Of a stretch of 64,000 nt of DNA, positions 1-64,000 are shown one piece after another (within the stretch, counting starts at the first letter, position 1; each line of letters opens with the position of its first letter). The stretch covers positions 1-64,000 of the forward strand of contig CAIVZZ010000005.1 of assembly GCA_903910555.1 (NCBI GenBank), in the 5' to 3' direction. The stretch comes from an uncultured Gemmatimonadota bacterium. Its GTDB lineage: Bacteria; Gemmatimonadota; Gemmatimonadetes; Gemmatimonadales; Gemmatimonadaceae. The notes under the pieces were generated by a model that was not told where the DNA came from, did not search any database, and saw nothing but the letters and a program-made list of their open reading frames with translations. The position numbers and the translations under genes are program-made.

Positions 1-141
1 ACCTTCGCCTTGAACTCGGGGGCATGGTTCCGGCGGGATCGTTTCGACATCGGGGACTCCTCCAGTGGTGAGCAAACTTTCGCTCGGGGAGCCCGCTTGT
101 CCACCTATCTCAGCTGTTCAGAAAACCGGGGCCACTTCTGA

Positions 142-360
142 ACCGCGACCATCAAATTCGTCATCGACACGACGGGTCGCGTGGATTTGGCGACAGTGCA
201 GACGCTGACCGCGACGAATCCGGCGTTCGCGAACGCCGTACTCGTCGCGCTGCCGAGGATGCGCTTTCATCCGGCGCACATGGGTGAGAAACTGGTGCGG
301 CAGATATCGCAGCAAGAATTCAAGTTCCAGCTCACGCGCCTCGCGTCCGGGCACCCCTAG
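142..360 (+). pseudogene. TonB C-terminal-domain-like remnant
   Basis: Frame 1 reads TATIKFVIDTTGRVDLATVQTLTATNPAFANAVLVALPRMRFHPAHMGEKLVRQISQQEFKFQLTRLASGHP*, typical TonB_C pattern (FVxDTTGRV...ALPRMRFHPA); preceded in frame by TGA at 139-141 and no start codon. Confidence 0.5.
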
Positions 361-372
361 AGAGCGGCAGTT

Positions 373-420
373 AAACAAATCAGCCGCAGCGGAAAATAAC
401 GCTGCGGCTGATTTGTTTTT
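373..420. terminator. Bidirectional intrinsic terminator
   Basis: ACAAATCAGCCGCAGC (375-390) / GCTGCGGCTGATTTGT (401-416) perfect stem, 10-nt loop, T-tract on + side, between convergent genes. Confidence 0.85.
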
Positions 421-438
421 CTGCCCTGCGAAACTCGG

Positions 439-1659
<1,221 letters not shown>

Positions 1660-1663
1660 GGGA

Positions 1664-3415
1664 CTAGTTCCCCCTGCCGCCGCCCGGTCCGCCCGGTCCA
1701 CGGCCGGCGCCACCCGGCGCGCTGCCGCCCAACGGACTCGCTCCTGCCTTCATTTGATCGTTCTGCTGCTGACGCTTCGCCTGCAGTGCTGCGGCGCTGA
1801 GCATCGCGACCTTGTCGCCTTCCTTGAGACCGTCGCCGAGCACTTCGGTGTAGTCGTAGTTCGCGACGCCGAGACGGACCGTGCGGGCTTCCCAAGTCGT
1901 GCCCTTCTGCACGAACACGAGGCCGGTGCGCGGACGCGTGCGTGCGTTGCCCTGCTGGCCGAAGCCGCCGCCTGCCGCGCCACCAGCGGCACCACCCGCG
2001 CCTGCCATTCCACCGCGGCCGCCGGCACCACCTGCACCGCCCGCGCCGCCGCCGTTACCGCCGTCACGCGCTTTGCGCGCGCAGGCACCCGACACCTGCA
2101 TATCAACGCCGAGTTCCGTGTACGCCGCTTTCATGTCGCCCATCATCTTCTGACGGTCGGCGCCCGGATCACGCATCTTCGTGCGCATGTCGTCCATCTT
2201 CTTCGCGACTGCCGGCTTTTTCTTCATCGCCGCGTCGACTTTTTTGCAATCGGCATCGGTGACCTGAACCGGCGGACCGCGCATACCGCCGCCCTGTCCG
2301 CCGCCCTGACCACCCTGCAACGGCAGTGCGAGCTCGCCATTGCTGATGTAGACCTGGCGTCCGCCACCTGCGCCGCCGCGGCCACCCTGGCCGCCGCCCT
2401 GGCCACCACCACCGGGGCCGCCCTGTCCGCCGCCACCACCACCGCCGCCACTCGCGCGCATCTGTGCCTTCACGCTGTCCGGATTCAATCCGAGGAGCGC
2501 TGCGGCCTGCGTGGCTTCACGCGGCGAGCGGATCGCGTCGTTCGGAACCGCGATCGCATCGAGACGTGTATCGGCGACGATCGAGACTTCGCCGTTCATG
2601 CCCGGCTGGAGCAGTCCCTCGCTGTTGTCGAGTGACACGAGCGTCGCGAACATCGTGACGTTCTGCTGCACCGTCGCCTGCGGTTCGATATGGTCGACCT
2701 TTCCGATGAACGGATGGTCGGGGAATGCATCGACCGTGACGTTCACGGTCTGTCCCGGCTTCACCATTCCGATATCTGTTTCAGCGACCAGCGCGCGCGA
2801 GCGAACCTTCGTGAGGTCTGCCATCGTCGCGATGACCGTGCCGCCGCTGACCGACGTCGCGCCAGCCTGAATGACCTGGCCGATCGACACGGGCTTCGTG
2901 AGGATCGTACCGACCGTCGTTGCGCCGACCCGCGCATCGATCAGCGCCTGCGCGCCGAGATCGACGTTTGCCTTGTTGCGGACATCCTGCGCCTGCGCGC
3001 TCGCAAATGCGGTCTGCGCCGCTTCGAGATCCGGCATCGCGATGATGTGCTGCTTGTAGAGGTCCTGCTGACGCGCGAGCTGTGCTTTCGCGACGTTCAG
3101 GTTGGCCTCCGACGCGCCGTAGTCGGCCTGGTTCTGGAGATACTGCTGGTGCAGAATCGTCGTATCGATCTGCACGATCAGGTCACCTGGCTTCACGAAG
3201 TAGCCGATGTCGATCGGCATCGCCATGACCTGACCCGACGCCGTCTTCGACTTCACTTCGACGATGTTGATCGGCTCGATGACGCCCGTGGCTTCGGCGG
3301 TCACGATGATGTCGCGGCGCTGAATTGTCGCGGTCTGAATCGGCACCGCCTTGACAGCGGAGGACGAGCAGCCGGCGGCGGCGATAAGTGCTAGGTACAG
3401 GATCTTGCGGTTCAC
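1664..3415 (-). CDS. RND/MacA-type periplasmic adaptor subunit with long Gly-rich insertion
   Basis: Lipoprotein-like N-term (MNRKILYLALIAAAGCSSS), adaptor motifs (GVIEPINIVEVKSKTASGQV, PVSIGQVIQAG); large GGGQGG-type insert. Confidence 0.9.
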   Translation of the reverse strand: MNRKILYLALIAAAGCSSSAVKAVPIQTATIQRRDIIVTAEATGVIEPINIVEVKSKTASGQVMAMPIDIGYFVKPGDLIVQIDTTILHQQYLQNQADYGASEANLNVAKAQLARQQDLYKQHIIAMPDLEAAQTAFASAQAQDVRNKANVDLGAQALIDARVGATTVGTILTKPVSIGQVIQAGATSVSGGTVIATMADLTKVRSRALVAETDIGMVKPGQTVNVTVDAFPDHPFIGKVDHIEPQATVQQNVTMFATLVSLDNSEGLLQPGMNGEVSIVADTRLDAIAVPNDAIRSPREATQAAALLGLNPDSVKAQMRASGGGGGGGGQGGPGGGGQGGGQGGRGGAGGGRQVYISNGELALPLQGGQGGGQGGGMRGPPVQVTDADCKKVDAAMKKKPAVAKKMDDMRTKMRDPGADRQKMMGDMKAAYTELGVDMQVSGACARKARDGGNGGGAGGAGGAGGRGGMAGAGGAAGGAAGGGFGQQGNARTRPRTGLVFVQKGTTWEARTVRLGVANYDYTEVLGDGLKEGDKVAMLSAAALQAKRQQQNDQMKAGASPLGGSAPGGAGRGPGGPGGGRGN

Positions 3416-3502
3416 AGCAAACTCCGGCTTTGGATGATGCGGTATTGGGATGCGGAATGCGGTACGGTGACGACTTCGAGCGTTACTTCCGTTTGTTGCG
3501 CG

Positions 3503-4819
3503 CTACTTCAGATCGCGGCCGATGAGGGCCTCGATATTCGCTTTCGCGGTACGCGCGTTGAGGCGCGCCGTGATCAGGTTGAAGCGCGCGAGGTCGAGCG
3601 CGGCCTGCGCTGTGGTGACGTCGACCTGCAGCGCCGTGCCGATGTTGTAGCGCTGCTGCTGGACGCGGAGGTTTTCCGTGGCCGACTGGATCTGCAGGAG
3701 CTGCAGCGTGATCGTCTGCTGCGCCGTCTGGTAGTTCACCAGGAACTGCGTGAGGTTCTGCTGGGCGAGGAACTTCGCGTCACGCAGATTGGCCTGCGCA
3801 TTGTCCTCGGAAATCCGCGCGAGAATGATACTCTGCTCGCGCGTATAGTTGTTGAAGATCGTGTACGACGCCGCGATGCCGAAGCGCGTGCTGGTGCTCG
3901 TCGGCCCGCCGCCGAAATCGAATCCCTGCGTCGACTTCGGATTCTGTCCGTACGAGCCGCTCGCCGTAATCGACGGCAGGTAGCCGGTGTTCGAGGCTTT
4001 GTGCAGCGCCTGTGTTACGGCGTATGACGCCGCGGCCGCTCTGATCGACGGCCCTTCGAGTGCCATTTTCGTGAGCGAACCAGCGTCGACATCGACGCGG
4101 CCGATATCCGACGTGTCCGCCGCGACGGCCGTGACCATGACCGGCGAAGCAACAAGGCGTGTCAGCGCCGCGTTGGCATTGAGCAGAAGATTTTGCGCCG
4201 TGATAATCGCGAGCTGCGCGGTGCCAACACCGAGCGCGCCCGTGAGCGAGTCAGCGCGCGTGGCGGCGCCGGCGAGCATCTTCGCAGCCGACACCTGCAG
4301 CGCCTGCTGCGCTTCTTCGAGCTGACGCTTCGCAGCGGACTCCTGCTCGCGCGCCGCGAGAATCGCGAAGTACTGCACTTTCACGCTGAGCGCGACGCTG
4401 TAGCGCTGCGACACATCCGATGCGACTGCGGCATCGAGCGTTGCCCCCGCGGCCTTGTAGTCATACCAGTGCGCGCCGCCGTCGAACACGGTGAGGTTCG
4501 ACGTAATGTTGCGGCTGTACGTCCACGGCAGACCGGAAATCGCGACCGGCGTGCCCTGAATGAACTGTGTGCCGCCCTGATTCGTTGCCGAGTAACCAAG
4601 CGCAAGACTCGGCAGGAACTGTGACTTCGCAAAGGTGATGCCCGCCCTGCCGCTTACTTCGCTGTTGCGCGAAGCGACGGTGAGCGGGGAGTTCAGCACT
4701 GCGAGGCGGACGGCTTCGTCAACCGAGATGGGCCGCGGGTTGTCGGCGCCCTGTTGCGCTGCTGCGAGCGCAGGGACGATGGCGAGGGCGAGGGCACCGC
4801 GAATGAACCAGGACTTCAT
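3503..4819 (-). CDS. TolC family outer membrane protein
   Basis: Signal peptide, ISVDEAVRLAVLNSP, coiled-coil repeats and C-term TAQAALDLARFNLITARLNARTAKANIEALIGRDL. Confidence 0.9.
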   Translation of the reverse strand: MKSWFIRGALALAIVPALAAAQQGADNPRPISVDEAVRLAVLNSPLTVASRNSEVSGRAGITFAKSQFLPSLALGYSATNQGGTQFIQGTPVAISGLPWTYSRNITSNLTVFDGGAHWYDYKAAGATLDAAVASDVSQRYSVALSVKVQYFAILAAREQESAAKRQLEEAQQALQVSAAKMLAGAATRADSLTGALGVGTAQLAIITAQNLLLNANAALTRLVASPVMVTAVAADTSDIGRVDVDAGSLTKMALEGPSIRAAAASYAVTQALHKASNTGYLPSITASGSYGQNPKSTQGFDFGGGPTSTSTRFGIAASYTIFNNYTREQSIILARISEDNAQANLRDAKFLAQQNLTQFLVNYQTAQQTITLQLLQIQSATENLRVQQQRYNIGTALQVDVTTAQAALDLARFNLITARLNARTAKANIEALIGRDLK

Positions 4820-5178
4820 TTCTTCTCCGTGCGCGGCGCGTTGTCGCGCTGCATCTGTTCGTAAATGGACTTCTGGTCGGGCGTGAGGAGCTGCAAAAGG
4901 CGCTGACGGGCGTGGCTGTTAACCGAGTCCGTTGCAGGCCGGACGGGCGACATCAGAATCGAGTCTGCGCGGTTGCGTTCGTCAAATATCGTGTTCGCCG
5001 AATCGCGCTGCGCGGGCGTGAAGTGCAGATCGTTGAACAGACGCGCACGCATCTGGCCGCGGTCGTAGGGACGCGGCCCGACGCCAACGACGAGGCGGTC
5101 GACGGCCACGCCAACCGCGGCTCCCGCCAATGCGGCGCCGAGGTAGAACGCGAGCGCGATGCTTTTCGTGCGTGTCAT
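4816..5178 (-). CDS. Spy/CpxP-like periplasmic sensor protein
   Basis: N-terminal TM plus FNDLHFTPAQRDSANTIFDERN...LLQLLTPDQKSIYEQMQ (two LTPxQ motifs). Confidence 0.7.
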   Translation of the reverse strand: MTRTKSIALAFYLGAALAGAAVGVAVDRLVVGVGPRPYDRGQMRARLFNDLHFTPAQRDSANTIFDERNRADSILMSPVRPATDSVNSHARQRLLQLLTPDQKSIYEQMQRDNAPRTEKK

Positions 5179-5191
5179 TACGTGAGCGGTA

Positions 5192-5569
5192 TTAGCGGCC
5201 GGTCAGCGCGCGCAGCGTGATCTGCTGCGGAGTAAGCTTGTCGCGCTCGGCAACTTCCAGCAGGTCGATCGTTGCAGGGTCGACGATCGTCTGATACGCC
5301 ATGCGCGTTGCCTGCTGCGTCTGTGACCGCAGCACCATCGCGCCCGCGACGATCACCGCGAGGCCCGCGGCCATCAGTCCGACGCGCAGCCAGCGATCCG
5401 GTACCGTCCACCATTCATCCGCGGCAACCGCTGCGTCGATGCGCGCGTTGATCCGCTGCTCGAGACCGGTCCACCACGCACCATCCGCGGGGGCGGCATA
5501 AATCGAGCGCAGTTCGCGCGTCAGGTCGTCGTCTCGAACCAATTCGGGTCCGCGGAATTCCGTCGTCAT
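5192..5569 (-). CDS. Hypothetical single-TM protein, possible anti-sigma factor
   Basis: Overlaps ECF sigma gene by 4 bp; one TM (WLRVGLMAAGLAVIVAGAMVL). Confidence 0.55.
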   Translation of the reverse strand: MTTEFRGPELVRDDDLTRELRSIYAAPADGAWWTGLEQRINARIDAAVAADEWWTVPDRWLRVGLMAAGLAVIVAGAMVLRSQTQQATRMAYQTIVDPATIDLLEVAERDKLTPQQITLRALTGR

Positions 5570-6171
5570 AGTTCACTCCGTACTGAGCCGAGCACTTCGC
5601 GCAGGTTTGACCTGGCGTAGTGCAAATCCGATCGCGCGGTTCCCTCGGGAATTCCGAGAGTGACGCCGATCTCTGCATGCTTGAACCCTTCCACATCGTG
5701 CAAAACGATTACCGCACGCTGCCGTGCGGGCAGCGAATCCAGCGCATCCTTCAGCCGCTGGCGAAGCTCACTCGATTCAGCCGGATCGCGGAACGGCGAT
5801 GCCACCGTTTCCGGCAGCTCATCCGCATCGCGAACCTTGCGGCGGCGCGTAATGTCGAGCGCCGCGTTCGCCACGATTCGATGAAGCCATGCACCAAACG
5901 CCTGATCCGGCAGGAACCGGTGAAGGGCGCGATACGCGTGCAGGAATGCCTCCTGCACGGCGTCTTCCGCGTCCTCGTGATTGACGACGATCGCACGCGC
6001 CACTGCGTATGCACGCCGTTCATGCGTGCGCACCAACTGGGAAAACGCTTCGCGTTCCCCCCGCTGCGCCGCGAGCACCAACGCGCGTTCGTCAGCCGGA
6101 CGTTCAGCCACGACGCGTGCCCTCGGCGGCAACAGACCCGTTGACCGTTCTGCAATCGCAGCTGCGGTCAT
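5566..6171 (-). CDS. ECF RNA polymerase sigma factor
   Basis: Region 2 (AVARAIVVNHEDAEDAVQEAFLHAYRALHRF...WLHRIVANAALDITRRRKV) and region 4 (LPARQRAVIVLHDVEGFKHAEIGVTLGIPEGTARSDLHYAR). Confidence 0.95.
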   Translation of the reverse strand: MTAAAIAERSTGLLPPRARVVAERPADERALVLAAQRGEREAFSQLVRTHERRAYAVARAIVVNHEDAEDAVQEAFLHAYRALHRFLPDQAFGAWLHRIVANAALDITRRRKVRDADELPETVASPFRDPAESSELRQRLKDALDSLPARQRAVIVLHDVEGFKHAEIGVTLGIPEGTARSDLHYARSNLREVLGSVRSEL

Positions 6172-6272
6172 TCGATCGCCTCACGATTCACACTCCAAGT
6201 ACGGGGCGCTGAACCCGAACGTTGGTGCGATTCGTGTGTTTGGGGGCCGGCAGGAGCAACCCGTAACCGGCG

Positions 6273-6830
6273 TCACGGGGCGACGCTGCCGCCCAGCCCC
6301 AGTAAATCGGCCCGGTCCCGCATGGAGCGGATCACGAGTGCGATATGAGCATCGAGGTCGACGCCAAGCTCCGCTGCTCCGCGGAGGACGTCGTCGCGGT
6401 TCACGCCGCGAGCGAAAGCCTTGTCCTTCATCTTCTTCTTGACCGATGACGGCTCAAGGTCGTTCACGCTGCGCGAGGGACGTACCAGTGCCGAGGCGGT
6501 ACACAATCCAGCCAGTTCGTCCACGGCGAACAGCGTTTTCGACATACGCGTTTCACGCGCCACACCCGTGTAGTCCGCGTGGCCGAGGATGGCTTGAAGC
6601 ACGTCCTCCGGATACCCCATTGAACGAAGCACGCGCACACCTTCCGATGGGTGCTCCGCATCGGCGGCGTGTGCGTTGTTTGGGAAGCGCTCGTAGTCGA
6701 AGTCGTGCATCAGGCCGGCCAGGCCCCAGCGTTCGACGTCTTCACCGAACTGTTCCGCGTATGCGCGCATCGCGCCCTCGACCGCGAGCATATGCTTGCG
6801 GAGCGAGTCGCTCGGCGTCCACTCCTCCAT
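6273..6830 (-). CDS. HD domain-containing hydrolase
   Basis: GLMHDFDYERFPN...EHPSEGVRVLRSMGYPEDVLQAILGHADYTG. Confidence 0.85.
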   Translation of the reverse strand: MEEWTPSDSLRKHMLAVEGAMRAYAEQFGEDVERWGLAGLMHDFDYERFPNNAHAADAEHPSEGVRVLRSMGYPEDVLQAILGHADYTGVARETRMSKTLFAVDELAGLCTASALVRPSRSVNDLEPSSVKKKMKDKAFARGVNRDDVLRGAAELGVDLDAHIALVIRSMRDRADLLGLGGSVAP

Positions 6831-6879
6831 CAGGGCAAGAGCGGTTTCGCGCGAGGGGAGCGGCGTGTCGGCGGAAATG

Positions 6880-7467
6880 TTACGGCTTCCCGATAAGCTT
6901 TTCGAGATCGCTGTTCTGCGAGTTCAGCAGATCTGTCGCGCTCTTTTTCTGCGTGTCGGGAACGACGGCGAGCGCGTCCGTCATGTCCGCGCTGTGCCTG
7001 TCGCGATAGTCCGCCATCATCTTGCGAAGTTCGCGCATCGCCGCTTGTGCCTGCGCCTGCTCGCCGGCTGAACTCGCCGAAGATGAGATCGCCTGATCGG
7101 TGGCTCCGCCGTGCATTCCCGCGCCCGCCGCGACCGGTGCCGCCGCTGCGGGTGAGCGCGTCCACTTGTAGATCGAATCGTACGTCGCAAAGAACTGCGC
7201 GTTGCGATCGTTGATTTTCTTCTCGACGGCCTTCAGCTGCGCGACGGTTGAGTCGGCCAGCGAGGCCTTCTTCTTTTTGTCGATCAGCAGCGAAGCCGGA
7301 TTCAGGTCCTGCAAATCGCGCCCCGACGGCGCTTTCACGGTCGTTGGCGGCGGGGCCATCGCGCCCGACGTCACGCCGGACGGATCGCCGCCGCGGGTAC
7401 GTTGTGCGAAAACGGCGGCGGGAATGCACGCCGCAATTGCGACGGCGCAAAAAAGACGTGTACGCAT
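6880..7467 (-). CDS. Exported hypothetical protein
   Basis: ORF 6880..7524; signal peptide MRTRLFCAVAIAACIPAAVFAQ. Confidence 0.6.
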   Translation of the reverse strand: MRTRLFCAVAIAACIPAAVFAQRTRGGDPSGVTSGAMAPPPTTVKAPSGRDLQDLNPASLLIDKKKKASLADSTVAQLKAVEKKINDRNAQFFATYDSIYKWTRSPAAAAPVAAGAGMHGGATDQAISSSASSAGEQAQAQAAMRELRKMMADYRDRHSADMTDALAVVPDTQKKSATDLLNSQNSDLEKLIGKP

Positions 7468-7540
7468 ATTGGAGCCTTCTTTGGAGACAAGTTCGGGCGG
7501 GTGGGTTCCCGGCCCCTGAGGCAAATTACAACGCCAAACG

Positions 7541-9112
7541 CTAATGCGCTTGGACTGCCGCCCGCCCCTTGCCGTGGCGCCAGAATAGCATCAGCGGCAG
7601 GGAACAGCAGAGCGCGATCCCGCTCAGAATGTAGATCCTCGAGAACGCGAGCACGCTCGCCTGGGCGCCGACCATCCGGTCCATCACCATCAGCGCCTGC
7701 TGGTGCGAAATCGCGGGGTTCATCCCGCGTGCGACCATGCCATTGCTGATGAACTCCAAACGCGCCTGCGCGTCCGTGCCGACCGTGACGACGTGCTGTG
7801 TCAGCTGGCTCTTAGCCTGGAACGTGAAGCGGGAGAGCAGGGTTGCGAGCATCGCGATTCCGAGCGATCCACCGAGCTGGCGGGTGAGGTTGAACATACC
7901 GGTGCCCTGCGGAATCTCCCACGGCTTGAGTTCAGCCATCGACGCACTCGTGAGCGGAATGAAGATCAAGCCGAGCGATACGCCGCGGATGACCAGCGGC
8001 CAGAACAGATCGCCGGCGCCGGCGTCGAGCGTAAGCCGCGACAGCATCCACATGCACCAGAGAAAGCCGAGCGTACCGATGGCGATCAGCGGGCGCGCGT
8101 CGATTTTCGACGCAAAACGGCCCATGATCGCCATCGTGAACGCGGACGCGATGGCCCCCGGCAGGATGACGAGTCCCGTTTGATTCGCCGTAAACCCGTG
8201 CAGTGACTGCAGAAATATCGGCAGCACAAACACCGACCCGAACAGCGCAAACCCGAGCAGCATGGCCATCGCCACGCCGGTCGCGAGCTGCCGGCTTTTC
8301 AGCACGCGGAAATTAATTACCGGCTCTTTCGCCGTCATCTCGCGCCAGATCAGTCCGATGAACGAGCACCCCGAAATGATCGCGAGAGCGGTCACAAACT
8401 TCGACTCGAACCAGTCGTAGCGCTCGCCGCGCTCGAGCATCCACTGCAGCGCTCCAACGGCGGTGGTGAGCAGAAAAATTCCGGCCCAGTCGACAGTCTC
8501 AGCCTTCTCCTGGTGATCCGCGTTGCGCACGTAGCTCCACACCATCAGTCCCGCTATTAGTCCGAGCGGAAGATTGATGTAGAAAATCCACGGCCATTCC
8601 CAGTTGTCGACGATAAATCCGCCGAGGGTCGGTCCGAGTGTGGGGCCAACCATGATGCCGACACCGAACATCGCCTGGCCGATCGCGACTTCACTTGGCG
8701 GAAACGCTTCCCACAGAGTGGCCTGAGCCGTCGAGAGCAAAGCGCCGCCGCCGAGACCCTGCACGACGCGCCAGAAAACCAGCGCCTCGAGCGAGCGTGA
8801 CGCGCCGCAGAAGAATGAAGCGGCGACGAACAGCCCGATCGAAAAAGTGAGATAGCGGCGGCGGCCGTAGTACGCGGAGAGCCAGCCGGACATCGGAATC
8901 ACGATGACGTTTGCGATGATGTATCCCGTGGAAACCCACGAGATCTCGTCGAGCGTGGCGCCGAGATTTCCCATCATGTGGGGAATCGCGACGTTCACGA
9001 TCGACGTATCAATCAGTTCGAGCATCGCGGCCATCGTGACTGCGATTCCGATCAAATACTTGTAGCGGTACTTGTCGGCGTCGATCAACGGATCCGCCGT
9101 TGGCGAACTCAT
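7541..9112 (-). CDS. DHA2 family MFS efflux transporter (EmrB type)
   Basis: LIDTSIVNVAIPHMMGNLGATLDEISWVSTGYIIANVIVIPMSGWL; 14-TM pattern; adjacent HlyD and TolC. Confidence 0.95.
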   Translation of the reverse strand: MSSPTADPLIDADKYRYKYLIGIAVTMAAMLELIDTSIVNVAIPHMMGNLGATLDEISWVSTGYIIANVIVIPMSGWLSAYYGRRRYLTFSIGLFVAASFFCGASRSLEALVFWRVVQGLGGGALLSTAQATLWEAFPPSEVAIGQAMFGVGIMVGPTLGPTLGGFIVDNWEWPWIFYINLPLGLIAGLMVWSYVRNADHQEKAETVDWAGIFLLTTAVGALQWMLERGERYDWFESKFVTALAIISGCSFIGLIWREMTAKEPVINFRVLKSRQLATGVAMAMLLGFALFGSVFVLPIFLQSLHGFTANQTGLVILPGAIASAFTMAIMGRFASKIDARPLIAIGTLGFLWCMWMLSRLTLDAGAGDLFWPLVIRGVSLGLIFIPLTSASMAELKPWEIPQGTGMFNLTRQLGGSLGIAMLATLLSRFTFQAKSQLTQHVVTVGTDAQARLEFISNGMVARGMNPAISHQQALMVMDRMVGAQASVLAFSRIYILSGIALCCSLPLMLFWRHGKGRAAVQAH

Positions 9113-9140
9113 ACTGGGCCTGTTTTCCTTGTGACTTTTC

Positions 9141-10229
9141 TTACTTCGTTGCGACGTGCGCGGTTACGGACATGCCGGGACGCAGCGGCTGGGTCGTGCC
9201 GCATCCCTTCGTGATCTGAATGCGCACCGGAACGCGCTGTACGACTTTGGTGAAGTTGCCCGTCGAGTTGTCCGGCGGGAGCAGTGCGAACTTTGCGCCG
9301 GTTGCCGCGCTGACGCTCTCAACTTTCCCCTCTGCCTCGCAGCCCGGATACGAATCGACCTCGATGGCGACGGCCTGACCGACGTGCAGATCCGCGAGCT
9401 GCGTCTCTTTGAAGTTTGCAGTGATCCATACCGCCGAATCCGACACGAGCGTGAGGAGCGGCTGGCCGGGCTGAACGAGCTGGCCGACTTCGATCTGCTT
9501 GCGGCTCACGATGCCTGCGACCGGCGAGACGACTTTCGTATATGAGAGCTGGAGCGCGGCGTTGTCGCGCGTAGCCTTGGCACTGGCATAGCGCGCCTGC
9601 GCGAGCTTTCCGCCGATCTCGGCGTTCGAGAGCTGTGCGGCTGCGCTCCCTGCCTGACGCTGAACGGCGGCAAGATTCGCCGTCGCCTGATCGAACGCGG
9701 CCTGCGCAGCGTCGAGCTGCTGCTTTGAAACGATCTGTTTGCCGGCCAGTTCTTTGTAACGCGCGAGATCGGCGGTCGCCTTCGCAAGCGCGGACTTCGC
9801 CGATTCGATCTGCGCTTGCACGACCTGCCCCTGGCTCGTCGCGCCGCGGATCATCGCTTCAGCTTGGCCGTCGACGCCTTTGGTTCCCGCGACGTACGCC
9901 GCCGCAGAGACCTCGGCGTCCGCCTGCAACAGGCGCACCGCGTATTCAGATGAATCGATCAGGACGATCGGCTGGCCGATCTTCACATGATCGTTCTCGT
10001 CGACGCTGAGCGTCCGCACGAACCCGCCGACCTTGGCGAGCACGGGGACGATCGCGCCGTCGACCTGCGCGTTGTCCGTGGAAACATGCGCCTGATTGTA
10101 CAGAATCGTCTTCGCGGCCCATCCGAGACCGACGAGCGCGACGACAATGAGGATCGGAAGCACCGGACTGCGCTTGCCCGTCGCAGGGGTAGCGGTGCTG
10201 TCGCGGGCCGGAGTTGCTGTGGAAGCCAT
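9141..10229 (-). CDS. HlyD/EmrA family secretion protein
   Basis: VSTDNAQVDGAIVPVLAKVGGFVRTLSVDENDHVKIGQPIVLID...SYTKVVSPVAGIVSRKQIEVGQLVQPGQPLLTLV. Confidence 0.95.
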   Translation of the reverse strand: MASTATPARDSTATPATGKRSPVLPILIVVALVGLGWAAKTILYNQAHVSTDNAQVDGAIVPVLAKVGGFVRTLSVDENDHVKIGQPIVLIDSSEYAVRLLQADAEVSAAAYVAGTKGVDGQAEAMIRGATSQGQVVQAQIESAKSALAKATADLARYKELAGKQIVSKQQLDAAQAAFDQATANLAAVQRQAGSAAAQLSNAEIGGKLAQARYASAKATRDNAALQLSYTKVVSPVAGIVSRKQIEVGQLVQPGQPLLTLVSDSAVWITANFKETQLADLHVGQAVAIEVDSYPGCEAEGKVESVSAATGAKFALLPPDNSTGNFTKVVQRVPVRIQITKGCGTTQPLRPGMSVTAHVATK

Positions 10230-10294
10230 GGGTCTGTGTTCTCTAGCGAAAGGTGTTGGGCTACGGAAGTTGGGCGCTGAGCTTGTCGATTTGA

Positions 10295-11677
10295 TTACGG
10301 CAATTCGGTGACTATGCCCTGTGCGCGTGCGAGCGCGACACGGGCCGACTGGAAAGCGGCGCGCGAATCGACGATCTGTGTGCGCGCTGCATTGAGACTG
10401 AGTGATGCGGTGATGACGTCCGCGTTGCCGGCGACACCGGAACGGAAACGATCGCGCGCCTGCGACAGCTCCTGCTCGGCGAGCCGCAGATGCTCCTCGG
10501 TTGCAGCGAGTTCTTCGCGCGCGGACATGAGATCGAGCAATGCACCACTGACGTCGATCGCGGCCTGCTCGGTGAGATCGCGTTTCTTCACGCCGAGCTC
10601 GTGAACTGCGGCCTGCTGTTCCTCAATGCGTCCCTCGCGGCGAAAGCCGTCGAACACGGGAACCGAAAGCTTGATCCCCCAGTCGTACGTGCTCACCAGA
10701 TGCGATGTGGTGCTGCTGGTCGGACCCTGATCGATGAACGCGGAGAGCGCGGGCATCCGTTCGGATTTGATCGACTCGATCTGCTGCTGCGCCGCGGTGA
10801 TCTGCGCGTCTGCAGAACGCAGATCTGCACGCGAACGCATTGCGCGATCCGTGGCCTCCTGCTCGGTGGGCAGCGCGCCGTTCGTCGGAAGCCCCGGAAG
10901 CGAGTCGGCGAGCGTGATCGGCGCGGAGAGCGGCAATCCGAGCGCGCGGTGCAGGTCGAGCCGCGCACGGTTTTTCTCGTTGCGCGCGGAAATGATCTGC
11001 GCGCGTGTTGCTGCAAGCTGAGACTGCGCGCGCGTCACATCGAGTGCGATGCCGGTGCCGGCGTTCAGCTGGTCGCGCGCGATTCCAAGGAGATCTTCGG
11101 CGAGCGTCGAATCGGCGACGCGTGCGGCGAGCTGCGCGTCGGCGCGGAGCACACGAACGTAGACGGCCGCGGCCATACCCGCGGCCTGCTGCGATTGCGC
11201 TGACGCTTCATCGCCGTATGCAGACGAGCTCGCACGTGCCGCCTTCAAACGGGCGAACGCGGACGGATCGTAAATATTCTGGCTCACCGTGCCGCGGAAA
11301 TCGTACGTGCGCACCGGTCCAAGCACCTGACCGTGCGGGTCGAACAAAAACTTTCCGGTTGTCGGATCAGCGAAGTTGATGCCGAAGCTCGCACTGTTGA
11401 ATGTGTGCTCGCCTTCGAACGCGTCGCCGGTGACATTCGGCAGGAACGCGGCCTTTGACTGGCGCACGCGCGCCGCGGCCTGATCGGCGCGGAGCCGCGC
11501 AGCCTCGGGAGCGGCGCTCTTTTCAGCGGCGAGTCGTGCCGCGCCGCCGAGCGTGAGCACCATCGGTTCCTGCGCACGCGCAGGCCTCGCGCTCAATGTG
11601 CTGAGCGTGAGCGCGAGTGCGGCGCTCGTCAGTCGGGCGGTCAGCTGAGAATGTCTGCGGATCGAAATCTTGGTCAT
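10295..11677 (-). CDS. TolC family outer membrane efflux protein
   Basis: Signal peptide; LTLGGAARLAAEKS; SQARDRFRSGVAGNADVITASLSLNAARTQIVDS. Confidence 0.9.
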   Translation of the reverse strand: MTKISIRRHSQLTARLTSAALALTLSTLSARPARAQEPMVLTLGGAARLAAEKSAAPEAARLRADQAAARVRQSKAAFLPNVTGDAFEGEHTFNSASFGINFADPTTGKFLFDPHGQVLGPVRTYDFRGTVSQNIYDPSAFARLKAARASSSAYGDEASAQSQQAAGMAAAVYVRVLRADAQLAARVADSTLAEDLLGIARDQLNAGTGIALDVTRAQSQLAATRAQIISARNEKNRARLDLHRALGLPLSAPITLADSLPGLPTNGALPTEQEATDRAMRSRADLRSADAQITAAQQQIESIKSERMPALSAFIDQGPTSSTTSHLVSTYDWGIKLSVPVFDGFRREGRIEEQQAAVHELGVKKRDLTEQAAIDVSGALLDLMSAREELAATEEHLRLAEQELSQARDRFRSGVAGNADVITASLSLNAARTQIVDSRAAFQSARVALARAQGIVTELP

Positions 11678-12357
11678 GCGTGGCTGGCTCCGGATACCGG
11701 TACTGCGCTCTGCGGTGCGGCGCGCAGCGCGTGAAGGACGAAATCGGTGACGTTGGCGAGGACGTTTGCGTGCGGCGGGCGATGCTCGGCCGGCGCCGGC
11801 GCGCGCGGACCGGTCCAGAGCACATGCATCAGGACGAGCGCCTTGATCATTTGGACGGCGGTGTGCGGATCGGTATCGCGGAATTCTCCGCTCGCAATTC
11901 CGCGCCTGATGATGTCGCCGAGAATCCGGTTCGACCGAGTGACCACTTCTTCCCAGTGGAACGCGGCGAGGTCGGGATACTTATGCAGTTCGAACGTCAC
12001 CAGTCTGATCCAACCCTCCGAATCCTCGAGGCCGAGGCATTCCCACTGGTGCGTCAGATACACACGCAACTGGCCTTCGGCGGTTTCTTCGGACGAACTG
12101 GCGTCGTCGGCCTTCGCGATGGCGGGCCCGACTTTCTGCCGGACCACTTCGCGAAAGAGCTCTTCCTTGCTGGGGAAGTACAGATAGATGGTGCCTTTGG
12201 AAACACCGGCACGGGCCGCGATTTCTTCAAGCTTCGCCGCGTCGATCCCATGTTCGGCGAATACGCTGAGCGCGGCATCGAGAATCTGCTGCGGGCGTTC
12301 CTCGGGGAGGCGGCGCCAGCGCGGGTCGTGCGTGGGAGGAGTTTGCGTAGTCGACAT
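11674..12357 (-). CDS. TetR/AcrR family transcriptional regulator
   Basis: RPQQILDAALSVFAEHGIDAAKLEEIAARAGVSKGTIYLYFPSKEELFREVV. Confidence 0.95.
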   Translation of the reverse strand: MSTTQTPPTHDPRWRRLPEERPQQILDAALSVFAEHGIDAAKLEEIAARAGVSKGTIYLYFPSKEELFREVVRQKVGPAIAKADDASSSEETAEGQLRVYLTHQWECLGLEDSEGWIRLVTFELHKYPDLAAFHWEEVVTRSNRILGDIIRRGIASGEFRDTDPHTAVQMIKALVLMHVLWTGPRAPAPAEHRPPHANVLANVTDFVLHALRAAPQSAVPVSGASHA

Positions 12358-12362
12358 AGTAA

Positions 12363-12382
12363 TTGACTGAACGGTCAGTCAA
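12363..12382. promoter_or_regulatory. Putative TetR operator 1
   Basis: TTGACTGA-ACGG-TCAGTCAA perfect 8-bp inverted repeat just upstream of the TetR start codon. Confidence 0.75.
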
Positions 12383-12430
12383 AAAGAAGGCGTTCAAAAG
12401 GCAAGCAGTTGCTCGCCTGATGAATAACTT

Positions 12431-12444
12431 ACTGACTAGTCAGT
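12431..12444. promoter_or_regulatory. Putative TetR operator 2
   Basis: ACTGACTAGTCAGT perfect palindrome sharing ACTGA/TCAGT half-sites with operator 1. Confidence 0.65.
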
Positions 12445-12632
12445 TACGCGTCAAGTGCGCCGTTTGCGCTCCCCTGCACGGCGGTCGAGCCGGTTTTCGC
12501 CGGCGTCTCAGAGGCGTACTTCGCCTCCGTCATCTTGACGATCGAAACGACCAGGACTGCGATCGCGATGGCGCCGAGGATCAGGCCGCGGTAGGCGGCG
12601 GCGCGGTCGGATTCGTGGGGTGTGTGCGACAT
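12444..12632 (-). CDS. Small single-TM protein (62 aa)
   Basis: MSHTPHESDRAAAYRGLILGAIAIAVLVVSIVKMTEAKYASE..., follows ppiB on the same strand. Confidence 0.5.
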   Translation of the reverse strand: MSHTPHESDRAAAYRGLILGAIAIAVLVVSIVKMTEAKYASETPAKTGSTAVQGSANGALDA

Positions 12633-12651
12633 GGTTTGATAAACCTCGAAA

Positions 12652-13113
12652 TTAAGAAACGCGGACCGTGGTCATCGAGTCGTTCTGCTTGATCTTCTTC
12701 ATTACATCGAGCCCGTCCGTGATCTGACCGAACACCGTGTGCACGCCGTTGAGGTGCTTCGTGTTCTGCTCGCTCAACACCATGAAAAACTGGCTGCCAC
12801 CGGTATCCTTGCCGGCATGCGCCATGCTCAGCGCGCCGACGGCATGCGTGCGCGGATTTCCCGCGGTTTCGCACTTGATCGTCCAGCCGGGACCGCCGGT
12901 GCCGATCTTGCGATCGCCAGCGGGAAGATCACGCGACAGCGGATCGCCGCCCTGAACGACGAAATCGGCAATCACGCGATGAAACTTCACGCCATCATAG
13001 AAGCCGGAGTTCGCCAGCTTTTCAAAGTTGGCGACGGCGAGCGGGGCATCCTTCTCGTACAGCTCGGCGGTGATCTTGCCGAGATTGGTTTCGAAAATCG
13101 CAGTTTTTGGCAT
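12652..13113 (-). CDS. ppiB: Cyclophilin-type peptidyl-prolyl cis-trans isomerase
   Basis: [52 protein letters not shown]...[26 protein letters not shown]. Confidence 0.95.
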
Positions 13114-13132
13114 AGGACTCAATTGTAAAGGG

Positions 13133-13840
13133 TCACGCCGCCGAGGGACAGATGCGGCGGAGAACGCAGTCGGCGCAGCGCGGTTTCCTGGCGTCGCACA
13201 CGCGGCGTCCGTGCCAGATCAGAAGGTGGGAGAGCAGCGCCCATGACGTTCGCGGAAAGAGCGGCATCAGCGCGAGCTCGATTTTCACCGGGTCGGTTTC
13301 CCGGGTGAGGCCGAGGAGTTTGCTGAGCCGTGCGACGTGCGTGTCTACGACCACTCCTTCATTGATTCCGAACGCATTTCCGAGGATCACGTTCGCGGTT
13401 TTGCGGCCAATCCCGGGCAACGCGAAGAGCTCGTCCATCGTGCGCGGAATTTCGCCGCCATGTTTTGCCACGACGGCCTTCGCCATGCCGATGATGCTCT
13501 TGGCTTTGTTGCGGAAGAAGCCCGTGCTGTTGATGAGCTCTTCAATGTCTGACTGGTCGGCTTCGGCGAGCGCCGCTGCCGTGGGAAAGCGCGCGAACAG
13601 GGCGGGGGTGACCATGTTCACGCGCTTATCGGTGCACTGCGCGCTGAGGATAGTCGCGACGGCGAGTTCGAGCGGACTGCGATAGTCGAGCTCGCAGTGG
13701 GCGTCGGGGTACTCTTTGCGCAGCAGGCGCTCAATCGTGCGCGCCTGCTTCTGGAGTGCCTTCGCCTTCTCTCCGGTTTTCGCGCCGCGTTTAGCGCCGG
13801 TTTTGGCGCCGGCCTTCGCCTTAGTCTTCGACGCCGGCAA
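13133..13840 (-). CDS. nth: Endonuclease III with Lys/Ala/Gly-rich N-terminal tail
   Basis: [18 protein letters not shown]...[19 protein letters not shown]...[11 protein letters not shown]-terminal Fe-S cysteines [17 protein letters not shown]. Confidence 0.95.
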
Positions 13841-14276
13841 ACGAAGAGAGCCGGTCGATCAGCGCGTGCAGCTGTTTCTCGGTGAGGTCGATTTCCTGGG
13901 CGGCACCCTCGACGTCCAATAGACCTGCGCGCATCGAGATCGCGACCTGATTCAGGTAGCGGATCTTCGCGAGGATTTCGTCGGTCGCTTTGCGCAATCC
14001 ATGAAAGCGACGCTTTTCGGAGAGTGCGCGGCGGTGGCGCTTGATGAGCTCGTCCGGCGTGAGGCGCTTGGCCTGCACGAGAACTTCGTCTTTCGTGCGC
14101 CCGGGCAGTGCGCCGCGATCCGGCAACCCGAGATCGTCCCACGATTCATCGGCGAACCAGAGGCGCCCCACGTACTCCACGCCATCGAAACCGACCCGGC
14201 ACGACACGTTGTAGCGTCGTCCGTCGCTTTCGATCGTCGCGATGTGAGGCTGCGTGATTTCGTCGTAGCTCGACAT
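13821..14276 (-). CDS. Hypothetical protein
   Basis: ORF 13821..14423, likely start MSSYDEITQPHIATIESDGRRYNVSCRVGFDGVEYVGRLWF. Confidence 0.6.
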   Translation of the reverse strand: MSSYDEITQPHIATIESDGRRYNVSCRVGFDGVEYVGRLWFADESWDDLGLPDRGALPGRTKDEVLVQAKRLTPDELIKRHRRALSEKRRFHGLRKATDEILAKIRYLNQVAISMRAGLLDVEGAAQEIDLTEKQLHALIDRLSSFAGVED

Positions 14277-14322
14277 GTCAGTGATGCAGGATGCAGAAGA
14301 GGAATGCGGGATCTGGAAACAG

Positions 14323-15201
14323 CTACGACGGACGCAAAAACGGCTTGAGCGCCGCGAACAGCTTCGCAGGTTGTTCAACATACGGCACGTGACCGCACTC
14401 ATCCAGCGGTACGAGCTCGGCATTCATCGCTTTTGCGATGGATTCGGAGCTTTCAAATGGGATCGGATCCTGACGTCCGTGCACGATGAGCGTGGGGCAC
14501 TGGACCGCCGCGAGATCGCTCGTGAGATCGAAATTGCCGAGGCTGGTCCAGATTGACTGCTGTACGCGTCCGGTAACCCGGAATGGCGTGAGATCGGTGG
14601 CGCGATTCGGGTCGGCGAAGTAACCGGCGACGCTCAGCTCGAACGCGCGCTGTTTGTACGCATCGGGATCGCGCTCTTTGAGCCCCGAGGCGGCAAGTTC
14701 CGCGCGCATTTGCTGGATCGCAGGCCCCTGCTGCCGTCGCGTGAACTCGGCCTCAAACTGCGCCCGGTATGCGAGCGAGACCGGAGCCGGATCGATCAGC
14801 GCGAGCCTCGCCGGCCGCGGCGCTACGCGGCCTTTCTCCGCTTCAGTCGCGTAGAGCAGTGCGAGCAGTGCGCCCCATGAGTAGCCGACGATCGCGAGCG
14901 GATCGATCGCGAACTCTGCAACGACGCTCGCGAGATCGTTCACCTGCGTCTCCCACGTGATGTTCGTGGGAACGGTCTCCTTCGATCTACCGCCGCCTCG
15001 CTGATCGTAGAAAATCAATTCGAAATCGTTTGCGAGGTCCAGCAACTGCGGCAACAGATATGCATGATCCGCGCCGGGCCCGCCGTGCAGCACGAGCAAG
15101 CGCGGCGCGCCGACCGGTCCGTACGAGCACCAATACAGCGGCACATCGGTCGATTTGGTGAACCCCGAAGCTCGAGGCGGTGGGACAAGTGCGGGCGCCA
15201 C
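14323..15201 (-). CDS. Alpha/beta hydrolase, proline iminopeptidase-like
   Basis: LLVLHGGPGADHAYLLPQ...FELIFYDQRGGGRSK...IVGYSWGALLALLYA; ORF runs to 15276, GTG near 15201 likelier start. Confidence 0.85.
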   Translation of the reverse strand: MAPALVPPPRASGFTKSTDVPLYWCSYGPVGAPRLLVLHGGPGADHAYLLPQLLDLANDFELIFYDQRGGGRSKETVPTNITWETQVNDLASVVAEFAIDPLAIVGYSWGALLALLYATEAEKGRVAPRPARLALIDPAPVSLAYRAQFEAEFTRRQQGPAIQQMRAELAASGLKERDPDAYKQRAFELSVAGYFADPNRATDLTPFRVTGRVQQSIWTSLGNFDLTSDLAAVQCPTLIVHGRQDPIPFESSESIAKAMNAELVPLDECGHVPYVEQPAKLFAALKPFLRPS

Positions 15202-15263
15202 GGTTTTCGGCCTCGTCGGGGTGTAGTGAGGGGCGGCGGTACGGCGTATGTTACTCAGGACGC

Positions 15264-16724
15264 ATGGATAATTCACTCTCGCTCGCCCGCTACTTCGCGC
15301 GCCTGGTCTGGCTGCTGGTCCACGAGGGCCAGTCCGTCGACGATCAGAAGGCTGCGCTGCGTGCGGTCGTGACCGTGTCGAAGGATTCGTCGGTGCGCCT
15401 CGGCAACAAAGAGGGGCGCCTCGCGGTGAACGGTCTCGTGATGCCGCAGGCGCTCACCGGCGTTCAAGAGCTCGCCGAACGTCTTGCGGTTCACAAGATC
15501 GACGAAATTGAAATCGATCAAAGCGCGGTGCCCGCGGAGCTGCTCGCGCTGGCGCGACTGCTTTCAGTTGAAGCGACGACGTCATCGGACGCCGCCGACT
15601 TCGCGCAGAAGCTTTCCGAGCTCACCGGCACAACGGTTCGAGTAAAGCGATCCGCTGCGACCGAAGCGGAGCCGATGCGTACGACCGAGGCGCCGGCCGC
15701 GCCCGGCGCGGTAAAGGACGACGCACAGGCACGCGTACCGAAGCTGCTCACGAAGCTGACCGAGCAGCTCAATCCCGCAACAGCGACTCAGGTTCTCGAC
15801 GAGCTTTCGTTTCTCGCCGAGCAGGCGACACGCGAAGGGCGCACGACGGACGTGGCGGCGATTTTTTCGGCCCTCCTCGACCGCGAGGGCGGCGTCACCG
15901 ATCCCGACGTACGCCGCGTGTTCCTCGTGACCGTGCGCCGTTTGACGAAGCCGACGATTCTTCGCCCGGTCGCGGGGCTGCTTGCGACACATCCGATCAC
16001 CGCGTCGCGCACGGAGCGGATTCTCCAGCGCGTCGGACAAGACGGCGTTGACTCGGTCGTCGATCAGTACACCAGTTCGCGAAAGCTCTCAGACCGGAAA
16101 ATTTACCGCGAAGTGCTGATGCGGCTCACGCTGGCGCGCGAAGCACTCGTGCAAATGCTCGCGGACCCGCGCTGGTTCATCGTGCGGCAGGCCGCGGAGT
16201 TTCTTGGTGATATGGGAGCGGAAGAAGCGGAACGTCCGCTCGCCGAGCTGTTGCGCCATGAAGATGAGCGCGTACGGCGCGCCGCGACGCGCGCGCTCGC
16301 GCGGATCGAAAGTTCGTTCACGCTCGATGCGATCGCGCGTTCTGTCGTGGACATGTCGCCAACGGTCCGACTCGAAGCCATCGCGGGACTCGCATTGCGC
16401 AAGACGGGACGCGCCGGCTCGATGCTCGCCAAGGCGATCGACAGCGAAGGCGAACAGGAAGTTCAGTTTGCGATTCTCGGTGCGCTCGGCCGCGTCGCGA
16501 CACCCGAGGCGGTGCAGAAACTTTCAAAGGCAGCGGAGGCGGCGAGCGGGATTTTTGCTTCGCGAAAGAACATCGGGCTTCGCGTCGCGGCGATTCACGC
16601 ACTTGGTGAAGCGAGAACTCCGGGTGCGATCACCGCGCTTCAGTCGATGGTGAACGACAAGGACAAAGACGTGAAGGAGGCTGTCGCTAAGACGCTGCTG
16701 CTTTTGCGCGGGACGGCTGCGTAA
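15264..16724 (+). CDS. HEAT-repeat domain protein
   Basis: DPRWFIVRQAAEFLGDMGAEEAERPLAELLRHEDERVRRAATRALARI and further HEAT units. Confidence 0.8.
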   Translation: MDNSLSLARYFARLVWLLVHEGQSVDDQKAALRAVVTVSKDSSVRLGNKEGRLAVNGLVMPQALTGVQELAERLAVHKIDEIEIDQSAVPAELLALARLLSVEATTSSDAADFAQKLSELTGTTVRVKRSAATEAEPMRTTEAPAAPGAVKDDAQARVPKLLTKLTEQLNPATATQVLDELSFLAEQATREGRTTDVAAIFSALLDREGGVTDPDVRRVFLVTVRRLTKPTILRPVAGLLATHPITASRTERILQRVGQDGVDSVVDQYTSSRKLSDRKIYREVLMRLTLAREALVQMLADPRWFIVRQAAEFLGDMGAEEAERPLAELLRHEDERVRRAATRALARIESSFTLDAIARSVVDMSPTVRLEAIAGLALRKTGRAGSMLAKAIDSEGEQEVQFAILGALGRVATPEAVQKLSKAAEAASGIFASRKNIGLRVAAIHALGEARTPGAITALQSMVNDKDKDVKEAVAKTLLLLRGTAA

Positions 16725-17637
16725 CGCAGGCGGCGTACAAAGGATCGACGGGACTGAACAGCGACGGATTGAAGATCCGCGCCATCACCTCGATTCCATC
16801 TACGAGCCGCGGGCCGGGGCGGCTCGTGAGCGCATTGCCATCGAGCGCCCATACTTGCGTTGTCGCCGGAAGATTCCACGCACTCGACGCCACCAGTTTC
16901 CGAGCTTCTTCGGTCGCACGCACCACGCCGTAGCCGCAGGGCGCAACGAGAACGACATCCGGCCGTGCCGCTGCAATTGCGTCAAATGCGACGACCTTTG
17001 AATGATCACCGGTCACCGCAATCACGTCCGTTCCGCCGGCGCGCCGGATCATCTCGGGCACCCAATGGCCGCCTGCGAAAATCGGATCGGTCCATTCGAT
17101 CATCGCGACTCGCGGCCGCGGTGCGCGCGCGGCTTTCAGGGTGTCGTGTACAAAAAGCAATCGCGCGCGGAGTCCGGCGAGCAACTCTTCGCCTTCATCT
17201 TCGAGATGCAGTGCGCGCGCAACGCTCGCGATGTCGTCAAAGACACCGTCAAGTGTGGTGGCCGAGAGCGAGATCACGCCAGGCTCCGGTGAGAGCCTCG
17301 ATGCCAGCGCGCGAACATCGGTTTCCATCACCGCGCAAACGTCGCACAGTGCCTGCGTGAAAATCAGATCGGGACTGAGGCTGCGAATCCGTTCCTCGTC
17401 CAGCGTATAGAGCGACGTTCCCGCTTCAACGAGCGTGCGCACGCCGGCGTCGACCGCGGCGGGTGCATCGGCACCGTCGACGAGGCTCGAGGTCACACGC
17501 AGTCGCGACGCGACCTGGGCGGGATGATCGCATTCGTGCGTGATGCCGACGAGCGACTCGATCGCGCCGAGTGCCGCGACGATTTCCGTCGCGGACGGCA
17601 GGAGCGTGACGACACGCATCGGGCGTGGTTTCACCAT
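16687..17637 (-). CDS. Cobalamin/siderophore-type ABC substrate-binding protein (BtuF-like)
   Basis: MRVVTLLPSATEIVAALGAIESLVGITHECDHPAQV; LSPDLIFTQALCDVCAV. Confidence 0.85.
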   Translation of the reverse strand: MVKPRPMRVVTLLPSATEIVAALGAIESLVGITHECDHPAQVASRLRVTSSLVDGADAPAAVDAGVRTLVEAGTSLYTLDEERIRSLSPDLIFTQALCDVCAVMETDVRALASRLSPEPGVISLSATTLDGVFDDIASVARALHLEDEGEELLAGLRARLLFVHDTLKAARAPRPRVAMIEWTDPIFAGGHWVPEMIRRAGGTDVIAVTGDHSKVVAFDAIAAARPDVVLVAPCGYGVVRATEEARKLVASSAWNLPATTQVWALDGNALTSRPGPRLVDGIEVMARIFNPSLFSPVDPLYAACVTQPSRAKAAAS

Positions 17638-17638
17638 A

Positions 17639-19300
17639 TCACTTCGCCTCGTACACCATCTTGCCGCCGACCCATGTCGAAATCACATGAGTCGAGAGAA
17701 TTGTTTCGACCGGCGCACGCATGATGTCCTGATCGAGTACGACAAAATCGGCGTACTTGCCCGGTGTGAGCGATCCGAGATCGTGCTCCTGAAACGCGGC
17801 GAACGCGGGCCAGATGGTCATAGCCTTGAGCGCTTCGTCACGCGTCATGCGCTGTTCGGGATACCAGCCGCCGGGGGGCCAGTTGTTGGCGTCTTGTCTC
17901 GACACAGCGGCGTGAAATGAAATAAGTGGGTTCACGCGCTCAACGGGGAAGTCGCTGCCGTCGGGAATCACGATGCCGGTGTTGAGCAGCGAGCGCCATG
18001 CGTATGCGCCGGGCAAACGTGAAACGCCGAGTCGCGTTCCGACCCAGTACATGTCGCTCGTCTGGTGGCTCGCCTGCATCGAGGGAATGACGCCGAGTTT
18101 TGCGAAGCGCGGGATGTCGGCGTAATGCAGGTTCTGCGCGTGCTCGATTCGAAAGCGGTGATCTGCCGTCGGACTAGCGGCGAGCGCCGATTCGTACGCG
18201 TCGAGCGCGACGCGATTTCCGCGGTCGCCAATCGCGTGGATGCAAACCTGAAATCCGTTCTTAAGGGCGCGAGTTGCAACGTCCAGCAGGTGTGCGGGGG
18301 TCGACTTGAGCAGGCCGGAGTTTGCAGGATCGTCGCTGTACGGCTCGAGCAGCGCTGCTCCGCGCGAGCCCATCGCGCCGTCGGCGTAGAGCTTGATGCT
18401 GCGAATCCAGAGCGTGCCGCCGTACATCGCGCTCTGCGGTCCGCGCGCGAACGCCTTCATGATGGCGGTGGAGTCGTCGCCGATCATCGCGTAGATGCGC
18501 GAGTTTATTTCACCCGCTCTTCCCAATTCCTCATAAATATCGAGAATGTTTTGCGGCTCGCCGGCGTCGTGCACCCCGGTGAGTCCCCAGCGGTGCGTCT
18601 CGGCGATCGCGTTCTGGAGCTGCCGCTTCAGTTCTTCGTGCGACGCCACGGGAACGACGTGCTGCGTGATCGGCTGGGCGTTATCGACAAAGACGCCGCT
18701 CGGACTTCCATCGGCGAGGTGCTCGATACGGCCGCCGGCAGGATCCTTCGTTGCCGCCGTAACGCCGGCCGCGTCCATCGCCTTTTTATTTGCGAGATTC
18801 GCGTGGCCGTCGATCCGTTCGAGCAGCACCGGATTGTTCGGAACCGCCGCGGAAAGTTTTTCGTGTGACGGGAAATGAGTGTCGGCCCAGCGATTTTGAT
18901 CCCAGCCATGCCCCTCGATCCATACGCCGGGCGCGACGGTCTTCGCTTTTGCGGCGACGCGTGCGACGATTTCATCGTAGCTCGACGCGCCGGTGAGATC
19001 GACGATCGCGAGCGTCTGGCCGAGTTCCGAAACGTGGCCGTGCGCGTCGGTCATTCCGGGGATAACGGTGCGGCCGCCCAAGTCGAGCACGCGCGTTTGC
19101 GGCCCGCGCAGTGTGAGCGCTCCGCGAGCGTCGCCGACGAACGCGACGCGTCCACCGCGCACGGCAAATGCCTCGACTACGGGGTGCGACTCATCAACCG
19201 TATAGATACGCGCGCTGGTGACGATGAGATCGGCGGGGAGCTGCTGTCCGGCGAGAGAGAGCGGCGCCAGACAGAGGGCAATGCGGACGAAGCGATTCAT
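17639..19300 (-). CDS. Amidohydrolase, YtcJ-like
   Basis: ADLIVTSARIYTVDESHP...RTVIPGMTDAHGHVSELG...IHAIGDRGNRVALDAYE; signal peptide at MNRFVRIALCLAPLSLAGQ. Confidence 0.9.
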   Translation of the reverse strand: MNRFVRIALCLAPLSLAGQQLPADLIVTSARIYTVDESHPVVEAFAVRGGRVAFVGDARGALTLRGPQTRVLDLGGRTVIPGMTDAHGHVSELGQTLAIVDLTGASSYDEIVARVAAKAKTVAPGVWIEGHGWDQNRWADTHFPSHEKLSAAVPNNPVLLERIDGHANLANKKAMDAAGVTAATKDPAGGRIEHLADGSPSGVFVDNAQPITQHVVPVASHEELKRQLQNAIAETHRWGLTGVHDAGEPQNILDIYEELGRAGEINSRIYAMIGDDSTAIMKAFARGPQSAMYGGTLWIRSIKLYADGAMGSRGAALLEPYSDDPANSGLLKSTPAHLLDVATRALKNGFQVCIHAIGDRGNRVALDAYESALAASPTADHRFRIEHAQNLHYADIPRFAKLGVIPSMQASHQTSDMYWVGTRLGVSRLPGAYAWRSLLNTGIVIPDGSDFPVERVNPLISFHAAVSRQDANNWPPGGWYPEQRMTRDEALKAMTIWPAFAAFQEHDLGSLTPGKYADFVVLDQDIMRAPVETILSTHVISTWVGGKMVYEAK

Positions 19301-19389
19301 GATCATGATTTGGGAGTAGGCGTTCGGCACCAATAAACGTACTTTCATCGCAGACCCGCTGCCAAAACCCACGCCAGGCCGCCCTTCAC

Positions 19390-20856
19390 ATGACTCGCTC
19401 ATCGATCACACGCATCGTTTCTGCACTTACGCTCGGCTGCGTCTTTGCGGTTGCTCTCGACGCACAGATTCCGGCCGCCGAATTCGCCGCGCGCCGTGAT
19501 TCTCTCGCTGCGCGCGTCGACAGCGGCGTCGTGGTCGCGTTCGGAGGACGAACGCTGGTGCAGGATTTCGGCACATTCTTCCAGCTCCCGCCATTTCACT
19601 ACCTGACGAACTTCGACGAGCCGGACGCGGTGTACGTGCTCGTTGCGCGGCACAAGCGCGGCGAGAGCATGCTGTTTGTCTCGCCGATCAACGCGCGCAC
19701 GGCGTTCTACTACGGCCGCCGCGTTGATTCGTCGATGACGCAGCAGCGCTATGGAATTCGCGGCCGGCCGTTTTCGTCGCTCGCCGCCGTACTCGATTCG
19801 CTCGCGGGTTCGGGCCTCCCGTTCTACACGATGGGCGATTTTGAAGACGCCGATTTTGCGCGCGCAGATTCCCTGACTCGCGGCCAGCTCTTCATGAAGG
19901 CATTCGCCGCGAAGCACCCGAACATTGCGTTGCGCAACGCGATGCCGATGGTCGATCAGCTTCGCGCGCATAAGTCATCGGGAGAGCTCGCGCTGCTCCA
20001 AAAAGCGGCCGACCTCAGTTCCGAAGGAGATCGCGCGGCGATGCTCACCGCGAATCCTTCGCACGAATACGAACTGCGCGCTGCGCTCGAGTACACCTTC
20101 ACGAAATTGGGAGCCGAGCGTTTGGCGTATGGGTCGATTGTTGGATCCGGCGCAAACGGTACGCAGCTGCACTACATGAAAGACACCGATCCGGTGAAAC
20201 CAGGCGATCTCGTCGTGATGGATGCGGCGGGTGAGTATCACGGCTACGCGGCCGACATCACCCGCACGATTCCGGTGAGCGGGACGTACACGCCCGAGCA
20301 GCGGCAGATCTATCAGCTCGTTCGCGCGGCACAGGATGTGGCGGAGAGGAACTCGAAGCCGGGAATGTCGCCGAAGGTTGCGCAGGACTCTTCCGTTGTC
20401 GTCCGCGCCGACGGTCTCGCAAAGCTCGGGCTCATCGAGAGCACCGAAGCCACTTTCGATCCGCCGTGGCAGGTCGATTGCAAAGCGCAGCCTTCACAGT
20501 GCCTGCAGTCGAACTTGTGGATGATTCATGGAATTTCCCACGGGCTCGGACTCGCGGTGCACGATCTGGTGCAGGCGTCGTACGGCGATGGCGTCTACAA
20601 GATTGGCGACGCCTTCACGATCGAGCCCGGGATTTATATCACCACGCATGCGCTCGACGTGCTGCCCGACACACCGAAGAATCGCGCGTTTATTGCCAGG
20701 GTTCGCGCCGCGGTGGTGAAGTATCAGAACACCGGAGTCCGTGTCGAGGACGACTACGTGATCACGGACAAGGGACTGCAGCGGATCAGCACCGCGCCGC
20801 GCGAGATGGACGAGATCGAGGCGCTGATGAAACGCCGAGCGCGCGTGCAGCCGTAA
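19390..20856 (+). CDS. Exported Xaa-Pro aminopeptidase, M24 family
   Basis: VVMDAAGEYHGYAADITRTIPVSGTYTPEQRQIYQLV; HGISHGLGLAVHD; FTIEPGIYI. Confidence 0.92.
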   Translation: MTRSSITRIVSALTLGCVFAVALDAQIPAAEFAARRDSLAARVDSGVVVAFGGRTLVQDFGTFFQLPPFHYLTNFDEPDAVYVLVARHKRGESMLFVSPINARTAFYYGRRVDSSMTQQRYGIRGRPFSSLAAVLDSLAGSGLPFYTMGDFEDADFARADSLTRGQLFMKAFAAKHPNIALRNAMPMVDQLRAHKSSGELALLQKAADLSSEGDRAAMLTANPSHEYELRAALEYTFTKLGAERLAYGSIVGSGANGTQLHYMKDTDPVKPGDLVVMDAAGEYHGYAADITRTIPVSGTYTPEQRQIYQLVRAAQDVAERNSKPGMSPKVAQDSSVVVRADGLAKLGLIESTEATFDPPWQVDCKAQPSQCLQSNLWMIHGISHGLGLAVHDLVQASYGDGVYKIGDAFTIEPGIYITTHALDVLPDTPKNRAFIARVRAAVVKYQNTGVRVEDDYVITDKGLQRISTAPREMDEIEALMKRRARVQP

Positions 20857-20876
20857 TCACACCGGCTGCACGCGCG
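20840..20876. terminator. Strong hairpin at a convergent junction, possible bidirectional terminator
   Basis: CGCGCGTGCAGCCG (20840-20853) / CGGCTGCACGCGCG (20863-20876), perfect 14-bp stem, 9-nt loop holding the M24 stop codon; no T-tract. Confidence 0.55.
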
Positions 20877-20883
20877 ACGACGA

Positions 20884-22584
20884 CTACGGCTTCACGAGAG
20901 TCGAATCGCGCTTCGCCTTGAACTCGGTTCCCGGTTTCCACTGCGGCGTGTCGTTCGCGTTCGCGACGGAAACGCCGACCTTGAACAGCGTCTGCATGTC
21001 CTGAACGCCGCCGCTCAGATCCCAGTCGGGCTTCACTTCGTCGGAGACGTTGTGATAGTCCTTGTTCGTGTACTCGTCGCGCTTCTTCATCCCGTATTCG
21101 GGCGGCTTGCCGACATATTCAATTCCCGAATCCGTGTCGAGCGCCGGCACACCCTGCTTCGCGAACTCGAAGTGGTCTGAGCGGAAATAGAATCCTTTCT
21201 CAGGCTCCGCGTCCGCGCGAACGGTGCGGCCCTGCGCTTTCAGCTCGGCGAGCACGTAGTCATCGAGCGTCGAGTTCCCCAGACCGATCACGGTGAAGTC
21301 GCTCGTCTTTCCCCACTGATTGATTCCGTCGACATTGATATTCGCGACGGTTTTATCGAGCGGATAGAGCGAATGTGTTGCGTAGTACTTCGCGCCCACC
21401 AGTCCTTTTTCTTCCGCGGTCACCGCGAGGAAGAGAATCGAGCGCCGCGGCCGCACCGGCAGTTTCGTGAACGCCTTCGCAATGTCGAGAACAGCCGAGC
21501 TCCCCGACGCATTGTCGATCGCGCCGTTGTAGATCTGGTCGCCTTTGAGCGTCGTGTCTTTGCCGAGGTGGTCCCAGTGCGCGGTGTAGATCAGGTACTC
21601 GTCTTTCTTGTCCGTGCCCTCGAGGAGTGCCACGACGTTGTGTGACTGGATCTTTCGCGCGTCGATCTTCACGTCGTAGGTCGCCTTCGCGTTGAGCGCG
21701 ACGGGCTTGAAGTCTTTTTTCGTTGCCGCCGCCTTGAGCGCGTCGAAGTTCTGTCCTGCCGCCGAAATAATCTCTTTCGCTTTCTCGAGCGTGATCCAGC
21801 CTTCAACCGGAACACGCTTCTCCGCGTCCGGTGAGATCACATCGAACTGTTCCTGCGAGTTGCTGCCGCGCACGACGCCGTACGGATAGCCGGCCGGACC
21901 GGTCTCGTGGATGATGATCGCGGCCGCTGCGTGCTTCAACGAGGCGATCTCGTACTTGTACGTCCAGCGGCCGTAGTACGTCATCGCCTTTCCCTTGAAC
22001 ATCGTCGTGTCGAGCGCGGTGTCGTTGGGAACGCGAATCTGCGGATCGTTCACTAGCATGAGGATCGTCTTGCCCGTCATGTCCATTCCCTTGTAATCGT
22101 CCCAGCCATATTCGGGCGCGACGATTCCATACCCGACGAATACGACGTCGGAGTTCTCCACTTTCGTCTCGGTGCGATTGTGGCGCGAGTTGGCGATGAA
22201 GTCGTCAGGATACTTGAACGAGATCGTCTTGCCGCCCGCTGTATACGACGCCGTCGGATGCGCCTTGTAGCCGATCAGATCGACGTTCTGCAAATAGGTG
22301 CCGTCGGGATTTCCCGGCTTGAGGCCGAGCGCTTTGTACTGCGCCTGCAGGTACGCGATCGTTTTCACTTCTCCCGGCGTGCCGGGCGCGCGCCCTTCCA
22401 TCGAATCGGCGGAGAGATCCTTGATGTGCTGAAGGATGTCGGCGCTGTTGATAGCCTGCGACGCGCTATCGGTTCCAGCCGCCGACGCAACCGCGCCGGA
22501 TTTTTCGCCGCCCGCGCACGCGCCCGCGGCGACGAGTGCCGCCGAAAGAGTCGCTGCGATGGTGAAGCGTTGTGTGCGTTTCAT
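20884..22584 (-). CDS. M28 family aminopeptidase
   Basis: [11 protein letters not shown]...[20 protein letters not shown]...[16 protein letters not shown]...[18 protein letters not shown]. Confidence 0.92.
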
Positions 22585-22626
22585 GTGATCTCTGTTGTGA
22601 AGAGTCGTGAAAAACGGAGCGACTGC

Positions 22627-23604
22627 CTATGGCGCGCGTGATCCTGCGTATGCTGCCGCAGCGAGCATCTCGTCGAGTGACAATCTATGCGTCACGATTT
22701 GCATCGGCGCGCTGGTCGCGCCGTTGCGCGCCTTGGTTCTGAATCCTACCAACTGTCGCAGCAGGTAAAGCGGTGATTTCCCCGCGATCGGAGGCCCGAC
22801 CGTTCCCGCCGTTCCGCCGCGAAGTTCCGGCCCGTGGCACGTCGCACAGCGCGTCGGACTGTCGGCGCGCGCGGTGATGGCAATCTTGCGGCCCTTTTCG
22901 AGAGTTCCCGGCTGCACGTAGACGGTGAACGTCTCCATCGGATCACGCATTTCGTGATGCTCGATGTTGTCGGAAATTTCCATCATGCGTGCGCCGAGCG
23001 GTTCGGTTTGCGTGCCGGGCCGCAGGGCGTACAGTCCACCGGCCTGATAGCTGCGCGGAATTTCGGTTGTCTCAACGACGAGATATTGCCTGCGCGCGTG
23101 CAAGCCCGCGAAGTATTTCGCGGCTGCGGCGAGTTCAGCGTCCGTAGCCGCGACCGCGACGTCTTTCATTCGTGATGACGCAGTGAACTCGACGGCCGCC
23201 GCGCGAGCGCCTGAACGGAAATCGGCGAGCTGCTGGCGAATGTAACTCTCGGGGAGCCCCGCGACGGTTGCGTTTTCGGAGCGACCCTGTCCATCCGGAA
23301 GGTGGCAAAGTCCGCACGCGTATTTCATTTCTTTGCGCGCGTGCAGCACGATGTCCGGAGCCGGCGGGTGAGACTCTGGATGCCAGTCCGGCGGATTGAT
23401 CGCATCCGTTAGCTGGGCACCCGTGAATGACCTGCTGCTGTGCGCGAGAGTTCTGGTAAACGCGTCGCTCCCGCGAACTGACGACGGCACTTCAGTTGGC
23501 AACGTGGGGAATGCCCACGCGGGAATCTCGAACGCAGGCTGCTGCGCGAACGCATTCGTCGCCGCGAGGAATGCAATCGCGGCGACGGCTCCGACAGATC
23601 TCAC
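22627..23604 (-). CDS. Di-heme c-type cytochrome
   Basis: Two CXXCH motifs (CGLCH, CATCH); likely GTG start giving VRSVGAVAAIAFLAATNAFAQ. Confidence 0.85.
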   Translation of the reverse strand: MRSVGAVAAIAFLAATNAFAQQPAFEIPAWAFPTLPTEVPSSVRGSDAFTRTLAHSSRSFTGAQLTDAINPPDWHPESHPPAPDIVLHARKEMKYACGLCHLPDGQGRSENATVAGLPESYIRQQLADFRSGARAAAVEFTASSRMKDVAVAATDAELAAAAKYFAGLHARRQYLVVETTEIPRSYQAGGLYALRPGTQTEPLGARMMEISDNIEHHEMRDPMETFTVYVQPGTLEKGRKIAITARADSPTRCATCHGPELRGGTAGTVGPPIAGKSPLYLLRQLVGFRTKARNGATSAPMQIVTHRLSLDEMLAAAAYAGSRAP

Positions 23605-23620
23605 CGATCTCGCCCCGCGC

Positions 23621-24796
23621 TCATGGCCCGGGCTTGATCTTGTTACCGATCTGCAGATCCCAGCCCATCGCGTCCGGCACATGCCAGCTCAGCAGCGTAC
23701 CCGTGTTGTCGATTCGTGGCTCCCGTTTCCCCTCGCGCGTTGTGTATGCGACGTCGCGCTTCACGAGCTCGTCGTACACGCGCTGAGAATCCCAGTTCTC
23801 AAGTCCGAAGCTGATATGTCCGATCGCGGCGGTCACACCGTTTCGCGGCGGCGGCGGCGGTGGAGCGGCCGCGGCGATCGAATCATTGTGGCTGCCGCGG
23901 CCGGCGTTGACGGCGGCAATCGACGTCGCCGTGCGCGCTGCAGCGTTGCCGCGAATGATCGCGCCTGCGACTTCGCCGATCTGCACCGTGGTCTGTCCGC
24001 CGCCGCCAAGACGACCGGTCCAGCCGAGCAGCGCCTGATAGAACGCGGCGCTGCGACGGTAATCCGGAACTTCAAACGAGATGTGATCGACGTACAGCGT
24101 ATTCCATCCGGTGGGCGCGAACGGCGCGGGTGCTTTCAGCGTGGCGTTCGCCGGTCCCTTTCTGCGATTCGCCTTGGTGCCGTTCGTGATCGCGAGATCG
24201 AATCCATCGGGATCCTTCACACGGAAGCTCTTATAGTCGGAACCATGATGATCGGCGACAGGATTCAGCCCGCGCTTCTTCAACTCGGCTTCAACCTTAT
24301 TTGTGTCCCACGGATCGATCCCCCACGCAAAACCGTCGAACACGGCCTGCACCGGCGGACGTGCCATGCCGAGCCCCGCGTCGGTGATCGCCGCAGGCGG
24401 CGGCATCGTGAGCCCGCCGCGAATAATGATGCCGCCGGAGTTGTCGCCGATATCCAGCACGGCCTGCTTGCCGTCATCGCTGCGAACTTTCCAACCCATG
24501 AGCGCCGAGTAGAACGCAGCGGCCTTCTCGTAGTCGACGCACTGATAGTTGAGATGGTCGAGCCAGACCGTCTTCCATCCTGTGGATTCAAACGGCAGGA
24601 CGAGCGGCATCGTGTCGCGCGGCACGTTGCCGCGTCCGCCGCCCCGACCGCCGCGCGCACTGTCGCCCGGCGTCCCCTGCGCGAACGAAGCCGCGGGGAC
24701 CGCGACGGCCGCGCACGCGAGCGCGTGGAGCAGCTGACGGCGTGAAAGTCTCCCGCCGTCGAAGTCCTCGAACAACCGGGTGATTGGATCGGTCAT
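23621..24796 (-). CDS. Exported VOC (glyoxalase-like) protein with two VOC domains
   Basis: Two related blocks (VWLDHLNYQCVDYEKAAAFYSALMGWK; LYVDHISFEVPDYRRSAAFYQALLGW); N-term RRQLLHALACAAVAVPAASFAQ. Confidence 0.85.
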   Translation of the reverse strand: MTDPITRLFEDFDGGRLSRRQLLHALACAAVAVPAASFAQGTPGDSARGGRGGGRGNVPRDTMPLVLPFESTGWKTVWLDHLNYQCVDYEKAAAFYSALMGWKVRSDDGKQAVLDIGDNSGGIIIRGGLTMPPPAAITDAGLGMARPPVQAVFDGFAWGIDPWDTNKVEAELKKRGLNPVADHHGSDYKSFRVKDPDGFDLAITNGTKANRRKGPANATLKAPAPFAPTGWNTLYVDHISFEVPDYRRSAAFYQALLGWTGRLGGGGQTTVQIGEVAGAIIRGNAAARTATSIAAVNAGRGSHNDSIAAAAPPPPPPRNGVTAAIGHISFGLENWDSQRVYDELVKRDVAYTTREGKREPRIDNTGTLLSWHVPDAMGWDLQIGNKIKPGP

Positions 24797-24829
24797 GTTC
24801 GCGTCTCGCTGTGAGTGTTTGCCGGCGGC

Positions 24830-26746
24830 CTACTGCTGCCGCGTGCTGAGCCACTTCGCGCGGAATTTCAGCTGATCGTCAGTCGCGTTCATGCCGACGT
24901 CTTCAAACGCGGCCACGATCAGCGCAGGATTCTCGATGATCGTCATCGGCGCTTCGCGACGCCCCGCACGACCTTCGAATGCGATCGTGACTTTATCACC
25001 GGGTTTGTGCGCGGCGATTCCGGCGCGGAAGTCCGCTTCTGCGGTGAGCTCCCTGCCATCGAGTCCGATGATCCGGTCGCCACGCTCGAGTCCCGCGTCG
25101 TAGAGCGGAGAACCGACGAGCACATTCGAATTGATCGTGAGCGGCGCAACAACCTGCGCGGCGCCGCGACCTCCGCCCTGCGCCGCGCCCTGCGGAAGCA
25201 GCGGGCGGAACTGATAGTCTCCGATCCACGCGATGCCCGGCTGCGCTTTGCGCACGACGATGCCCGCGTTCGCGAGAAGTCCGGGGTAATCCGGGAGTTC
25301 ATGACCCACCACGTAGCGCTTCCAGAAATCGTTCGCCCACACCGAATCACCGGACGCCGTCACGAGCGCGCGCCGCGCGTCGTCAAGCGTGTACGGCACT
25401 TCCGGCTTGCCATGATTCTTCCACATCGTGCGCATGAAGTCGTCGAGCGTCTTGCCGCCGCGCGCACGCAGCGAGAGGTCGATCGCGAGTGCGACGCCCG
25501 CGCCGTACGTGTAGTACGAGATGAAGATGTTTCCGCGATTTTGCGGGTCGATCGAGACTGCGGCGTCGGTGAACGGCGCCTGCTGGCTCATCCCGATCGG
25601 CCCGAAATATCGGCGCCCCGGTGCGTTCGTCACCGCGTTCACGATTCCATTCAGGCTGCGCACGAACGCATTGCTCGGTGTCACGCCCGAGCGCGCTTCG
25701 AGCAGCGGTCCGTAGTACTGCGTGAAGCCTTCGGCAATCCACAGTTCGCCGGAGAAATTCACACGGTCGTAGTCGAATGGCTCGAGCGTTGCGGGGCGGA
25801 TGCGCTTCACGTTCCACGAGTGGAAAAACTCGTGGGCGACGGTGCCGAGCTCGCGCAGCGCACTCGTCCCCATGCTCGCATTGCCGGTGACGCTCGTGGA
25901 ATTCCGATGCTCCATGCCGTCGCCGTTGCAGCTCGGGCGATAGCAGGCGACAAATGTGTATGTGCCGAAATCATATGCGGGGAACTCGCCAAACACCGCG
26001 GCCGCTTCGCGCGTGATTTTCTTTGCGCCTTCTGCGTATTCGTCGATCGTGGCGGACGGCGCCGGATCATCGACCGCTGCGCGGAACTTCACCGTGCGGC
26101 CGCCGTTCGTTTCCGTCCACTCACGCCACTGAATCGGTCCGACGTGCGTCGGGCTGTCGAACAGATACTGCATTCCCGGTCCGGTGAATGTCTCCGGATC
26201 GGCGGTCGGTACGAGCTGGGTTGCAATCGTCCACGTCGGGTTCGGCCGGTGAATCTTCACGCTCACGGGGCGCTGCTCGAATCCGCGCGCGTAGAGAAAC
26301 GTTCCCTGCGGCTGGATGTGCGCCTGCGCCGCGTCGAATCCGGGGTACGTGCCGTCCGCACGATCAGCAAAGAGCGTGTAGGTGATCGTCACCGTGCCGT
26401 CGTGACCCGACACATCCCACGCGTACGGATCGGGGCGCGTGAAGACGAGCTCATGTCCTTTTGAATCGACGGCTTTCAGCGAGTACACGTTCTTCGCGAA
26501 CTCGTGCAGCGCATACCGGCCCGTTGAGCTGCGCGCCATCCGCGTGTGCAGCGGGCCCGGCGGCACTGCCGTGAACACCGCTTTCACCTCGGCCTCATGG
26601 TGAACGATGTTCGGGAACGAGATCTCGTATGAGATCACTGCTCCCTTGTTGCCCTGCTCGATCGGATGGAGCTGCGCCGATGCGGAGCGTCCTGCGACGG
26701 CCGTGACGAGGGCGGCGAGCGCGGCGATTTTCCTGGTCGATCTCAT
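24830..26746 (-). CDS. M61 family metallopeptidase with PDZ domain
   Basis: TVAHEFFHSWNVKRIRP (HEXXH), LWIAEGFTQYYGPL, PDZ-like SPLYDAGLERGDRIIGLDGREL. Confidence 0.92.
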   Translation of the reverse strand: MRSTRKIAALAALVTAVAGRSASAQLHPIEQGNKGAVISYEISFPNIVHHEAEVKAVFTAVPPGPLHTRMARSSTGRYALHEFAKNVYSLKAVDSKGHELVFTRPDPYAWDVSGHDGTVTITYTLFADRADGTYPGFDAAQAHIQPQGTFLYARGFEQRPVSVKIHRPNPTWTIATQLVPTADPETFTGPGMQYLFDSPTHVGPIQWREWTETNGGRTVKFRAAVDDPAPSATIDEYAEGAKKITREAAAVFGEFPAYDFGTYTFVACYRPSCNGDGMEHRNSTSVTGNASMGTSALRELGTVAHEFFHSWNVKRIRPATLEPFDYDRVNFSGELWIAEGFTQYYGPLLEARSGVTPSNAFVRSLNGIVNAVTNAPGRRYFGPIGMSQQAPFTDAAVSIDPQNRGNIFISYYTYGAGVALAIDLSLRARGGKTLDDFMRTMWKNHGKPEVPYTLDDARRALVTASGDSVWANDFWKRYVVGHELPDYPGLLANAGIVVRKAQPGIAWIGDYQFRPLLPQGAAQGGGRGAAQVVAPLTINSNVLVGSPLYDAGLERGDRIIGLDGRELTAEADFRAGIAAHKPGDKVTIAFEGRAGRREAPMTIIENPALIVAAFEDVGMNATDDQLKFRAKWLSTRQQ

Positions 26747-26795
26747 TTCGTTGGATGGCAGAGGGCGGAAGGCAAACAAAAAAAGTGAACCAAGC

Positions 26796-27338
26796 TTACC
26801 CGAGCGGCTCCATCACCGATGAACCTTCTTCGATGGGAGCATTGGCGCGGAGGTCTTTCAGAATTTCTATCGCGCTCATCTGCAGCGCGAGGTCGCCGAG
26901 TGCGCGGCCATCGGCAGCGAGCGAGGCGCGCTGCAGCCACATGAACTTTCCGGTCTGTGCACTGATGTAGTCGCTGAGCCGCTGCTGTGCCGCGGCGCTG
27001 ACGAACCCATGCAGCGTCTTGCCGCCGATCAGGACGACTTCGACGTTGCGCTCTTCGATTCCCGACGGCGGCGCGGTGGAAATCTGTACGTCGTGATCAG
27101 GTGCCGTCGCGAGAATGATGTGCTCGGACTGCACAATGACATGTCCGGGCGCCTCGTTCAGCTTTGGCCGGTGCGCGCGCGTGACGTTCATCCACCCGCC
27201 GCGACGGCCATTGAGGTAGGGAACGAGCGCCTGATCTTCACCGATCATGATATGACCTTCGACCATCGTGCCATCGCGCATGACGAGATGGACACGACGA
27301 GACTGTGCCTGACGAATTCGAGTGGACGGTGCGGTCAC
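26796..27338 (-). CDS. Hypothetical protein
   Basis: RRVHLVMRDGTMVEGHIMIGEDQALVPYLNGRRGGWMNV; likely GTG start. Confidence 0.6.
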   Translation of the reverse strand: MTAPSTRIRQAQSRRVHLVMRDGTMVEGHIMIGEDQALVPYLNGRRGGWMNVTRAHRPKLNEAPGHVIVQSEHIILATAPDHDVQISTAPPSGIEERNVEVVLIGGKTLHGFVSAAAQQRLSDYISAQTGKFMWLQRASLAADGRALGDLALQMSAIEILKDLRANAPIEEGSSVMEPLG

Positions 27339-27351
27339 TGGTGATTGCCGG

Positions 27352-29496
27352 TTATGGGGCGGGGCGTCTCGCGACGCGATAAAGCGGGACGGCGAGCAGG
27401 AGCACATACATAGCGATCGCGACGATCGCATTCTCCGTGACCGACGTCACGCCGTCACCCATCCAGTGTGAAATGTTCATGAACTCATCCTTGCGAAGCG
27501 CTTGCAGCGCCGCAATGCCAACGCCGAGAATCGCGCCGCCGGCGATGAGTCCCGATGAAAACAGAACTCCCGGACCCGAGTCGCTCGTGTCCGCTGGTGC
27601 TTTCGACGCGGCGGAGCGCTTCTCGACGAGCCAGCGCACGATGCCGCCCATGAAGATCGTCGCAGAAGTCGAGATTGGCAGATAGGTGCCGACGGCGAAC
27701 GCGAGCGACGGAATGCCGAGGATTTCCATCACCACCGCAATGAACGCGCCGATGAGAATGAGCCCCCACGGCAGCTTCTGCGTGAGGATTCCGTCGACCA
27801 CCAGCGCCATAATCTGCGCCTTGGGTGAATCGAATTTGTCGACGTGCCGTCCGGTGTAATCGGTGGCCTCGCGACCGCCGATGCCGGGATCGACATAGTA
27901 CGCGATCGCTCCGGCGTCGCTGACGAGATAGCGGCCCGCTGGTGCGTCGCCGGTGCGCTCGAAGAGATGGCCGACTTTGTACGATTTTCCGGCGATCGTC
28001 ATCGGATCGCTTTCAAAGTTCGCGACCTGCACCCCCGGATAGTCGCGCGCGACGATCGTCGTTTTCGCGTTGTTCAGGAACGCGATCATGCCGCCGATCA
28101 TGATCGCCGATGTCGTCACGCCGAAGAGCAGCGCGATCTGTTGCCGCATCGGCGTCGCGCCGACGAGATATCCGGTTTTCAAGTCCTGCGATGTCGCGGC
28201 ACCCACCGCGGCGGCGATGCACACCACGCCGCCGATCGAAAGCGCGAGCACGCGATGTTCGATCCCAGTCCAGCCGACCGCGAGAAAAATCAGCGAGGTC
28301 ATCAGCACCGCCGCGACGGTCATGCCGGAAATCGGATTCGACGACGCGCCGATCTGCCCGCAGATGCGACTCGACACCGAGACAAAGAGAAATGCGAAGA
28401 TCACCGCGAGGATCGCACCAGCCAGATTGATTCCAATCTGCGGCAGCGTCACCATCGCGATGACCAGCGCGATCACGCCGCCGACCACATATATCATCGG
28501 GATTTCCTTCTCGGTGCGCTTGACGGACGACGCGCTCGCCGCCCCTTTGATGTCGCCAAAGCCGAGCACCATCGCCTGCCAGATCATCGGCATCGCGCGC
28601 GCCAGCGAAATGAGTCCCGCCGCCGTCACCGCGCCTGCGCCGATATAAAACACATAGTTCGCACGAACCTGCATCGGCGACATCGAGCTGATCAGTTTTG
28701 TCGCCGGGAAAATCGGCTCGGTAAGCCCTGCGCCAAACAGTTTGATCGCCGGTATCAAAACGAAGAACGAAAGCATGCCGCCCGCGAATAGGTATCCGCC
28801 GACTTTGGCGCCGATGATGTATCCAACGCCGGTGAGCTCCGGACTGATCTCGGCCTGAATCTCGCCGATCAGTTCGGTCTTTCCAGCGGGAAGCATCCGT
28901 TGAAACATCTTCACCGGTACTTCGGCCCAGAGATGGACGCCGCCGTTGAGAAACTTGTAGAGCGCGCCGAGCCCGAAGCCCATGAACACGGTTCGCGCCT
29001 GTACTCCGCGCTCTTCGCCTACTATAAGCACCTCGGCGCAGGCCGTTCCCTCCGGATACTTCAGCGTGTCGTGTTCCTTCACGATCAGTGAGCGGCGGAG
29101 CGGAATCATCAGCAGTACGCCGAGCAATCCGCCCACCACCGCGATCGCCGCGACCTTGGACCAGGGCAGCGCGTAGCCGAGCAGGAGCAGGGCGGGGAGC
29201 GTGAAGACCACGCCTGCAGCGACCGATTCGCCGGCGGAGCCCGTCGTCTGCACGATGTTGTTGCGCAGGATTTGAGGCTCGGTGTTCCCCATCGCCCGCG
29301 TGATGCTGCGGAAGATCGTGATGGACAGAACCGCGATCGGGATTGAGGCGCTGACGGTGAGTCCGACTTTGAGCGCGAGGTAGACGCTCGACGCGGCGAA
29401 GACCAGACCGAGGGCGCAGCCGAGGATGACGGCGCCGATGGTTATCTCGGTCAGTGATTTTTCGGCCGCGATGTACGGTTCATGAGGGTTGGCCAT
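27352..29496 (-). CDS. OPT family oligopeptide transporter
   Basis: ITIGAVILGCALGLVFAASSVYLALKVGLTVSASIPIAVLSI...NNIVQTTGSAGESVAAGVVFTLPALLLLGY. Confidence 0.95.
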   Translation of the reverse strand: MANPHEPYIAAEKSLTEITIGAVILGCALGLVFAASSVYLALKVGLTVSASIPIAVLSITIFRSITRAMGNTEPQILRNNIVQTTGSAGESVAAGVVFTLPALLLLGYALPWSKVAAIAVVGGLLGVLLMIPLRRSLIVKEHDTLKYPEGTACAEVLIVGEERGVQARTVFMGFGLGALYKFLNGGVHLWAEVPVKMFQRMLPAGKTELIGEIQAEISPELTGVGYIIGAKVGGYLFAGGMLSFFVLIPAIKLFGAGLTEPIFPATKLISSMSPMQVRANYVFYIGAGAVTAAGLISLARAMPMIWQAMVLGFGDIKGAASASSVKRTEKEIPMIYVVGGVIALVIAMVTLPQIGINLAGAILAVIFAFLFVSVSSRICGQIGASSNPISGMTVAAVLMTSLIFLAVGWTGIEHRVLALSIGGVVCIAAAVGAATSQDLKTGYLVGATPMRQQIALLFGVTTSAIMIGGMIAFLNNAKTTIVARDYPGVQVANFESDPMTIAGKSYKVGHLFERTGDAPAGRYLVSDAGAIAYYVDPGIGGREATDYTGRHVDKFDSPKAQIMALVVDGILTQKLPWGLILIGAFIAVVMEILGIPSLAFAVGTYLPISTSATIFMGGIVRWLVEKRSAASKAPADTSDSGPGVLFSSGLIAGGAILGVGIAALQALRKDEFMNISHWMGDGVTSVTENAIVAIAMYVLLLAVPLYRVARRPAP

Positions 29497-29591
29497 GGCC
29501 TGAATATGCGAACCAGCCCCGTCCATGGTTAGTTAAAAGGAAGCCTGACTTCCGAAAACCGAAGTAAACCGACAACCGACGACCGACTACC

Positions 29592-31397
29592 GTGAACCAC
29601 CGCTTGATTGCCCTGCTTTTCGCGCCGCTGATTGCCGCTGCGCAGGCACCGTCCGCGCCCCGCTCCGCGCCGATCTCCGACATCAAATACGCGGTGACGT
29701 TCAAGGCCCTCCAGGGTATCGAACGCGGCGTCGAAGTCTCGATGTCGTTCACGGCTACCGGGAAAGATCCGGTGCTGCTCTCCCTGCCGATCTGGACGCC
29801 GGGCGATTACGAAGTGAGCTACTACGCCCGCAATGTGTCGCAGTTCGCAGCGACGTCCCGCGGGAAGCCGCTCACGTGGGACAAATCCGGCCCGAGCACG
29901 TGGCGGATTGTGACCGAGAACGGCGGCCCCGTTACGGTCGCATTTCACTATCGCGCCGACTCGTTGGACAATGCGCAGAGCTGGACTCGCGAAGATTTCC
30001 TGTTGTTCAACGGAACGAATCTCTTTCTGTATCCAGAGGGCCGCGGCACGGATTTCCCGGCGAGCGTGACCGTTCAGACCGAAGATTCGTGGCGCGTGAT
30101 CACGGGAATGACGCAGACCGGTGCGCGCGCGTGGAGCGCACAGAACTACCACGAGCTCGTCGATCATCCGTTCTTCGTCGGAAAGTTCGATGTCGACAGC
30201 GCGAAGGTCGCAGATGTATGGATGCGATTGTCGTCGTATCCGGCGGGATCGGTGAAGCCGGCGCAGGCCAAGCGCCTGCTCGATCAAATGGCCCGCGCTA
30301 TTCCCACAGAGGTCGCCGTGTTCGCCGACCGCCCCTGGCCGCGCTACGACATCATGCAGATCGCAGACTCTGCTGCACAGGGGATGAGCGCGCTCGAGCA
30401 TGAGAACTCGAATGTCGGCGTGATCGGCAGCGGATATATGGACGAAGACTTCGTGCCGTCGGTATACGCGCACGAGATTTTCCATTCGTGGAACGTCAAG
30501 CGCCTGCGCCCCACGGATATGTATCCCTACAACTACGCCGCGATGCAGGCGACGCCCTGGCTCTGGGTGAGCGAGGGAATCACCGACTACTACGCCGATC
30601 TCGCGCTCGTGCGCGGCGGCGTGATCAACGCAACGGAGTTTTTGGGCAAGACGAACGGCAAGATCGACCATGTCGAGAAGACCGCGCCGATCGCGCTGAC
30701 CGATGCCTCGATGGAAGCGTGGATCCACATGACCGATGGAACGTCGGACATCTACTACGACAAGGGCTCACTCGCCGGTCTCGCGCTCGACATCATAATC
30801 CGCGATGCCACAGATAACACGGCGAGTCTCGACGGCGTGATGCGATCGCTCTATACCGCCGACTACAAAACGGGAAAGGGATTCTCGGCCGCTGACTGGT
30901 GGGGCGCCGTCTCGCGCGCGGCGAAGGGCGCGAGCATGAAGGAGTTCAACGAGAAGTACGTCGACGGACGCGAGCAGTATCCGTGGGCGTCATGGTTCGC
31001 GAAGGCAGGATGGCGGATTCATACCGACACGATCCACCAGCCGCGCATGGGCGTGAGTTTTCAGAAGGACAGCGCAGGGCTGCTGGTCGTGATCGTCGAG
31101 CCGGGAAGCATGGCGGCGGGTGCCGGGATCAGGCCGGGCGATGTCGTGACCTCGCTCGACGGAATCCCGACGAGCAATCCCGCCTGGGAGAACTGGCGTC
31201 AGAAATTCGCGACACGCGAAGGGGCGCCGATCGAGATCAAACTCGAGCGCGATGGCAAAACGATCACGCTCAATCCGCCGGTGAAGTTTGCGACGCTGAT
31301 TGACAGGAAGCTCGAGGCCGATCCCGGCGCGTCTGACAAAGCAAAGCGAATTCGAGACGGGATACTCAAGGGAGTGACTGCAGGGGCGAGGCCTTAA
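29592..31397 (+). CDS. M61 family metallopeptidase with PDZ domain
   Basis: YAHEIFHSWNVKRLRPTDMYPYNY (HEXXH), LWVSEGITDYYADL, PDZ-like GSMAAGAGIRPGDVVTSLDG. Confidence 0.93.
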   Translation: MNHRLIALLFAPLIAAAQAPSAPRSAPISDIKYAVTFKALQGIERGVEVSMSFTATGKDPVLLSLPIWTPGDYEVSYYARNVSQFAATSRGKPLTWDKSGPSTWRIVTENGGPVTVAFHYRADSLDNAQSWTREDFLLFNGTNLFLYPEGRGTDFPASVTVQTEDSWRVITGMTQTGARAWSAQNYHELVDHPFFVGKFDVDSAKVADVWMRLSSYPAGSVKPAQAKRLLDQMARAIPTEVAVFADRPWPRYDIMQIADSAAQGMSALEHENSNVGVIGSGYMDEDFVPSVYAHEIFHSWNVKRLRPTDMYPYNYAAMQATPWLWVSEGITDYYADLALVRGGVINATEFLGKTNGKIDHVEKTAPIALTDASMEAWIHMTDGTSDIYYDKGSLAGLALDIIIRDATDNTASLDGVMRSLYTADYKTGKGFSAADWWGAVSRAAKGASMKEFNEKYVDGREQYPWASWFAKAGWRIHTDTIHQPRMGVSFQKDSAGLLVVIVEPGSMAAGAGIRPGDVVTSLDGIPTSNPAWENWRQKFATREGAPIEIKLERDGKTITLNPPVKFATLIDRKLEADPGASDKAKRIRDGILKGVTAGARP

Positions 31398-31533
31398 CTG
31401 CCCGACGTCAGACGTTAGCTGTGAGCGATTAGCTGCGAGATAACGACTTCATCACCGTTTTGCGCGCGGGACGGTGATGAAGTCGTTGTCTCGCGGCTCT
31501 CAACTGATAGCTAACGTCTGACGTCGGGCAGTT
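31396..31533. repeat. 138-bp long imperfect inverted repeat
   Basis: Outer arms AACTGCCCGACGTCAGACGTTAGCT (31396-31420) / AGCTAACGTCTGACGTCGGGCAGTT (31509-31533), perfect 25 bp; inner arms GCGAGATAACGACTTCATCACCGT / ACGGTGATGAAGTCGTTGTCTCGC, one mismatch. Confidence 0.95.
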
Positions 31534-31613
31534 TGTCTCTCATAGCTATTCACGTTATATCAACGGTGCTCAGTTTTGCGCCGTAAAAGAGTATCCTCTT
31601 GGAGTCCCCCATC

Positions 31614-34478
31614 ATGCGTTCATTTTCGAAACTGCCGGCTGTCGCGCTTGCATTTGCGCTGATCGCTGGCGCGTCCGCGCCGGTTGCTGCGCAGGTCACC
31701 ACGCCGAAGGAATTTTTCGGTCACAACATCGGCGACGACTACTGGCTGCCGAACTACACCCAGTTCCTTGCCTACTGGCAGAAGATCGCGAAGCAGTCGC
31801 CGCGCGCTCATCTCGATACGATCGGCATGACGGCAGAGGGCCGGCCGCAGCTGAGCATGGTGGTCTCGAGTCCTGAGAACATCAAGAATCTCGCGCGCTA
31901 TAAGGAAATCGCGAAGAAACTTTCGTACGCCGAAATCACCGAGGCTGAAGCGCACGCGCTCGCCAAGGAAGGAAAGGCGGTGATGTGGATCGACGGCGGC
32001 CTTCACGCGAGCGAAGTGCTCGGCGCGAACCAGCTGATCCAGACCAACTACGATTTCCTCACGATGAATGACGAGGAAACGCAGCGCATTCTCAAGGATG
32101 TGATCATCGTCTTCGTGCATGCGAATCCAGACGGCATGGAGCTGATCGCGAACTGGTACAACAAAGAGCCGGATCCAAAAAAGAAGAACATGAATGTCCC
32201 CGTGCTCTATCAGAAGTACATCGGGCACGATGACAATCGCGACTTCTATATGTCGAATCAGAACGAAACGACGAACATGAACAAGCGGATGTACCTCGAG
32301 TGGTATCCGCAGATCGTGTACAACCATCACCAGACCGGCCCGGCGGGCGCCGTCATGTTCGCGCCGCCCTTTCGCGATCCGGCCAATTATTTCTTCCATC
32401 CGGGCATGATCACCGGCCTCGACATGGTCGGCGCGGCGATCAAGGACCGCATGGTCCGCGAAGACAAGCCGGGCGTCGTGGATCGTTCGCTCTCGTCGTA
32501 TTCGACGTGGTGGAACGGCGGTCTTCGCACGGAGGCGTATTTCCACAACATGGTCGGCATTCTTACGGAAGCGATCGGCAACCCGACGCCGCAGACGATT
32601 CCGTTCGTACCCGAGCGGTTGCTGCGTTTCGCCGACGAAGTGCTGCCGCTCGCGCCGTTGCAGGAGTGGCACTTCAAACAGTCGATCGATTACTCGGTGA
32701 CTGCGAACCGCGCGCTGCTCGACCTGCTCCAGAGAAATCGTGAGACGTGGTTGTTCAACACCTGGAAGATGGGTCACGACGAAATCAAATGGGGAAATGA
32801 GGACAACTGGATCGTGACGCCGCACGTGCTTGCCGATGTCGAGGCGAAGGCTGCGGCCGCAGCGGCCGCCAACGGTGTGGGACGCGGCGGCCGTGGTGGC
32901 GCCGCAGGTGCGGCAGGCGATGTCAATCCAGATTTTGCAGCGGCGTTTGGCGGCGGTTCCGCGCCGGCTGCACTGTACGCTGACTTCAAGAAGCCCGAAG
33001 CACGCATGCCGCGCGGATATATTCTCCCCGCGAATCAGCCGGATTTTCTCACGGCGGAAAAATTCCTCGTCGCGCTTCAGAAGGTCGGTTTGATTGTGCA
33101 TCGCGCGAGCGCGCAGTTCACGGTGGCCGGCAAGAGCTATCCGGCTGGATCGTACGTGGTGAAGTCGGCGCAGGCATATCGCGCCGACGTGCTCGACATG
33201 TTCGAGCCGCAGGATCACCCGAACGATTTCAAATTTCCGGGCGCACCGCCGACCCGTCCGTACGACAACGCCGGCTGGACGCTCGCTCTGCAGATGGGCG
33301 TGAAGTTCGATCGTATCCTCGATGCGTTCGACGGACCGTTCGTGAAGCTCGATCCGCTCAAGGATCGCATCACACCGACGGCAACGACGGTCGCAACGAC
33401 CGGCGCGGGCTGGACGCTCTCGCCAAAGGTGAATGATTCGTATCACGCGCTGAGTCGTCTGTGGGCCGCGGGCGCCGATGTGTATCGCTTGCAGCATTCG
33501 GCGAACATCGGCGGCAAGGCGTATCCCGCCGGCACGCTCTATATCCCGGCCAATGCCAAGAGCACGCCGGTCGTCCAGAAATCAGCGAAGGACATTGGCG
33601 TAACGTTCGAATCGTCGAGTGATCTCGCGAGCGTGAGCGAGAAACTTCCGGCGCTGCGCATTGGTTTGTGGGATCGTTTTGGCGGCTCGATGCCAAGCGG
33701 CCAGATGCGCTGGCTGATGGAGCAGTACGAACTGCCGTTCCGCGTTGTGTATCCGCAGGAACTCGACGCGGGAAATCTGCGCGCGAAGTTCGACGTGCTG
33801 ATTTTCCCGGAGAACTCGATTCCGGGTGTTGGCAACGGTCGCGGTGGACGCGGCGGCGGTGGTGGTGGAGGCGGTGGTGGCCGCGGTCAGGACACGACGT
33901 CGCTACCGGCGGAGTTCCGCTCGTGGACTGGAAATGTTTCCGCCGCGACGATTCCGAAGCTGAAGGAATTCCTGAATGCAGGCGGCCGGATCGTCGCGAT
34001 CGGACCGTCGTCGATCAACATCGCGCAGCAGCTCGGGCTGCCGGTCACCAACCATCTCGTTGAGCGCACGCCGACGGGTTCGGCGGGTTCGCCGCTGCCG
34101 GCTGAGAAGTACTACGTGCCCGGCTCGCTGCTCGAGGTCGCGTATGACACGACACTCGACGCGACGCGCGGTGAGGAATCACACGGAATTGTTTTCTTCG
34201 ACAACAGCCCGGTGATGCGGCTCGGACCGGATGCAGAGGCGAAGGGTGTGAAGCCAATCGCGTGGTTCGAGAACGGAACGCCACTGCGCAGCGGCTGGGC
34301 GTGGGGACAGAATTATCTGGACGGTGGAGTGGCGATGGCGGAGGCGAAGCTTGGCAGTGGAACGGTGTACCTGTTTGGTCCGGAGATCACGTTCCGGGCG
34401 CAGCCGGCGGCGACATTCAAGCTGCTGTTTAATGCGATTGTTGGGGGGAGCAAAACCGACACGAGGATTGTGCCGTAA
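31614..34478 (+). CDS. M14 family zinc carboxypeptidase-like protein
   Basis: MWIDGGLHASEVLGANQLIQ (HXXE), YNHHQTGPAG; signal peptide; two Gly-rich inserts. Confidence 0.9.
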   Translation: MRSFSKLPAVALAFALIAGASAPVAAQVTTPKEFFGHNIGDDYWLPNYTQFLAYWQKIAKQSPRAHLDTIGMTAEGRPQLSMVVSSPENIKNLARYKEIAKKLSYAEITEAEAHALAKEGKAVMWIDGGLHASEVLGANQLIQTNYDFLTMNDEETQRILKDVIIVFVHANPDGMELIANWYNKEPDPKKKNMNVPVLYQKYIGHDDNRDFYMSNQNETTNMNKRMYLEWYPQIVYNHHQTGPAGAVMFAPPFRDPANYFFHPGMITGLDMVGAAIKDRMVREDKPGVVDRSLSSYSTWWNGGLRTEAYFHNMVGILTEAIGNPTPQTIPFVPERLLRFADEVLPLAPLQEWHFKQSIDYSVTANRALLDLLQRNRETWLFNTWKMGHDEIKWGNEDNWIVTPHVLADVEAKAAAAAAANGVGRGGRGGAAGAAGDVNPDFAAAFGGGSAPAALYADFKKPEARMPRGYILPANQPDFLTAEKFLVALQKVGLIVHRASAQFTVAGKSYPAGSYVVKSAQAYRADVLDMFEPQDHPNDFKFPGAPPTRPYDNAGWTLALQMGVKFDRILDAFDGPFVKLDPLKDRITPTATTVATTGAGWTLSPKVNDSYHALSRLWAAGADVYRLQHSANIGGKAYPAGTLYIPANAKSTPVVQKSAKDIGVTFESSSDLASVSEKLPALRIGLWDRFGGSMPSGQMRWLMEQYELPFRVVYPQELDAGNLRAKFDVLIFPENSIPGVGNGRGGRGGGGGGGGGGRGQDTTSLPAEFRSWTGNVSAATIPKLKEFLNAGGRIVAIGPSSINIAQQLGLPVTNHLVERTPTGSAGSPLPAEKYYVPGSLLEVAYDTTLDATRGEESHGIVFFDNSPVMRLGPDAEAKGVKPIAWFENGTPLRSGWAWGQNYLDGGVAMAEAKLGSGTVYLFGPEITFRAQPAATFKLLFNAIVGGSKTDTRIVP

Positions 34479-34507
34479 CTGCATAACGTCTCTTGCACCG
34501 TGTAAAA

Positions 34508-34682
34508 CGAGTGAACTGTTAACTACTACCTGTTGGTCGGTTAACCAAAGTTAAATAATCAGTCCTGGCCACGAACTGCGTCGATCGAGTTCGCGGCCAG
34601 GACTGATTTTCTTACCTTCGTTAACCGACCACAGTTAGTAGTTAACCGTTCACTTCGGTCGAGTAGTTACCAGTTCACTCGT
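34508..34682. repeat. Nested intergenic inverted repeat with alternative pairing arms
   Basis: Inner AATCAGTCCTGGCC (34557-34570) / GGCCAGGACTGATT (34595-34608), followed by TTTCTT; outer GTGAACTGTTAACTACTACCTGTTGGTCGGTTAAC / GTTAACCGACCACAGTTAGTAGTTAACCGTTCAC. Confidence 0.9.
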
Positions 34683-34744
34683 TGGACAGTATGCGGATCA
34701 AGATATTTGTGTGTCCAGCGCAGTTCCCTTGCTAAGTTGATCTT

Positions 34745-35212
34745 GTGCTAAAATCCATTGTCCTCGGTCTAGTCTTCCTCTCGCTCCTCGTAGTAGCCAC
34801 CGGCTACGCCGGCTCCTTCGCGGGCGCAGCCTGGTCCCCCTGGTGCCTCGCCATCGGCACCTGCGGCGCCCTCATGTCACTCATGGCACTCGGCTCCGTC
34901 CGCCGCGGCCACATCACCCCGGTTCTGCGCGTCGTGTTCGTCGCGATGTTTTTGTTTTGCGCCGGCTGTTTTTGCGTTGCGCTCGCGATGCCCGCCAACG
35001 AGGGCGCCGGTGGCACACTGCTGTTCGGCTTTCCGCTTCGCTCGACCATCGTACTGCTCGGCGTGGCGATCGTTCCTATTCTGGTATTCCCGCTCGCGTG
35101 GGCACTGACTTTTGACTCCTCGATGCTCAGCGAAGATGACCTGAAAAAACTGCGCGAAGCGCAGGCGGTGATGGCGCGCGCGAACGACGTCCGCAGGCAC
35201 GGCGCGAAGTGA
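34745..35212 (+). CDS. Multi-TM hypothetical protein
   Basis: GTG start; four hydrophobic segments; overlaps next CDS by 4 bp. Confidence 0.6.
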   Translation: MLKSIVLGLVFLSLLVVATGYAGSFAGAAWSPWCLAIGTCGALMSLMALGSVRRGHITPVLRVVFVAMFLFCAGCFCVALAMPANEGAGGTLLFGFPLRSTIVLLGVAIVPILVFPLAWALTFDSSMLSEDDLKKLREAQAVMARANDVRRHGAK

Positions 35213-36720
35213 TTCCACTTCATCCGCTCTTGCAGGCGTCGCTCCCGCGCATGACGCAGCCGCTGATCGTCACGGTCGCGCTGCTTTACTTCGCGATCGT
35301 TGCGATCATCGCCACGTGGGCCACGCGCAAGACAAAAACCGAGCGCGACTTCTTTGTTGGCGGTGCGGGCGTCGGTCTCTGGACACTCGCGATTGCAAAG
35401 ATGGCGGCGTCGCTGTCCGGGTTCTCATTTGTCGGCGGCCCAGGCCTTGTGTACACGATCGGCCTCGCGGGCGTCTTCATCATTTTGCCCGGCGCACTCT
35501 CAAACGCGCTCGGCGCGTGGGTACTCTCAAAAAAACTTCGCCTGCTCGGCGAGGCGCGCGGGCTGCTGACGGTCCCCGCGGCGATTGGAGCGAGATACCG
35601 TTCGCCTGCCGCTCAAGGACTCGCCGCCGTCGGCGTACTGATTGCCGTCATCGGCTACATGGCCACCAACCTCCTCGCACTCGGAATCGTGATCGACGCG
35701 ATTTTCGGAACGGGGCTCGCGGGCGGAATCTGGATCGGGACGGGGATCATTCTCGCGTATTCGGTCGCCGGCGGAATCTTGGCCGGAATTTATACAGATG
35801 TTTTCCAAGGTTCGGTGATGGCACTGTCGTCGGTGATTGTCGTCGCCGTGGCACTCAAGGCGGGTGGCGGGCTGCACCACATCTCCGACACGATCATGGC
35901 GGCCGACGCGAAGTTCCTGGGCCCGTGGGGAAGTGCAGGGCCGATCACCGCGCTCTCGTTCTTCTTCGTCTTCAGCGTCGGCTCACTCGGCCAGCCAAAT
36001 GTCATCCACAAGTTCTACATGCTGAAGGATCCGCGGCAGCTGAAGTGGTATCTGCTGCTGATGTCTGTCGCGCTGCTCACCGCGCAGCTGATCTACATCG
36101 CGATCGGCGTGGCATCCAAGGCGCTCGTCATTACCGGCGCGCTCGCGCCGCTGGCGAAAGCCGATCAGGCCACGCCGATGTTTCTGCTGCACGCGGCACC
36201 GGTTCTCGTTGCCGGTCTCGTGTTCTCGGGAGTTGCCGCTGCGATCATGGCGACGGTGAACTCATTCATGAACGCCGGCGCTGCCGCGCTCACGCTCGAT
36301 CTCCCCATGGCGTTCGGAAAAAAACTCGACAATGAATTGCGATGGGGCCGCATCACGACGGTGCTCCTCGCAATCATCGCCGCCGGCGTCGCGCAAATCT
36401 CGGGAACGCTCGTCGCATTCCTCGGAATTTTCGGCTGGGGGCTGTTCGCGTCGACCATCGCCCCCGCACTCGCGATCGGCCTCAATTGGGAGCGCGCGAC
36501 ACGTGCTGGCGCGATCGCATCCATTTGCACCGGCCTCGGGCTTACCCTCGCCGGTGGCACGCTCGCCTATTTCAAGATCATCAAGCTTCCAACGGGCGTC
36601 GACATCGCGTCGCTTTCGTTGATCACGTCACTCCTCGTCTTCTTCGTTGTCTCGTGGTTCACCCGCGCCAACGCTGCAAATGAACTCGACGCGGACATTC
36701 AGCTCGTAATGGAGACCTGA
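35209..36720 (+). CDS. Sodium:solute symporter family (SSF) transporter
   Basis: TERDFFVGGAGVGLWTLAIAKMAASLSGFSFVGGPGLVYTIG...GGILAGIYTDVFQGSVMALSSV. Confidence 0.93.
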   Translation: MIPLHPLLQASLPRMTQPLIVTVALLYFAIVAIIATWATRKTKTERDFFVGGAGVGLWTLAIAKMAASLSGFSFVGGPGLVYTIGLAGVFIILPGALSNALGAWVLSKKLRLLGEARGLLTVPAAIGARYRSPAAQGLAAVGVLIAVIGYMATNLLALGIVIDAIFGTGLAGGIWIGTGIILAYSVAGGILAGIYTDVFQGSVMALSSVIVVAVALKAGGGLHHISDTIMAADAKFLGPWGSAGPITALSFFFVFSVGSLGQPNVIHKFYMLKDPRQLKWYLLLMSVALLTAQLIYIAIGVASKALVITGALAPLAKADQATPMFLLHAAPVLVAGLVFSGVAAAIMATVNSFMNAGAAALTLDLPMAFGKKLDNELRWGRITTVLLAIIAAGVAQISGTLVAFLGIFGWGLFASTIAPALAIGLNWERATRAGAIASICTGLGLTLAGGTLAYFKIIKLPTGVDIASLSLITSLLVFFVVSWFTRANAANELDADIQLVMET

Positions 36721-36722
36721 AA

Positions 36723-37130
36723 ATGAAATTCGCCGATTTGCACGTGGGTCAATCCGCCGAGCGTACGAAGGAAATGACCGAGGCGCTCGTGTTGGCGTAC
36801 GCCGAGATGACCGGCGATCACAGTCCGGTGCATGTCGACGAATCGGCCGCGAAGAAAACACGATTTGGCACACGCATTGCCCATGGTATGCTGTCAGCCG
36901 GTTTCCTCAGCGCGGTGATCGGCATGGACCTGCCCGGCCCCGGTACGATCTGGGTTGCTCAGGCGCTGCGATTCAAACAGCCGGTGAAGCTCGGCGACAC
37001 GATCACATGGCGCGTAGAAATAAAAGAATTGTTCCCGGAAAAAAAGCGCGCCGCGCTGTCGACCATATGTCGAAATCAGCGCGGCGAACTCGTAATCGAA
37101 GGCGAAGGCACAATCCTGCTCTTGGATTAG
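36723..37130 (+). CDS. MaoC family (R)-specific enoyl-CoA hydratase-like protein
   Basis: YAEMTGDHSPVHVDESAAKKTRFGTRIAHGMLSAGFLSAVIG. Confidence 0.93.
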   Translation: MKFADLHVGQSAERTKEMTEALVLAYAEMTGDHSPVHVDESAAKKTRFGTRIAHGMLSAGFLSAVIGMDLPGPGTIWVAQALRFKQPVKLGDTITWRVEIKELFPEKKRAALSTICRNQRGELVIEGEGTILLLD

Positions 37131-37200
37131 CCACAAATCGGTAACGTCGTCGTTAACTCACAACCAAGAACTGACAGCTATCGTCTGACGTCGTGCCGTT

Positions 37201-38358
37201 TCATTTAAGCAGCGCCTTGGCGATTGTCGAAAGCTGCATATTGGAAGTCCCCTCGTAGATCTTCCCGATTTTCGCATCGCGAAAGAACTTCTCCACCGGA
37301 AAATCCTTCGTGTAGCCGTAGCCGCCGAACAACTCCAGCGCGAGTGACGTCACCCGCTCGCACACCTGCGATGCATAGAGCTTGGCCATCGCCGCATCGC
37401 GAGCGATATCGAGTCCCGCCTCTTTCATGCGCGCCGCATTATACACGAGCAGCCGCGCCGCCTCGAGTTCAGTGGCCACCTGCGCCATTTGGAACTGCAC
37501 TCCCTGAAAATCCGAGAGCGTCTTTCCGAACTGTTTGCGCTCTTTCACATACGCGACCGCGGCAGCGAGTGCACCCTCGGCGTTTCCGATCATCTGCGCG
37601 CCAATACCAATGCGGCCTTCGTTCAGCGTCTCCATCGCGATCTTGTATCCGTTGCCGACCGGGCCAAGCACATTCCCAGCGGGAACTTCGACGCCGTCGA
37701 GAATCAGCTCCGTCGTGCTCGACGCGCGGATTCCCATCTTGTCTTCTTTCTTTCCAACGCTGAATCCCGGGAACGTTTTCTCGACGATGAACGCCGTGAT
37801 TCCCTTGTAGCCCTTTGACGGATCGGCGTTCGCAAATACGATGAACACGCCGGCCTCCGCGCCGTTCGTGATCCAGAGTTTGCGGCCGGTGAGGATCCAC
37901 TTGTCGCCCTTCTTCTCGGCGCGCGTCGCGAGACCGAACGCATCGGATCCGGAACCAGCCTCCGAAAGCGCGTACGCACCAACGGTGTTCTCGCAGAGAC
38001 GCGGCAGATACTGCTCGCGCTGCGCTTCGGTGCCATAGACGACAATCGGATACGCCACGAGAGTGTTCTGTACATCGACAACGATCGCCGCCGCAGCATC
38101 GACCTTGCTGATCTCTTCGACGGCGAGTGTGACCATCATCAATGATCCACCACCTCCGCCGTATTTCTCGGGAACCTGAATCCCCATCATCCCGAGTTCG
38201 AAATATTTCGGGATCAGTTCGGGATCGAGTTTTGCGGCGCGTTCCATGGCAGAAACGCGGGGGCGGACTTCACCATCTACGAAAGACGCCACGGCGTCGC
38301 GGAATGCGCTCTCTTCGTCGCTGAGGACGGTGAGCGGAGCGTGGTTATTTGCCTGCAT
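37201..38358 (-). CDS. Acyl-CoA dehydrogenase
   Basis: GAYALSEAGSGSDAFGLATRAEKKGDKWILTGRKLWITNGAEAGVFIVFA; GGYGYTKDFPVEKFFRDAKIGKIYEGTSNMQLSTIAK. Confidence 0.97.
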   Translation of the reverse strand: MQANNHAPLTVLSDEESAFRDAVASFVDGEVRPRVSAMERAAKLDPELIPKYFELGMMGIQVPEKYGGGGGSLMMVTLAVEEISKVDAAAAIVVDVQNTLVAYPIVVYGTEAQREQYLPRLCENTVGAYALSEAGSGSDAFGLATRAEKKGDKWILTGRKLWITNGAEAGVFIVFANADPSKGYKGITAFIVEKTFPGFSVGKKEDKMGIRASSTTELILDGVEVPAGNVLGPVGNGYKIAMETLNEGRIGIGAQMIGNAEGALAAAVAYVKERKQFGKTLSDFQGVQFQMAQVATELEAARLLVYNAARMKEAGLDIARDAAMAKLYASQVCERVTSLALELFGGYGYTKDFPVEKFFRDAKIGKIYEGTSNMQLSTIAKALLK

Positions 38359-38363
38359 ATTTT

Positions 38364-39539
38364 TTAGAGTGACGGCGTCTCAAACCTCTTGGACGGAGCC
38401 CCGAACAGGTTTCCCTGTGCAAGGTCCGCACCCGCGGCGAGCAGCGCATCGCGCTCTGCCACACTCTCTACTCCTTCTGCAATCAACGGCACCTCCAACG
38501 ATGCGAACATGGCGTACATCGCACGTACGGTGCGCTGACGATTCGGATCCTTCTCGATTCCTGCAAAAGCACTGCGGTCGAGCTTCGCAAAATCCGGCGA
38601 CAGCTTGCCGAAATTGTCGAGCCCCGACGTTCCTGTCCCAACGTTATCGATCGCGATCCTGAACCCTGCGCCGCGGAGGCCCGGCATCGCGGCGGCAAGC
38701 GCGGTGAGCTGCTCACCGGCCACGCTTTCGCGAATGTCGAGCACGACACTGCGCGCGATCGGCTCGAGCGGAGCGCCCGATCCAGTCAGCAGCGACTCCT
38801 GCGCATCGAGCGGATGAATGTTCACGAAGAGCAGCGCGCCCTCCGGCATATCGCTGCAATCCTGCCCGATGCGCTGATACAGCGTGCGCGAAAGCGCGGT
38901 GCGCCAGCCGATTCGCTCGGCCGCGAGCAGAAGAGCGCCGTACGATGCAAACAGTGTTTCATCGCAGCGCATGAGCGCTTCGTAGCCGAGCACATTTTTT
39001 TTCTTCAGCGACACCACCGGCTGGAACTCGGCGTGAATCGTCGCGAAAGTGCGCGTGAGGACCGCTTCGAGTGTCGCGCGATCGCCGTACGGAATCGCTT
39101 TGCCCGCCTGCGCTGCGAGTGCGGTGCGCTTCATGCGCGCCAGTTCGCCGAGCGCCGCTGCGCGTCCAACTGAATGGACGAGTGCTTCGGGTTCAACCGG
39201 CTTCAGCAGATATTGTTGCGCGCCATACTCGATCGCGTCGAGCGCGGAGTCGAGTGTGGCGCCTGCGGTCATCAGGATGACCGGGACGTCGAGATCGTGC
39301 TGTCGCAGCTCGCGAAGAAAATCGAGGCCGGAGAGTTCCGGCATGATGATGTCGGTGAGCACGACGTCGAAGCCCTTGTCGGCGAGCAGCGCGAGTCCTT
39401 CGCGCGCATTGCTCACCGTCGCGACGGCAAATCCGTGACGTTCGAGGAGCAATCCGATGACGCGGAGGACCGCGGGCTCATCGTCAATGATTAAAACCCT
39501 GCGGGCGCCGGGGGGGGCGGAAACAGTTGCGGCTGGCAT
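38364..39539 (-). CDS. Response regulator with REC and variant EAL domains
   Basis: REC: VLIIDDEPAVLRVIG...LTDIIMPELSGLDFLREL...LLKPVEP; EAL-like: LGYEALMR, VNIHP, VLDIRES, AIDNVGTG, FAKLDRS, IAEGVES. Confidence 0.9.
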   Translation of the reverse strand: MPAATVSAPPGARRVLIIDDEPAVLRVIGLLLERHGFAVATVSNAREGLALLADKGFDVVLTDIIMPELSGLDFLRELRQHDLDVPVILMTAGATLDSALDAIEYGAQQYLLKPVEPEALVHSVGRAAALGELARMKRTALAAQAGKAIPYGDRATLEAVLTRTFATIHAEFQPVVSLKKKNVLGYEALMRCDETLFASYGALLLAAERIGWRTALSRTLYQRIGQDCSDMPEGALLFVNIHPLDAQESLLTGSGAPLEPIARSVVLDIRESVAGEQLTALAAAMPGLRGAGFRIAIDNVGTGTSGLDNFGKLSPDFAKLDRSAFAGIEKDPNRQRTVRAMYAMFASLEVPLIAEGVESVAERDALLAAGADLAQGNLFGAPSKRFETPSL

Positions 39540-39546
39540 GCTCTAA

Positions 39547-42500
39547 TTATCGGTCGTAGGCGAGGATTGGCGCTAGCCAGCGCTCTGCTTCCTTTATATC
39601 TACGCCCTTGCGAGCCGAATAGTTGGTGACCTGATCCTGCTCGATTTTGCCAACTCCGAAGTACGCGGACTGCGGATTCCAGAAGAAATAGCCGCTGACG
39701 GATGCTGTCGGAAACATGGCGAAGCTCTCTGTGAGCTCGATTCCGGCCCGCTCGGTTGCGCCGAGCAAGTCGAATATGGTTCGCTTTTCGGTGTGGTCGG
39801 GGCACGCCGGATACCCCGGTGCCGGCCGGATCCCCTGGTACTGCTCGCGAATAATCGCGGAATTATCCAGGTGCTCGTCGGGGGCGTAACCCCAAAACTC
39901 GCGGCGGACGCGTTCGTGCAGCCGCTCGGCAAGCGCCTCCGCGAGGCGATCGGCGAGCGCTTTCACCATGATCGAGCTGTAATCGTCATGCGCGGCCTCG
40001 AACTCGGCGACCTTGGCATCAACGCCGATGCCCGTGGTAACCGTGAACAATCCCATCCAATCGGTGAGACCGGTGGAGCACGGCGCGACAAAATCCGCGA
40101 GCGCTGAGTTCGCGCGCCCGTCCGCCTTCACCATCTGCTGGCGGATTGTGTGAATCGTCGCGATCGGCTTGTACTCATCACTGCGCTCTAACGGCTTGCG
40201 TCCGACGTCTTCCCAAAGCTGGATATCTTCCGCGCCGTCGGAATTGGCCGGGAAAAATCCCACCACCGCCCGCGGCTTCAGCCATTTCTCCTCGACAATC
40301 TTCCTCAGCATCGCCTGCGCATCGTTGAACAAGCTGCGCGCAGCCGGGCCGACTGTGGGATCCTCGAGAATGTCCGGATAGTGCCCTGCGAGCTCCCACG
40401 TCTGAAAAAAGGGCGTCCAGTCGATCCGCGGCACGAGATCGCCGAGTGGGAACTGCGTTTCGTCGTAGGTGCGAACGCCCGTGAAGCTTGGCTTTGGCGG
40501 CGAGATGGTAGTCCAATCAACCTGAACCTTGTTCGCGCGTGCCTGCTCGAGCGTCTGCGTTTTTGTATCGCGACGGCGTTCCGCGCGGCGCTCGCGAACT
40601 TCTTTGTATTCCGCGCGCGTCTCCTGCACGAACGTGTCGCGTTGGGTATCAGAGAGAAGTGCACTTGCAACGCCGACGGCGCGCGACGCATCGAGCACGT
40701 AGACGACCGGGCCCGAGTAGTGGGGCTCGATTTTCACCGCGGTGTGCACTTTGCTCGTGGTTGCGCCGCCAATGAGCAACGGAATCGCGAATCCTTCGCG
40801 CTCCATCTCGCCGGCGACGAACGCCATTTCTTCGAGTGATGGCGTGATCAGCCCGGAGAGACCGATGATATCGGCCTTCTCGCGAATCGCCGTCTCGAGG
40901 ATTTTGGCGCACGGGACCATCACACCTAAATCGATCACTTCGTAGTTGTTGCATTGCAAAACTACGCCGACAATGTTCTTGCCGATGTCGTGCACGTCGC
41001 CCTTCACCGTGGCGACGACGACTTTTCCTTTCGCGCGCGTGTCCGCGTTCTTCACCTTTTCCGCTTCGATGTACGGAATGAGGTGCGCAACCGCGCGCTT
41101 CATGACCCGCGCGCTCTTTACGACCTGCGGCAAAAACATCTTACCCGAGCCGAACAAGTCGCCGACGACGTTCATTCCGTCCATCAGCGGCCCTTCGATC
41201 ACTTCGATCGGGCGTTCGGCTAGTTTGCGCGCTTCCTCGGTGTCGTCAACTACGAAATCCGCGATTCCATGAACGAGTGCGTGCTTCAGTCGCTCGTGCA
41301 CCGGCGCTTCGCGCCACTCCAGATTCGTCGCCTGCTTTGCGGCGTCGCCTTTTACTGACTCGGCAGCCTCGAGCAGCCGTTCTGTCGCGTCCGGCCGCCG
41401 ATTCAGAACAACGTCTTCAACAAGCTCGAGCAGTTTTGGCGGCAGATCGGAATAGAGCGGGAGCGCGCCCGCGTTCACGATCCCCATGTCCATCCCCGCG
41501 GCTACCGCGTGGTAGAGGAACACGGTGTGGATCGCCTCGCGTACCGCGTTGTTGCCGCGGAACGAGAACGAGACGTTGCTCACGCCACCGCTGACATGCA
41601 CGTACGGAAGCCGCGCCTTGATTTCACGAGTGGCTTCGATGAAATCGACGGCGTAGTTGTTGTGCTCTTCGATTCCCGTCGCGATCGCGAAAATGTTCGG
41701 ATCGAAGATGATATCTTCGGGCGGGAATCCGACTTGTTCGGTGAGGATTTTATAAGCGCGCTCGCAGATAGAAATCTTGCGGGCAGCCGTATCAGCCTGA
41801 CCTTGCTCGTCGAACGCCATTACGATCACGGCCGCGCCGTAGCGGCGGACGAGAGTGGCCTGACGAATGAACTCGTCCTCGCCCTCTTTCATCGAGATGG
41901 AATTGACGACGCCTTTGCCCTGAAGACACTTGAGCCCTGTCTCGATGACTTTCCACTTGGAAGAGTCGAGCATGAACGGCACTCGGGCGATTGCCGGCTC
42001 CGTGGCGGCGAGATTCAGATACTTCTTCATCGCCGCGTCGGCGTCGAGCATTCCTTCGTCGAAATTGATATCGATGATCACCGCGCCGGCTTCAACTTGC
42101 TGGCGCGCGACCTCGAGTGCGGCGTCGTAGTCGTCGGCGAGAATCAGTTTCTTGAACTTCGCCGAGCCGGTGACGTTGGTGCGTTCACCGACGTTCACGA
42201 AGTTTGTTTCGGGCCCGATGGTCTGCGGCTCAAGCCCAGCGAGACGCAAACGCTTTGGCACATCCGGAATCGCGCGCGGTGCGATTCCTTTGACGGCGCG
42301 CGCGATCGCGGCGATATGCGCCGGCGTCGTTCCGCAGCAACCGCCCACGATGTTGATGAAACCCGCCTCGGCGAACTCTTTGAGAATTCCGGAGGTGTAC
42401 GACGGCGTTTCATCGTACTCGCCCATTTCGTTGGGCAGGCCCGCGTTCGGATGCACGCTCGTCCAGCAGGGCGCGACGCGTGAAAGCTCCTGGATATAGG

Positions 42501-43287
42501 CTCGGAGATCTTTCGCGCCGAGTGCGCAGTTGAGGCCGACGGACAGCGGGCGCGCGTGGGCGACCGAATTCCAGAATGCTTCGGTGGTTTGGCCTGAGAG
42601 CGTGCGTCCGCTCTGATCGGTGATTGTGCCCGAGATCATCACCGGGACGCGTGTGTTGTCGTGCGCGAAAACTTCTTCGATAGCGAAGAGTGCGGCCTTC
42701 GCGTTCAGTGTGTCGAAGATCGTCTCTACGAGCAGCAGATCCGCGCCGCCGGCGAGCAGCGCTCGCGCCGCTTCGATGTAAGCAACGACGAGTTCATCGA
42801 ACGAGACATTGCGAAAGCCGGCATCTTCGACGCGCGGCGAGATGCTGGCTGTGCGATTCGTGGGCCCAAGCACGCCGGCCACATAACGCGGCTTGCCGTC
42901 CTTTTTCTCTGCCGCATCGCAACGGTCACGCGCGAGACGCGCGCCCGCTTCGCAAAGGTCGGCGGCAAGCTCTTCCATCCCGTAGTCGGCCATCGCGACC
43001 CGAGTGGAGTTGAACGTGTTGGTTTCGATGATATCCGCGCCAGCGTCGAGATACGCTGAGTGGATATCGCCAATAGCGGTAGGGCGGGTGAGGACGAGGA
43101 GATCGTTGTTCCCCTTGAGGTCGCGCGGCCAGTCTGCAAAGCGCTCGCCGCGATATTCTTTCTCGCCGAGCCGGAATTTCTGGATCTCCGTCCCCATTCC
43201 GCCATCGAGAATGAGAATGCGGCGGCCGAGCTCCTGCTTGAGGAGCTCTAGTCGCGCAGCACGATCGAATGGCGGCTGCGCGCTCAT
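39547..43287 (-). CDS. metH: Cobalamin-dependent methionine synthase
   Basis: [67 protein letters not shown]; activation domain [29 protein letters not shown]. Confidence 0.98.
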
Positions 43288-44204
43288 CGGTCCCCGGTCT
43301 GGTGTCCTCGGACCATATCAGACAGTCGCCCACCCGGCGCCACTGCCGGCCTCAGCCCGAGAATATGACAGAGCGCGTACGACAGATCAGCACGGTTAAG
43401 CGTGTAGAAGTGGAACTCAGTGATCCCCGCATCAGCCAATTGTCGGCACTGTTCTGCCGCGACCGTAATCGCGACGAGCTTGCGCGTATCGGGATCGCTC
43501 TCGAGTCCTGCGAACAACGGCGCCATCGCACTCGGCACAGTCGCGCCCGCTGTTGCGGCAAAGCGCGTCATCTGCGTGAAGTTCGTCACCGGCATGATGC
43601 CGGGCACGATCGGAATCGTGATCCCCGCTTTGCGGGCCCGCTCGATGAAGCGCAGATAGAACGCGTTCTCGAAAAAGAACTGCGTGATCGCGCGTGAGGC
43701 ACCGGCGTCGATTTTTCGCTTGAGATTATCGAGCTCAATATCGATTGAGCGCGAATCCGGATGACCTTCAGGAAACGTCGCGACCGTGACTTCGAAGTCG
43801 TGCCGCTTCTTGAGCGACTCGACCAGCTGCGAAGCGTACGGGTAACCCTCCGGATGCGGCACATATGCGCCCGTGCCCGGAGCCGGATCGCCGCGCAGCG
43901 CAACCACGTGGCGCACCCCCATCTCCCAGTACGAATCCGCGACCGCGTTCACTTCGTGGCACGCCGCATCAGCGCAGGTGAGGTGCGCGGCAGGGACGAG
44001 CGAAGTCTCGTTGAGAATTCGCTGAACTGTTTTGTGCGTACGCTCACGCGTCGATCCACCGGCGCCGTATGTGACCGAGACGAATTTTGGAGCGAGCGGT
44101 TCGAGTCGCTTCACGGCACGCCACAGCGTCTCCTCCATCTCCGGTGTTTTCGGAGGGAAGAACTCAAAGGAGACGTTGAACGGCGCGGCGAGGCTAAGTG
44201 GCAT
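43284..44204 (-). CDS. metF: Methylenetetrahydrofolate reductase
   Basis: [19 protein letters not shown]...[16 protein letters not shown]...[12 protein letters not shown]; 4-bp overlap with metH. Confidence 0.97.
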
Positions 44205-44220
44205 CTATATAGAAGGGACG

Positions 44221-44250
44221 AAAAATGCCCGGGCATGTGGAGGCCCGGGC
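44221..44250 (-). terminator. Intrinsic terminator in metF leader
   Basis: Minus strand: GCCCGGGC CTCCACAT GCCCGGGC ATTTTT between aptamer and metF ATG. Confidence 0.85.
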
Positions 44251-44251
44251 C

Positions 44252-44308
44252 GGCGCTTTAGCTGAATATTTAACGTGGCCGCAATTTGCCTCCAAATCGC
44301 CACGGGAT
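44252..44308 (-). ncRNA. SAM-II riboswitch aptamer upstream of metF-metH
   Basis: Minus strand CCCGUGGCGAUUUGGAGGCAAAUUGCGGCCACGUUAAAUAUUCAGCUAAAGCGCC; matches recalled SAM-II pattern (GUGGnGAUUUG...UUGC...GCCACGUUAAA...GCUAAA). Confidence 0.9.
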
Positions 44309-44432
44309 CGGTTTTTCTACTACATCATTGTATCCGGATGAACGGATGGAGTCAAGGGCTAGGCTGCTGTCCACGGAACCCAGTACAGGCCAGTCCGGTG
44401 ACCGAGACAGTGATGCGCAGGGTAGCCTCAGT

Positions 44433-45260
44433 ATGGACCATATGCTTGGAGGTCGTCGCGTGACCGCGTCGCTGCGCACCCTTCTCCGGATTGTCTTCAC
44501 GCTGGCGGTCGCCGTCGGACCTTGGCGACTAGCCGCGCCGCAGGCCGCTCACTCCTCCCTCACTCGCGCGCGGCGCCCGTCGATCGTGGTCACCGGCAGC
44601 GTCGTGGACAGCCTGACGAACCTTCCCCTGCACGGGGTGACGCTCATCATCACCGGCCCGCCCGGCGTCGCGCGGCAGCGTGTGAGCGATCAGGCTGGAC
44701 GGTTCCGGTTCGATTCGATATTGCCCGGGAGCTACGTCATCTCGACAGCTCATCGTTTGCTCGACACAACGCGCGTGACGTTTCGCGTTGCTGCCAGCGA
44801 CAGCGTGTTCATCACTCTTGCCACGCGAGGTCGAGTTGCCGCGCCGCTCTTGTCCAGCGGGCGCCGCGCCCAGATTGCCGCTCTCGATTCAGCGCGTACG
44901 CGTTGGCTCAGTCTTCGACCCGCCGCGTACCGGTTTCACGTGCGCGACGAATGCTTTTGCTTCCCCGGACCTCCCGGATCGACGACGGAAGTTCGAGGAA
45001 ACGTCGTGACGTTGCTTGGCACAGACGGCGTCAGACATCTCGTTACTCCCGATTCATCGAAGGCCTACGACATCGGCGGGCTGTTCGACTTCATGACAAA
45101 GGTCGTCATCGACGACCGCATGGAGCTCAAAGGCGTCGAGTACGACGCGACGTACGGCTATCCACGAAAGTTCACGACCGAATCATCGCTCATAGTCACC
45201 GACACGTGGGTGCACTACTTCATCGAAGACTTCCAAGTGGTGGCACCTCGGGCTCCATGA
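44433..45260 (+). CDS. Exported protein with carboxypeptidase-regulatory-like domain and DUF6174-like C-terminus
   Basis: VVTGSVVDSLTNLPLHGVTLIITGPPG...GRFRFDSILPGSYVIS; C-term YRFHVRDECFCFPG...LFDFMTKVV...VEYDATYGYPRKF; start uncertain (44433 or GTG 44460). Confidence 0.7.
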   Translation: MDHMLGGRRVTASLRTLLRIVFTLAVAVGPWRLAAPQAAHSSLTRARRPSIVVTGSVVDSLTNLPLHGVTLIITGPPGVARQRVSDQAGRFRFDSILPGSYVISTAHRLLDTTRVTFRVAASDSVFITLATRGRVAAPLLSSGRRAQIAALDSARTRWLSLRPAAYRFHVRDECFCFPGPPGSTTEVRGNVVTLLGTDGVRHLVTPDSSKAYDIGGLFDFMTKVVIDDRMELKGVEYDATYGYPRKFTTESSLIVTDTWVHYFIEDFQVVAPRAP

Positions 45261-46150
45261 TGCCGTCATATCGCCGCGCAGTCCTCGCACCACTGACGCT
45301 CCTCGCGTCGACAACGCTGGACGCACAAACACCGGCCCCGTGTGATCCCAACCGGACACCATTCGGGGTCGAAGCATCGCGCTCATTCTGCTCGCTCACC
45401 GTTCGGCCGGTGCCGCTCGAAGCAAAGCTCCCGTCCACGCTTCCACACTGGACGGGATATATGGACGTCGATGTGACAGTGGTCGTGAACTCGTACGGCG
45501 CCGTGGATCGGCGCTGGACGCAAGCGTGGACGTACAGTTATGGGTCGTTCGGCGTTCCAGGATACAAAATGGAAGACAGTATGATGGTTGCGCTTAAGCA
45601 GTTCCGCTTTTCGCCAGGTTTGGCCGGTGACACGGCGGTGCGTGCTGCGGCTCGCATTCATCTGTTCACGCGCGGCGCGCCAGACACGCTCCCCGCAATC
45701 AGCAGCTGGCGCTACGTCTCCGGCCCTCGCGAGGGCGCGTATGACGGCGACACGCTGTACCTGGATTGGACTCCGGCAGCGCCGTTTCCCGTCGGGACAC
45801 CCGCGGAAATCGGAACTGCAATCGCCACCGCTCTCGCCGAACTTCGTACGACATCGCTCTACGTCAGGATGGCCCGGGAAGATGACATGCAGTTGTGGAC
45901 CGGATGTTCGGTCATCGGCAAGACGATTCCTGACGCGCCGGCCGTCGAAGCGTGGCTGAGGAACGCGGGCGTGCCGTTGGCCGGCGAGAGCAACTGTGCT
46001 TCACTCCTTCCGCGCCACGCTGTTACATGGACGGGCGTGTTTCGCATCACGCCGACCGCGTACATGGTGCGGTACATCGCTCCAGCCTATACCGATGGCA
46101 AGTGCCGCATCGAGCGAGTGACCGGCGGCTGGAAGGCATTGTGTCGTTGA
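45257..46150 (+). CDS. Exported hypothetical protein, TonB-C-like fold (paralog 1)
   Basis: Start MMPSYRRAVLAPLTLLASTTLDAQ; VDVTVVVNSYGAVDRRW...ALKQFRFSPGLAGDTAVRAAARIHLF; C-term WTGVFRITPTAYMVRYIAP...CRIERVTGGWKALCR. Confidence 0.65.
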   Translation: MMPSYRRAVLAPLTLLASTTLDAQTPAPCDPNRTPFGVEASRSFCSLTVRPVPLEAKLPSTLPHWTGYMDVDVTVVVNSYGAVDRRWTQAWTYSYGSFGVPGYKMEDSMMVALKQFRFSPGLAGDTAVRAAARIHLFTRGAPDTLPAISSWRYVSGPREGAYDGDTLYLDWTPAAPFPVGTPAEIGTAIATALAELRTTSLYVRMAREDDMQLWTGCSVIGKTIPDAPAVEAWLRNAGVPLAGESNCASLLPRHAVTWTGVFRITPTAYMVRYIAPAYTDGKCRIERVTGGWKALCR

Positions 46151-47049
46151 GCAAGCGTTCATGGTGTCTCGCGGGTGCGCTATGCATCGCTCTCGCGCCG
46201 ACAGTCTCGATAAGCCAGATCCCAGCGGTGAAGCCGGTGAAGTGCGATTCGCTGTACAATGCGCTCTTCGTTACGAAGAACGATCCGGCTTACAACAGCT
46301 GCGCGGTCGACGCGCGACCGCTCCCACTCGCGACAAAAATCCTCGCGGGCGTTCCGTACTGGCTTGGCGAATACCAAGCGTCGATGGCCTTCGTGGTGAA
46401 TGTCGATGGACAGGTCGACTCTACGACACTGGACGTCTCAGGGTCGAGCGGTTGGATGCTTGGCGAGCAGACGCCGCTTTCGGTTCCGAGGGATTGGAAA
46501 ACCGCCGTGCGCAAAGTGAAGTTCAGTGCCGGTACGCTGCGCGGTGCTTCTGTTCGCACTGCGGTCCATCTCGTGCTCATCGTGCCGCCAGCTCCCGACA
46601 GTTCCCCGGCTGCTGCGACGTGGCGATACATCGTCGGCGCGACGTCCGATACGATGCAACTCGAATGGATCGCCGGCGCTCCGCTTGCACCAGTTGGTGC
46701 GCGCGCGACTATTCCCGTGCTGCTAGCTGCTCTGGCGGAGCTGCGAGTTACGCAAATGGACTATCACACCCGCCCGCGCGGGTGGAACGGCTGCTCCGAT
46801 ATCGCCGCCACATTCCCGTACGCCGACGCGATGCGCGAGAACGCTCGCAAGGCGGGCATCGCGCTCGCCGGCGATCCGCGCTGTCCCGTCAGCGATGATC
46901 CGAATGACGTGCGCTGGACAGCATTGTTCAGAGTATCGGAATCGCAATTCGTCCTTCGATTCACGTATCCGGTTGGACTCGATGCGTGGACGACAGCGCG
47001 CTGCTGGGTCGCGCATGTCGAGAATAACTGGCGAGCGGGGTGCCGGTGA
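46140..47049 (+). CDS. Exported hypothetical protein, TonB-C-like fold (paralog 2)
   Basis: Probable GTG start overlapping the previous stop; C-term WTALFRVSESQFVLRFTYP...CWVAHVENNWRAGCR aligns by eye with paralog 1. Confidence 0.65.
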
Positions 47050-47100
47050 TCCGTCCGCGTTTTACAAAATTGCGGCGTTGACCCGGCCAGTGACGCGACG

Positions 47101-47565
47101 CTACGCGATGCCGCGACGCGCTCCGACAAACGCGTCGATCGAGAGGCGGTCTTCAGACGCGGGCATGACGAGGAGAAAGAGCAACAGCGCGAGGCGCGGG
47201 AAAACGTGCTCGTGGAACGCGTACAGCGGTTCCTTGAGCAAATGCCCGAACGTGACCACGAGCAGCACTGCGCCGAGGCTGAGCAGGGCTGCCCGCGTGC
47301 GCCAACCGATGATGACGAGCGCGCCGGCGATCAACTCCACAAACGGAATCGTCGCGCCGACGGCCCACAGTGACCACGTCGGCAGGAACGTATCCTGATA
47401 CGGCAGGAAGAATCGGCGCACATGGCCTGCGGGGCCAAGCTCAAAGACTTTCCAGACTCCTGCCATGAAGAAGATCAGGCCAAGGACACCGCGCGCGAAT
47501 AGCATGGCCCACGCGCGGTTTCCGATCGCGTTCATCGCTTTCATGGAATCTTTGAAGTTTGTCAT
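47101..47565 (-). CDS. DoxX family protein
   Basis: LFARGVLGLIFFMAGVWKVFELG...ATIPFVELIAGALVIIGWRTRAALLSLGAVLLVV. Confidence 0.85.
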   Translation of the reverse strand: MTNFKDSMKAMNAIGNRAWAMLFARGVLGLIFFMAGVWKVFELGPAGHVRRFFLPYQDTFLPTWSLWAVGATIPFVELIAGALVIIGWRTRAALLSLGAVLLVVTFGHLLKEPLYAFHEHVFPRLALLLFLLVMPASEDRLSIDAFVGARRGIA

Positions 47566-47578
47566 AGTCTATTGTATT

Positions 47579-49636
47579 TCACCGTAGCGGCGCCGCCTTC
47601 ATCAGCCACGTATCCCCGAGCGGCGTCGAATCAAACGATCCACCAAACAGCACGATCCCACGCGACTCCGGTAACAGTATCGCGTTGGCTGCCGAACGCT
47701 CGGCCGGCACTCGGCCCATCACCGCCGGATGTTCCCAGCGACAATGCGCGAGATCTCGACCGACACCTCGCAGCATCCACACATCGCGAGTCACGTTCGC
47801 GTTCTCGTCCGTGCCGCCGACCAGCGTCCACACGTCGCGCTTCGCGTCGAATGTTCCCGCCGCGGAAATTCTGACAGGCGGCTCACCGGCGCATTCCACG
47901 CGCCGCCATGCGGCACGCCCGCCGAGACCGTTCGCGTGATCGAGTGCCCACAACTCCGAACTCGCGAGCATCGAGGCGCGCCCGCCGAACACGAACATGC
48001 GGCCGCTCGCCGTGTCGTACGCGGCGGCGTACAAATCTCGCTCGCGCGGAATCCCCGCGGAACTGTCCGGCGAGAGACGACTCCATTCTCCGCTGGTGAG
48101 CGTTTCGTCGTCGAACGCGAGCACCCAGGTTTCGTCGAAATGCGGATAGATGCAATCGTGACCCGCGAACACAATCAACCGACGATGGGCCGCATCAAAG
48201 ATTTGATCGAAGCCGCCGCGCGCCGGCGGCGCAGAGCCGCGGAATGAGACCTGCCGCCACACCGGCGCCTGTTCCAACCCTGAAGCGTGATCGAGAATCC
48301 AGGTGTCGTTGGTGCACGGCGAGGTCTGGCCAAGACCGCCGCCGTGCAAGACGATCCGGTCGTGCGGTGTATCATAGGAAGCGCCGAACAACCATCGATC
48401 GCTTGGATGCGGGCCCGGGGCAGTCGCGACCCGTGTCCATGTAGAATGTTGGCCGACGCGCAATCCGCTCAGGCGCCAGATCTCCCGGCCGAGCGGCGCG
48501 AACGAATGTGTGCGCGTATCGATTTGCCCGCCGAGCAGCAAGAGCGCGTTGCCCGTCGAATCGAGCACGGCCTGTCCGCCGAATCGCGCCGGAGGTGCGA
48601 CGGTGTCATAGCGCAGATTGACCCATTCCACCGTTTGCACGGGCGCAGCGACGCTCCGCATTCTTTGCATTTTCGCGGAAACAACCGGCCACGCGCCAAT
48701 CGTAATCGCGGCGACGACACTCGCCGCAAGCAGCCACCGGTTCGCCCGCCACATCCTGCTCGTGTGCGCCACACTCGGCGCGCCGACTCCCGATGCAACA
48801 GGCGTCGCGACCGGCAAGCTCGCCGTCAGCGGCAAGCTCTGCGGCAAGCTCTGCGGCAAGCTCTGCGGCAAGATCTGCGGCAAGATCTGCGGCGCCACGT
48901 TCGCAGATCCCACGACAGGCTGCCGCAACACGCCGACGAGCGCAGCGGTTTCCGCGGAAAGCTCCACGCCGAGTTCGCGCTGCAGCCTGCGCGCGAGCTC
49001 GTCGTGTACGCGCATCGCGCGACCGTGGTCGCCCGCCGCGATTAATACGGCGATCGTACGGCGCGCTGTCGATTCGTCGCTCGGGTTCAATGCGTGAGCC
49101 CACTCCGCTGCGCGCACCGCTCCGGCGATATCGCCGCGCGCTTCCGCGGCGAGCGACATCGAGGTGCCCGCTCGCACGGCATCGCGCATCAGCCTCATGC
49201 GCTCAGCTTCGATCCAATCCTCGAGCTCCGCGCCGGTTCCCTCGACGTGCACGCCGTCGAGAAGCGGGCCGCTATACAGCGCCACGGCATCCTCGAAACG
49301 TGATTCGACGACGGCAAGATCGAACGCCGCGACGTCGCACCAGAGGCGCTCCGGATTCACCGCGATCTCTGCCGTGCCGCGCACCGTGAAATGGTCATCG
49401 CCGAAGTCGTCGCGCAGTCTGGAGAGAGAGGTGCGCAGCGCCGCCCGGGCGCGGTCTGTTGAAAGTTCCGGCCAGAAAAGTGCGGTCAGTTTTTCGCGGC
49501 GATGAAAGCCGCGTGGGCGCGATGCGGCGAGGTACGCCAAGAGCACCAGCGGTTTCAGTCGACGGAGCGGCGCGCCGTCGGGCGTTCCATCCGCGCCGGA
49601 AATGTCGAGCGATCCGAGAAGTTTGAGTCGAAACAT
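47579..49636 (-). CDS. BTAD-domain (SARP-like) regulator with TM and C-terminal Kelch propeller
   Basis: MFRLKLLGSLDISGADG...LLAYLAASRPRGFHRREKLTALFWPELSTDRARAALRTSLSRLR; TM WLLAASVVAAITIGAWPVV; about six Kelch-like repeats. Confidence 0.85.
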   Translation of the reverse strand: MFRLKLLGSLDISGADGTPDGAPLRRLKPLVLLAYLAASRPRGFHRREKLTALFWPELSTDRARAALRTSLSRLRDDFGDDHFTVRGTAEIAVNPERLWCDVAAFDLAVVESRFEDAVALYSGPLLDGVHVEGTGAELEDWIEAERMRLMRDAVRAGTSMSLAAEARGDIAGAVRAAEWAHALNPSDESTARRTIAVLIAAGDHGRAMRVHDELARRLQRELGVELSAETAALVGVLRQPVVGSANVAPQILPQILPQSLPQSLPQSLPLTASLPVATPVASGVGAPSVAHTSRMWRANRWLLAASVVAAITIGAWPVVSAKMQRMRSVAAPVQTVEWVNLRYDTVAPPARFGGQAVLDSTGNALLLLGGQIDTRTHSFAPLGREIWRLSGLRVGQHSTWTRVATAPGPHPSDRWLFGASYDTPHDRIVLHGGGLGQTSPCTNDTWILDHASGLEQAPVWRQVSFRGSAPPARGGFDQIFDAAHRRLIVFAGHDCIYPHFDETWVLAFDDETLTSGEWSRLSPDSSAGIPRERDLYAAAYDTASGRMFVFGGRASMLASSELWALDHANGLGGRAAWRRVECAGEPPVRISAAGTFDAKRDVWTLVGGTDENANVTRDVWMLRGVGRDLAHCRWEHPAVMGRVPAERSAANAILLPESRGIVLFGGSFDSTPLGDTWLMKAAPLR
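48831..48890. repeat. 12-bp tandem repeat, 5 copies, inside the BTAD-Kelch CDS
   Basis: GGCAAGCTCTGC x3 then GGCAAGATCTGC x2; encodes PQILPQILPQSLPQSLPQSL. Confidence 0.97.
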
Positions 49637-49781
49637 CTGGAATTCTCGCTAAGTAACGCCCAGGAAACGCCCAACCAGCGGGCGCGGCAACGCCGCCGAG
49701 CTAAATGACACGCGGGGATGAACGTAGCCGCTCGGCCGCTGGTCGACCAGAACCATTTTGCACACTCAACATCGGAGCGTC

Positions 49782-50252
49782 ATGCGACACGTTTTGAGAG
49801 TCATGCTCACACTGGCACTCGCGGTCGGCATCGGTCAGGGTTGCGGAACGGCGTCGTCGACGACCACGCAGCCTCAAATTCAGTGCGCGGCGGGACAGCA
49901 TTCGCTCGGCACAAGCTGCGCCTGGGACGCGGTCACGATCACGATCGGACCGGCTCTTGATGCGGGTCAGCTCGCCAATTCCTTTCCCAAAAGCGATGCA
50001 GACGGATGCTTCGCATTTTCCGCGAACCCGACGTCGGTCCATACCAGTCAAGCCGTGCAGTGGTTGAACAACTCGAGTTCGACAATCACGATATACCAGT
50101 CGCCCGCAACACCGCTCACCACGGTGGCGCCGGGACAGACTTCCGGTGGCGTAAATTGGGCTAGCGCCGGCACGGTCACGTATCGTCCGAGCACCTGTCA
50201 GTCCGGGACGAACACGCCGTACTACGGTGTCGTCGTGATCACGGTGAACTAG
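49782..50252 (+). CDS. Lipoprotein-like hypothetical protein, possibly cupredoxin-fold
   Basis: MRHVLRVMLTLALAVGIGQGCGTASS lipobox; beta-rich VQWLNNSSSTITIYQSPATPLTTVAPGQTSGGVNWASAGTVTYRPSTC. Confidence 0.55.
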   Translation: MRHVLRVMLTLALAVGIGQGCGTASSTTTQPQIQCAAGQHSLGTSCAWDAVTITIGPALDAGQLANSFPKSDADGCFAFSANPTSVHTSQAVQWLNNSSSTITIYQSPATPLTTVAPGQTSGGVNWASAGTVTYRPSTCQSGTNTPYYGVVVITVN

Positions 50253-50377
50253 ATCGGGCGACCGCTTGCGTGACTGATCCGTGGTCATCAAGGGTATGGG
50301 TACGATAGACGCGTTGCGCACGCTAGCCGCGGTGAAACGCGGAGGCCGCGTGTTCTATCGACCCACGGAGATCCTCG

Positions 50378-50926
50378 ATGAAGAAGAGCTCGGTCTTGCT
50401 TGTTCTATTCACGGCGGCCTGCGCCACTAACCCCACTAACTCGCTGCACTCGGTCACGCGTGGCTACAGCGGCGCGGCGGTCGACGGTGTGACTCGGCTG
50501 CGGGCGGCGACGAAATCGTTCAACGTGATCGACAACGCGGTCGCCGCCGGATATCCGCGTGAGGTGAAGGACTGCATCGTACACGAGCATCATGGCGCGA
50601 TGGGATACCACCACCTCAACAGCAAGTACGTCGACGGCAAGCTCGTTCCGGAACATCCGCAGTTTCTGCTGTACCAGCGCCTTGCTGACGGAACGTACCA
50701 GCTGAACGGCGCCGAGTTCATCGTGCCGTACCGGTTCTGGCCGCGCGACTCAACGGCGCCGGTGTTCATGGGGCAAACGCTGCTGCGCGAAGACGCGTTC
50801 AAGTACTGGTACCTGCACGCCTGGGCGTGGAATGCAAATCCCGACGGGTTGTTCGCGGATTTCAATCCGAACGTCTCGTGCCTGCCCGGCACCGCGAAGA
50901 TTTACACGCGCACCGTTCTGCCCTGA
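50378..50926 (+). CDS. Lipoprotein-like hypothetical protein
   Basis: MKKSSVLLVLFTAACATNPTNS; HEHHGAMGYHHLNSKYVDGKLVPEHPQFLLYQ. Confidence 0.65.
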   Translation: MKKSSVLLVLFTAACATNPTNSLHSVTRGYSGAAVDGVTRLRAATKSFNVIDNAVAAGYPREVKDCIVHEHHGAMGYHHLNSKYVDGKLVPEHPQFLLYQRLADGTYQLNGAEFIVPYRFWPRDSTAPVFMGQTLLREDAFKYWYLHAWAWNANPDGLFADFNPNVSCLPGTAKIYTRTVLP

Positions 50927-50950
50927 GCGGAGCTGTGCATCGGAGTTGAC

Positions 50951-50981
50951 CCGCTGAGATCGAGCTGGTCGATCTCAGCGG
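50951..50981. terminator. Hairpin at convergent junction, likely bidirectional terminator
   Basis: CCGCTGAGATCGA (50951-50963) GCTGG TCGATCTCAGCGG (50969-50981), perfect 13-bp stem. Confidence 0.7.
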
Positions 50982-51511
50982 AAGACAACCTCACGCGCGC
51001 TCTCCAGCCGCGCTCTCACTCCAAAGCTCTCGATGTTTGAAAGCGTCTCGTTGTGGTGCTGCGTGATTTGAGTCGCGCTCAGGTGCTTGTTGTCGAGCGT
51101 CGTGTGGCCATCTGATACGAGTACGAGAGGAAATCCGAGCGCGAGTGCACGCCGCGTGGTGCTGTCCACACAAAAGTCGGATTGCATACCGCAAATCACG
51201 AGCTCGGACACGCCGTGCTGTTTTAAGATCGCCTCGAGCTCGGTGTGATGAAACGAATCGGTTGCGGTCTTCCGCAGCATCGTGTCGGTCGCGGCGACTT
51301 GCAACTGCGGCGCGAGTTCCCAACCGCGGCTCCCGTGCACGAGCAATCCTTCTTTCGATTCGTGCTGGATGATCACCACGAGCGCACCTGCCGCGCGCGC
51401 CTTTGCCGTCACCAAATTAATGCGCTCGATGACGCCAGCCGCATCGAAGGTCTCGGATTCTCCTTCGCAGAGGTCGCGCTGAACATCGATCACCAGGACG
51501 GCACGGCTCAT
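50975..51511 (-). CDS. Isochorismatase-like cysteine hydrolase
   Basis: MSRAVLVIDVQRDLCEG...VICGMQSDFCVDSTTRRALALGFPLVLVSDGHTT. Confidence 0.92.
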   Translation of the reverse strand: MSRAVLVIDVQRDLCEGESETFDAAGVIERINLVTAKARAAGALVVIIQHESKEGLLVHGSRGWELAPQLQVAATDTMLRKTATDSFHHTELEAILKQHGVSELVICGMQSDFCVDSTTRRALALGFPLVLVSDGHTTLDNKHLSATQITQHHNETLSNIESFGVRARLESAREVVFR

Positions 51512-51708
51512 GCGAAGTTTCTCCTCAGTAGTACTCACGCGATGAAAATGTTAACCTAAGCATAGCAATTCACTGAACGGCATTCAAAAATGAGAAAGAT
51601 CAAAGTCTGCGCGAGTTTGCGCTCATCGACTCGCATGCCACGCCCGCGGGCGTGCTCGTGACCTCATACCGTCACGTTCGATCGCCGTTGACCTAGACTT
51701 TCACCTAA

Positions 51709-52146
51709 GTGCAAATGATGCAAAGCAACCTGACCAGCCGCTGGCGCTCGTGGGCGCCGTATTTTCTGAGCGTTCTTCGAATGATCGCCGCGTTCGCGTT
51801 CTTCACGTACGGATCTGCAAAGCTGTTCGCATGGCCGGCGGCCATGATGCCGAACGGGGCGACGGCGCCGCTCGCATCACTGATTGGTGTCGCCGGAATG
51901 CTCGAGGTCGGCGGCGGCCTGTTGCTTTTCGTCGGCCTCTTTTCGCGGCCGGTCGCGTTTCTGCTTTCGGGCGAGATGGCGTATGCGTATCTGAGCGGTC
52001 ACGCCGTGCGCGGATTTTGGCCGGTGGTGAATCAGGGAACTCCGGCGCTGCTCTTTTGCTTCGTCTGGCTGTACATCTCCGCGGCGGGGCCGGGACCGTG
52101 GAGTGTTGATGCGAAGCTCGGAAACCAAACGCCCAGCCATTCGTAG
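51709..52146 (+). CDS. DoxX family protein
   Basis: RMIAAFAFFTYGSAKLFAWP...GVAGMLEVGGGLLLFVGLFSRPVAFLLSGEMAYAYL. Confidence 0.9.
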   Translation: MQMMQSNLTSRWRSWAPYFLSVLRMIAAFAFFTYGSAKLFAWPAAMMPNGATAPLASLIGVAGMLEVGGGLLLFVGLFSRPVAFLLSGEMAYAYLSGHAVRGFWPVVNQGTPALLFCFVWLYISAAGPGPWSVDAKLGNQTPSHS

Positions 52147-52177
52147 GTAGCTCAGAGACCTCCACCCGGAGAATCGT

Positions 52178-52390
52178 ATGAGCGGTCAAGGCTCCGCAGG
52201 CAACGTCATCGCCGCACTGTGCAGTGTCTTCATCCCAGGCCTCGGCCAGCTTACGCAGGGCCGCCTCGGCATGGCAATCGTGCAGTTCTGTCTCGCGGCA
52301 ATCCTCTGGTTCTTCCTGCTCGGCTGGCTAATCCACCTGTGGTCGGTGATCGACGCCGCGACATGGAAGCCGAAGTTCGAATCGGTGTGA
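52178..52390 (+). CDS. Small membrane protein (70 aa)
   Basis: NVIAALCSVFIPGLGQLTQGRLGMAIVQFCLAAILWFFLLGWLIHLWSVIDAATWK. Confidence 0.7.
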   Translation: MSGQGSAGNVIAALCSVFIPGLGQLTQGRLGMAIVQFCLAAILWFFLLGWLIHLWSVIDAATWKPKFESV

Positions 52391-52397
52391 TCGTCTC

Positions 52398-54059
52398 CTA
52401 TGGATACGTCGCGAGATACTTCGGCTCGCGGCGTAGCTTGGTCGCCTGCTCGAATGCGAACGCGAACTTAATCAGCTTACCCTCTTCCCACGCTCGCGCA
52501 ACAAACGAGAGCCCGATGGGGAGTTCGCCGTCGAAGCCCATTGGCACAGTGATGCTCGGGTAGCCAGCCACGGCGGCAAAGCTCGAGTCGCCGCCGGTGA
52601 CGTGGTCGCCATTGAGAAGATCGGTGGTCCAAGCCGGCGCGTTCGTGGGCAGGATGATCGCGTCGAGTTTGTGCTTCGCCATTACGGCATCGATCCCCTC
52701 CGTGCGCGCGAGCCTGATGCACTTCGCTCGCGCGTCGAGATATTTCTTGTCGGTGAGCGGCCCGCATTTTTCTGCGCGAATGAATGTCTCTTGGCCGAAC
52801 CAGGGCATCTCGCGCGCTTTCTCGCGCTCGTTGAAGGCGATTAGGTCGGCGAGCGATTTCACTCCGGCGTCGGAGCCGAGCGTCGCGAAGTAGGTGGCCA
52901 GTCCGGCCTTGAACTCGTAGTCGAGCACGACCCCCTCGGCCTCGCCGTACTTTCCGGCGGTGGTCATTCTCACCGGATCGATGATCGTCGCGCCGGCGTT
53001 GCGCATCGCGGCGATCGCTTCGTCGAAGCGTGCGTCGACCACATCGTTGAATCCGGCGAGTTCGCGCGCGACGCCGATGCGTGCGCCCTTCAGGCCGGCT
53101 GGGTCGAGGAATTTTTCATAGCTCGCTACGCTCTTTCCGCGGCTCGCGTTCGTAGCCGAGTCGCGCGGATCCACGCCGGTGAGCGGGCCGAGCAATGCCG
53201 CCGCGTCGGCGACGGATCGCGTCATGGGCCCGGCGGTGTCCTGCGACGCAGAAATCGGGACGATTCCACTGCGCCCCCAAAGCCCGACTGTTGGCTTGAT
53301 GCCGACGAGTCCGCAGATGCTCGACGGTGAAACGATCGAACCGTCGGTCTCTGTGCCGATGCCGATTGTCGCGAAGGTCGCTGCGATCGATGCGCCCGTT
53401 CCGCTGCTCGAACCGCTCGTATTTCGGTTGAGCACGTATGGATTCCGCGTGAGCCCTCCGCGGCCGCTCCATCCGCTGATGCTATGCGTAGAGCGATAGT
53501 TCGCCCACTCGCTGAGGTTGGTTTTGCCGAGCAGCACTGCGCCGGCGGCACGCAGACGCTCAATAATGAATGCGTCCTTGGCTGGCGTGCTGTTCGCAAG
53601 CGCGAGGGAGCCGGCAGTCGTGCGCATTTTATCGGCGCTGCCAATGTTGTCCTTCACCAGTACCGGAATTCCGTGCAGTGGGCCGCGCACGTTGCCGGCT
53701 TTTCGCTCGGCGTCACGCTGATCGGCAATCGCGAGCGCGTCGGGATTCAGCTCGATCACGGCATTGATCGCGACGCCGGTTTTGTCCATCTGCGCGATGC
53801 GGGCGAGATAGCGCTGCGTGAGGTCGCGCGATGTGAGCGCGCCTCGCTGCATCATCGCGCCGAGCTCGGCGACGGATTTTGAAAGCAGTTCGTCCGGCTG
53901 CTGCGCCTGATTGGCGGAGTTCGCCGCGTGATCGCGCGCGGTGCCAGTCTCGCCTGCCACGGCGATTGCAGGCGCGCCGAGCATGGTTACGCCGGCAGCG
54001 ATCGATGCGCCGAAAAAAGTTCTGCGGTCGAGTGTCGATTTGTCCGGTTGATCACGCAT
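52398..54059 (-). CDS. Exported amidase (amidase signature family)
   Basis: GIPVLVKDNIGSADKMRTTAGSLAL...RNTSGSSSGTGASIAATFATIGIGTETDGSIVSPSSICGLVGIKPTVG. Confidence 0.95.
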   Translation of the reverse strand: MRDQPDKSTLDRRTFFGASIAAGVTMLGAPAIAVAGETGTARDHAANSANQAQQPDELLSKSVAELGAMMQRGALTSRDLTQRYLARIAQMDKTGVAINAVIELNPDALAIADQRDAERKAGNVRGPLHGIPVLVKDNIGSADKMRTTAGSLALANSTPAKDAFIIERLRAAGAVLLGKTNLSEWANYRSTHSISGWSGRGGLTRNPYVLNRNTSGSSSGTGASIAATFATIGIGTETDGSIVSPSSICGLVGIKPTVGLWGRSGIVPISASQDTAGPMTRSVADAAALLGPLTGVDPRDSATNASRGKSVASYEKFLDPAGLKGARIGVARELAGFNDVVDARFDEAIAAMRNAGATIIDPVRMTTAGKYGEAEGVVLDYEFKAGLATYFATLGSDAGVKSLADLIAFNEREKAREMPWFGQETFIRAEKCGPLTDKKYLDARAKCIRLARTEGIDAVMAKHKLDAIILPTNAPAWTTDLLNGDHVTGGDSSFAAVAGYPSITVPMGFDGELPIGLSFVARAWEEGKLIKFAFAFEQATKLRREPKYLATYP

Positions 54060-54109
54060 TCGTCATGCTCCTCGATTTGTGAGACACTCACCGACTTGAT
54101 ATGACGCAA

Positions 54110-54907
54110 TCAGCGTGCGACATCCGCCTCTCGCATGAGCGTGCAGAATGTACGCAATTCGTCCGCGTTCAAATCCGAAACCGCCCAATATGCCATTCCA
54201 CCCGCGCTCCAGTTCGCGATCTGGAAACCGCGACGGGTCTCGAGATGCGGCGGAACGTTCGCGGCCGATTCTGATGGGTAGGTCAGCACGTTGATAATAT
54301 GCGCCCGGCGCTGGTATACGAGAGCCGCGACCGCTCGGTGACCAACGTAGTCGAGCCGTCCGCCGACGAGCGGAAACCCTTCGGACTCCAATCGCGGCAC
54401 TGCCGGCGAGAAATCGAGCTTGCCCGTGAACCATGGTTTGACGGTGTGCTGGTCGGTTGAGACGACATCTGTGAGATGCCCCAACTGCAGCGAGCGGACA
54501 TGCGCGGTGAGCATCGCTTCCGCCGTCTCGCCTGCGGATGGCGATGACGACGCGCGCGCGCCGATGCCGTACGCGACGCCGATCATTGCCACCACTGAAG
54601 CCGCGAGAGCCCACGCGCGATACGAGCGAGCCGTGCGGATCGTGCGTTCGCGCGCAGGGATCGGTTGCGACGGCTCGCGAATGCCGGCGACGATACGCTG
54701 GCGCAGCGCATTCGGCGCCTTGAGAGGCGGAAGGTGTTGACGCATCGATTCAACGGTGCTCAATAGAAGGGAATAATCGGCCGAGCACTGCTCGCAGCTC
54801 GCGAGATGCGCGGCGACTTCGAGCGCCTCTGCGGCGTCGAGCTCGCCGTCGATATACGCGCTGAGCCGGTCGAGGTACCACTCGTGCGTGTCGTCAGCTT
54901 GCATCAC
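54110..54907 (-). CDS. Anti-sigma factor with zinc finger
   Basis: LDRLSAYIDGELDAAEALEVAAHLASCEQCSADYSLL (HXXXCXXC), central TM. Confidence 0.9.
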   Translation of the reverse strand: MMQADDTHEWYLDRLSAYIDGELDAAEALEVAAHLASCEQCSADYSLLLSTVESMRQHLPPLKAPNALRQRIVAGIREPSQPIPARERTIRTARSYRAWALAASVVAMIGVAYGIGARASSSPSAGETAEAMLTAHVRSLQLGHLTDVVSTDQHTVKPWFTGKLDFSPAVPRLESEGFPLVGGRLDYVGHRAVAALVYQRRAHIINVLTYPSESAANVPPHLETRRGFQIANWSAGGMAYWAVSDLNADELRTFCTLMREADVAR

Positions 54908-55172
54908 GGGACTCCCGATGGACTAAGGCCTGCATGCGCCTCCGCGCGCGCGACAGACGGCTCATCACCGTCCCGATTGGTGCGCCGATGGTCAGGGCGA
55001 TCTCTTCATATAAAAGGTCCTCAACTTCCCGTAGGATGAGCACTTCCCGGTCGTTGGGCGAGAGTGTGTCGATCGCCCGGCGAATAACGTCAGACGCATC
55101 TGATCGCACGAGACGCAGTTCCGGAGTCGCCGATTCGATATGCCCGCTGTGCTGGCGTTCGTCGAACTCCAC
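54894..55172 (-). pseudogene. Truncated ECF sigma factor (region 4 only)
   Basis: IDTLSPNDREVLILREVEDLLYEEIALTIGAPIGTVMSRLSRARRRM; upstream same-frame RREGSWRRRREVEF follows an in-frame TAA; no region 2 before the neighbouring gene at 55239. Confidence 0.8.
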
Positions 55173-55238
55173 GAACTCGACCTCGCGGCGCCGCCGCCAC
55201 GATCCTTCTCGTCGTTATTTCACGCCGGCGAAGCGCGC

Positions 55239-55634
55239 TTACGTAACGCTGCCACGCGGCGCGATGAGCGCGCCTACGCGCTCGTCGCGCAGAAAAAGTC
55301 CGAGCCAAACGAACACGCCGAAGACCACCGGGAAGAGACAAAGCAAAAGCGACTGACCGAGAACCATGTTGGTCGCCGTGGCTCCGCCAAGGTATCCGGT
55401 TAGCAGCACCGCGCCCAGGAGCGAAAACCGCGGAATGAGGTAGACCACAAGGCAGACCGCGAGGATCGCACCGATCTGCACGATCGTGTCGCCTTTGAGT
55501 CCCATCTGCGCTGCGGCGGCAATGGTGTGCGGCTCGCGGATTAACTTGGTGATCGAGTCGAACGCCAGGAACAGCACAACGATTCCGGTGATGATCCGTC
55601 CTGTCCAGAGCGCTCCCTTGGATGTGTTCGGCAT
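55239..55634 (-). CDS. DoxX-like (DoxX_2 type) membrane protein
   Basis: WTGRIITGIVVLFLAFDSITKLI...TIVQIGAILAVCLVVYLIPRFSLLGAVLLTGYLGGATATNMVLG. Confidence 0.8.
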   Translation of the reverse strand: MPNTSKGALWTGRIITGIVVLFLAFDSITKLIREPHTIAAAAQMGLKGDTIVQIGAILAVCLVVYLIPRFSLLGAVLLTGYLGGATATNMVLGQSLLLCLFPVVFGVFVWLGLFLRDERVGALIAPRGSVT

Positions 55635-55696
55635 TGCGCTATCCTTTGGCTGAGATGTCTGAGTCTCTACATATCATAGCAGGGAGATCGACCTCC

Positions 55697-56533
55697 ATGC
55701 GTCCGACACAGTCTGACAAGGGCAAGCGATTCAAAGAGCTGCACGAGCGCGCGGGCGCGTTCATCATCCCCAACCCGTGGGATGCGGGCACGGCGCGCAT
55801 CCTCGAGCACCTCGGCTTTGAGGCACTCACCACCACCAGTGCCGGACTGGCGTACACGCTGGGCAAGCGCGACGGAACCGGCGACGTCACGCGCGATGAA
55901 ACCATCGCAAACGCAAAGGCGATCGTCGATGCGACGGATCTGCCGGTTGCGGCGGATCTCGAAAATGGATTTGGTGATTCGCCGGAGGCGGCCGCGGAAA
56001 CGATCCGGCTCGCTGGTGAAGTTGCCGGTCTAGTCGGCGGATCAATAGAAGATTCAACCGGCAACGCTGAAGACCCGATTTACGATTTCGCGCACGCGGT
56101 CGAACGGATCGCTGCCGCAGTCGAGGCAGCGCGCGCGTTCGCATTTCCATTCGTGCTCGTCGCGCGCTGAGAGAATTATTTGCACGGCCGGCCCGATCTC
56201 GACGACACGATCCGACGTCTGCAGGCCTTCGAGACCGCCGGAGCGGACGCGCTTTACGCGCCTGGCCTCACCAATGCCGAAGACATTCGTACCGTTTGCG
56301 CATCGCTGAAAAAGCCGGTGAACGTCGTGATGGGGCTGCGCAGCGGTTCGTTTTCTGTCGCGGAGCTCGCGGCGATGGGTGTTCGGCGGATCAGTGTGGG
56401 ATCATCGCTGAGCCGCGCGGCGCTCACGGGATTCATGAGCGCCGCGCGCGAGATGAAGGAGCACGGCACGTTCACGTACGCAGAAAACGCGATTCCGTAT
56501 GCTGACGTCAACGCGATGATGCGCGACGGTTAA
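55697..56533 (+). pseudogene. Isocitrate lyase/PEP mutase family protein split by in-frame TGA
   Basis: FKELHERAGAFIIPNPWDAGTARILEHLGFEALTTTSAG...FVLVAR-TGA-ENYLHGRPDLDDTIRRLQAFETAGADALYAPGL; same frame on both sides of the stop at 56168-56170. Confidence 0.9.
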
Positions 56534-56538
56534 GCCGT

Positions 56539-57009
56539 TCAGCTGTTCGCCGCGAGATACTTCGCGATGTTCTTCATCTGGCTGTTCCAGCCGCCGGTGT
56601 TCATCTCAAACGCCGTCGCGCGGCGCGATGCCGGAACCTTGTCGAATCCTGACTCGACGACTTTCAGAAGCGTACCGCCATCGACTGCATCGAGCGTGAA
56701 CTCGACGAGCGTCATCGGGTCCTTCGAATAGTCGATGTTTACGTCCATGGCGAACGGGTGCCAGCGGAATGCAAAGCGGTGTTCGGGCTCGATCGCTTCA
56801 ATGGCGATGTCGAGCGTCACATTCTCCTTGCCTTTGTAAGTGACTTTGGCCGGCATGGTCGTGCCCACCTTGAACGGTCCGGCGAATCGGATGCCAAACC
56901 ACGCGCTGAACTGCTCCGAGTCCGTCAGCGCCCGCCATACGCGAGCCTGCGGGTTCGGCAAGAGAATCTGCTGTTCGATCCTGTCTGTTCCCTGCGACTG
57001 TCCGGGCAT
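56539..57009 (-). CDS. SRPBCC (AHSA1-like) protein
   Basis: IEQQILLPNPQARVWRALTDSEQFSAWFGIRFAGPFKVG. Confidence 0.92.
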   Translation of the reverse strand: MPGQSQGTDRIEQQILLPNPQARVWRALTDSEQFSAWFGIRFAGPFKVGTTMPAKVTYKGKENVTLDIAIEAIEPEHRFAFRWHPFAMDVNIDYSKDPMTLVEFTLDAVDGGTLLKVVESGFDKVPASRRATAFEMNTGGWNSQMKNIAKYLAANS

Positions 57010-57013
57010 TTCC

Positions 57014-57346
57014 TTACTCCTTTTCGGGATGGCGAAGAAACGCTTCCAACGCCGCGAGGCGTTTGGTCCACAAGCGTTCGTAGGAGCGGAGCCAGTCGTT
57101 GGCATCCGCGAGTGGTTGTGGGTTGAGCTGGCAGTAGTGCGTCCGCCCGCGCACTGTGCGCCGGACGAGCCCTGCCTGCTCGAGTGTCTTGATGTGTTTT
57201 GAGGCGGCGGCGAGCGACATCTTGAACGGCTCGGCGAGTTCGCCTACGGTGTGCTCCTGCCGCGAGAGGCGGCCGAGCATGGCGCGTCGTGTGGGGTCAC
57301 CCAAGGCACGAAACACGCGGTCGAGCTGAAGCGATTGCATAACCAT
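57014..57346 (-). CDS. ArsR family transcriptional regulator
   Basis: LDRVFRALGDPTRRAMLGRLSRQEHTVGELAEPFKMSLAAASKHIKTLEQAGLVRRTVRGRTHYC. Confidence 0.95.
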   Translation of the reverse strand: MVMQSLQLDRVFRALGDPTRRAMLGRLSRQEHTVGELAEPFKMSLAAASKHIKTLEQAGLVRRTVRGRTHYCQLNPQPLADANDWLRSYERLWTKRLAALEAFLRHPEKE

Positions 57347-57391
57347 ATGGTTGAATATATCGCGGGTGCGATATTAGTCAACCAGATGGTT
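57341..57391. promoter_or_regulatory. Twin ArsR-type operator
   Basis: AACCATATGGTT (57341-57352, perfect palindrome) and AACCAGATGGTT (57380-57391), centres 39 bp apart. Confidence 0.7.
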
Positions 57392-57404
57392 TAATGTTGT
57401 AGTT

Positions 57405-57475
57405 AAGAACTCTCAGCTAACAGCGCGAGGCTAAAGCTCTGAGCTCCTAGCGTCCAGTTGCTAGCTGAGAGCTTT
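57405..57475. repeat. Intergenic imperfect inverted repeat
   Basis: AAGAACTCTCAGCTAACA (57405-57422) / TGCTAGCTGAGAGCTTT (57459-57475). Confidence 0.75.
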
Positions 57476-57481
57476 AACCGC

Positions 57482-58072
57482 CTAAACCAGCCGCAGAAAG
57501 AAGTTCTGCAGCAGTCCGAGCAGAAACCACGCAATAATCGGCGTGATATCCATCATCCCGATCAGCGGAATCACTTTGCGCAACGGCTTGAGATACGGCT
57601 CCGTCAGCGCGTACGACCAGCGCCAATACCACGCACCCGGCCGCATCGGGATCCACGAGAGCAGCACGCGCACGATCAGCGCGAACTGCAGGACTGTGAA
57701 GACAACCGTGATCAGCAGCCGCGCGATGCCGCTTGGTCCACTCGTGAGCGACGCGTACAAGAACGCAATCTGCGATCGAACGAACTCAAGCACCCAGAGC
57801 AGCACGATTCCCGCGAGCACCACGGCGCCGAGTGCCCACCAGGGCGCGCTCGCGGGGAGGCCGCCGGCGCGAACGACGCGCCGTTCCATCGGGCGGAGCA
57901 ACGGATCAACCGTGTTGCGCATGAAGCGCGCGACGGGACCGAACGGCGAAAGTTTCCGGGTGCGAACCGCCCAGTCGACGCCGCACACCACGGCGAGCGC
58001 GGCGGCAACGCCGAAGAGTCCGAGGCGAAGCGCGGAGAGCGTTGAATCGAACGCGCTGAGAAAGGTTTCCAT
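57482..58072 (-). CDS. YggT family membrane protein
   Basis: FALIVRVLLSWIPMRPGAWYWRWSYALTEPYLKPLRKVIPLIGMMDITPIIAWFLLGLLQNFFLRLV. Confidence 0.85.
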   Translation of the reverse strand: METFLSAFDSTLSALRLGLFGVAAALAVVCGVDWAVRTRKLSPFGPVARFMRNTVDPLLRPMERRVVRAGGLPASAPWWALGAVVLAGIVLLWVLEFVRSQIAFLYASLTSGPSGIARLLITVVFTVLQFALIVRVLLSWIPMRPGAWYWRWSYALTEPYLKPLRKVIPLIGMMDITPIIAWFLLGLLQNFFLRLV

Positions 58073-58079
58073 AGTCTGA

Positions 58080-59657
58080 TCAGACCGGACGGCGTGGTTT
58101 GAAAATAAATTTCAGAAATTGCGGCAGCGCCATCAGCTTCTCGACAACGCTGTGACTATGCGCGATGCGAACGTACGCGTCGATGCCGTCTTCGTGCGCA
58201 GGTGAGTATCCAAACCACCATGCTTGTCGCCACGCGGGAAACCGATCGATCACCGTTGCTTTCGTTCTCACGCATTCTTCCAGCCCGGCTTTTCCATGCG
58301 TGCGGCCGATCCCACTCTGTTTGACACCGCCATGCGGCACGTCTGCCATGCCGGCGATGACGACGGAGTCATTGATCACCACGGTGCCTGATTCGATCCG
58401 CTGTGCGAGGCGCGCGGCGCGCGCGGTATCAGCGCTCCAAATGCTCGCCGATAAACCGAACTCACTGTCGTTCGCGAGCGCGATGGCTTCGTCGGCGTCC
58501 TGTACACGTACGACAGGGACCAGCGGTCCGAACGTTTCTTCGTGCAGCACACGCGCATCCGCCGGCACATTTGCGAGCAGAGTCGGCGGAAAGAAAGATC
58601 CCGTTCCGGCCGGCGTACTCGCGGCAGCAACAATCGTCGCGCCACGAGCAACCGCGTCATCACGCTGCGCCTCGAGCGTCGCAACGGCATCGGCGCGAAT
58701 CATCGGGCCGACGTCCGTTTCGGCCACACCGGCCGCGCCAACGCGCAGTTCGTTCACCGCGCTGGCGAGCGCCGCAATAAACGTGTCGTACGCAGGTGCT
58801 TCCACGTAGATGCGTTTCGGCGCCACGCATGTTTGCCCCGCGTTCGAAAATCTTCCCCACGCGATTCCGCTCGCGGCGTGATGTACGTTCGCATCGGCGA
58901 GAACTATCGCGGCATCGCTCCCGCCGAGCTCAAGCGCGCATGGAATCAGCCGCTCCGCGCATTTCACCGCGACGCGGCGTCCGGTCTGCACGCTGCCGGT
59001 GAAGAAAATCTTGTCGACGGCCGCGTCGCAGAGTGCCGCGCCGGTTGAACCGTCACCCTGGAGAACCGCGAACACATCGCGCGGTACACCGGCTTCGTAT
59101 AACAACGACGCGAGCAACTCACCCGATTCCGGCGTGAACTCCGACGGTTTCAGCAGTACGGCATTTCCCGTGACGAGCGCGGGAATCACGACGCCCGCGC
59201 TGAGCATGAACGGGTAATTCCACGGCGAAATCACGCCCACCACACCAAACGGCTCATGCGCAACACGCACCCGTTTGCGTTTCATCGAGAGCGAGCCCGC
59301 GTTGAACCAGGGCGCGCGAAGGAACCGAGGAGCCTCGCGGGCGTAGTAATTTGCGAAGTCGAGCGCGATCGCGATTTCAGATCCGATCGCTTCCGACACG
59401 GGCTTTCCGTTCTCGCGCGTCAGCGCGTCGGCCACCTCGCGGCGACGTCGAAAGAGGGACTCGTGAAACCGACGCAGTACGCGCACTCGCGCACCTACAG
59501 GTTGGGCGGCCCAGTCCCGCTGGGCGGTTTTTGCGCGGTCAGCTGCAGCGAAAACAGCCTCTTTGAGAGTGGCGTCGAACCGCTTCCAGACGAGGCCGGT
59601 GGCCGGGTCGATCGACTCAACCGGTCGCGGGGTGACGATACTCGAGGAGGATGCCAT
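58080..59657 (-). CDS. Aldehyde dehydrogenase family protein
   Basis: GVVGVISPWNYPFMLSAGVVIPALVTGNAVLLKPSE...ALELGGSDAAIVLADANV...GRFSNAGQTCVAPKRIYV. Confidence 0.96.
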   Translation of the reverse strand: MASSSSIVTPRPVESIDPATGLVWKRFDATLKEAVFAAADRAKTAQRDWAAQPVGARVRVLRRFHESLFRRRREVADALTRENGKPVSEAIGSEIAIALDFANYYAREAPRFLRAPWFNAGSLSMKRKRVRVAHEPFGVVGVISPWNYPFMLSAGVVIPALVTGNAVLLKPSEFTPESGELLASLLYEAGVPRDVFAVLQGDGSTGAALCDAAVDKIFFTGSVQTGRRVAVKCAERLIPCALELGGSDAAIVLADANVHHAASGIAWGRFSNAGQTCVAPKRIYVEAPAYDTFIAALASAVNELRVGAAGVAETDVGPMIRADAVATLEAQRDDAVARGATIVAAASTPAGTGSFFPPTLLANVPADARVLHEETFGPLVPVVRVQDADEAIALANDSEFGLSASIWSADTARAARLAQRIESGTVVINDSVVIAGMADVPHGGVKQSGIGRTHGKAGLEECVRTKATVIDRFPAWRQAWWFGYSPAHEDGIDAYVRIAHSHSVVEKLMALPQFLKFIFKPRRPV

Positions 59658-59881
59658 CTGGGGAATGTGGAGAATTCCGGGTGCTCGTGTGGGGAAAGTC
59701 ACACATCTGTGTCCGGCGAGGGGCCGGGATCGCAAAAATACCCCTATTTGGTGACAGGGCGGGCCCTCTCATGGGTACTTGTAAATGAAGCACGGTTCAC
59801 GGGTTGCGGGCAGGTCGGCGGTGGCGTTCGACTCCCCAGCGGGATAATCTGCGGGAGACACCTCAGACCAATCGAGAGCCC

Positions 59882-60427
59882 TTGAACGAGATCGACCCTT
59901 CGGTGCCCATCAGGGCAAAAAATGGTGAAGAGAAAGCCTTCATCGAAATCGTGGATTTTTACTATCCGCGGTGCCTGCGGTTCGCGCGCAATATGCTCTC
60001 GAACGATCAGGACGCCGAAGAAGCAGTACAGGATGCGTTCGTGCGGGTGCACCACAGTTTCCCGCGATTTCGTGAAGATGCACGATTCGATCCGTGGCTG
60101 TTTCGGATTTTGGCGAACAGGTGCCGCACGCTGCTTTCACGGGGCCGACGACACCGCGCACTGATCGAGTATGGAGAAGTGCCAATAACGGCCGCGGCGC
60201 CGGCAGAGGAATACGGTGCCGACTGGGCTGAGGAAGTACGGGCGGTGCTGGATTCACTCCCGGCGGAGCAGCGGGAAGCGTTCTTGCTGCGGCATGTCGA
60301 GGATCTTTCATACGAAGACATTGCAGCGCTGACAGGTGTCCGCCTTTCTGCGTTGCGCATGCGGGTCAAGCGAGCGTGCGACACGTTGCGCGTCAGACTG
60401 ACCGAGGTAGAGCAACATGATCGATGA
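59882..60427 (+). CDS. ECF RNA polymerase sigma factor
   Basis: Probable TTG start; FARNMLSNDQDAEEAVQDAFVRVHHSFPRFREDARFDPWLFRILANRCRTLLSRGRR; region 4 LPAEQREAFLLRHVEDLSYEDIAALTGVRLSALRMRVKRA. Confidence 0.93.
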   Translation: MNEIDPSVPIRAKNGEEKAFIEIVDFYYPRCLRFARNMLSNDQDAEEAVQDAFVRVHHSFPRFREDARFDPWLFRILANRCRTLLSRGRRHRALIEYGEVPITAAAPAEEYGADWAEEVRAVLDSLPAEQREAFLLRHVEDLSYEDIAALTGVRLSALRMRVKRACDTLRVRLTEVEQHDR

Positions 60428-61028
60428 TACAGCTGAACGAGACGAACTGATTCAACGCGTGGCGCGGTCGCTGAGTCCGTTGCCGCCAAACGACACGCAT
60501 GCGCGGGCCAGGATTCTGGCCGCGGTGCGCGCACGCGCGGCGCATGCGCCAAAGCCGTGGTCGGTCGTATTCGACTGGATGCGGCAGCCGGCCTTCTCTG
60601 TTGCGTCCGCTGGATTGCTCGCGGCGGCGGCACTCGCGATCGGCTTCGTGACGCGCGGCGCGCTGTCGACGCTCGATATGCAGCCCAATGCGATTGCGTC
60701 GTCTGCGCCAGCCACAAACGTCACCGCGATTCCGGCTTCGAACGCGCCCGCAGCGGTACGCGCCGTGCCGGTTCCGATCACGTTCGACGCTCCCGGCGCG
60801 AAGAACGTCGCCATCGTCAGCGATTTCAACGACTGGGACAGCACCGCCGCGCCGCTCACGCGATTCGGCTCCAATGGACCCTGGACGGCAACGGTGAACG
60901 TCATGCCGGGCCGCCATCTCTATGCCTTCATGGTCGACGGCAAGCTCGTCGTCGATCCACGCGCGCCGCATGCGCACGATCTCGATTACGGAACCGATGC
61001 GTCCGTGCTGATGGTCAACACGCCATGA
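60417..61028 (+). CDS. Single-TM protein with C-terminal glycogen-binding-like (CBM48/E-set) domain, putative anti-sigma partner
   Basis: Overlaps sigma gene; TM SVASAGLLAAAALAIGFV; C-term ITFDAPGAKNVAIVSDFNDWDSTAAPLTRFGSNGPWTATVNVMPGRHLYAFMVDGKLVVDP. Confidence 0.8.
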   Translation: MIDDTAERDELIQRVARSLSPLPPNDTHARARILAAVRARAAHAPKPWSVVFDWMRQPAFSVASAGLLAAAALAIGFVTRGALSTLDMQPNAIASSAPATNVTAIPASNAPAAVRAVPVPITFDAPGAKNVAIVSDFNDWDSTAAPLTRFGSNGPWTATVNVMPGRHLYAFMVDGKLVVDPRAPHAHDLDYGTDASVLMVNTP

Positions 61029-61690
61029 AAAACAAAAACATGACGCGGTACGCCGCGTTTGTCGCAGCCGCGCTTGTCGCCGCGATCTCGGGCGCCGGTG
61101 CTCAGCAGGGCGTCCAGCCCGAACGCCGGATCACTGCAATCAGCGACGATGCCACGCGCAGCGTGGTGATCGAGCAGCTCACCCTCGCGAAAGAGAGCGG
61201 GCTCCCCGCCGGCGCGATGGAACCGCTGATGGCGAAGGCGATGGAAGGCGTCGCGAAAAAGGCGACGAGCAAGAGCATTCGCAGCGCCATGGACGCGCTG
61301 CAGAAGCGCCTGCGGAAAGCCAATGACCTTCTCGCGCCGTCCCCGACAGTCGACGAACTCTCCGCTGGTGCAGACGCGCTCTACGTCGGAGTCCCGGAAA
61401 GGACGCTGAAGCAGATGCGTCAGGCCGCACCGCGGCGTTCGATCGCGGTTGAACTCGGCGTGCTGACGGAACTCGTCGCACGCAGCGTTCCGCCGGCCAA
61501 GGCATCGAAGATGGTTCTGGACCTCATGGCGCGCGGGGCGACGGGCGCGCAACTTACGGCGATGAACACTGCCGTACAAAGCGACGTCGCCGCTGGACTG
61601 ACTCCGGAAGCAGCGCTGGACAGGCACGGGCGTGGCATCATGTCACTCCTTCCCCCGCCGTCTGCCGTGACTGGAGCCAATCATCGGTGA
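61025..61690 (+). CDS. Exported helical hypothetical protein
   Basis: MKNKNMTRYAAFVAAALVAAISGAGAQQ signal peptide; overlaps preceding stop; Ala/Met-rich helical body. Confidence 0.65.
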   Translation: MKNKNMTRYAAFVAAALVAAISGAGAQQGVQPERRITAISDDATRSVVIEQLTLAKESGLPAGAMEPLMAKAMEGVAKKATSKSIRSAMDALQKRLRKANDLLAPSPTVDELSAGADALYVGVPERTLKQMRQAAPRRSIAVELGVLTELVARSVPPAKASKMVLDLMARGATGAQLTAMNTAVQSDVAAGLTPEAALDRHGRGIMSLLPPPSAVTGANHR

Positions 61691-61707
61691 GGTCGTAAGG
61701 GCATGAG

Positions 61708-62862
61708 ATGACCGCCCGCGTTTCTGCGCTGATGTTGCTCGTCGCGATCTTAACAACGGATGCGGCGGGCGCGCAGTCAACGCGAGAGGTGCGGTTGGAT
61801 GCCGGCGCTGCGCAGGTCCAGCAGACCGGGCGTGACACGCGCGACGTTGCCGGAATCTTCGCCCTCAGTTGGCGCGAGAGCAACCCGCTCATAGCGACAC
61901 GGCTTTCCGCCGCGATCACGTCTGCCGGCGATAGCGCGTCGGCCGCTCAGCTCGCACTCGCGGCCGCGTGGCGCGCCTCCGAAAGCTCGCCGTGGCTGAC
62001 CGAAGGGGGCGTGTCGGCCGCCGCATTCGGCCAGACGATCTTCGCGCGAGGCGGCAGCTTCAGCGGATTCATCCGCGAGCGCCGCGCGATCGATGCGGGC
62101 GGCGTGTGGGTCGGCGCAGCGCTCGGCGGAACCTCGCGCGACAACGTTGCCAGTCACTCCACGGCGTTTGACGCAGGCGGCTGGTGGCGCATCGGTGACT
62201 TCGAGGCGTCAGCCTCGGTGACCCGGCTGCGCTCCGAGGACATTCCGCTGCTGCAGGCCGCCGAGCTCTTTCTATCCGGCGACGCGACGGTCTACGATCT
62301 CGTGGATGTCGCAACCGACCTGCATTACGAGCACGGCCCATTCTATATCGAGGCGAGCGAGACGTTCCGCAACGGCCTGCGTGCGACGAGCGCAAACCAG
62401 TCCGCGCTGTACATCTCCGCGGTGTACACATTCTCGCCGCGCTACTCGTTCATAATCGGCACGGGGTGGCTACTTGCCGATCCGGTGCGCGGCATCCCCG
62501 ATGCAACGGTCACGTCGGCGGCGATTCGTGTTGCGCTCGTTCCTCTCCGCGCGCCCACGCCGGCGGCTGAGTCCCGTGGCGCGGCGTTCGTATCGCTCTC
62601 CCCGAAGTCGAGCGGCGCGGTGCTAACGGTGCGTGTGGTCGCCGACGATGGCGCGTCGGTGGAAGTGGCGGGGAGCTTCTCCGCGTGGAAGCCGGTTCCT
62701 CTCGTGCGGATCAACGACGCGTGGGAAGCGGAGATCGCGCTGCCTCCGGGGAGCCATCGTGTGGCGGTGCGGATCAACGGCGGACCGTGGCAGGCACCGC
62801 GCGGAATGGCGCGCGTGAAGGACGACTACGGCGGCGCGGCCGGGCTGATCGTCGTTCCCTGA
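61708..62862 (+). CDS. Exported protein, probable outer-membrane barrel, with C-terminal CBM48/E-set domain
   Basis: Signal-like N-term MTARVSALMLLVAILTTDAAGAQ; amphipathic beta repeats; C-term VRVVADDGASVEVAGSFSAWKPVPLVRINDAWEAEIALPPGSHRVAVRINGGPWQAP. Confidence 0.7.
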   Translation: MTARVSALMLLVAILTTDAAGAQSTREVRLDAGAAQVQQTGRDTRDVAGIFALSWRESNPLIATRLSAAITSAGDSASAAQLALAAAWRASESSPWLTEGGVSAAAFGQTIFARGGSFSGFIRERRAIDAGGVWVGAALGGTSRDNVASHSTAFDAGGWWRIGDFEASASVTRLRSEDIPLLQAAELFLSGDATVYDLVDVATDLHYEHGPFYIEASETFRNGLRATSANQSALYISAVYTFSPRYSFIIGTGWLLADPVRGIPDATVTSAAIRVALVPLRAPTPAAESRGAAFVSLSPKSSGAVLTVRVVADDGASVEVAGSFSAWKPVPLVRINDAWEAEIALPPGSHRVAVRINGGPWQAPRGMARVKDDYGGAAGLIVVP

Positions 62863-62901
62863 GAGAGTATCGGCTCTTCATCTAGTGTCTTCTGTCTAGC
62901 G

Positions 62902-62960
62902 TCTGAAAACCCGCAGTTTGCGGTTCTCAGCTCACAACTGCGAACCGCGGGTTGTCAGAC
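62902..62960. repeat. Intergenic inverted repeat with overlapping stems
   Basis: GTCTGAAAACCCGC / GCGGGTTGTCAGAC outer stem with interleaved CGCAGTT..GCGGTT..AACTGCG..AACCGC inside. Confidence 0.75.
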
Positions 62961-63046
62961 TCAAGATTCAAGACTTCAGACTCGAGAAATTGTGTCCCAC
63001 GGGTCAGACGCAGATATAGTTAAAGTATCCCACACCGGATCTGCCC

Positions 63047-64000
63047 ATGACGACCCGTAGAAATTTCGTTCGCGGCCTCGCAGGTGCGAGCATCGCACTT
63101 CCCGTCATGCGCGAAGATGCGTTCGGGCAGCTGTTCAAGGCCAACGCGATCGCGGGCGATCGATCCGCCGCCGCGCTTGCGGAAGAAGAGCCGTACTGGA
63201 GCCAGATCCAGCGCGCGTTCGACATCGATCGCACGATGATCAATCTCAACAACGGCGGCTGTTCGCCGGCGCCGACGCACGTGCTCGAGCAGATGATTCG
63301 CGACACGCACTTCGTGAACGAGCTCCCGGTCGAGAACATGTGGCGCACACTCGAGCCGCGGATGGAGAGCACGCGCCGCGACCTCGCGCGTGATTTTGGC
63401 GTCGACCCGGAAGAGATCGCCGTGGTCCGCAACGCGACCGAGGCCAATGAGATCGTCATCTTCGGCATGAATCTGAAAGCCGGCGATGAAGTCATCTCGA
63501 CGAACCAGAATTATCCACGCATGACGACGTCGTGGCAGCAGCGCGTCCGTCGTGACGGAATCGTGTTCAAGGAAATTTCGTTCAAGGTTCCGCCGCCGTC
63601 GGATGCCTATCTCGTCGATCAGTTCCGCAAGGCGATTACGCCGCGCACGAAGGTCATCGAGGTCACGCACATCACGAACCTCACGGGCCAGATCATGCCG
63701 GTGCGCGACATCGTGCGCATGGCGAGGCCGCTCGGAATCGAAGTGCTCGTCGACGGCGCGCATGCGTTCAATCATTTTCCGTTCAAGCGCGACGATCTCG
63801 AGTGCGATTATTACGGCGTGTCGCTGCACAAGTGGACGCTCGCGCCGATCGGATCCGGATTCCTGTATGTACGGAAAGCAAAGATCCCGGAGATCTGGTC
63901 GCTGCAGGGTTCCGACGATTCACTCAAGGACAATATCAGGAAGTTCGAGCAGATCGGCACGCATCCGCAGCCGATCTACAACGCCGTGAGCACGGCGCTC
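63047..64000 (+). CDS. Tat-exported class V aminotransferase-fold PLP enzyme (isopenicillin N epimerase-like), truncated by window edge
   Basis: MTTRRNFVRGLAGASIALPV twin-Arg; MINLNNGGCSPAP...AVVRNATEANEIVIFG...EVLVDGAHAFNHFPF...DYYGVSLHKWTLAPIGSGFLYV; open to the window end. Confidence 0.9.
   Translation, partial: MTTRRNFVRGLAGASIALPVMREDAFGQLFKANAIAGDRSAAALAEEEPYWSQIQRAFDIDRTMINLNNGGCSPAPTHVLEQMIRDTHFVNELPVENMWRTLEPRMESTRRDLARDFGVDPEEIAVVRNATEANEIVIFGMNLKAGDEVISTNQNYPRMTTSWQQRVRRDGIVFKEISFKVPPPSDAYLVDQFRKAITPRTKVIEVTHITNLTGQIMPVRDIVRMARPLGIEVLVDGAHAFNHFPFKRDDLECDYYGVSLHKWTLAPIGSGFLYVRKAKIPEIWSLQGSDDSLKDNIRKFEQIGTHPQPIYNAVSTAL

Follow-up and report, generated by a model that had tools for sequence, protein, structure and literature searches.

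The metF-metH operon of an uncultured gemmatimonad is preceded by a genuine SAM-II riboswitch, which is predicted to sense SAM. The operon lies in a stretch of 64,000 nucleotides from contig CAIVZZ010000005.1, called the window hereafter. Judged from sequence comparison and folding, the leader probably works as a transcriptional OFF switch equipped with an antiterminator, with a putative SahR-like repressor acting in addition at the promoter; we give this reading a probability of about 0.8. The riboswitch itself is of a known kind. New here are the proposed antiterminator and the probable control of one operon by both a protein and an RNA, in a host phylum that is little described for SAM-II switches.

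The genes downstream of the leader are the following:

43284-44204, minus strand: metF, 5,10-methylenetetrahydrofolate reductase, 306 amino acids (TIGR00676, 331.9 bits; PF02219, 314.2 bits)
39547-43287, minus strand: metH, B12-dependent methionine synthase, 1246 amino acids (TIGR02082, 1737 bits; PF02965)

These profile matches bear out the metF-metH target named in an earlier note on this DNA. The two genes overlap by the sequence ATGA, and the profile search recovered the domains of a cobalamin-dependent methionine synthase in metH. The closest matches of metF come from Gemmatimonadetes MAGs, at 71-80% identity, in agreement with the non-proteobacterial host that the note had suspected. For a gemmatimonad metF that is 71% identical (JAGGAG010000007.1), the 2.5 kb flanking the gene on each side contain no SAM-II match. 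Since alphaproteobacterial MetF proteins ranked next in a pattern-based search, transfer of metF together with its SAM-II leader from Alphaproteobacteria was considered; this scenario was dropped, as none of the alphaproteobacterial loci among the first 20 metF loci scanned has SAM-II beside metF. Elsewhere in the window, a large ORF (31599-34478, plus strand) appears by eye to be zinc-carboxypeptidase-like and contains long glycine-rich stretches.

Upstream of metF, an Rfam scan of the whole window returned a single match, to RF00521 (SAM_alpha), at 44238-44313 on the minus strand (48.8 bits and E 6e-8, where the gathering score is 36). When the entire 3.2-Mb genome was scanned, the metF leader was again the only RF00521 match (E 7e-10). 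The SAM-II identity proposed in the earlier note is confirmed by this match, and the minus-strand sequence that it had quoted from the region upstream of metF is exact. The elements of the aptamer are:

44238-44313, minus strand: SAM-II aptamer as matched by RF00521, with its core spanning roughly 44304-44252; at its 3' end the model reaches into the terminator
44299-44304, minus strand: 5' strand of P1, CGUGGC (alignment to the model, genus alignment)
44274-44279, minus strand: 3' strand of P1, GCCACG (alignment to the model, genus alignment)
44288-44290, minus strand: 5' strand of P2, upper part, GGC (SAM-II fold read from the sequence)
44284-44281, minus strand: 5' strand of P2, lower part, UUGC (likewise)
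44252-44254, minus strand: 3' strand of P2, GCC (likewise)
44262-44258, minus strand: 3' strand of P2, lower part, GCUAA (likewise)

In the alignment to the RF00521 model, the conserved blocks GAUUUG, UUGC, GUUAAA and GCUAAAG are all kept, as are all the pairs of P1, and an alignment of the genus shows that the aptamer of the metF leader is strictly conserved within it. The predicted P2 helix was assigned in a different way, namely by reading it off the sequence via the known SAM-II fold; the folding programs used here do not score pseudoknots. Its strands, GGC with GCC and UUGC with GCUAA, are present by inspection, and their pairs are nearly invariant in the genus alignment.

The aptamer is framed by a predicted promoter on one side and by a terminator on the other:

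44327-44355, minus strand: sigma-70-type promoter, TTGACT-17-TACAAT (10 of 12 consensus matches; one found where 0.4 were expected)
44221-44250, minus strand: intrinsic terminator with an 8-bp G+C stem, an 8-nt loop and AUUUUU (terminator scan; stem -19.1 kcal/mol)

The predicted promoter ends 13 nt upstream of the aptamer match, transcription probably starts near 44320, and the same arrangement of -35 and -10 boxes is found in the metF leaders of relatives. On the other side, the terminator reads GCCCGGGC-CUCCACAU-GCCCGGGC followed by AUUUUU; its eight pairs are all G+C, it ends in U5, and it begins 1 nt behind the aptamer core. The earlier note had described this GCCCGGGC-N8-GCCCGGGC-AUUUUU element before metF, which is indeed there, but it had placed it about 5 nt behind the quoted sequence instead of 1 nt. 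By a generic scan such hairpins are not rare (one found, where shuffles of 1.5 kb would give 1.2), so that the meaning of this one rests on its place behind the aptamer and on its recurrence in relatives, terminators being kept by eye in 18 of the 20 metF leaders. Because the ORFs that precede the leader run opposite to the leader strand, the simplest view is that this terminator belongs to the leader and does not close a gene further upstream. The start codon of metF follows about 16 nt past the U-tract, and no Shine-Dalgarno-like sequence is found between the two. Two metF leaders of the genus (L222 in genome G315 and L230 in genome G056) carry the aptamer and GCCTCG with no visible U-tract terminator, and their mechanism appears to have changed or been lost.

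The terminator shares sequence with a second helix that is proposed to act as an antiterminator:

44288-44294, minus strand: proposed 5' strand of the antiterminator, UGGAGGC, which shares GGC with P2 (folding, swap test)
44238-44244, minus strand: proposed 3' strand of the antiterminator, GCCUCCA, corresponding to the end of the 5' arm of the terminator plus its loop (folding, swap test, conservation)

Folding of the growing transcript, numbered from position 1 at 44322, brought out this helix. Just before the 3' arm of the terminator emerges, the ligand-free minimum-energy fold (-22.6 kcal/mol) pairs U29-C35, in the loop of P1, with G79-A85, and further pairs occupy the remainder of the 5' arm of the terminator. 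Once the hairpin is complete, in a 96-nt RNA, ligand-free folding gives -34.9 kcal/mol for the antiterminator as against -32.0 kcal/mol for enforced P1 plus terminator. Blocking the aptamer core, to imitate the SAM-bound state, lets the terminator form. As G33, G34 and C35 also provide the upper P2 pairing with GCC (44254-44252), the antiterminator and the SAM-bound state are predicted to be mutually exclusive.

The proposed mechanism would run as follows. At low SAM, UGGAGGC (44294-44288) in the loop of P1 would pair with GCCUCCA (44244-44238), neighbouring pairs would occupy the rest of the 5' arm of the terminator, and RNA polymerase would read through. At high SAM, GGC would be tied up with GCC in the P2 pseudoknot, which would block the antiterminator; the terminator would then fold and the polymerase would stop near 44221.

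Comparison with other leaders lends this scheme support of several kinds. Within the metF clade, all 20 leaders have GCCTC (GCCTT in one of them) within the terminator loop or next to it, a conservation that pairing within the hairpin alone does not require. When these transcripts were folded up to the 3' arm, only 8 of the 20 formed the antiterminator helix. At the sixth pair of this helix, 12 of the 20 leaders have complementary bases, where about 9 would be expected from the composition of the columns, and the core pairs are invariant; covariation within the clade is therefore unconvincing, and the support that the clade provides is one of conservation. At the scale of the phylum, a swap test was applied to 102 distinct terminator-bearing leaders, with terminators exchanged 300 times between leaders that have a different strand. 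Uninterrupted complements of 6 or more bases, linking the region of the P2 5' strand to the 5' arm plus loop of the terminator, were found in 22% of the leaders versus 4% in the swaps (the highest of the 300 reaching 9%), and complements of 5 bases in 42% versus 20%, in a test that counts related sequences, which are not independent. A second design, in which the terminator carries a complement to the 3' strand of P2, was found in 16% of the same 102 leaders versus 4% in the swaps, and is exemplified by GCUAAAACGC with GCGUUUUAGC in leader L185. Duplex energies compared with single-leader shuffles gave a modest signal (20 of 96 leaders at 5% or less), since everything in these leaders is G+C-rich; contiguous complementarity tested with swaps across loci was more informative. 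Alphaproteobacterial leaders show the 5'-strand design by eye as well, for instance L276, with GGCCGGTC facing GACCGGC. A P2-strand decoy inside the terminator is thus likely to be a recurrent expression platform of SAM-II riboswitches, and the leader of the window likely belongs to the 5'-strand decoy type. For SAM-II leaders of the terminator type, this provides a rule on antitermination that can be put to the test, namely that the terminator holds a decoy of one P2 strand.

Three other readings were weighed against this switch. According to the first, which we consider unlikely, a real aptamer is followed by a constitutive terminator, which would only limit expression or make a short RNA, and SAM would act on RNA stability or on translation. 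This has likewise been proposed for S. meliloti metA, where a terminator lies behind SAM-II and no antiterminator is predicted (PMC9373788), and it would suit both the great stability of the 8-bp G+C stem (-19.1 kcal/mol) and the fact that the ligand-free full-length fold of several metF relatives is already P1 plus terminator. However, the lack of a Shine-Dalgarno-like sequence near the metF start leaves no obvious target for direct occlusion of translation, and the retention in the loop of a complement to the aptamer strand throughout the 20 metF leaders also speaks against this reading. A second reading, in which the switch acts on translation of metF and the terminator-like hairpin is incidental, is highly improbable: a translational mode probably does exist in the phylum, given gemmatimonad SAM-II leaders in which metH starts about 9 nt past the aptamer, but in the window the hairpin and its U5 sit between the aptamer and a metF start codon devoid of any Shine-Dalgarno-like sequence, and terminators are kept by eye in 18/20 metF leaders. 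Least probable of all is a degraded or ligand-shifted aptamer that has lost SAM sensing, for although its 48.8 bits do not reach the 77-82 bits scored by the best members from Alphaproteobacteria and its P2 is short, with three upper pairs, the score is well over the gathering cut-off, all conserved blocks are intact, the aptamer is strictly conserved within the genus, and the target genes are SAM-cycle genes.

Besides the preferred transcriptional OFF switch, the same operon carries signs of a second input, at the promoter:

44321-44342, minus strand: putative SahR-like operator TTCATCCGGATACAATGATGTA (ATC-N10-GAT), which overlaps the -10 box (leader counts, palindrome of the ahcY operon, published consensus)

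This palindrome spans the spacer and the -10 region of the predicted metF promoter. Of 20 distinct metF leaders, 19 contain the pattern ATC-N10-GAT, versus 1/68 metH leaders and 1/36 other leaders; in shuffles its frequency is 0.9%. In the genome of the window, a palindrome that differs by one base from the metF site precedes an arsR-methyltransferase-ahcY operon, whose regulator (312 amino acids) combines an ArsR-type domain (PF01022) with a methyltransferase domain and is followed by ahcY (AdoHcyase). SahR also carries a methyltransferase-like domain. In seven loci of the genus, TTCATCCGGATATACGGATGAA or close variants of it stand before arsR-methyltransferase-ahcY, and the reversed control pattern gave no match. 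The regulators SahR and SamR share the consensus ATC-10 nt-GAT and have ahcY, metH and metF as core targets (PMC4239095), and SahR is a repressor of the ArsR family whose binding to its operator depends on SAH (PMC8877191).

From the near-identical palindromes at metF and at arsR-methyltransferase-ahcY we infer that a SahR-like control operates in addition to the riboswitch. A SahR-like protein would repress metF-metH and be released by SAH, and the riboswitch would terminate transcription at high SAM. The repressor, an ArsR-methyltransferase protein encoded beside ahcY, would bind the operator over the -10 box, and SAH via the protein and SAM via the RNA would thus act on the same promoter and leader. 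For the complete two-input SAM/SAH gate, with a SahR-like repressor at the promoter, SAM-II termination about 100 nt later and an antiterminator drawn from a pseudoknot strand, we see an even chance. If the operator reading is true, a single operon senses SAH by a protein and SAM by an RNA, in series, and would amount to a compact natural gauge of the capacity for methylation.

SAM-II riboswitches are far from rare in the host phylum. RF00521 matches occur in 262 of 395 Gemmatimonadota genomes, in 221 of them above the cut-off, and in 17 of the 18 genomes of the window's genus; a genome often has at least two. In 120 leaders of the phylum sample that were classified by their downstream gene, this gene is metF in the genus of the window and its near relatives and metH in most other leaders, with smaller groups formed by panB, threonine-synthase-like, metX-like, O-acetylhomoserine sulfhydrylase and homoserine dehydrogenase genes. 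SAM-II is thus the common SAM switch of a phylum outside Proteobacteria, and stands there mostly before metH; a link between SAM-II and Gemmatimonadota was not found in the open-access literature searched, where absence is no proof. In six leaders (L092, L093, L096, L099, L102 and L122), the start codon of metH lies about 9 nt past SAM-II, with no clear terminator, and the phylum thus seems to have expression platforms of both types. In genome G113, a SAM-II of the terminator type stands in addition before another gene (L169); a single genome thus seems to use both modes.

Two further groups of leaders can be mentioned. Ten second copies of SAM-II (L221, L223-L229, L231 and L232), from several genomes of the window's genus, have CAUUU in place of the conserved GAUUU and score 27-35 bits, below the Rfam cut-off; they could represent a variant aptamer with a changed affinity. 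The other group is a second type of SAM-II-led operon, seen at positions 560-4311 of L306 and in L300-L305 and L307, which is not found behind SAM-II in the genome of the window. In L306, SAM-II is followed by panB, a MoaD/ThiS-like carrier, a ThiF-rhodanese protein and a threonine-synthase-like PLP enzyme, and some loci of this type add a GHMP kinase, likely a homoserine kinase. The MoaD/ThiS-like sulfur carrier, within ORF 1489-1866 of L306, ends in GG by eye. By analogy with CysO/CysM, this operon type possibly encodes a sulfur-carrier-dependent route from O-phosphohomoserine to homocysteine.

Compared with known systems, the leader of the window has the classic SAM-II architecture and is no exception. 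The earlier note had regarded transcriptional control as unusual for SAM-II, a view contradicted by the terminators that SAM-II leaders often carry (Corbino 2005, PMC1273637; Barrick & Breaker 2007) and by the S. meliloti metZ switch, which has been modelled as terminating (PMC9373788). Its overall reading holds for the riboswitch, the terminator, the target operon and the host; it fails for the supposedly unusual architecture, and it had overlooked the antiterminator and the operator. As in the alphaproteobacterial SAM-II leaders with terminators, an aptamer is found here with a promoter a few nucleotides before P1, a terminator between P2 and the ORF, a gene of the methionine/SAM cycle downstream and an inferred OFF logic (Corbino 2005, PMC1273637). 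By contrast, the host belongs to Gemmatimonadota, the target is metF-metH instead of metA, metX, metY or metZ, and neither the P2 5' strand GGAGGC nor its decoy has the sequence seen in Alphaproteobacteria (PMC1273637). S. meliloti metZ shares the prediction of a SAM-induced terminator, and a riboswitch RNA of about 100 nt has been seen there, but host and target gene are different (PMC9373788). The translational SAM-II of Sargasso Sea metX (PDB 2QWY) belongs to the same aptamer class; its ribosome-binding site lies in P2, whereas none is visible in the window, where a terminator is present instead (PMC10907184). Finally, the SahR/SamR regulons share with the window's genome an ArsR-family regulator beside ahcY and ATC-10 nt-GAT at both its own promoter and that of metF(-metH) (PMC4239095); what differs here is the gemmatimonad host and the fact that the putative operator is combined with a SAM-II leader in one and the same transcript.

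Follow-up and report, generated by a model that had tools for sequence, protein, structure and literature searches.

ECF sigma factor systems are a major bacterial means of envelope sensing. The class I anti-sigma domain (ASDI) is N-terminal and cytoplasmic and often carries an Hx3Cx2C motif. ASDIs without zinc are common (about 44%), and about 79% of Gemmatimonadetes ECFs reportedly have a class I anti-sigma as partner (PMC7406223); literature searches found no study of the signals that such Gemmatimonadetes pairs perceive. We have analysed a four-gene ECF locus in a 64,000-nucleotide stretch of an uncultured Gemmatimonadota genome (contig CAIVZZ010000005.1, positions 1–64,000; hereafter the window). 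FecA/FecR, RseA/RseB and RsgI are its nearest counterparts in logic, but its parts are unrelated to theirs, and by family tests it belongs with none of them.

In Clostridium thermocellum, RsgI is a single-pass anti-sigma that bears an extracytoplasmic module of the carbohydrate-binding type and has a paired sigma factor, SigI (PMC4711584, PMC12203970). The window module appears to share this plan. However, SigI is not an ECF factor, the RsgI modules are CBM3, PA14 or GH10, and neither a helical partner nor an outer-membrane barrel is present; ligand binding has been demonstrated for RsgI/SigI and would be a prediction for the window module. No window protein gave a Pfam RsgI match, and the partner is an ECF sigma, not SigI. 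FecI/FecR/FecA and PupI/PupR/PupB (PMC9249621) resemble the module in combining an ECF sigma, an inner-membrane regulator and a barrel, encoded by the regulated operon, whose periplasmic domain might touch the regulator. The window barrel differs in being 14-stranded and OmpG-like, its extra domain sits at the C-terminus and shares its family with the anti-sigma domain, and a helical protein is added; no FecR domain or TonB plug was matched by Pfam in the window proteins. RpoE/RseA/RseB and AlgU/MucA/MucB likewise encode a sigma, a membrane anti-sigma and a secreted periplasmic protein in one operon (PMC8545111), but the periplasmic protein of the window is all-α and unrelated by Pfam, and its anti-sigma carries an E-set domain. 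That domain belongs to the sequence family of the AMPK β glycogen-binding domain (CBM48), with Pfam scores over the cut-off, and differs from it in being extracytoplasmic, in its fusion to an anti-sigma or a barrel and, in the anti-sigma, in the loss of most glycogen contacts. We found no description of CBM48 or AMPK1_CBM joined with an ECF anti-sigma in the open-access literature.

The four genes and their products

The four open reading frames occupy 59882–62862 on the + strand, as do all features below unless marked otherwise. The first two genes overlap by 11 nt, the second and third by 4 nt, and 17 nt separate the third from the fourth; because of these overlaps and the short gap we read them as one transcript with translational coupling. 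The first protein (59882–60427, TTG start) matches Pfam Sigma70_r2 (PF04542, 1.7e-15) and Sigma70_r4_2 (PF08281, 5.7e-15) over cut-off and has no further domain, which identifies it as an ECF (group IV) sigma factor; TIGR02937 scored 95 bits (cut-off 42.9). A promoter-like site, GGTGGC-N19-TAATCT (59820–59850), ends 31 nt before its start codon. The pattern GGTRGC-N19-TAA, a candidate promoter that departs from the classic ECF consensus, was found 5′ of the sigma gene in every one of the 17 module-bearing genus genomes (as the variant GATRGC in G236). The site is the sole match in the window genome at 0–1 mismatches, and G173, a genus genome without the module, has zero. Across the genus the pattern gave 12 further matches, versus 18 for a reversed-pattern control. 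Since the pattern thus shows no excess beyond the sites upstream of the sigma genes, the data suggest that the sigma regulates only its own operon, with the reservation that diverged sites would escape a pattern search. Transcription of its own operon by the sigma is among the best-supported parts of our model.

The second protein (60417–61028) has a single hydrophobic segment, residues 60–78 (60594–60650; Kyte–Doolittle mean 2.11 across 19 residues). Residues 117–200 (60765–61016) match AMPK1_CBM (PF16561) with 41.7 bits (cut-off 26.8; E = 1.4e-10) and CBM_48 (PF02922) with E = 1.1e-7; by sequence the domain is related to PDB entries 1z0m, 1z0n and 4y0g, and phmmer aligned it to the AMPK β2 CBM at 5.6e-6. 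The N-terminus showed neither an Hx3Cx2C motif nor a Pfam match, in agreement with an earlier, sequence-only reading that described a transmembrane protein with no evident zinc finger. However, two relatives (L156 and L163) start with a zf-HC2 finger over cut-off; a hydrophobic segment comes next, and then the CBM domain. Because these CBM proteins begin with such a finger, an anti-sigma role is supported, and the assignment of the membrane protein as anti-sigma to the overlapping sigma gene is, as a prediction, also among the best-supported elements of the model. Its CBM48 domain is expected to lie in the periplasm. The same reading had proposed an ECF sigma/anti-sigma envelope-signalling cluster with CBM48/E-set domains in two proteins; the Pfam cut-offs and the zf-HC2 relatives support this. 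Elsewhere in the window, an ORF at 54110–54904 (− strand), starting ...LSAYIDGELDAAEALEV, resembles by eye the start of another anti-sigma factor.

The third protein (61025–61690) had been called an exported helical protein, and a signal peptide (by inspection) and an all-α AF2 model of helical hairpins (21-sequence alignment, pLDDT 89.8, pTM 0.79) agree with this. A [GS]-[VL]-P motif is present in at least three of the helical turns. Neither the window protein nor any of ten homologues matched Pfam over a curated cut-off, and a Foldseek search of the model against the PDB gave nothing at E ≤ 0.001, returning mostly designed repeats. No Pfam model covers this family, and the modelled fold has no significant counterpart in the PDB. 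A second member, short at 166 residues (G000:C2:87891–88388; L257:3793–4293; E = 1e-13 with the wide profile) has no sigma or CBM gene beside it; its neighbours are diguanylate-cyclase-like and tyrosine recombinase (XerC/XerD-like) genes.

The fourth protein (61708–62862) was modelled by AF2 as 14 long strands (residues 25–278; 61780–62541), a disordered linker and a C-terminal β domain, with no plug. Foldseek matched the barrel to the porins OmpF and OmpG (E about 1e-6); the best by TM-score was OmpG (4ctd; 0.72 normalised to the target, rmsd 4.6). With a signal peptide and a closed amphipathic barrel, the protein is predicted to be an outer-membrane β-barrel, membrane insertion included. Residues 313–383 (62644–62856) match PF16561 with 27.2 bits (4.7e-6), just above the 26.8 cut-off, as anticipated for a barrel ending in a divergent CBM48-like domain. 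By the curated cut-off both domains thus belong to the CBM48/AMPK1_CBM family, and a search of the 3.2 Mb window genome found no PF16561 match besides them. Because an even strand number (14) puts both barrel ends in the periplasm, the second domain is expected there, and by this modelled topology neither domain should sit on the cell surface. In the genome G039 (L136:5220–7157, − strand) the helical protein and the barrel form a single 646-residue ORF. We have set this fusion aside as evidence of contact, since a recent read-through or an error in the sequence could explain it: an internal signal-peptide-like segment remains, and in G089 (L258), a congener of G039, the genes are separate.

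Conservation, block loss and spread of the module

The membrane-protein, helical and barrel genes are contiguous and in the same order in 17/18 congeneric genomes, so a chance reading is ruled out; the sigma gene lies upstream of them wherever examined in the genus. The module is flanked by a divergent aldehyde dehydrogenase gene beyond the sigma and by class-V aminotransferase and EVE-domain genes downstream. In the 18th genome (G173, 97% complete) the aldehyde dehydrogenase and aminotransferase genes adjoin, with a 30-codon sigma remnant between them, from which we conclude that the genes of the cassette were lost together. A locus from a family of the same class (L259) has the four genes in the same order; other families have the helical gene last, after sigma, anti-sigma and barrel. 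The strong synteny agrees with the proposed cluster. Some congeners have a second sigma and CBM anti-sigma pair (L113:1130–2219, − strand; L114:4932–6021, + strand) without helical or barrel genes, adjoining genes that by eye look like hslV/hslU.

In a survey of 300 Gemmatimonadota genomes, 183 had both PF16561 and the helical family, 6 and 8 had one of the two, and 103 had neither (the Fisher test of this table ignores phylogeny). The copy numbers of the two correlate (Spearman 0.74), and of 58 helical genes sampled, at least 50 have a CBM domain no more than 2.5 kb away. For a wider scan each GTDB species was represented by one genome; the query was the anti-sigma alignment, followed by profiles built from Gemmatimonadota loci only (E-values scaled to a million sequences). 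It gave 80 loci, 23 of them with a sigma–CBM pair, and 22 of these 23 have the helical gene; it was also found in 3 of the 57 loci without the pair, all three on contigs that end near the CBM gene. Sigma, CBM protein and helical protein occur together in three Nitrospira-group genomes (with an extra CBM protein), Atribacteria, Desantisbacteria and a Clostridia MAG. Myxococcales and Eisenbacteria have all four genes, Balneolales the last three on a cut contig, and Bipolaricaulota a sigma–CBM pair with a weak helical match (8e-4) that was not recovered by the Gemmatimonadota-only profiles. Single MAG contigs may be mis-binned, and the Nitrospira cases are the safest. From these sequence data the helical gene appears to be a near-constant partner of the sigma–CBM pair across phyla. 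The barrel is missing or unseen in several non-Gemmatimonadota loci (L163, L170), and given such loci it may be an accessory component. One Nitrospira locus (L147:2806–3192) encodes, between the anti-sigma and helical genes, a 128-residue CBM48 protein that by inspection carries a lipobox-like signal; it possibly stands in for the barrel domain.

The constancy of the helical gene, even where no barrel is seen, is what would be expected of an envelope-stress system of the RseA/RseB kind, in which the helical protein, as a periplasmic co-anti-sigma, would protect the anti-sigma against proteolysis and the response would have the barrel as just one of its targets. RseB and MucB bind RseA and MucA in this manner and block site-1 cleavage, an effect that ends when a lipid signal displaces them (PMC8545111). 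However, the helical protein gave no MucB/RseB Pfam match, its all-α model, for which the PDB returned no match at that threshold of E ≤ 0.001, is of a different fold class, and the barrel, usual in Gemmatimonadota, bears a domain of the anti-sigma's own family. We regard this explanation as unlikely.

Possible ligands of the CBM48-like domains

We examined six positions that we take to be the glycogen contacts of AMPK β1: W100, K126, W133, L146, T148 and N150. The window anti-sigma has W, A, L, Y, T and A there and the window barrel domain W, A, W, Y, G and A; among W100, K126, W133 and N150 the anti-sigma retains W100 alone. Neither window domain thus shows the full set of contact residues of AMPK-type glycogen binding. 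In both domain sets W100 is conserved almost everywhere and K126 almost nowhere: the barrel domains have W100 in 39/39, W133 in 36/39 and K126 in 1/39, and the anti-sigma domains have K126 in 3/57, W133 in 35/57 and N150 in 29/57. W133 and N150 are lost in the anti-sigma of the window genus but retained in many deep relatives, including Nitrospira and Myxococcales. Of the 18 genus genomes, 16 encode no GH13 enzyme, the window genome among them, and the conserved neighbourhood holds no sugar genes. Because key contact residues are lost and GH13 is so widely absent, an α-glucan signal is unlikely in this genome; the sensing of a glucan, one of the options offered by the sequence-only reading, is not supported, starch or glycogen sensing is disfavoured, and the domains probably no longer bind starch.

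A saccharide other than an α-glucan is possible as the signal, and the retention of both tryptophans in nearly all barrel domains could reflect a saccharide ligand. This would fit a carbohydrate sensor of the RsgI kind, in which the anti-sigma, by means of its CBM48-like domain, would bind a periplasmic or imported oligosaccharide admitted by the barrel, and the sigma would then induce that uptake barrel. The CBM48 fold in two proteins of the operon, the W133 and N150 of the deep relatives, the superposition on OmpG and the detection of polysaccharides by RsgI anti-sigmas with extracellular CBMs (PMC4711584) are consistent with such a sensor, but the near-universal loss of K126, the substitutions in the window genus and the lack of GH13 and neighbouring sugar genes make it unlikely. 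That the domains are inert spacers, in an ordinary sigma/anti-sigma pair beside two unrelated secreted proteins, accords with the lack of biochemical data on any member in our literature searches but is very improbable, given that domain identity is kept in very distant taxa and twice per operon, that the four genes were lost together and that CBM and helical genes co-occur.

A proposed trans-envelope relay

We favour, tentatively and at somewhat less than an even chance, an autoregulated envelope-signalling operon that works as a protein-based trans-envelope relay. The analysis establishes which genes and domains are present, their synteny and loss as a block, the barrel-type model and the conserved upstream site. 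The N-terminal ∼57 residues of the anti-sigma would hold the sigma at the inner membrane, while its periplasmic CBM48-like domain would be read by partners from the operon: the secreted helical protein, and the barrel through its own C-terminal, periplasmic CBM48-like domain. If the barrel or the helical protein changed, these contacts would be altered, leaving the anti-sigma open to regulated proteolysis; the sigma thus released would direct the synthesis of more barrel and helical protein. Sigma binding, periplasmic contacts, proteolysis and induction are steps that we infer. The E-set domains would more likely serve protein contacts than glycogen, and we prefer sensing of the partner barrel, which had been suggested earlier, to sensing of a glucan.

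It is conceivable, if rather doubtful, that the module represents an undescribed trans-envelope class found in several phyla, with CBM48-family domains on both membranes, a bridge formed by a new family of helical-hairpin proteins and an ECF sigma that targets its own operon only. The module supplies a defined parts list for envelope sensing: a sensor domain that resembles a sugar binder with lost contacts, an unnamed helical family that crosses phyla, and a candidate promoter as read-out.
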